Below, piece by piece: positions 1-21,092 of a DNA stretch of 21,092 bases. The position numbers were made by a program, and so were the translations under genes. Each line of letters opens with the position of its first letter. Position 1 is the stretch's first letter. A model generated the notes under the pieces. That model did no database searches, was not told where the DNA came from, and saw only the letters and a program-made list of their open reading frames with translations. The DNA lies in the IMG/VR virus record IMGVR_UViG_3300042564_002329, positions 1 through 21,092 of that record; one strand, given 5' to 3'. Source of the stretch: a virus.

Positions 1-43
1 TCGATCTGTTCTGCCTTTTGTCTGCTGGCTTTTTCGCGCTCAC
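1..43 (-). CDS. Start of a gene cut by the window edge; possible terminase small subunit
   Basis: A GTG start at 41-43 reads MSAKKPADKRQNRS before the left edge, preceded by GGGAG eight bases upstream. A short basic, Lys/Arg/Pro-rich N-terminus like this is common in phage small terminase subunits, which recognise DNA for packaging, and the HNH and zinc-finger genes just upstream often sit next to terminase. Only 14 codons are visible, so the assignment rests on context and a weak compositional resemblance. The reading frame and start are more certain than the product. Confidence 0.4.
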   Translation of the reverse strand, partial: MSAKKPADKRQNRS

Positions 44-124
44 AAATAAAACTCCCAACTGTTCGTAGGACCCACACCGTACAAGAGATTGACGAACTCG
101 GCGCTGGGTACCGTAGGGTGCACG
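44..124. other. Short intergenic region before the left-edge gene
   Basis: These 81 bases between the FmdB-like gene and the left-edge GTG hold the ribosome binding site of the latter (GGGAG). I see no convincing -35/-10 pair and no strong hairpin. It is one of the few true gaps in an otherwise overlapping gene string, so it may separate the early/middle genes from the packaging genes. Confidence 0.4.
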
Positions 125-316
125 CTACTCAGAATCTGACCGCCCCTCCCTATCGCGCTTCGCCCAGCCCTTGCCCTTGAAGAGCACAGCACTAGGCGTG
201 AGCTGCAAGATCATCCAAGGTCCACACTCGCACCGTGGCACTACTGGCTCAAAGCCAGACTGGAGTCGCTCTTCGATCTTTCCGCAGGTTGGACACTTGA
301 ACTCATAGATTGGCAT
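125..316 (-). CDS. FmdB-type zinc ribbon protein, 63 aa
   Basis: The protein begins MPIYEFKCPTCGK, the hallmark start of the FmdB regulatory zinc ribbon family. It has CPTC at residues 8-11 and a second pair C29/C31 (CEC), enough to bind one zinc. The family is widespread and often of unknown role; phage copies are presumed to bind nucleic acid or protein. A longer in-frame start exists at 397, but MPIYEF matches the conserved N-terminus, so the ATG at 316 is preferred. It overlaps the upstream zinc-finger gene by 14 bases. The C-terminus is basic then acidic (WAKRDREGRSDSE). Confidence 0.75.
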   Translation of the reverse strand: MPIYEFKCPTCGKIEERLQSGFEPVVPRCECGPWMILQLTPSAVLFKGKGWAKRDREGRSDSE

Positions 317-515
317 TGGGTGTCCAGTCCTTGCCAGCCCAGTAGGGCTTGCCTTCTCGGCGCTCTGCGGTGCGGCGGCAGTATGAGCACTCGCCACAGG
401 TAGGTGCGTCTGGCACTAGGTCTCTCTTGCATAGGTTGCAGTACAGGACGCGAGAGCAGGCGCGGCGCTTGCCAAGCCCACGGATATCGCCAGGCTTGCA
501 CAGGTGCTCGATCAC
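303..515 (-). CDS. Small cysteine-rich zinc-finger protein, 70 aa
   Basis: The GTG start overlaps the TGA of the glycosyltransferase gene (GTGA), so translation is probably coupled. C26 and C29 form a CNLC knuckle, and C40, C43 and C46 form a tight CGECSYC cluster, a pattern that should bind one or two zinc ions. The tail is basic and aromatic. No specific family is recognised. Small proteins of this type near packaging genes are often guessed to bind nucleic acid, but that is inference. Confidence 0.7.
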   Translation of the reverse strand: MIEHLCKPGDIRGLGKRRACSRVLYCNLCKRDLVPDAPTCGECSYCRRTAERREGKPYWAGKDWTPNANL

Positions 516-1726
516 TTAGCCTTCCGTCGCTGTGCGCGGTTCAGCGTGGCTGGCTGCTCAGCCGGTACGCCTAGGCGGATCTTGCCACTGAAGATGTCAG
601 CGAAGAGCGGCTGCCACTTGGTCGTGTAAACATAGTCAGCGTCGTACTCGTACATCTTGGCGGCCAGTGCAGCACGGTCAATCTCGCCAGCCTGTGTGGC
701 GATGTAGTTGAGCGTGAGCCCCTCAAGGATGCTCTCAACGCTTGGGATCTTCCACCATGATTCTTGCATCTCGTCCCAGTCCAGTTGACCCTCGGCGATG
801 TAGCCGTGGTCTTTCACTAGCTCAGGCTGCGCGGTCCAGTCGGTCACGATGACTGGCGTGCCACACGCCTGCGCCTCGATCACAGGGATGCCGAAGCCCT
901 CACCGCGTGAGGCGAGCAGCAGGACATTGGCAGAGCGCATAATGCTGGCGAGCGTCTCGGCTGGGATGCCTGCACGCATCTGGCTGCTGTTCACCCATCG
1001 GATGCGATCCTCTGGAGCGTTGACTTCCTTGAGCACAGGGATGAGGTTGATGCCGTCTAGGTGACCCCAGCGGTCGGTGTGCAGGTACAGGTAGGCATCC
1101 TTGTGCTGCTGAGCGAAGAGCGCCCATGCCTTCAGCATCTCAGGGAATGACTTGCGCTTGCCCTTGTTCATCGCGGTGATCACGGTCAGGTGTGCATCCT
1201 CCGGCACGCGGAGCACATCGCGGCAGGTCGGCCCTTCGTGCGTCCAGATCTTCGTATCAATGGCGTGAGGGATGTAGACCAAGCGGTCGCGCGGTACGCC
1301 TGCCTTCAGGAGTGCCTGCTCACCATGCTTGCTCATGGCCACGATGAGCTTGTTGCCACCCTTGATGCACCACTCCGCGACGCGCGGTGGTACTGGGTCG
1401 TGGTCAATCGGTACCCAGGCAACGATGGGAAGTTGGTGGTAGGCATCGTTGATCGCTACCCACACATCGAACAGCGTGATGCCAAAGCCACCCTGTGAGG
1501 CAGCCATGGCGATGTTCTCTGGTCCTGAGTCATTGGCGTACTTGATCAGCCCCTCGGCAAAGATTTGGATGCCCTCAACCTCCATGTTGGTAGGTGCGCC
1601 ATAGTTCGCAGCGACTCCGACTGGGATGCCGTCTGCCTTGATGCGGAGAGCCAGTTGTTTACATTGCTGGCCATATCCAGTGGGCGCGAGGATCGTATTT
1701 GAAACGATGATGATGGGCTTGCTCAT
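512..1726 (-). CDS. GT4-like glycosyltransferase, 404 aa
   Basis: This is a GT-B fold glycosyltransferase of the GT4/glycosyl transferases group 1 type. The N-terminal half starts with a hydrophobic beta strand (MSKPIIIVSN) and a GYGQQ loop typical of the acceptor domain. The C-terminal half carries the E-x7-E donor-binding motif (E276 and E284, in GEGFGIPVIEAQACGTPVI). Such enzymes move a sugar from an activated donor to an acceptor. In a phage the acceptor could be a virion protein, host surface glycan or modified DNA base; the sequence does not say which. A good ribosome binding site (AGGAGGG) precedes the ATG. It is much larger than its neighbours and lies between an HNH gene and zinc-finger genes. 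Confidence 0.85.
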   Translation of the reverse strand: MSKPIIIVSNTILAPTGYGQQCKQLALRIKADGIPVGVAANYGAPTNMEVEGIQIFAEGLIKYANDSGPENIAMAASQGGFGITLFDVWVAINDAYHQLPIVAWVPIDHDPVPPRVAEWCIKGGNKLIVAMSKHGEQALLKAGVPRDRLVYIPHAIDTKIWTHEGPTCRDVLRVPEDAHLTVITAMNKGKRKSFPEMLKAWALFAQQHKDAYLYLHTDRWGHLDGINLIPVLKEVNAPEDRIRWVNSSQMRAGIPAETLASIMRSANVLLLASRGEGFGIPVIEAQACGTPVIVTDWTAQPELVKDHGYIAEGQLDWDEMQESWWKIPSVESILEGLTLNYIATQAGEIDRAALAAKMYEYDADYVYTTKWQPLFADIFSGKIRLGVPAEQPATLNRAQRRKAK

Positions 1727-1735
1727 GATTCCCTC

Positions 1736-2065
1736 CTAACTATGCTTGGTGATCTTGCCGTGACAAACCCTACACAGCGTGCGGAGCATGTAGGTCGGTA
1801 CGATCAACGCACCTCCCTGACTCAGCGGCTGGATATGGTCTGCGGTGAGTGGGTTGCTGGGGTTGCCGTCTCGCTGCCCACACAGCTCGCAGTACGGCAC
1901 CTCTTTGCGCTTCTGGATACTGAGCCTCCGCCAGTCGGCGTTGCGATAGGGAGATGGTCCGCGATTCTTCGCCCACTCTGTCGCCTTGCGTGGTCCGCAC
2001 ACATTGCAGCGGTTGCCGTAGGTGGTGAGCACTCCGCAGGTCAGACATGGTCGCTGCGCCCTCAT
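1736..2065 (-). CDS. HNH endonuclease, 109 aa
   Basis: The protein has an N-terminal pair of CxxC knuckles (C7/C10 and C20/C23), then an HNH core. The core consists of CELC at residues 59-62, the catalytic ADHIQPLSQGG segment (D76, H77), and CRVCHGK at 98-104, where C98 and C101 complete the zinc site and H102 the metal site. Phage HNH enzymes of this size next to terminase often help terminase cut DNA for packaging (known from HK97 gp74), and the left-edge gene may be terminase. The ATG overlaps the TGA of the metalloprotease-like gene. A homing-type nick or restriction role is the alternative. Confidence 0.85.
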   Translation of the reverse strand: MRAQRPCLTCGVLTTYGNRCNVCGPRKATEWAKNRGPSPYRNADWRRLSIQKRKEVPYCELCGQRDGNPSNPLTADHIQPLSQGGALIVPTYMLRTLCRVCHGKITKHS

Positions 2066-2466
2066 GCCTTGGGGAATGCCGGTAGCGACAGGTAGGGAGC
2101 GATGATGCGCGCTAGGTGCTCAATGGTGCGCTCCTCGCCGTCCTCTAGTTGCGGCTCAATCACCGCCCACGCCAACTTGCCGAGAGACTCCTCTAGGTTC
2201 TCGGAGATGCGCGCATAGCGTGCGAGCACTAGGTGCAGCAGCTCGTGGGTCAGGATCAGGCGCTGCTTCTCTGGCTCCTGCTTCCAGAAGTCGAATGCGA
2301 CGCGCAGGTCTGCGGTTGGCTGCTGTGGGTGCGCGTCAATGTCAGCCCAGGAGTCAACATCGGAGGCGGCCTCAACGATGGTGATCTCCCAGTGGTCAAG
2401 ACCCATGACGGTCTGTGACTCTGAGACCCACGCCTTCAAGACGGCGAACTTGTCCTGCTTAGCCAT
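2062..2466 (-). CDS. HELLH-motif metalloprotease-like protein, 134 aa
   Basis: A zinc-hydrolase signature HELLH lies at residues 74-78 on a predicted helix (LILTHELLHLVLARY). Acidic residues around E92-E93 could supply a third zinc ligand, as in gluzincin-type peptidases. The N-terminal part alternates strands (DHWEITIVEA, ADLRVAFDF), consistent with a compact minigluzincin-like or SprT-like fold. The substrate is unknown. The ATG at 2466 is chosen over a longer in-frame start because AGGAGGG lies just upstream of it. It overlaps the HNH gene by four bases. No signal peptide is seen, so it should act in the cytoplasm. Confidence 0.7.
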   Translation of the reverse strand: MAKQDKFAVLKAWVSESQTVMGLDHWEITIVEAASDVDSWADIDAHPQQPTADLRVAFDFWKQEPEKQRLILTHELLHLVLARYARISENLEESLGKLAWAVIEPQLEDGEERTIEHLARIIAPYLSLPAFPKA

Positions 2467-2659
2467 TTGCCCTCCTGTAGTGGTGGAGCAGGAGTGGAGT
2501 TGCACCACTCGTTTGTCGCTGACCGGCAATAGCCATGATGGTCGTGCGAGCGTCTACGCTGCCCCAAGTTAGACCCTGCCGATGGGAGGACACCACCGGC
2601 AGGGCGAGAGGCCGCAGCGCCACAAGGCGCGCAGCCGCACAGAAATCGTAGCGCATCAT
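2459..2659 (-). CDS. Doubtful small ORF, 66 aa
   Basis: An ATG at 2657-2659 overlaps the TGA of the upstream 149-aa gene, and the frame stays open to overlap the next start by eight bases, which fits the layout of this operon. Against it, the translation shows no recognisable domain, has unusual composition, and contains the strong hairpin at 2574-2604. The stretch may instead be a non-coding spacer of about 190 bases. Confidence 0.25.
   Translation of the reverse strand: MMRYDFCAAARLVALRPLALPVVSSHRQGLTWGSVDARTTIMAIAGQRQTSGATPLLLHHYRRANG
2574..2604 (-). terminator. Intergenic hairpin, possible terminator
   Basis: CCCTGCCG (2574-2581) pairs perfectly with CGGCAGGG (2597-2604). Three more pairs (TGG/CCA) form inside after one mismatch, leaving a seven-base loop. 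No U-run follows on the minus strand, so it is not a textbook intrinsic terminator. It could pause RNA polymerase, protect mRNA ends, or help separate expression of genes on either side. Confidence 0.45.
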
Positions 2660-3105
2660 TTCTGCACCCTCAGTGGAAGCGGTGACACAGATCGAAGTGG
2701 GCAGGTCTTATCCCAGCAGGATGGCGTGGTGTCTTCATCCCCAGCGCAGACACGGCACATGAGATCTACAGCCGCAGCGTAGCGTTGCATCTTCGCGGCG
2801 ATGGAGTGATCAGGCTGATCGTCAATGCGCGACTTGACCCAGTACAGATCAGCGTCGGTGACAAAGGTGCCGCCGTAGTAGCGCTCGCGCGCCCAATGGA
2901 CGCTCTTACCGTATTGCGGCATCAGATTGAATAGCGCGTTGAGTTTGACTTCGAGTTTTAGTGACCACGCCGCACAGGCTTGCTGAAACTCTCGCTGCTC
3001 AATGGGTAGTCCGCGATTGTCACTGCTAACACGCCTCTGCCGAGCGGCGCGAGACGAGAGAACGCGGTTGGACTTAGGTCGATTGCTCGGCTGCGAGATG
3101 TCCAC
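2656..3105 (-). CDS. Unknown protein overlapping the RlpA-like gene, 149 aa
   Basis: I do not recognise a family. The first ~48 residues are basic and encoded out of frame inside the upstream RlpA-like gene. The remainder looks like a real helical protein (EFQQACAAWSLKLEV, then an aromatic HWARERYYGG) and ends with a possible zinc site: CRVC, then a Cys ten residues on and another four later. The start is uncertain. The GTG at 3105 has AAGGAGGG twelve bases upstream, which is long spacing. Alternatively the frame is entered by a -1 shift at the A_AAA_AAG heptamer directly before it. The 148-base overlap is far larger than others in the window. Confidence 0.6.
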   Translation of the reverse strand: MDISQPSNRPKSNRVLSSRAARQRRVSSDNRGLPIEQREFQQACAAWSLKLEVKLNALFNLMPQYGKSVHWARERYYGGTFVTDADLYWVKSRIDDQPDHSIAAKMQRYAAAVDLMCRVCAGDEDTTPSCWDKTCPLRSVSPLPLRVQK

Positions 3106-3458
3106 GGCTTTTTTAGTCCCTCCTTACACGATCCACAATAGTCTCGTACCACAACGATCACGCACTTACTCGCATCGTCCTTCCGGCAGACGAGCAGTCT
3201 AAACGGTTTGTCACCCCAGCGCCAGCGCCCTACCGCTGCGTACATCACCAGCTCGCCACCACGGCCGCCTTGTGCCTTGGACTTGTACGGCGAGCAGGTG
3301 TGCTTGTACCCACCGACGCAGTACTTCTCGCCCTTAGAGGAGGTGCTGCCGTACCAGGTGGCGACTCCCTCGGTCGGTACGCCGCTCGGTGTGAGGCTCG
3401 GTCCTCCTGAGCCAGTCAGGAGTGTGAGACTCAAGAGCAGGGATGCTACTTGAGCCAT
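2958..3458 (-). CDS. Secreted RlpA-like double-psi beta-barrel protein, 166 aa
   Basis: An N-terminal hydrophobic stretch (ASLLLSLTLLTG, residues 5-16) looks like a signal peptide. The mature part begins GVATWYG (31-37), the typical entry to RlpA/DPBB domains, and later has VVVRDYCGSC (102-111) and AIDLSPTAFSRLAPLGRGVLAVTI (125-148), the conserved D and IDLS..AF..L elements. RlpA domains bind or cleave peptidoglycan strands or act as expansin-like folds; in a phage this may assist lysis or act on the host envelope. Six cysteines suggest disulfides outside the cytoplasm. It overlaps the methyltransferase gene by 13 bases and the 149-aa gene by 148. Confidence 0.8.
   Translation of the reverse strand: MAQVASLLLSLTLLTGSGGPSLTPSGVPTEGVATWYGSTSSKGEKYCVGGYKHTCSPYKSKAQGGRGGELVMYAAVGRWRWGDKPFRLLVCRKDDASKCVIVVVRDYCGSCKEGLKKPWTSRSRAIDLSPTAFSRLAPLGRGVLAVTIADYPLSSESFSKPVRRGH
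3108..3125 (-). promoter_or_regulatory. Candidate recoding element: SD-like sequence and A_AAA_AAG slippery heptamer
   Basis: On the minus strand AAGGAGGGA (3117-3125) lies just before AAAAAAG (3108-3114), which is in phase as CTA AAA AAG in the RlpA-like frame. A_AAA_AAG is the canonical bacterial -1 slippery sequence, as in dnaX. The -1 frame has a stop at 3124-3126 and is open from there through the whole 149-aa ORF. The SD-like sequence is only three bases upstream of the heptamer, closer than the spacing that stimulates dnaX. It may simply be the ribosome binding site for the GTG at 3105. Confidence 0.45.
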
Positions 3459-4039
3459 ACCGTGACATAGCCTTCCAAGACAGGAAGGTTGCCGCGCTCC
3501 TCAAGCCACTGCCGCACGAGCGCACCCTTGCCCTCGGTCGGAGTGATGCAGTCATCCACCGCGATGATGCAGTCCTCTGGTAGTCGGTCGTAGATCGCTT
3601 GCAGCTCACGCAAGTGGTGCTCTGCCGCGTCTAGGCTGCCAGTCTTGTAGTCGAATGAGTCCAGGTAGAGCAGCGAGATAGACGATGCGTTGCCGAAGTG
3701 CCGGAGGAAGTCCACCGAGTCGCCAACGGTGACGCGAGCACTTGGAGCCAGCGCGCGAGCGGTGTTGACATTGTCAGGGTTGATGTCGACCGAATAGGCA
3801 AAGCCGTCCAACTGACCTGCAAGCCATGACCAGACCACGGTGCTCTGGCCGTCGCCCTTCCAGTTGTTCTCCTGCCGCGCGCAGCCGGTCTCAACGATGA
3901 GTGTTGGCTGGCTGAAGGATCGTGCGATCAGGATGTCGGCGATGAAGGTGAACGCAGACCAACGGTGGCTCTCGGCTAGGTGCGGAGCAAAGGTCTTGGC
4001 GAACCCTGCGCGGAGCAGGGTGACCTCTTCCCTAGTCAT
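3446..4039 (-). CDS. Class I SAM-dependent methyltransferase-like protein, 197 aa
   Basis: The Rossmann-like motifs are visible in order: strand 1 with an acidic and Gly-containing turn (TLIVETGCARQ, residues 46-56), a strand ending in the ribose-binding acid (AYSVDINPDN, 81-90), a third (VTVGDSVDFL, 103-112) and a fourth (ISLLYLDSFD, 121-130). This pattern fits the Methyltransf_24/cephalosporin hydroxylase-like group that often modifies sugars or small molecules. The substrate is not evident. Together with the GT4 enzyme it could build a modified glycan, but that is inference. It overlaps the nuclease gene upstream by eight bases. Confidence 0.75.
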   Translation of the reverse strand: MTREEVTLLRAGFAKTFAPHLAESHRWSAFTFIADILIARSFSQPTLIVETGCARQENNWKGDGQSTVVWSWLAGQLDGFAYSVDINPDNVNTARALAPSARVTVGDSVDFLRHFGNASSISLLYLDSFDYKTGSLDAAEHHLRELQAIYDRLPEDCIIAVDDCITPTEGKGALVRQWLEERGNLPVLEGYVTVWLK

Positions 4040-4391
4040 GATTCAGCAGCTCCACGAAGTCCTCAAAGTCGAGCACGATCATGGTGCGGCGCTTGGTGCC
4101 AGGTCCAGGTGCGTCGCCCACCACGAGCGCCGTGATCTGGGTTGCGTTGCCCTTCACCGACCGAAGCCAGCCGTCGTAGCGCTCTGAGTAGGAGCCGTTG
4201 CCGACCTTGCATTGGATGGCGATCCAGTCAGACTGCACATCCGTCTTGCCGCCGTACTGGCCGACTCGCACGCCGCCGATCTTCTCGGCGACTTCTCGCT
4301 CGAATGAGTTGCCCTTGTTGCGTGCGCGCTTGCCGCGCTTCGCCTTCTCTTTGTTCTGCTCGTCAATGTCTAGGTCGCTCATCTTGCTCAC
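4032..4391 (-). CDS. Hjc/VRR-like PD-(D/E)xK nuclease, putative Holliday junction resolvase, 119 aa
   Basis: After a basic N-terminus (KAKRGKRARNKGNSFEREVAEKI) the protein has the PD-(D/E)xK core layout: E31/E33 on the first helix, D51 in GGKTDVQSD, and the Q-x-K pair in IAIQCK (Q60, K62). Archaeal Hjc-type resolvases and related phage nucleases share this order. It may resolve branched DNA before packaging, which would duplicate the role of the endonuclease VII gene at 5844-6239. The GTG start overlaps the TGA upstream (GTGA). Confidence 0.65.
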   Translation of the reverse strand: MSKMSDLDIDEQNKEKAKRGKRARNKGNSFEREVAEKIGGVRVGQYGGKTDVQSDWIAIQCKVGNGSYSERYDGWLRSVKGNATQITALVVGDAPGPGTKRRTMIVLDFEDFVELLNHD

Positions 4392-4678
4392 TTGACTACC
4401 AGCCTTCCTAGCCGTGCGTGTCCGCCATCGGACAGCGTGAACACGGACTGTTGCAGTTCTAGGTGACCTGCCTTGATCAAGTCCGCGATGGTTGCGCGGT
4501 TGAAGATGTGCTCGTTGAGGAAGAACCAGCCCTCCGGCGCAATAGCGTCGGTGTAGCGGATGCTCAACTTGGCGAACTGACGACCGATCTTGGGGTCATA
4601 GCACCACGCGTCTGCGCCCTCTTGCACGCACTTGATGCCCTCATCCAGCTCAGGGGTGAGGATCTCGATGTGACTCAT
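4388..4678 (-). CDS. Unknown protein, 96 aa
   Basis: No family is recognised. The ATG at 4678 overlaps the TGA of the zinc-finger gene (ATGA), so it is preferred to the longer in-frame start at 4702. The protein has an aromatic segment in the middle (APEGWFFLNEHIF) followed by NRATIADLIKAGHLELQQ, which could form a helix-turn-helix or winged-helix element, then a short basic end (HARLGRLVVK). A DNA-binding role is possible but not shown. No membrane segment or signal peptide is seen. Confidence 0.65.
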   Translation of the reverse strand: MSHIEILTPELDEGIKCVQEGADAWCYDPKIGRQFAKLSIRYTDAIAPEGWFFLNEHIFNRATIADLIKAGHLELQQSVFTLSDGGHARLGRLVVK

Positions 4679-4866
4679 TTCACGCACGCCTTGTGCCGCC
4701 ACTCAAAGCGACGGCCCTTCTCGTGGATCACGAGTACACGCGTGCCAGGGAACACCTGCCGCTTAGGGTCGGTGTAGTCAATCACCTTGCCGCAGTCGGT
4801 GCAGTTGGTCACCGTCCATACCGGCGGCTTGGCTGCTCCTGCGCGCTTGGTCTTTACGCCTGCCAT
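4675..4866 (-). CDS. Small CxxC/HxxC zinc-finger protein, 63 aa
   Basis: The N-terminus is basic (MAGVKTKRAGAAK). C22 and C25 (CTDC) and H58 and C61 (HKAC) form a plausible zinc-binding set, with a beta-rich segment between them (GTRVLVIHEKGRRFEW). This spacing resembles PARP-type or treble-clef-like mini zinc fingers in phages, but no family is assigned. The start overlaps the upstream membrane protein gene by 13 bases. It is one of five small CxxC proteins in the early half. Confidence 0.7.
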   Translation of the reverse strand: MAGVKTKRAGAAKPPVWTVTNCTDCGKVIDYTDPKRQVFPGTRVLVIHEKGRRFEWRHKACVK

Positions 4867-5039
4867 TGCAAAGCCCTCCAGATCCAGACCACTGTCGCTG
4901 CCGTGGTGAGCAGGTAGATGAACGATGGTGCCACACCGATGCCGCGCTTGATGCTCATTGGCAGACTAGCGAACACCACGAGAAAGAGCGCAGTGTTGAT
5001 GACGATGAGCGTGATGCCGAGATAGGCGAAGCCGCTCAC
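4854..5039 (-). CDS. Small membrane protein with two helices, 61 aa
   Basis: Two hydrophobic segments are visible: ITLIVINTALFLVVFASL (about residues 9-26) and FIYLLTTAATVVWIWRAL (about 40-57), joined by a short basic loop (MSIKRGIG). The GTG at 5039 overlaps the TGA upstream (GTGA), like many junctions here. Another GTG three codons earlier (5048) is also possible. The function is unknown. It lies in the nucleotide/recombination gene block rather than the lysis region, so superinfection exclusion or membrane anchoring of early proteins are options. Confidence 0.7.
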   Translation of the reverse strand: MSGFAYLGITLIVINTALFLVVFASLPMSIKRGIGVAPSFIYLLTTAATVVWIWRALQWQA

Positions 5040-5251
5040 AGGTCGCACAACCCTGACAGGATTGCCATGCGATCCGTTGCCAGTTCGATGGCTCCCTCAA
5101 TGGTGTCGCCCTGGAATGTCAGTTCCGACCCAGCGGAGTCAATGAGCACCACCGTCCAGAGTGGTGGCTCACCGACTCGCACCAGGCCGTCGTAGTGATA
5201 GCCGAGCTGCGCGGCTCGGGTCTCTAGTTCCGTTAGCGCGACATTGCTCAT
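5036..5251 (-). CDS. Unknown small protein, 71 aa
   Basis: The ATG at 5251 overlaps the TGA of the kinase gene and follows GAGGAGGAATC, so it is preferred to a longer start at 5278. The protein begins with a helix (NVALTELETRAAQLGY) followed by strands (LWTVVLIDS, SELTFQG) and a final helix (TIEGAIELATDRMAIL). This alpha-beta-beta-alpha order is typical of small phage proteins of unknown role. No motif is recognised. Confidence 0.65.
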   Translation of the reverse strand: MSNVALTELETRAAQLGYHYDGLVRVGEPPLWTVVLIDSAGSELTFQGDTIEGAIELATDRMAILSGLCDL

Positions 5252-5847
5252 GATTCCTCCTCTGGGGATGCCGACCACTTGCCGTTATCCACCATGTACT
5301 TCCTGAGGATCGCGTAGGACTTCTCCGCTGTCAAGTCTGTTGTGTCGATCTGCAAGTCATACTCGGTCTGGAGGTAGCCGTGCTCGGTCACATCGGCTGC
5401 CCCTTGGAGCACCCCACGGCGCTCCGTGCGAGCCGCTGCGGAGGCGAACACACGCACGATGGTGATCCCTGGGATGTGCTGCCGGAGGAAGTGCGCCTCC
5501 AGTGGCAGACGCACATCGTCAATGGCGATTGGCCGCCCTAGCGGTGCCAGACGGTTGAACGCGTCGTGCCATGCCTTGATCCAGAAGTAGGCATCCAGTT
5601 CGCGCAGCTGCGCGCCGATGTCTTGCAGGATCTCGCGGCCTGAGGTCTTGACATCCAAGCCTAGGCGGCGCTGCTCGTAGTGCTTGCTCTTGTCGAAGTC
5701 CACGCCGTAGGCGAGCGATGCCACCTCACGGATGGTCTGCGCGATTGGAAGCACGATGTAGCGGCTCTTGCGTCGCTCCTCCAGCATCTCTGCCAGCGTG
5801 CTCTTCCCTGACCCCTGTGGTCCGACGAATGCGATGTGTGCGCTCAC
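5248..5847 (-). CDS. Deoxynucleoside monophosphate kinase-like P-loop protein, 199 aa
   Basis: A Walker A P-loop GPQGSGKST occupies residues 9-17 right after the first strand (HIAFVG), as in nucleoside/nucleotide kinases. The later segment PIAIDDVRLPLEAHFLR fits the Asp-Arg substrate or lid region of phage dNMP kinases (T4 gp1 type), which convert dNMPs to dNDPs for phage DNA synthesis. Length near 200 aa is usual for that family. The GTG start overlaps the endonuclease VII stop (GTGA). A different small-molecule kinase is possible. Confidence 0.8.
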   Translation of the reverse strand: MSAHIAFVGPQGSGKSTLAEMLEERRKSRYIVLPIAQTIREVASLAYGVDFDKSKHYEQRRLGLDVKTSGREILQDIGAQLRELDAYFWIKAWHDAFNRLAPLGRPIAIDDVRLPLEAHFLRQHIPGITIVRVFASAAARTERRGVLQGAADVTEHGYLQTEYDLQIDTTDLTAEKSYAILRKYMVDNGKWSASPEEES

Positions 5848-6239
5848 TTCGTTACCCTCCTCACATACTCAATCCACATATGCAAGCGCCGCGGATAGCG
5901 CTCAATCCAAGCAATGCCGCCGTTGCAGACATTGCATAGCAAGCCCCTTACGCACTTGCCGCATGACACCATGCCTGGAGCCGATACCTCTGGGCAGCAG
6001 TTGTGGTCGTGATCGATATGCACGGCCTGTGACCGATCGAACTCAAGCGGTTCCTTACACGCCGCGCACCGGTCAGCCTGTGCCACCCTCAATGCGGCGT
6101 ACTGGTCAAGCGTCAAGCCATGTCCTCTGAGCTGCATCCGCAACTTCTGCATAGCCCAGTTCTCAGGTGAGACCCTTTCTCGGTAGGCTCTTTGGTACAG
6201 AGCCTTGCGTGTTGGGTTGTCCTGCTTACGCGCTCCCAT
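5844..6239 (-). CDS. Recombination endonuclease VII-like HNH nuclease, 131 aa
   Basis: The region LTLDQYAAL..QADRCAACKEPL (42-65), the metal-binding HIDHDH at 74-79, and GLLCNVCNGG (99-108) are the defining elements of endonuclease VII-type (T4 gp49) enzymes. C58, C61, C102 and C105 form the structural zinc site. These enzymes cut Holliday junctions and other branched DNA to clear it before packaging. An extra CGKC at 93-96 may be a family variation. The N-terminal 30 residues are basic and helical. The ATG overlaps the TAA of the winged-helix gene by one base. Confidence 0.9.
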   Translation of the reverse strand: MGARKQDNPTRKALYQRAYRERVSPENWAMQKLRMQLRGHGLTLDQYAALRVAQADRCAACKEPLEFDRSQAVHIDHDHNCCPEVSAPGMVSCGKCVRGLLCNVCNGGIAWIERYPRRLHMWIEYVRRVTK

Positions 6240-6673
6240 TAGCGCTTTACTCCAAGGATCTCGCCTAGCGGCGTGAGCCGTCCAGAGCCAGAGCGCTTAG
6301 GGGATATAGGGGTTCTATTCTGTTCTCTCTCTCTTTCTCTTTCTCTGTCCGTCAACCCACCCTCTTTTCGTGCTCGGTAGCGTTCTCCACGAGAGGTCGA
6401 GGTGGGGTCGACTTGATATCGAGAATAGTTCGACACGGCAATGACACCGTCTCCAGATTCGGTCAGCAGACCACTTTTCAACAGGCCTTCCACACCCCTA
6501 AACAGGCGTGCGCCGATGACCGTCTTGAGGTGCTGTCGGTTCTTGAACACTCCGCCGGAGCGGAGCAGCTTGACCTCACCAATGATCGTAATGAACGCGC
6601 GAAACTGCGTGTCAGTCAGCGCCGAGATCTCCGCATCTCGATGTGCGTTTGCTACCCACTTGAACCAAACCAT
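6239..6673 (-). CDS. Winged-helix replication-initiator-like protein, 144 aa
   Basis: The N-terminal ~90 residues (MVWFKWVANAHRD..ISALTDTQFRAFITIIGEV..GGVFKNRQHLKTVIG..LLKSGLLTES) match the pattern of DnaD-like or replisome-organiser N-terminal winged helices in phages: a domain that senses or binds origin DNA. After it comes a low-complexity charged linker (DREREREREQNR) encoded by a GA-rich tract, then a short tail. I see no helicase-loader domain at the C-terminus, so it is shorter than typical replication initiators. A one-base TAATG overlap couples it to the upstream gene. Confidence 0.6.
   Translation of the reverse strand: MVWFKWVANAHRDAEISALTDTQFRAFITIIGEVKLLRSGGVFKNRQHLKTVIGARLFRGVEGLLKSGLLTESGDGVIAVSNYSRYQVDPTSTSRGERYRARKEGGLTDREREREREQNRTPISPKRSGSGRLTPLGEILGVKR
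6323..6346 (-). repeat. GA/GAAA low-complexity tract inside the winged-helix gene
   Basis: On the minus strand this is a run of GA and GAAA units encoding alternating Arg and Glu (REREREREQ). Short dinucleotide runs can slip during replication. A change of a non-multiple of three would truncate or alter the last ~35 residues. It may equally be a flexible charged linker with no regulatory meaning. Confidence 0.6.
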
Positions 6674-7101
6674 TAGACCCTCCTCTTCGCGTATTGCTTG
6701 CCGTTTAGGTTATTGAGATTGAGCTTCTTTAGCCTTCGGACAAGCACGCTCACCGCATCTGCCGGCTTTTTGCCTGTGCCGCTAATCTGCCAACCTTCAA
6801 TGTTTGCTTTGGCAATCCAATGAGATCCTTTCCTAGGCTTGCTGCGTACTACATCAACAGCGTTAGGCTCCGCTCCGAAGGTACGAGCGAGATTGTTGGC
6901 GTACTCAATCAACAAACCAGCTTCAGACATGTTCGCCGCAACAATGCGTTCGATGCGCTTCTTGTCGTGGTCCCTCATTCGAGCGATCAGCCGTGGCACA
7001 TCCTTGCGTACTGTTCGGCCGTGGAAGGTGATCGGCTCTCCTGTCTCAAGCGCATCCAGCACCATTGAGGCGTAGGAGTCGCCGTCGCTTTCTCGTTCCA
7101 T
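6673..7101 (-). CDS. Unknown basic protein, 142 aa
   Basis: No family is recognised. The N-terminal half is charged and helical (RKDVPRLIARMRDHDKKRIERIVA). The C-terminal part has the pattern HWIAKANIEGWQISGTGKKP followed by an amphipathic helix ADAVSVLVRRLKKLN and a strongly basic end (GKQYAKRRV). The strand-strand-helix order with basic patches would suit nucleic acid binding. It lies between the annealing protein and the winged-helix gene, so a role in replication or recombination is plausible. AGGAGG lies five bases upstream of the ATG. Confidence 0.65.
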   Translation of the reverse strand: MERESDGDSYASMVLDALETGEPITFHGRTVRKDVPRLIARMRDHDKKRIERIVAANMSEAGLLIEYANNLARTFGAEPNAVDVVRSKPRKGSHWIAKANIEGWQISGTGKKPADAVSVLVRRLKKLNLNNLNGKQYAKRRV

Positions 7102-7120
7102 CTCGTCCTCCTGTGTTAGT

Positions 7121-7157
7121 GGCTGGGAGAGGTGGAGGTCGCCAGTCTCTCCCAGCC
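7121..7157 (-). terminator. Intergenic hairpin after the annealing protein gene
   Basis: GGCTGGGAGAG (7121-7131) and CTCTCCCAGCC (7147-7157) are perfect 11-bp inverted repeats with a 15-base loop, in the 75-base gap between two genes. No U-run follows on the minus strand. It may be a partial terminator, pause or RNA-stability element that lowers expression of the genes downstream, or a binding site for a dimeric protein. Confidence 0.5.
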
Positions 7158-7176
7158 GTAGTTGATGCCGCTCAGA

Positions 7177-7899
7177 TCAGAACGGCAGTGACTCCAGGTC
7201 GCTCTCGTTGCGCTCAGGCTCGCCGAGTGGCGCGCTCTGTGCGTTCACCCAGGCGATGCTGGGCTTGCGCTTGCAGAACTGGCCGTCGGTCTTGCCGCCG
7301 CAGGCATAGAACGCGTTGTACTCCTTGCCCATCTTGCTCACGCCTGCCGGCTTGAACTGCCAAGCCGTGCGGTGCTCTGGGCATTCGCCCTCTGCGAAGA
7401 GCAGGGCAGCCGCGATCACTGGATCACTCGTAGAAACCGAAGGCTGAGACACCTTCACAGAGTCCACGGAGAGGGGTCTAGGAGCCACGGAGAGCGGCGC
7501 TTGTACCCTAGGTAGTACTTGGACACTCCCTGAGACCTTTTCAGCGCTGTAGAGGCTCCTGCCGATACCCAGTGCAGCCGCAGCTCGTCGGCGGCTATCG
7601 GTCACGCTGGACTTGATCGGCTCCTCGTCGCGCCCTGCGGCGTTCGGATAGCCGCACTCCTCAATCGTCTTAGTCACGCCCTCAAAGGTCACGATCAACC
7701 GACCACTCACCACTGCGGTGGCCGCATCAACCAAGTCCCACGTGAACGACCAACCCATTGTGCCGAAGACCTCATCGAGCCTAGTGTCAATAGCGCGCAC
7801 GTCTGCGTATGTGTAGGTCATTCCTGATCGTCCAGGACGATGCCTCAGTTCCTCTGGCTTGAACGGTGCGGCCAGTGCCGCTGCGATTTGCTTACTCAT
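7177..7899 (-). CDS. Rad52/22-like single-strand annealing protein with zinc ribbon and SSB-like tip, 240 aa
   Basis: The N-terminal domain fits Rad52-superfamily phage annealing proteins: Tyr-rich YTYADVRAIDTRLDEVFG (29-46), MGWSFTWDL, a strand pair around VSGRLIVTFEGV, and the conserved DEEPIKSSVTDSRRRAAAALGIGRSLY (91-117). It would anneal complementary single strands made by the YqaJ-like exonuclease two genes upstream. A Pro/Ser-rich linker (130-160) leads to a C-terminal Cys/His set (C173, H176, C200, C209) in a probable zinc ribbon. The last residues NESDLESLPF resemble the acidic C-terminal tip of bacterial SSB that ends in Pro-Phe. The ATG overlaps the upstream stop by eight bases. 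Confidence 0.8.
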   Translation of the reverse strand: MSKQIAAALAAPFKPEELRHRPGRSGMTYTYADVRAIDTRLDEVFGTMGWSFTWDLVDAATAVVSGRLIVTFEGVTKTIEECGYPNAAGRDEEPIKSSVTDSRRRAAAALGIGRSLYSAEKVSGSVQVLPRVQAPLSVAPRPLSVDSVKVSQPSVSTSDPVIAAALLFAEGECPEHRTAWQFKPAGVSKMGKEYNAFYACGGKTDGQFCKRKPSIAWVNAQSAPLGEPERNESDLESLPF

Positions 7900-8458
7900 T
7901 CTCTGGTCCTCCTAGAACCTCAATGGACTCCAGTTTGTTGACTGCCAGATTGCGCGAGTCCGCCTTCGCAATGTGACCGCTCTCGAATACCGTACCGATC
8001 TTCACCTCCTCCGCTTCCGCGAAATACTTAGTCGCATCCTTGACTCCTAGGAGCCACGCCTTCTGGAATCGCGTAGCGCTTGGTGCGCCGTTGCGATCCT
8101 CACCTGCTGCGAGCTGCAAGTGGACGAAGGCGTAATAGTCAACCGTCTGGTGGTCTTTGATGTAGTCAAACACGCTGACTGGATCGGATGCCCACGCAGC
8201 CTTGCTCCATGCCTTCGTCTTGACATCGACTTGTAGACCGCACACTTCGTAGTCGTGCGTGGTCGCGTCAATAAACTTGAACGGAATGCGAGCCTCCAGA
8301 AGCCCAGCCTCAAACACTGCCTGCCCAACGCAGCCAGTCCAAGTCGTGTTGCCGGCGGCCTTGTCCTTTCGGAACCGCAGGCGAGCGCTGGACTGTGCCG
8401 CCTTGTACATCTCCTCTGCTCGGACGATGATCGCTGGAGTGATCGCTACCTCAATCAC
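7892..8458 (-). CDS. PD-(D/E)xK nuclease-like protein, 188 aa
   Basis: The order of likely active-site residues is typical of PD-(D/E)xK enzymes: E50 in GCVGQAVFEAGL, D69 in ATTHDYEV, then the D-x-K pair in QVDVKTKAW (D78, K80). The GxxGQxxFE opening is common in phage proteins of this fold. The family may cut DNA in recombination or host degradation; the specific substrate is unknown. It sits between the YqaJ-like exonuclease and the annealing protein, so a recombination role fits. The GTG start overlaps the exonuclease stop (GTGA). Confidence 0.65.
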   Translation of the reverse strand: MIEVAITPAIIVRAEEMYKAAQSSARLRFRKDKAAGNTTWTGCVGQAVFEAGLLEARIPFKFIDATTHDYEVCGLQVDVKTKAWSKAAWASDPVSVFDYIKDHQTVDYYAFVHLQLAAGEDRNGAPSATRFQKAWLLGVKDATKYFAEAEEVKIGTVFESGHIAKADSRNLAVNKLESIEVLGGPENE

Positions 8459-9453
8459 GCGTCACCTTCCTTGCCGTGAACGCGGAAGACGCGCGCACCT
8501 GGTGTTTCTTTTGTACTCATCTCAATGATCTTGTCCCACTCGTTGGTAATGCCGATTTCAGATAGCACCTGTTCACCAAACATATAGCGCTCGCGCATTG
8601 CCAATGCGACTTGATGCCAATCAATCTTCACGCTCGCCTTGTTCTGCTTCCAAGTGGCAAGCCAGCCGTGACCCTTCACGCCTTCGCCCTCACCGATGGC
8701 TTCCTTGATGGCGATTGCCATCTCCTTGAGTGCAGCGTCAGCAGCCTCTGCCTCTGCCTTGGCTTCGATGTAGAGGCGCGCGATGTGATCGAGTTGCGGA
8801 TCTGCCTTGGCGTAAGTGTTGCTGCTCTGCGGCTTGACCTCTGCGAGTGTGTCGCTGTCGTTGCCGGTCAGCGGCGGTGGAGTCTTGGTCTTGACCAAGT
8901 CCAGGAACGCCACGGCCTTATCGAACAGGAGTGTCTGGTAGATCGGATCAGCCTCTACGCGCTCAATGCGGAACACCAAGCCAGAGAGCAGCACGGCAAC
9001 ATCGCAGTACGACGCGCCAGTGATAAACATCTGCCACTGCACCTGATCCACATACTCAGGTGGCACTGGGTACAACTGCCAGCGGCTGCTCGTTGAAGTC
9101 TTGATCTCTACGAGACCGTCGGTGTCGCCCACGATGGTGCGGTCCAACGATGCCATCGCCCAACTGTGCTCTTTCAACCGCACGATTCCGTTGCTCTTTC
9201 GTAGCTTCTTGCCAGTCTCGGCGGTGTAGTAGTCGGCTACTGCCTGCTCTAGCAACTGCCCACGCTGGGCTGCTGCTCCGACTTCCTGCTCACCGACTTG
9301 ACCAGTCAACTCTGCCCAAAGTCGGTACGCCGTCTTGTACGGCGATGTGCCGTTGATGGCGGTGATGCCGGTCGCGGTGATGCCGCCCTTCCGCATCTCG
9401 AACCACTCTGGACTCCGTTGCGGCGCAGATACAAACTCGTAGCGCTTGCTCAC
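8455..9453 (-). CDS. YqaJ-like/lambda-exonuclease-family recombinase, 332 aa
   Basis: The protein matches the YqaJ-type viral exonuclease: RSPEWFEMRKGGITATGI near the N-terminus, RGQLLEQAVADYY (64-76, E69 catalytic), LDRTIVGDTDGLVEIKTS (103-120, with the D112 and E116-x-K118 pair), and YVDQVQWQM (134-142, motif Gln). These 5'-3' exonucleases make 3' overhangs for annealing-type recombination, which fits the Rad52-like gene downstream. The region after residue 200 adds a helical segment (AKAEAEAADAALKEM) and an unassigned C-terminal domain, as in many phage YqaJ proteins. The GTG start overlaps the sigma-like gene. Confidence 0.85.
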   Translation of the reverse strand: MSKRYEFVSAPQRSPEWFEMRKGGITATGITAINGTSPYKTAYRLWAELTGQVGEQEVGAAAQRGQLLEQAVADYYTAETGKKLRKSNGIVRLKEHSWAMASLDRTIVGDTDGLVEIKTSTSSRWQLYPVPPEYVDQVQWQMFITGASYCDVAVLLSGLVFRIERVEADPIYQTLLFDKAVAFLDLVKTKTPPPLTGNDSDTLAEVKPQSSNTYAKADPQLDHIARLYIEAKAEAEAADAALKEMAIAIKEAIGEGEGVKGHGWLATWKQNKASVKIDWHQVALAMRERYMFGEQVLSEIGITNEWDKIIEMSTKETPGARVFRVHGKEGDA

Positions 9454-9692
9454 TTTCCCTCCTCTGCATCAAAGATCTTTCCATAACGCTTGATCGCTTT
9501 TAACGTTTTCAATTCAATGCGCCGCGCTTGTTCACGATTCATTAACCCCAGGGCGTCGGCTACCTCTTCGTATGTGCGCTGGCGACCATCATCTAAACCA
9601 AACCGGAGTCGCAAAAAACGTTCGTAAAATTCGTGCAAACCAGTCACAGGACGGTTGAGGTGTTTTACAACTTCATCGTATTGCTTGCTCAC
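9450..9692 (-). CDS. Stand-alone sigma70 region 4-like protein, 80 aa
   Basis: Residues 20-70 closely follow region 4 of primary sigma factors: LRLRFGLDDGRQRTYEEVADALGL, then NREQARRIELKTLKAIKRYG as the recognition helix and tail. In sigma70 this part binds the -35 element and the RNA polymerase beta flap. There is no region 2, so it cannot be a whole sigma factor. It may redirect or block host polymerase (as T4 AsiA or phage sigma4 mimics do by other folds), or act as a simple HTH regulator. Its early position behind the strong promoter fits a transcription switch. Confidence 0.8.
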   Translation of the reverse strand: MSKQYDEVVKHLNRPVTGLHEFYERFLRLRFGLDDGRQRTYEEVADALGLMNREQARRIELKTLKAIKRYGKIFDAEEGK

Positions 9693-9856
9693 TTGAACAC
9701 CTCCCAGACGATGACTGCCAGAATCCAGACGATCATCAACGCAACAGTAAACTCGAAGCGCTCCTGTCGGCGTGACTCTCGCTGGAGCTTCTCGTACTCG
9801 CTGCTAAAGTACGGCCGCACTACCATCTTGGGCGTGCTCTTACGATTGACTTTCAC
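9689..9856 (-). CDS. Small membrane protein, paralogue of the gene upstream, 55 aa
   Basis: A GTG at 9856 that overlaps the upstream TGA and has TAGGAGGG six bases before it is the best start; a longer frame from 9892 exists. The protein has a basic N-terminus, a conserved soluble segment (MVVRPYFSSEYEKLQRES) and one C-terminal membrane helix (TVALMIVWILAVIVWEVF). The VVR-x-[HY]-F-x2-[DE]-Y-[DE]-x-L-x-RES core is shared with the adjacent gene, showing a tandem duplication. The likely topology is cytoplasmic N-terminus with a tail anchor. The function is unknown. Confidence 0.75.
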   Translation of the reverse strand: MKVNRKSTPKMVVRPYFSSEYEKLQRESRRQERFEFTVALMIVWILAVIVWEVFK

Positions 9857-10032
9857 AGTGACCCTCCTACTACTAACACGATGATGAAACACGCGATGAA
9901 GATTCCGTAGCCGATACCGTCAATGATCGCCGACTTTAATTGAGCGGCTTGGATCGATTCTCTTTCCAGCGAGTCGTAATCAGCTACGAAATGTGAGCGA
10001 ACTACAAAGTTCGCAACCCTTTTGGTCTTCAT
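9853..10032 (-). CDS. Small membrane protein, paralogue of the gene downstream, 59 aa
   Basis: The ATG at 10032 follows AGGAGGACAGATTCT and starts MKTKRVANFVVRSHFVADYD, then LERES and a C-terminal membrane helix (GIFIACFIIVLVVGG). The N-terminal half aligns by eye with the next gene (VVRSHFVADYDSLERES against VVRPYFSSEYEKLQRES). The longer frame from 10116 overlaps the zinc-ribbon gene and lacks support. As with its paralogue, the role is unknown; small early membrane proteins in phages sometimes block superinfection or alter host envelope functions. Confidence 0.75.
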   Translation of the reverse strand: MKTKRVANFVVRSHFVADYDSLERESIQAAQLKSAIIDGIGYGIFIACFIIVLVVGGSL

Positions 10033-10051
10033 AGAATCTGTCCTCCTGTAT

Positions 10052-10225
10052 TTAGGAATTGAAGACAACCGTTGCGTCACACGCATCGCAGGCAGTCTCG
10101 CCAAGCTCGTCCTCAACCCAGTCAGATAGGCGCATACCTGGGTTTACCTCAAGGACACTGATGACGCAATCTTGGCAACGCGCCTCGCCATCACCGGTGT
10201 AGCGGAACAACTTAGCGGCGCTCAT
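10052..10225 (-). CDS. Small CxxC zinc-ribbon protein, 57 aa
   Basis: This short gene starts with an ATG that overlaps the TAA of the upstream gene (TAATG). It encodes two CxxC knuckles: CQDC at 17-20 and CDAC at 47-50, with an acidic helix (MRLSDWVEDELGE) between them. That spacing is enough for a single zinc ribbon. The acidic character argues for protein rather than DNA binding. No family is recognised. Confidence 0.75.
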   Translation of the reverse strand: MSAAKLFRYTGDGEARCQDCVISVLEVNPGMRLSDWVEDELGETACDACDATVVFNS

Positions 10226-10482
10226 TAGCGTGCCGCCTGTGCAGCGTAGGCTGCACGGATGTATGGCTGGATCACATTGATCTCATACGACGAGTAAAGA
10301 TCGAAGTAGTCGCCAGTGATCTCGTATGAGGCAACCATCTGCTCAAGTACGAAACCATCAAGCACCGTGAAGGCGATGAGGTACTTGCCGTCTCGGCGAA
10401 TAGTCAGCCTCCAACCATTCTTGTATGGCCGGATGGAATAGGTCTTTCCATCAGTGAACTTGCCCTGTGTGCTCTTTGTCAT
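10225..10482 (-). CDS. First gene of the early unit, unknown, 85 aa
   Basis: The ATG at 10482 is preceded by a near-perfect ribosome binding site (AAGGAGGT, 10487-10494). The in-frame longer start at 10539 would overlap the promoter -10 element and is rejected. The protein has a beta-rich core (KTYSIRPYKNGWRLTIRR, YLIAFTV) followed by a helix with many Tyr residues and an Ala-rich end. No domain is recognised. Its place directly after the strong promoter, with the best ribosome binding site in the window, suggests high early expression. Confidence 0.75.
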   Translation of the reverse strand: MTKSTQGKFTDGKTYSIRPYKNGWRLTIRRDGKYLIAFTVLDGFVLEQMVASYEITGDYFDLYSSYEINVIQPYIRAAYAAQAAR

Positions 10483-10486
10483 TTTG

Positions 10487-10494
10487 ACCTCCTT
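10487..10494 (-). promoter_or_regulatory. Strong ribosome binding site that decides the start of the first early gene
   Basis: AAGGAGGT on the minus strand lies four bases before the ATG at 10480-10482. It matches the anti-Shine-Dalgarno end of 16S rRNA over eight bases and is the basis for choosing this start. Confidence 0.8.
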
Positions 10495-10534
10495 GTCAGT
10501 CCAGCCGAGTGGCTGTGTCCTGCCTGACATAGGC

Positions 10535-10564
10535 ATCATAGGGTCAACGGTTCGCGCCTGTCAA
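10535..10564 (-). promoter_or_regulatory. Strong sigma70-type promoter for the early unit
   Basis: On the minus strand TTGACA (10559-10564) and TATGAT (10535-10540) are separated by 18 bases. The -35 is a perfect consensus and the -10 differs at one position. The start of transcription would fall near 10528, about 45 bases before the ATG of the first early gene, leaving a short leader with its Shine-Dalgarno sequence. This is the only near-consensus promoter I found in the window. Confidence 0.8.
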
Positions 10565-10601
10565 CCATGTTGCGTGAGTATCTTTTATGCAGGGTGGATA
10601 G

Positions 10602-10630
10602 CCCCTGGGTGGGGAGGGACCACCCAGGGG
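10602..10630 (-). terminator. 11-bp hairpin between the late and early units
   Basis: CCCCTGGGTGG (10602-10612) and CCACCCAGGGG (10620-10630) form a perfect 11-bp GC-rich stem with a seven-base loop, right after the last lysis-region gene and before the early promoter. No long U-run follows on the minus strand, only a mixed sequence with TAAAAGAT further on. Its position makes it a likely terminator of the late transcript. Confidence 0.7.
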
Positions 10631-10637
10631 AAGCCGC

Positions 10638-10793
10638 CTAGGACGGCTGCGACAAGTCCTCTAGAGCGAAGGCGATGAGGAGCCGTAGGCAGATGCCACA
10701 CAGGAGCACCTGCTCAGACTCGACCTCCCAGACCCTGCTCTGTAGCTCACAGACCGAGCAAGTGCCGTAGGGGCGCTTGACTCGGACTGGCAC
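10638..10793 (-). CDS. Small zinc-ribbon protein at the end of the late unit, 51 aa
   Basis: A GTG at 10793 follows directly after the endolysin stop, with AGGAAG five bases upstream. The protein reads CSVC at residues 12-15 and CGIC at 32-35, enough for one zinc, then a hydrophobic helix (LRLLIAFALEDL). The family is unknown. Its stop is followed within eight bases by the hairpin that probably ends the late transcript. Confidence 0.65.
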   Translation of the reverse strand: MPVRVKRPYGTCSVCELQSRVWEVESEQVLLCGICLRLLIAFALEDLSQPS

Positions 10794-10795
10794 GA

Positions 10796-11044
10796 TTACT
10801 TCCTAGTCAGGCCGTAGGTCGTCGTGTCCCTGTCTAGGGCCTTTACGACGATACCCAACCCACTCGCCAAGCCGGCACTCACGATCGTTCGGAAGTCTCC
10901 GCCCTGGATATCGAGCAGTGGAATCCCAAGTCCGAGCGCCACACTAATGGACACGGTTAGGAATGTCTTCACAAAATCCAGCCCAATTTCAAAGATCTGA
11001 GTGCTCGCGGCGATGTACTTGATACCTGCCCAAATGCGGTTCAT
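10796..11044 (-). CDS. Holin nested in frame inside the endolysin gene, 82 aa
   Basis: An internal ATG (11042-11044) in the endolysin frame has AGAAAGGA seven bases upstream, a better ribosome binding site than chance in this region. The product starts MNRIWAGIKYIAASTQIFEI and has two hydrophobic segments, FVKTFLTVSISVALGLGIPL (about 25-44) and FRTIVSAGLASGLGIVVKAL (about 51-70), with a charged end (DRDTTTYGLTRK). This layout is typical of small phage holins that permeabilise the membrane for lysis. It could be translated alone, as the tail of the 383-aa fusion, or both. Confidence 0.7.
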   Translation of the reverse strand: MNRIWAGIKYIAASTQIFEIGLDFVKTFLTVSISVALGLGIPLLDIQGGDFRTIVSAGLASGLGIVVKALDRDTTTYGLTRK

Positions 11045-11947
11045 GCCCTTTTCCTTTCTAGTCGCAGCGGCTGCTGCATTGATGACGGCGAGACCGTCTG
11101 CGGCGAGCGCGCCCCAGTCAGCCTTGCCGATCTGATCCAACTGCGCCTGTACAGCGTCAGGTGTCTTGATACCAGATTCTACTTTTCGCGCCTCCTGGTG
11201 GCGCTGTGGTGGCAATGCGGCGATTTTAGGAGCAGGTGCTGGCGTGGGTGCCGTAGGCACAACTGGCGTAGTGGCAACTGGCGCGGCTGCTGGTGCAGGC
11301 GCGGCGACCTTGCCTGGGTGGGTGACGATGAGCAGGCACTTGTAATCAACGCCAGCCTTCTTCGCCTTGAACTTGCTATTGGCGATCTGGCGGAGCTGCG
11401 CCTCTGTGACCGGCACGCCGTAGCGTTCAGCGGCGACCTTCTCGTCGCGCGTCGGACATGCCCACTGCCAGCCGTCAACATCGTCATAGCCTGCGGAGGT
11501 CATATGTCCGTAGCCAGCGGTGACGGTCTTAGGGTCTTTCTTGGTCCAGTAGCGCTTCCAACCGTCGTGCCACTTGCTGATCGGTACGCCTGCTGGGTAG
11601 TCCACTCCCTGCTGTACCCAGATCTGTAGAGCAGCGCCGGCCTTAGCGGCTGCGACTGCGTCCGCCCACGACTTCGCATATCGAGCCTTGCCACCTAGGT
11701 GCGCGATGACCTTCGCAGCCTCAGGCAGAGAGCCGCCGTTGTCGGACTTGCCCTGAATATCCTTGCGGCCAGTGACCTTCTTCATTGCTGCTACGCCGTC
11801 AGCGGCGCTGTAGTCGACCGTGTAGCCAGAAGCCCACGACACTGCGGCGGCACAAGATGACCAAGTGCAGTCATCAAGGATCTGCTTCGCGCCCTTCTGT
11901 TGCGCCTCTGCGTCCGAATAGAGTTGGCTCTTGACCTTGTACTTCAT
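10796..11947 (-). CDS. C39-like cysteine peptidase endolysin with C-terminal holin-like membrane domain, 383 aa
   Basis: Near the N-terminus DDCTWSSCAAAVSWASG (25-41) carries the likely catalytic Cys27, and GYGHMTSAGYDDVDGW (145-160) supplies the His148 and Asp pair expected of papain-like C39-type peptidases. Many actinobacteriophage lysins use such domains to cut peptide bonds in peptidoglycan. A Pro/Ala-rich linker (214-245) then joins a helical region and a membrane part (302-383) that is also a complete small holin. The ATG at 11947 overlaps the TAA of the upstream membrane protein gene (TAATG) with GGAGGAATA before it. The longer frame from 12175 is a shadow of that gene. Confidence 0.75.
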   Translation of the reverse strand: MKYKVKSQLYSDAEAQQKGAKQILDDCTWSSCAAAVSWASGYTVDYSAADGVAAMKKVTGRKDIQGKSDNGGSLPEAAKVIAHLGGKARYAKSWADAVAAAKAGAALQIWVQQGVDYPAGVPISKWHDGWKRYWTKKDPKTVTAGYGHMTSAGYDDVDGWQWACPTRDEKVAAERYGVPVTEAQLRQIANSKFKAKKAGVDYKCLLIVTHPGKVAAPAPAAAPVATTPVVPTAPTPAPAPKIAALPPQRHQEARKVESGIKTPDAVQAQLDQIGKADWGALAADGLAVINAAAAATRKEKGMNRIWAGIKYIAASTQIFEIGLDFVKTFLTVSISVALGLGIPLLDIQGGDFRTIVSAGLASGLGIVVKALDRDTTTYGLTRK

Positions 11948-12120
11948 TATTCCTCCATCCACCTGAGTGGTCCAGTCAGCAACCAGATCAGCGTCAGTCC
12001 GCCGAAGAGTGTTGCCATTGTTGATTGCGTGTCGCCCTCTGGCAGAACGACCACAGCGAAGAGCAGACCGAGAATGGTCCACGCCCCACCGACGAGATCT
12101 ACGATGATGCGCTTGATCAC
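11947..12120 (-). CDS. Two-helix membrane protein, candidate holin or antiholin, 57 aa
   Basis: The GTG at 12120 overlaps the upstream TGA (GTGA). The protein reads MIKRIIVDLVGGAWTILGLL, then a short acidic loop (LPEGDTQS), then ATLFGGLTLIWLLTG and an amphipathic end (PLRWMEE). Two membrane segments with short termini and its place immediately before the endolysin gene fit a phage holin or antiholin. Confidence 0.7.
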   Translation of the reverse strand: MIKRIIVDLVGGAWTILGLLFAVVVLPEGDTQSTMATLFGGLTLIWLLTGPLRWMEE

Positions 12121-13178
12121 TTGCTTGCCTTTCTCGCCGTAGCCGCTGCGCTAGATGCAGCAGCCACAGCAGCACTTGCCACTTGACTAATCACGATTGC
12201 CACAGCAACCGGCGCAGCCTTCTTCTTCTCGGCAGGTGAGAGATCTTTGCCTAGGTTGGTAATCGCCTCCACTGCCTTAGTCACAGTCTCAGCGACAGCA
12301 GCGACAGCCTCACCAACTGCCGCAACCGTTTGCTCGCCAATGTTATCTGGTGACGGTGTGGGTTCAGGTGTTGGCTCCACGCTCGGAGCTACGGATGGTG
12401 AGTCACTAGGTACAGCAGTGGTATCAGGAGAAGGGGACTCACTCGGACTAGGTTCTGGCGTAGGGTCAGGCGTGGGCGACGGCTTGGGTGTGGGAGTCGG
12501 TGATGGGATCGGCGATGGTTGGACACTTGGCACCTCACTTGGTGACGGCTCCGGCGTGGGTGTCGGAGTCGGCTCAATGCTTGGCTCTACAGATGGTGAC
12601 GGTTCTGGCGTTGGTTCTGGAGAAGGCTCCACAGATGGCGTAGGATCTGGCGATGGACTTACTGATGGACTTGGCTCTGGCGTTGGCTCAACAGATGGCT
12701 CTTGGCTTGGCTCTGGTGAAGGCTCTGGAGTGGGCGATGGGACGACATAGGTCGGATCGGTAATCGTCAGGAAGCCAGCACCGCAGCAGGAGTCGGTGGC
12801 GTTGATCGCCCAGCCGTACACATCGCCTGCTTGCAGCTCGATGAGGATGCTGCCCTGCACATCGTTGCCGCCATTGGGCTGAACTAGCAGTGTCTCTACG
12901 CCATTGAGCAGGAAGAGCGGACGGTCAAAGAATGGACCATCCTGGGTGGTGTAGTGCCACAGCGCCGAGTAGGTGAAGTCGCTCTCAGCCACGGCCGTGT
13001 AGGACGCGGTGTTAGAGCCGCCTCCCTGATTGGGTCCAGCCAGGGTGAAGCCACCATCTAACTCTGTGACCGAGCCACCGCCGGTGGTGGTGAATGTCCA
13101 GACAGGCATCGCCAGAATCGGCGCGACCATAGAGCAGGTCAGGATGATGCCCAGCAGTGGGAACGCGAGCCGCTTCAC
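12117..13178 (-). CDS. Secreted protein with beta-sandwich-like domain and Pro/Ser/Glu/Thr-rich stalk, 353 aa
   Basis: The GTG start overlaps the upstream stop. Residues 1-23 (MKRLAFPLLGIILTCSMVAPILA) look like a signal peptide; the lipobox is poor, so a lipoprotein is doubtful. Residues 24-141 are beta-rich and end with a paired-Cys segment (ATDSCCGAGFLTITD), like secreted PEP-CTERM-type sandwich domains. Residues 147 to about 280 are a stalk of PEP/PSP/PTP repeats. The C-terminus is Ala-rich with a possible membrane or amphipathic helix (APVAVAIVISQVASAAVAAA). The function is unknown; the position between two small membrane proteins and the endolysin suggests an envelope role in lysis or superinfection control. 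Confidence 0.7.
   Translation of the reverse strand: MKRLAFPLLGIILTCSMVAPILAMPVWTFTTTGGGSVTELDGGFTLAGPNQGGGSNTASYTAVAESDFTYSALWHYTTQDGPFFDRPLFLLNGVETLLVQPNGGNDVQGSILIELQAGDVYGWAINATDSCCGAGFLTITDPTYVVPSPTPEPSPEPSQEPSVEPTPEPSPSVSPSPDPTPSVEPSPEPTPEPSPSVEPSIEPTPTPTPEPSPSEVPSVQPSPIPSPTPTPKPSPTPDPTPEPSPSESPSPDTTAVPSDSPSVAPSVEPTPEPTPSPDNIGEQTVAAVGEAVAAVAETVTKAVEAITNLGKDLSPAEKKKAAPVAVAIVISQVASAAVAAASSAAATARKASK
12335..12740 (-). repeat. Degenerate repeats encoding the Pro/Ser/Glu stalk
   Basis: The coding strand has many near-repeats of short units translating to PEPSP, PTPEPSP and PSVEPS. The opposite strand shows an open frame rich in GSGVGS, a mirror of the same repeats and not a gene. Such tracts change length by slippage or recombination and can differ between related genomes. 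Confidence 0.8.
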
Positions 13179-13342
13179 TTAGAGAGCAGTGATGCGAGTA
13201 GTGGGATCAGCACGCTGAACAACAGCGCGGCAATCACCACCAATCCTCCTTTGATCCTGTCCACATCGGAGCGCACCTGATCCAACTTTGCGGAGTGTGC
13301 GTCCAGACGCTCGATCAGTTGGTCAATCTGGCGTGGGGTCAT
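13175..13342 (-). CDS. Small coiled-coil and membrane protein, holin-like, 55 aa
   Basis: This gene starts with an ATG overlapping the TGA upstream (ATGA). Residues 1-30 are charged with heptad-like leucines and isoleucines (IDQLIERLDAHSAKLDQVRSD), followed by GGLVVIAALLFSVLIPLLASLL as a single C-terminal membrane helix. The layout resembles XhlA-type proteins that act with holins in lysis. Its neighbours fit a lysis module. Confidence 0.65.
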   Translation of the reverse strand: MTPRQIDQLIERLDAHSAKLDQVRSDVDRIKGGLVVIAALLFSVLIPLLASLLSK

Positions 13343-13542
13343 CGTGCCTCCAGCGCGGCAGTCAGCGCCAGCAGCGCGTCAGTTCGAGTTCCGCCAGTGC
13401 CTGTGACCAGCGGCTCGCCGTCCATCTTGTCGGATGCGATGGCAGTCCACACGCCGTCAATCTGGTCGAGCAGGATGATCTGCAAGCCCTGTGCGGCAGA
13501 GGCCGCAGTGGCTTCGTTGAGTGCCTGAAGTTCAGCGTCCAT
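13339..13542 (-). CDS. Unknown small protein, 67 aa
   Basis: The ATG at 13542 overlaps the TAA of the fibre gene (TAATG). The protein has a helix (AELQALNEATAASAAQG), a strand pair (LQIILLDQIDGVWTAIAS), and a final Ala/Leu helix (RTDALLALTAALEAR). A longer frame from 13665 overlaps the fibre gene and is rejected. The role is unknown; it may be a tail fibre chaperone or small structural protein, from position only. Confidence 0.6.
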   Translation of the reverse strand: MDAELQALNEATAASAAQGLQIILLDQIDGVWTAIASDKMDGEPLVTGTGGTRTDALLALTAALEAR

Positions 13543-14939
13543 TACGCACCGATCCTTCCGACGCTCAGTGCCGGATACACGCCAGTGACTGCCACTGTGT
13601 TGAGAGCGCCACCTGATTGCTGCAACGCTGTCAGCCTGACTGTATCGCCTGCCGCTAGGTAGCAATTTGTTGAGACAGAAAGAATCGTTGAGGCGGCTGG
13701 TGAGGCAAGAACCTGAGTTGTTCCAGCATCTGCGCCATTGACAATGATTGAGAGCGATCGCCTGCCAACTGCGTTAGCGGCGAAGGCAATGTTTCCGCTG
13801 ATAGCATAGAAGCCATCCTGACCGATTTCAATCTCGTCGTTGGCGTTGACAAACCAGGCATTTGGATCGTAGGAGCCGGTGGTGGGCGTAGCGCTTGCCG
13901 TATTCAGCAAGACTGCAGTTGAGGTGTTGTTGACCAGCGCCTGCGCTGCTGTGTTTGTGGCGCGCGAGATCCACTCGGAGTTAGCGCCGTCAATCGTCAC
14001 ATTAGTTGTAGGAGCAAGTGAGATGTAGCTGCCGCTTGTGATCGTGACCGTGTTTGTGGCATCGAGTTGAACATCTGGCCCCAGCGTGAGTTCACCGCCA
14101 TCGCCGAGATCCAGAACTGTGCTTCCGCTCTTCAGATTGAGCACGCCATTGTTTGCGGTGAGGAGTGCCGGAGGATAGGTTGCAGGGTCGCTCTTATCGG
14201 TGAGTACCACTTCTGGCACACCGTTTGTGACTCGAACTTCTGTTAAGCCAACAACGCGCTGTGCGGATTGGGTGGCAACTGTTGCAATCGTGATGGTCAA
14301 CTTCAAGAAGGCAGCATCGGCTGGTGCTGTCATAGTCGTGAAGTCTGGAGCAATTCCGTAGAAGTCAGGAGCCGTGATGCCTGTCGGAGATTGCAACTGA
14401 GTGAATGTGTAAGTAGCAGAGTCGAATGACGCGCCTGAGATGGCGGTGACCCCATCGGACTTGTAAAACTGGCAGACAAGTTTGGCAGTCGCCTGGGTGC
14501 TCGGCGTGCCGCCGTCGAATGTCGCCTCAGCGTAAAAGGCAAAGGAGCGAGAAAGCGATGACGCAACAGGGATGTAGCGCGTGAGCGTTGCACTTTTGCC
14601 AGTCAGGGTGCCGCTGGCAATGGTGAAAGTCAGTACATTGCCAGAGCCTACGCCAGCGTCAGAGACGATGGCTGCGGTGATCGCGCCAGCGCTGTTGACA
14701 TCGGTGAATGTCCAGTACGGCAGTGGATTGCTTTCGGTGATCGTGTCTCCGGCCGCGTCAGGCGGAATGGCAAAGTCGCCGTTCGCTACGCCGGCCTGAA
14801 TCTCACGCAGCGCGGCAGGACCAAAGAGCAGCGCCGTCTCACCGTCGCTCGATGTGCTGACGAGCGGCGCGCCCTTGTCTGCGTTGACTCCGCCCTCAAA
14901 TGCGCCGAAGCCTTCTAGGTTTGTGCCGTACTTACCCAT
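13542..14939 (-). CDS. Tail tip or fibre protein with CBM-like and C1q-like domains, 465 aa
   Basis: After an N-terminal attachment region the segment NGDFAIPP...PYWTFTD (about 53-79) opens a carbohydrate-binding beta-sandwich of the CBM4_9 type that runs to about residue 250. A beta-helix-like stretch follows (TLGPDVQLDATNTVTITSGS). The last ~130 residues match the C1q/TNF-like jelly roll seen at phage fibre tips, with the strand pattern YAISGNIAFAANAVGRRSLS and SVSTNCYLAAGDTVRLTAL. This domain probably trimerises and binds a host surface sugar. It follows the hub gene with a two-base gap and GGAGGAG upstream. This is the best candidate for the receptor-binding protein. Confidence 0.75.
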   Translation of the reverse strand: MGKYGTNLEGFGAFEGGVNADKGAPLVSTSSDGETALLFGPAALREIQAGVANGDFAIPPDAAGDTITESNPLPYWTFTDVNSAGAITAAIVSDAGVGSGNVLTFTIASGTLTGKSATLTRYIPVASSLSRSFAFYAEATFDGGTPSTQATAKLVCQFYKSDGVTAISGASFDSATYTFTQLQSPTGITAPDFYGIAPDFTTMTAPADAAFLKLTITIATVATQSAQRVVGLTEVRVTNGVPEVVLTDKSDPATYPPALLTANNGVLNLKSGSTVLDLGDGGELTLGPDVQLDATNTVTITSGSYISLAPTTNVTIDGANSEWISRATNTAAQALVNNTSTAVLLNTASATPTTGSYDPNAWFVNANDEIEIGQDGFYAISGNIAFAANAVGRRSLSIIVNGADAGTTQVLASPAASTILSVSTNCYLAAGDTVRLTALQQSGGALNTVAVTGVYPALSVGRIGA

Positions 14940-14941
14940 CG

Positions 14942-16369
14942 TTATTCTCCTCCGACAAGGACGCTCAGGCCCTTCAGATACTGCCGTCGGAAGTCTCCTT
15001 GGACTTCATACTCGACTTGATACGAGCCGCCACCCTGAGCGAACCGCATCGTGATTGTAGGGATGTAGAGAATAGTGGACGAAAGGTCCAGCGCTGGTGC
15101 AGTCAACTTCACATACTGCCCTGGGAGCCACGCCTTGACGAGCGTGTAGGTCGCAGCTGCGGTGAGCGCATAACCTTGGCTGTAGCCGTACTCCCAATCT
15201 GGCGCAGAGGTCTGAGCAAGATTGCCACCAGCAATGGTGAACGAGACGCTGCGTACCGGCTTGCCGCGCGTCACCATCGTGGCACGAGCGAGCGAACCGA
15301 TCGTTGCACCGCGATCTGCCTTGGCGACCACCTTTGGTGCGCTGAAGATCTCGTGTGGCAATGGGCCATTGCGCGCAGCCAGCCCTGCGCCGTTGCGGCT
15401 GTAGGTGCCGGTGTAGGTGCGGAAGTAGGGATCATTGGTTGGAGCCGTAGGGTAGGTCTGGTTGCTGTCGTAGCGCGCCAGCGTTGAGTCAGCCTGGACA
15501 AAGATACCCTTCACGATGTCCGAGTGATCAAGGTTGACCGTGAGATCGCGTGCCAGCAGGCGCGTCACGCTCGCCGCGCTACCTGTCTGCACGCTTGCAG
15601 GGTCAGTGACGATCTCTGCTGGTGCCGTCGCGTAGGTCGGAGCGGCAGTCTTTGGACCGTAGTTCAGGCGGCCGTCGCCATCAATCCAGTAGCGGTACTG
15701 CACATCGGCAATACCACCAGCCGCCTCTGCAATCTGATCAAGCGCGCTCTGAAGCGTCGTCGCCTTGAAGGTCTGCTTGCCAATGGTCTGCGCTGAGCCG
15801 CTAAAGACTGCGCGTGTAGAACCGCTGATCACGGCGGTATTCAGGATCTGTCGCGTGGTCGCGTCGTTGACCTGAGTATCGACTCGTGCCAATAGCGCGT
15901 TGATGTGGTCTCGATCAGTTGATGATGCGCCGCCCTGTGTGAAAGAGTCAACATATGAGGTGGCGCGGATGCCTGTTTTGCCGTTGCGAATGATGGTCTT
16001 ACCGAGCCAGCCGTCTGCATCCTCAACGCTAACCGTTGCGCGCGAGCCAAGGCCGTTCTCCAACAAGACGGCATCAATGCCGGTGATGTAGCCCAAGAAG
16101 ATTGGCGTGGTCGCGCTGTAGCGGCTGTCAAAGAACTGGACGCGCGCATTGTCGTAGACCGCGCCTGAGCGCCACCACGGTCCTGCTACTGGGGTCTTGG
16201 TCTCAATCACATCGAACTGCATTGAGCCACCGTTGCCGTCGCCTGAGAGCGTCAGCGAGAGACTGCCCAGATCGACATACGGCGTAGTCAGCGCGCTCGG
16301 AGCTGGGAGGTCAAGAAGGTTCGCGCCGCTGTCAACGCCAGCGACGATCAGGCTGAATGGGTTTGCCAC
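14942..16369 (-). CDS. Minor tail or baseplate hub-like protein, 475 aa
   Basis: The protein lies directly after the tape measure gene, where siphoviruses keep distal tail and hub genes. The N-terminal part is beta-rich (GSLSLTLSGDGNGGSMQFDVIE, SRYSATTPIFLGYITGID), and the middle has a helical LQSALDQIAEAAG followed by DVQYRYWIDGDGRLNYG, a pattern common in tail hub proteins. The C-terminal part is beta-rich (VSFTIAGG, TITMRFAQGGGSYQVEYEV). The GTG start follows the tape measure TAA without a gap. No lytic motif is seen. Confidence 0.7.
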   Translation of the reverse strand: MANPFSLIVAGVDSGANLLDLPAPSALTTPYVDLGSLSLTLSGDGNGGSMQFDVIETKTPVAGPWWRSGAVYDNARVQFFDSRYSATTPIFLGYITGIDAVLLENGLGSRATVSVEDADGWLGKTIIRNGKTGIRATSYVDSFTQGGASSTDRDHINALLARVDTQVNDATTRQILNTAVISGSTRAVFSGSAQTIGKQTFKATTLQSALDQIAEAAGGIADVQYRYWIDGDGRLNYGPKTAAPTYATAPAEIVTDPASVQTGSAASVTRLLARDLTVNLDHSDIVKGIFVQADSTLARYDSNQTYPTAPTNDPYFRTYTGTYSRNGAGLAARNGPLPHEIFSAPKVVAKADRGATIGSLARATMVTRGKPVRSVSFTIAGGNLAQTSAPDWEYGYSQGYALTAAATYTLVKAWLPGQYVKLTAPALDLSSTILYIPTITMRFAQGGGSYQVEYEVQGDFRRQYLKGLSVLVGGE

Positions 16370-17491
16370 TTAGCGGCCTCGCTTGAATGTTCCTGTGCGG
16401 TTGATCGAGTCAGTCACGACGGTGTCAACCTTGCCTGTGCCAATGAAGATGTTGTTGGTCGTGGCAGGTGGCGTGAATGTGCCAGAGGTCACTGCATTGG
16501 CGAGATAGGGCGAGTATCCGGCGGAGGTCACTCCTGCTTTCGCCGCTGCGCCCTGCGCGGCAAACAACTTCTCTAGACCAAAGACGATGGCATCAATGGT
16601 GATCTTGAGAGCCTGGAGGAAGATCTTGAGCGGCGTGAGCGCAATGATCAACAGGTTGGCAGATCCATCTGCACCACCGAATACCTCAAACAGCGCGCCG
16701 AGTGACTCGCCTAGGGGCGCAATGCCATTGTCGATCAGGTCTTGCAGCACTGGAGCCACCGCGTTGATGATGCTCTCAAAGATCGGCATACCTGTCGTGG
16801 CGAGCCAGTCAAGGAACTTGTTGACGGTCGGCAGCAACTTGTAGCCGAGTTCCTCCATTGTCTCGTTGAACCTGACCTGCGAGCGTGCAAACTTGCCGCT
16901 CGTGGAGTTGGCGATCTCTGCGGCCGTGCCGCCGTACTTAGCGGTCGCAGCAGTCAAGATGTCCTGAATCGTCGCGCCCTTCTCAACCGTGATGCCAAGT
17001 GCCTTCAGTCCACGAGTCGTACCCTGCGCGCCCTTGCCGAGCGTGGTCATTACTTCTGCAAGATCCTGACCGGTGACGGCGGCAATGTCTGCCGCTACGG
17101 CGTTCGCCTGTAGGAGTGTCGCCTGATCAGTAAAGAATCGTGAACCGACCTCTAGCCCAGCGCGCACCTGATCGTCTGCGATACCGAGCGCGCCCATCGA
17201 GAGGATCTGCTCTTTGATCTTGTCGTTGAGATCCTCAGTGAACAGACCGCGCTGCTTCAGTGCAGCATTGAGCAGGATTGTCTGACGCTCGTCATCTGCT
17301 GCGCCCTTGACTGCGACGGCTGCGAGTCCTGCCAATGCCGTGCCGAGTGCGAGCGATCCTTTGGCAATGCCGCTGAACGCGCTGATACTCGTTCGGCGCA
17401 GCTTGCCCATTGAGGTGCCGATCTTGCCAAGCGGCCCAGTAGCCTGGTCTTTGGCTTTGACGACGAAGTTGGCGGTCTGGTTTCCAGCCAT
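16370..17491 (-). CDS. Tape measure protein, short, 373 aa
   Basis: The protein is mostly helical with Ala/Gly-rich hydrophobic segments (SLALGTALAGLAAVAVKGA; FLQALKITIDAIVFGLEKL) and the TQATGPLGKIG style N-terminus of phage tape measure proteins. Residues 130-180 (AVTGQDLAEVMTTLGKGAQGTTRGLKALG) match the phage-related minor tail/TP901 motif. It follows the tail tube and chaperone genes, as expected. Length sets tail length; at about 0.15 nm per residue, 373 residues predict a tail near 55 nm, short for a siphovirus. The ATG overlaps the upstream stop by one base. Confidence 0.85.
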   Translation of the reverse strand: MAGNQTANFVVKAKDQATGPLGKIGTSMGKLRRTSISAFSGIAKGSLALGTALAGLAAVAVKGAADDERQTILLNAALKQRGLFTEDLNDKIKEQILSMGALGIADDQVRAGLEVGSRFFTDQATLLQANAVAADIAAVTGQDLAEVMTTLGKGAQGTTRGLKALGITVEKGATIQDILTAATAKYGGTAAEIANSTSGKFARSQVRFNETMEELGYKLLPTVNKFLDWLATTGMPIFESIINAVAPVLQDLIDNGIAPLGESLGALFEVFGGADGSANLLIIALTPLKIFLQALKITIDAIVFGLEKLFAAQGAAAKAGVTSAGYSPYLANAVTSGTFTPPATTNNIFIGTGKVDTVVTDSINRTGTFKRGR

Positions 17492-17988
17492 CAGCGTTGG
17501 TTACCTCTCTTGAACTTGAGGATGGTGTTGCGGAACGGCTCGTCGTTCAAGAACGCGGCCACCGTCTTACTGTATGACTCTACCGCTCGGTCAAGGTTTG
17601 ATTGCTTCTTTACCACTTGATCAACAAACGGTCTTGCTCTAACTGCCTTGACCGTGAAGGTTCCGTTTTCAGTTCGTCGGCGCGATCCAATCCCTTTCAC
17701 AACCAGCCAGCCGTAGAACGCACCCTTGCGACCACCCTTGACTCCGACAATTGCTGCTGGTCTGTTGTACCTAGCACCACGAGCCTTAATATTCTTTTTC
17801 AACTTGCCAGTTTCTCCGCGTGGCGCAGCATCTTGAATTGGCTTCTTCAGGGTGCGAGCTGCGTTCAGGGTCGCAAAATTCATCAGGCGCTTGAAGGCTG
17901 TTGGGTTGGAACCCTTGAGGAAGCCAAGCCGCAGTTGGTCGTAGTTACTATCGAACTGACCTTCTACGACTACTCCGGCTCGCATCAT
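17491..17988 (-). CDS. HK97 gp10-like head-tail joining protein, 165 aa
   Basis: The segment DAAPRGETGKLKKNIKAR (53-70), strands with AAIVGVKGGRKGAFYGWLVVKG, and the later KAVRARPFVDQVV are the features of HK97 gp10-type tail completion proteins. These usually sit before the tail tube gene, near the head-tail connector. Here it lies after the tail assembly chaperone and before the tape measure, an unusual place. The tandem ATG ATG start overlaps the stop of the chaperone's frameshift extension (ATGA), which supports that extension being translated. Confidence 0.75.
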   Translation of the reverse strand: MMRAGVVVEGQFDSNYDQLRLGFLKGSNPTAFKRLMNFATLNAARTLKKPIQDAAPRGETGKLKKNIKARGARYNRPAAIVGVKGGRKGAFYGWLVVKGIGSRRRTENGTFTVKAVRARPFVDQVVKKQSNLDRAVESYSKTVAAFLNDEPFRNTILKFKRGNQR

Positions 17989-18424
17989 TTCCCTTTCGGC
18001 TGCATCTCCGCGTGGATCATCCAGTGGAGCAGCACCTCATCGATTGGAAGGCTCGCTACCTGCTCTGGCCACATCCCAAACTTCTCGCCTAGGAGATGGA
18101 AGATGATTTCTGGTGGCGGTGCTATGGATTGCCCAAGCGCCATCCGCCTAGCAGCGAGCCTTACTTGGGGTCCGGCTGGTTCGCCTTACCCCACGCCTCA
18201 AGCATCTGCGTCAGTGCGTCAATCGGTGCATCCAGCACATCGTCAACAGCCTTGCCATCAAGGCCTTTGAAGTTATGCGTGACCACCAACTTTGAGAAAG
18301 CAACCAGCGAGCGCTGGCTATCGCCTGACTCCAAGTCGAGCAGGATGCGCGCCGAGACTTGCTTTCGCAGCTCGGCAGTCCACCCTGCAAAGTCACCCTC
18401 TAGGGTGATCTTCACCGTGTCCAT
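17985..18424 (-). CDS. Tail assembly chaperone, long product by -1 frameshift (about 146 aa)
   Basis: A -1 shift at the CCCC run (18167-18170) near the end of the short chaperone gene joins it to a 60-codon frame ending at 17985. The extension reads VRLAARRMALGQSIAPPPEI, then a helical segment with GEKFGMWPEQV and LPIDEVLLHWM, like the T part of GT-type chaperones. The -1 frame has a stop at 18186-18188, so the shift must fall in a 21-base window in which CCCC is the only homopolymer. The extension's stop overlaps the next gene's start. A separate initiation at the internal ATG (52 codons) is the alternative. Confidence 0.7.
18161..18424 (-). CDS. Tail assembly chaperone, short product, 87 aa
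   Basis: This small gene lies between the tail tube and tape measure genes, the standard place of the gpG-like chaperone. The protein starts with strands (MDTVKITLEGDFAGW) and then helices (VSARILLDLESGD, RSLVAFSKLVVTHN), ending NQPDPK. AGGAGGGTCAT precedes the ATG. Many siphoviruses make a short and a frameshifted long form from this locus, both of which coat the tape measure protein until the tube assembles around it. Confidence 0.8.
   Translation of the reverse strand: MDTVKITLEGDFAGWTAELRKQVSARILLDLESGDSQRSLVAFSKLVVTHNFKGLDGKAVDDVLDAPIDALTQMLEAWGKANQPDPK
18165..18170 (-). promoter_or_regulatory. Candidate -1 frameshift site of the tail chaperone
   Basis: Zero frame reads GAC CCC AAG TAA. 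With the C of GAC there are four Cs, so the Pro codon in the P site can slip back one base and still pair as CCC, with CAA next. The A-site pairing is not preserved, so this is not a full X_XXY_YYZ heptamer. The nearby stop may cause the pause. Confidence 0.55.
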
Positions 18425-18456
18425 ATGACCCTCCTAGCGCCGAATGGCGCTGCTAT

Positions 18457-19461
18457 TTATGGCGCGACGCTGAGTGGCGAATCCACGACGATCTCAAGCG
18501 ACTTGCCTGAGGTCGTGTCAAACGCCAGGCGGCAGGTGATCTCATTCACCGTTACGCCCTCGTTATCAGCCGAGAGCGGCACGATGTTCTCGATCTCCCA
18601 CGAGCCGAGAATCCACACGCCGAAGTTATCGGCAGTCGTGCCGTACAGGCGCAGATACTTCTGCGTGGCGATGTCGGTGATTGGGAAGGTCGTGCCAGCG
18701 GCTGCGTTGCTCGCCACCGTGAAGGTGAGCGTTGCATCAAGCACGCCAGTCAGCGCGGCGGTTGCGGCCGTCAGGCTGCCGTCAAGCGCCGTGATCATTC
18801 CAACACCAGTCGTGATTGACAGATTGAAGTTGTAGATCGACGCGAAGTCGGTCGCCCCTGTGCCGGTCTTGTCTGGGAAGTTCGTGTCGGTGCTCAACTT
18901 CATCAAGCGACCAGGCATCATTGGATTGGCAGGGATCGCGTTAGGGAAGGCGAGTGCCGAGCTGGTCACCGTGGTTGCCGCAAAGGTCGCGCCCATCTGG
19001 AGCAAGCCTGCTGCGTCTGCTGAGAAGGTGATCTCCGTTGGCGCTGCATCTCGGACGAGATACTTCTGTACGCCGTCGGTCACAAGGAACGAGTAGAACA
19101 CGAGCGTGTCGACATCGGTCTGTGTTGGCGACCAAGTCCACGAGTACGGCGAAGCCGTGCCTGAGGTGCTCGCGCCGATTGCGTCAAGGACGAGTGGCAG
19201 GGTGCGGAGCGATGCAGGACCCTCAGCAATGGTGAGGACTGGTGCGCGTCCGGTGATGACTGGCTGGCTCGCCTGAATCGCGGTGCGGCGACCTACTGAG
19301 ATCGTCTCGCCAAGATCAACCGTCACGCCCAAGTCAAGAGCGCCGACAGTCTCATTGAAGAGAATCTCGCCGACAGCGGTTCCCATCGAAGCTGCTGTGC
19401 CGAAAGCGGCCTGCGACGCAGTAGCGATTCGCGTCAGAGCCTTTGCGCCGTAAGTTGCCAT
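18457..19461 (-). CDS. Major tail tube protein, 334 aa
   Basis: The protein is beta-rich with an N-terminal pattern typical of siphovirus tube proteins (ALTRIATASQAAFGTAASMG, VGEILFNETVGALDLG). Conserved-looking segments include TLPLVLDAIGAS, WTWSPTQTDVDTLVFYSF, PTEITFSADAAGLLQM and FNLSITTGVGMITALDGS. The late NEITCRLAFDTTSGKSLEIVVDSP is the usual C-terminal strand pair. It precedes the chaperone and tape measure genes. AAGGAG sits eight bases before the ATG. No Ig-like C-terminal domain is seen. Confidence 0.8.
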   Translation of the reverse strand: MATYGAKALTRIATASQAAFGTAASMGTAVGEILFNETVGALDLGVTVDLGETISVGRRTAIQASQPVITGRAPVLTIAEGPASLRTLPLVLDAIGASTSGTASPYSWTWSPTQTDVDTLVFYSFLVTDGVQKYLVRDAAPTEITFSADAAGLLQMGATFAATTVTSSALAFPNAIPANPMMPGRLMKLSTDTNFPDKTGTGATDFASIYNFNLSITTGVGMITALDGSLTAATAALTGVLDATLTFTVASNAAAGTTFPITDIATQKYLRLYGTTADNFGVWILGSWEIENIVPLSADNEGVTVNEITCRLAFDTTSGKSLEIVVDSPLSVAP

Positions 19462-19478
19462 CTCTCGATCTCCTTGCT

Positions 19479-19910
19479 CTACGCGGTGAACGCCACGGTG
19501 TCATAGACCGTGACTTCCGCAGTTGCTTCAACCGTCAGGTATTCCTGATCGGCATAAGTATCTGTGCCGAGTGTAGTAGCAGTGACTGCTACCTGAACGG
19601 CATTTCCACTAATGGTGACCGCGCCGTCAAATGCGGTGCGGAGCCATGCGCGCCAGGTGTATAGGTCTCGGTACTTGTCTTCCATCCGTGGCATTGGCAG
19701 GAGGTATAGGCGGATCGCAACAGTCAGCACCGTGGTGCGGTTGCCGTTGCCGATGCTCACCGAGTCATCGCCTGGGAAGAGCACGATGGCAGGAACGACC
19801 GGCAGAGACTCTGGCGGTGTTGCCCAAGCGTTGCGGAGCGTATAGCCAGTTGGCGGAGTGACCGCTTCTAGTCGAGCTGCAATGGCATCAAGGATAGTGA
19901 GGTCGGTCAT
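19479..19910 (-). CDS. Tail terminator or neck protein, 143 aa
   Basis: The protein begins ILDAIAARLEAVTPPTGYTL, then has beta segments (PAIVLFPGDDS, VLTVAIRLYLLPM), a helix (DKYRDLYTWRAWLRTAFDG) and strands (AVQVAVTATTLG, YLTVEATAEVTVYD). The order matches lambda gpU/tail terminator-like proteins that cap the tube and join it to the head. The ATG overlaps the connector stop (ATGA), and the tail tube gene follows. HK97 gp10-like function is excluded because that protein is encoded elsewhere (17491-17988). Confidence 0.7.
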   Translation of the reverse strand: MTDLTILDAIAARLEAVTPPTGYTLRNAWATPPESLPVVPAIVLFPGDDSVSIGNGNRTTVLTVAIRLYLLPMPRMEDKYRDLYTWRAWLRTAFDGAVTISGNAVQVAVTATTLGTDTYADQEYLTVEATAEVTVYDTVAFTA

Positions 19911-20506
19911 CGCGCCAAGCCGTTGCGCTTGCGGTACGGCTCAAGAATGAGTGCCGCCTCTGGGTGCAGGGCGCGGCTCATGCGGAGGATACCGCCGAGG
20001 TCTGCCGAACCCACGATGGCATATGGGGATACCCTACTAGCCCAGACTGCATTTGCCTGGATGATTTCTGCTTGCTTCACCGCAGCAGGAACGCTAGGGA
20101 ATCCGAACACGCCCACGACCTTTACGCCAAGGTACACATCCTTAGGGAAGTTGCGCGGCCATGTGACGCTCGTGTCGATCTCGGTGTAGGGGAAACCGTC
20201 TAGCGCAGCATTGCGCGGAGCCAGCACATAGTCGGTGCCAGAAGTCCAGGTGGTCTCGTAGGTTCCGTTGGCATCATCGTCAGTCTGGAGCGTGGTGACG
20301 CTGACGAGATCATCGGTCAGCACATACTCCCAGTCCTCAGCCGTGTAGTAGCGCGTCTCGGACGCTGTGCCAAACCCAGTCTTGCGGTCGCAGTGAAGAT
20401 CGATCAGCGTGTCAGTTGCATCAAGCACAGCTTGAAGCGCGCTGTCATCCACCGTGTCGGTAATGCCGACAGCAGCCTTGAACTCAGCGAGTGTTGCGTA
20501 CGACAT
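19907..20506 (-). CDS. Head-tail connector (adaptor) protein, 199 aa
   Basis: The N-terminal part YATLAEFKAAVGITDTVDDSALQAVLDATDTLIDLHCDRKTGF is the typical helical start of gp6/gp15-type adaptors that bind under the portal. A beta insert follows (EDWEYVLTDDLVSVTTLQTDDD..YVLAPRN), then a helix VPAAVKQAEIIQANAVWASRVSPY and the end ILRMSRALHPEAALILEPYR. The gene starts immediately after the TAG of its upstream neighbour. It marks the junction between head genes on the right and tail genes on the left. Confidence 0.8.
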   Translation of the reverse strand: MSYATLAEFKAAVGITDTVDDSALQAVLDATDTLIDLHCDRKTGFGTASETRYYTAEDWEYVLTDDLVSVTTLQTDDDANGTYETTWTSGTDYVLAPRNAALDGFPYTEIDTSVTWPRNFPKDVYLGVKVVGVFGFPSVPAAVKQAEIIQANAVWASRVSPYAIVGSADLGGILRMSRALHPEAALILEPYRKRNGLAR

Positions 20507-20770
20507 CTAGCGGCCTCCTGACTGCATCCAAGTAAGTGTGTGAGTTCCAGAAGTGACAACTGCGTACAGTTTGTCTGCCTCTGGTAGCCACACCGTGAGT
20601 GTTGATCCCTTGTGTACTTCAAACCCTGTTGCCGTAGTAACTCCTGCGCCACCGATAAAGATGTTCTCGTTGCCGTCCACATGGAGCGTGATCCACGACG
20701 CACCAACAATGCCGGTGGCGATGAAGGTCGCAGTGGTTCCAACGACGGTTTGCCCTGTCGCTAGGCTCAC
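20507..20770 (-). CDS. Small beta-rich structural protein, 87 aa
   Basis: The GTG start overlaps the upstream TGA (GTGA). The protein is almost entirely beta strands (ATFIATGIVGASWITLHVD, NIFIGGAGVTTATGFEVH, TLTVWLPEADKLYAVVTS). Small proteins of this kind between the capsid and connector genes are often decoration or head-completion proteins, but no family is assigned. The position is the only functional clue. Confidence 0.65.
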   Translation of the reverse strand: MSLATGQTVVGTTATFIATGIVGASWITLHVDGNENIFIGGAGVTTATGFEVHKGSTLTVWLPEADKLYAVVTSGTHTLTWMQSGGR

Positions 20771-21003
20771 GCTTCAGGCTCCACGATTTCCGCCACGCTG
20801 GCGGTCTCTGTTGGTACGGTAGCAGTCCTCATACCCTTTGATACTTTCGCGCGCTCTACGAGCCGCGTTGGTGCCTCTGCGTCGACATCTGCAACAGCCT
20901 CAGCCAAGCCAAACCCAATCAGGCTCTCCGCTTCTGCCTGTGGCAGATCAACGATTGAGCCGCTTGGATATTCACCGCGTCGCTTGCAAAGTCGAACGAG
21001 CAT
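20767..21003 (-). CDS. Small head-region protein, 78 aa
   Basis: The segment RRGEYPSGSIVDLPQAEAESLIGFGLAEAV (about 9-38) matches a small phage family found after capsid genes, with the ..G..v.lp..eA..Li..G.Ae.v pattern. The rest is charged and ends with an acidic, Thr-rich tail (VPTETASVAEIVEPEA). It may be a head decoration or completion protein. AGGAG lies six bases before the ATG. Confidence 0.65.
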   Translation of the reverse strand: MLVRLCKRRGEYPSGSIVDLPQAEAESLIGFGLAEAVADVDAEAPTRLVERAKVSKGMRTATVPTETASVAEIVEPEA

Positions 21004-21027
21004 TAGTTTCTCCTAACTTGCGGTTCA

Positions 21028-21051
21028 GGGGAGCCGCCGAAGCGACTCCCC
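21028..21051 (-). terminator. UUCG-capped hairpin after the probable capsid gene
   Basis: On the minus strand GGGGAGTCGC (complement of 21042-21051) pairs with GCGGCTCCCC (complement of 21028-21037) around a TTCG loop. It has ten pairs with one wobble, closed by C(UUCG)G, an unusually stable tetraloop. It follows the stop of the right-edge gene by one base and precedes the next gene by 24. There is no U-run. It could reduce read-through after the abundant capsid gene or stabilise its mRNA. Confidence 0.65.
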
Positions 21052-21052
21052 T

Positions 21053-21092
21053 TCACCACTGATTACGCGTTGCTCCTAACGGATTAGGCGCA
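21053..21092 (-). CDS. C-terminal end of a gene cut by the window edge, probably major capsid protein
   Basis: The frame ends APNPLGATRNQW and a TGA at 21053-21055. Only about 12 codons lie in the window. The order of the genes that follow (small head protein, connector, tail terminator, tube) and the strong hairpin make the major capsid protein the most likely identity. The other minus-strand frame here holds a stop, so this frame is the best choice. Confidence 0.5.
   Translation of the reverse strand, partial: APNPLGATRNQW

Follow-up and report, generated by a model that had tools for sequence, protein, structure and literature searches.

In an uncultured tailed phage, a putative tail assembly chaperone gene very probably (about 0.87 by our estimate) yields both a G-like and a GT-like protein through -1 frameshifting at a C_CCC tetramer, driven by a downstream RNA. 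The gene lies in a window of 21,092 nucleotides, which is the whole stretch of DNA analyzed (positions 1 to 21,092 of IMG/VR record IMGVR_UViG_3300042564_002329), and is read from its minus strand as follows.

18161..18424, minus strand: zero-frame ORF of the putative tail assembly chaperone (G-like, 87 aa), ATG at 18424, TAA at 18163-18161
17985..18170, minus strand: -1 frame, putatively T-like extension, 61 codons including CCC, TGA at 17987-17985
18167..18170, minus strand: candidate slip site C_CCC, zero frame GAC CCC AAG, -1 frame CCC CAA GTA

Direct reading of the minus strand gave CAG CCG GAC CCC AAG TAA as the zero-frame 3′ end of the chaperone ORF. After a stop at 18188-18186, the -1 frame stays open via CCC CAA GTA AGG CTC ... 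AAA until the TGA at 17987-17985; this TGA and the ATG with which the next gene begins (17988-17986) overlap as ATGA. Within the shift region thus permitted in the window, CCCC at 18170-18167 is the sole homopolymer run, and a slip on it was computed to give a 146-aa product. A preliminary description of this DNA had placed the end of the 87-aa frame at 18161, the -1 stop at 18188-18186 and an open -1 frame from CCCC to the ATGA, with CCCC as the only run in the allowed stretch; this layout was accurate in each respect.

In IMG/VR, a single query found 74 relatives of the 87-aa protein and profile searches as many as 193; for the extension the number was 128-139. Comparisons were made in a homologue set of 97 distinct IMG/VR sequences, in which chaperone identity went down to ~55%. 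The -1 frame was open in 97/97, whereas stops closed the third sense frame in 97/97 and, past the TAA, the zero frame in 90/97, indicating that the openness of the -1 frame is beyond chance. The extension measured 60-61 codons in 96/96 sequences, and its change was concentrated at third codon positions, with 20/57, 13/58 and 47/58 variable columns at first, second and third positions, respectively. The overlapping -1 ORF was thus conserved as protein, with no conserved start of its own. The comparison of the -1 frame among homologues, which the preliminary description had called for, therefore upheld its proposal of a chaperone-like gene with a genuine -1 extension reached at CCCC. An antisense ORF was ruled out as the source of constraint, since antisense frames were closed in most relatives, and they lacked conservation. 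Among 50,697 records of cultured phages, no relatives of the chaperone, tape measure or major tail protein were found and the extension gave just one chance-level match (E 6); a search of GTDB genomes found no relatives.

The sequence (G/A)AC CCC A(A/G)(G/A) TAA GGC TCG C was common to all 97 distinct homologues, with C_CCC invariant. When third-position changes were counted on a FastTree tree of the 97 sequences, GAC and CCC showed none, compared with 5-20 for most other zero-frame codons; one TTC in the zero frame likewise had zero. In one homologue (L168), a -1 stop occurs 9 nt upstream of CCCC, which leaves only GAC CCC AAG as the place of the shift there. Furthermore, the AAG is replaced by AGG or AAA in relatives, so the Lys codon after CCC is not the slippery element. 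At the level of sequence, the shift is thereby confined to the C_CCC region. The zero-frame stop was always TAA, one codon past CCC and within the spacer before the downstream RNA. C_CCC is a Z_ZZN motif in the correct frame, Z_ZZN or X_XXZ_ZZN being the motif of a programmed -1 signal. Z_ZZN tetramers have been described as a class of -1 slip motifs, and their order of shifting in E. coli is A_AA.G, U_UU.C, U_UU.U, C_CC.U = C_CC.C and A_AA.A; C_CC.C is among six clearly shift-prone tetramers there, always provided that a strong stimulator lies 3′ of it (PMC4066793). The site had been interpreted at first as P-site slippage beside a stop codon. The shift at CCCC held, whereas slippage that is mainly stop-adjacent did not, C_CCC being a Z_ZZN tetramer with conserved 3′ RNA.

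That RNA, a candidate stimulator overlooked in the preliminary description, is predicted to fold as a three-way junction that begins 5-6 nt past CCCC and comprises the following parts.

18151..18161, minus strand: 5′ arm of the closing stem P1 of the predicted junction, AGGCTCGCTGC
18112..18148, minus strand: predicted hairpin P2, inside the junction, with a covarying pair (columns 53-70)
18069..18099, minus strand: predicted hairpin P3, inside the junction, 92% of cells paired
18049..18059, minus strand: 3′ arm of P1, GTAGCGAGCCT, codons GCG AGC, 0 third-position changes

The 52 degenerate codons of the -1 frame underwent a mean of 9.3 third-position changes on the 97-sequence tree, and the only ones without any were the stop-overlapping GTA and AGG, CTC, GCG and AGC. 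The core arms of P1 thus went without third-position change in the 97 homologues. The invariant codons AGG CTC are complementary to GCG AGC, likewise invariant (AGGCUCGC/GCGAGCCU), and AGGCTCGC is the reverse complement of GCGAGCCT. P1 is predicted to link AGGCUCGC directly past the slip site with GCGAGCCU ~100 nt on, enclosing two hairpins. Its arms paired with a mean probability >0.87 in 100/100 sequences folded, the stem was found in 78/78 minimum free energy (MFE) structures, and RNAalifold recovered it unprompted. Over 77 distinct sequences, 9/10 of its pairs never varied, and the outermost A-U was lost in 5. As P1 is invariant it has no covariation of its own, and the case for it is the absent third-position change together with complementarity; in a single sequence, a helix of 8 bp with GU pairs allowed is not rare at such a position, arising in 27% of synonymous randomizations. 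Scans based on the major tail protein for P1 covariation turned up only the same invariant stem or the heptamer-bearing clade described below. Column totals had hinted at one further, covarying P1 pair, between the third positions of codons 4 and 36, but 29/96 sequences had C-A mismatches there and the pair was rejected.

The three-way-junction topology was predicted for the window and most relatives. For the whole structure the covariation score was 0.087, versus 0.069 +/- 0.003 in shuffled and <=0.047 in slid controls, without phylogeny correction. The signal came mainly from P2, whose pair at columns 53-70 was GC in 45 sequences, AU in 22, GU in 4 and unpaired in 6; changes in P3 were mostly one-sided, C-G to U-G, and hairpin covariation overall was modest. 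The MFE of the window RNA was -53.7 kcal/mol versus -42.4 +/- 3.8 in dinucleotide shuffles. Against synonymous shuffles, the mean z was -3.2 within sequence and -2.2 with family resampling, single sequences reaching up to +0.3. Prediction and conservation therefore place a conserved RNA structure a few nucleotides 3′ of the tetramer. Rfam gave no match at gathering score, only sub-threshold, chance-level ones.

From these data we propose that the majority of ribosomes would halt at the TAA and release the 87-aa protein. In a minority, the tRNA-Pro on CCC, in the A or P site, would re-pair with the overlapping CCC of C_CCC one base back, CCC being the presumed slipping codon, and the slipped ribosomes would continue with CAA GTA AGG CTC ... 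to make a 146-aa protein with a T-like domain. The three-way-junction RNA 5-6 nt downstream would stimulate the slippage. The arrangement of C_CCC and downstream RNA fits the tetramer data (PMC4066793) and a stimulator of the IS911 type. In the Z_ZZN reporter of that study, C_CC.C was likewise followed by a stimulator 5 nt downstream; the reporter was derived from IS3, whereas in the window's lineage a natural phage gene carries C_CCC as a fixed site. The common natural tetramers among IS elements are A_AA.G, U_UU.U/C and A_AA.A (PMC4066793). For IS911, a three-way-junction RNA stimulator is on record (Rettberg et al. 1999, as cited in PMC4066793 and PMC5009743), and the topology predicted here, with the RNA directly 3′ of a bacterial -1 slip site, resembles it. 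IS911 differs in being another element with another motif, plus an upstream Shine-Dalgarno-like stimulator; the likeness is one of mechanism only, not of descent. A literature search for three-way-junction stimulators and phage yielded nothing beyond PMC4066793 and PMC5009743, although subscription journals were thinly covered and absence is thus not proven.

Searching IMG/VR with the major tail protein reached a sister clade of 23 distinct loci (L284, L287, L341, L347 and others), whose chaperone was 54% and whose extension was 38% (E 4e-15) identical to those of the window. The two types have in common the homologous chaperone and extension, the place after the major tail protein and a -1 shift just before the TAA. 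Unlike the window type, with C_CCC and the three-way junction, the sister clade carries in the same place CTC CCA AAC GCG TAA, in which the canonical heptamer C_CCA_AAC is invariant (23/23), and 6 nt downstream of it a local hairpin of ~50 nt, GGCUGG...CCAGCC. This heptamer supports -1 frameshifting in the family independently of CCCC. On one contig, a major tail protein with 96% identity to the heptamer clade (L282 2196-3209) stands beside a chaperone of the C_CCC type (84% to window; L170 3001-3261). This arrangement, as read from the sequence, suggests an apparent exchange of the frameshift cassette. We lean, with some reserve, toward the view that one phage lineage holds two exchangeable chaperone cassettes, one with C_CCA_AAC and a local hairpin, the other with a weak C_CCC that a strictly conserved three-way-junction RNA of ~113 nt makes workable. 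If true, a weak slip motif would here be offset in nature by a strong stimulator, and finders requiring a heptamer-like motif would be missing a class of phage recoding signal.

The shift could also take place at C_CCC while being driven by the context of the next codon or the stop, or by an upstream Shine-Dalgarno-like element, with the RNA serving in another role such as blocking internal initiation. The TAA is indeed invariant one codon past CCC, and most relatives carry an AAGG(C/G)G sequence that may act as such a stimulator.

18180..18187, minus strand: possible Shine-Dalgarno-like element AAGG(C/G)GAA, tentative, ~13 nt upstream of the slip site

AAGG(C/G)GAA is the commonest form in the alignment, not a universal one, and its third-position change was low (AAG 3, GCG 5). 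Nevertheless, we consider this explanation improbable. The position of the RNA (5-6 nt past the motif), its size and its invariance match 3′ stimulators; C_CC.C barely shifts in E. coli without one (PMC4066793); the heptamer clade too has a hairpin, at 6 nt; and antisense frames lack conservation.

Less probable still is that the extension is a separate small gene, unfused to the chaperone and reached by reinitiation or internal initiation past the TAA, for example at ATG 18143. In the window this in-frame ATG does lie 17 nt past the chaperone stop, and termination-reinitiation is common in phage operons. However, among 96 distinct sequences the only in-frame ATG was ATG in 50, CTG in 29, CTC in 8, TTG in 6, CTT in 2 and ATC in 1. 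A separate gene from ATG 18143 was therefore rejected, its start codon not being conserved. The eight codons preceding it encode a conserved peptide, QVRLAA(R/K)R, and several of them vary synonymously in the -1 frame. Moreover, a separate gene leaves the selection on C_CCC and GAC unexplained, and the canonical -1 heptamer of the sister clade speaks against it. The preliminary description would have been overturned by an unconserved extension or one with its own ATG and ribosome binding site; neither turned up. That the frame break reflects sequencing error, pseudogenization or transcriptional slippage is scarcely credible: homopolymer runs are error-prone in sequencing, but the identical overlap recurs in 97 distinct sequences from many samples with purifying selection on both frames, and transcriptional slippage was rejected on account of the shortness of the run (four Cs).

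The identity of the 87-aa protein as a tail assembly chaperone is supported well by synteny and weakly by fold. The neighboring genes are as follows.

18457..19461, minus strand: presumed major tail protein, from position and conservation
17491..17988, minus strand: downstream gene, HK97 gp10/Neck1-like (phrog_5, E 1.4e-4)
16370..17491, minus strand: tape measure protein, 373 aa (phrog_991, E 2.9e-8, and synteny)

The order terminator, major tail protein, chaperone, extension, gp10-like gene and tape measure was kept in 86/99 distinct loci, so that the small ORF lies between the major tail protein and the tape measure, with one gene intervening before the latter. An AlphaFold model of the chaperone (pLDDT 86) had as its top VIA structural match the HK97 tail assembly chaperone 2ob9, which was weak (Z 4.2). 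Several BFVD matches were annotated as tail assembly chaperone (E 0.03-0.9), and Foldseek against PDB returned nothing significant for this model. No Pfam or PHROGs profile recognizes either half, an absence from these libraries that does not exclude chaperone membership. The extension is predicted to form three or four helices, and its role would be T-like. The presumed major tail protein had no family match in Pfam or PHROGs; its identity from one principal group of the wider family to another was 57-73%. The gene at 17491..17988 also matched Pfam HK97-gp10_like at E 0.027, below the cut-off; it sits between the chaperone and the tape measure, not upstream of the major tail protein, an order kept in relatives. 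The tape measure, at just 373 aa, suggests a short tail. Elsewhere in the window, the minus strand encodes a 353-aa ORF (12117-13178) whose long repeats are of the PSPEPTPEPSP type and whose product may be secreted or fibre-like, and a 404-aa ORF (512-1726) that, on inspection by eye, looks like a family-4 glycosyltransferase (ASRGEGFGIPVIEAQACGTPVIVTDW).

The G-T chaperone frameshift is conserved in long-tailed dsDNA phages and has been reviewed (PMC5009743). As in lambda G/G-T, a small ORF between the major tail protein and the tape measure would here acquire, by a -1 shift near its 3′ end, a T-like domain from an overlapping frame, and by analogy with lambda gpG and gpGT the two proteins would act on the major tail protein and the tape measure. 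The window departs from the lambda type in its short chaperone (87 aa), the lack of a profile match and the gp10-like gene before the tape measure. Whereas the sites listed in the G-T review (PMC5009743) are heptamers, the window has a tetramer, C_CCC, accompanied by a large RNA junction that is conserved. Chaperone frameshifting is well known in principle; what looks new among phage tail genes is the combination of C_CCC with an RNA fold.

Chaperone frameshifting fixes how much of one tail-assembly protein is made relative to the other, and its annotation often relies on heptamer-like motifs. PRFect, for instance, has eight backward motifs on its list and considers runs of four bases for +1 shifts alone (PMC10885494). 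The conserved tetramer with its junction RNA across ~100 distinct environmental phages, set against the heptamer of the sister clade, offers a natural pair for the trade-off between motif and stimulator in its effect on the product ratio, and suggests that further sites of this kind go unnoticed in uncultured phages.
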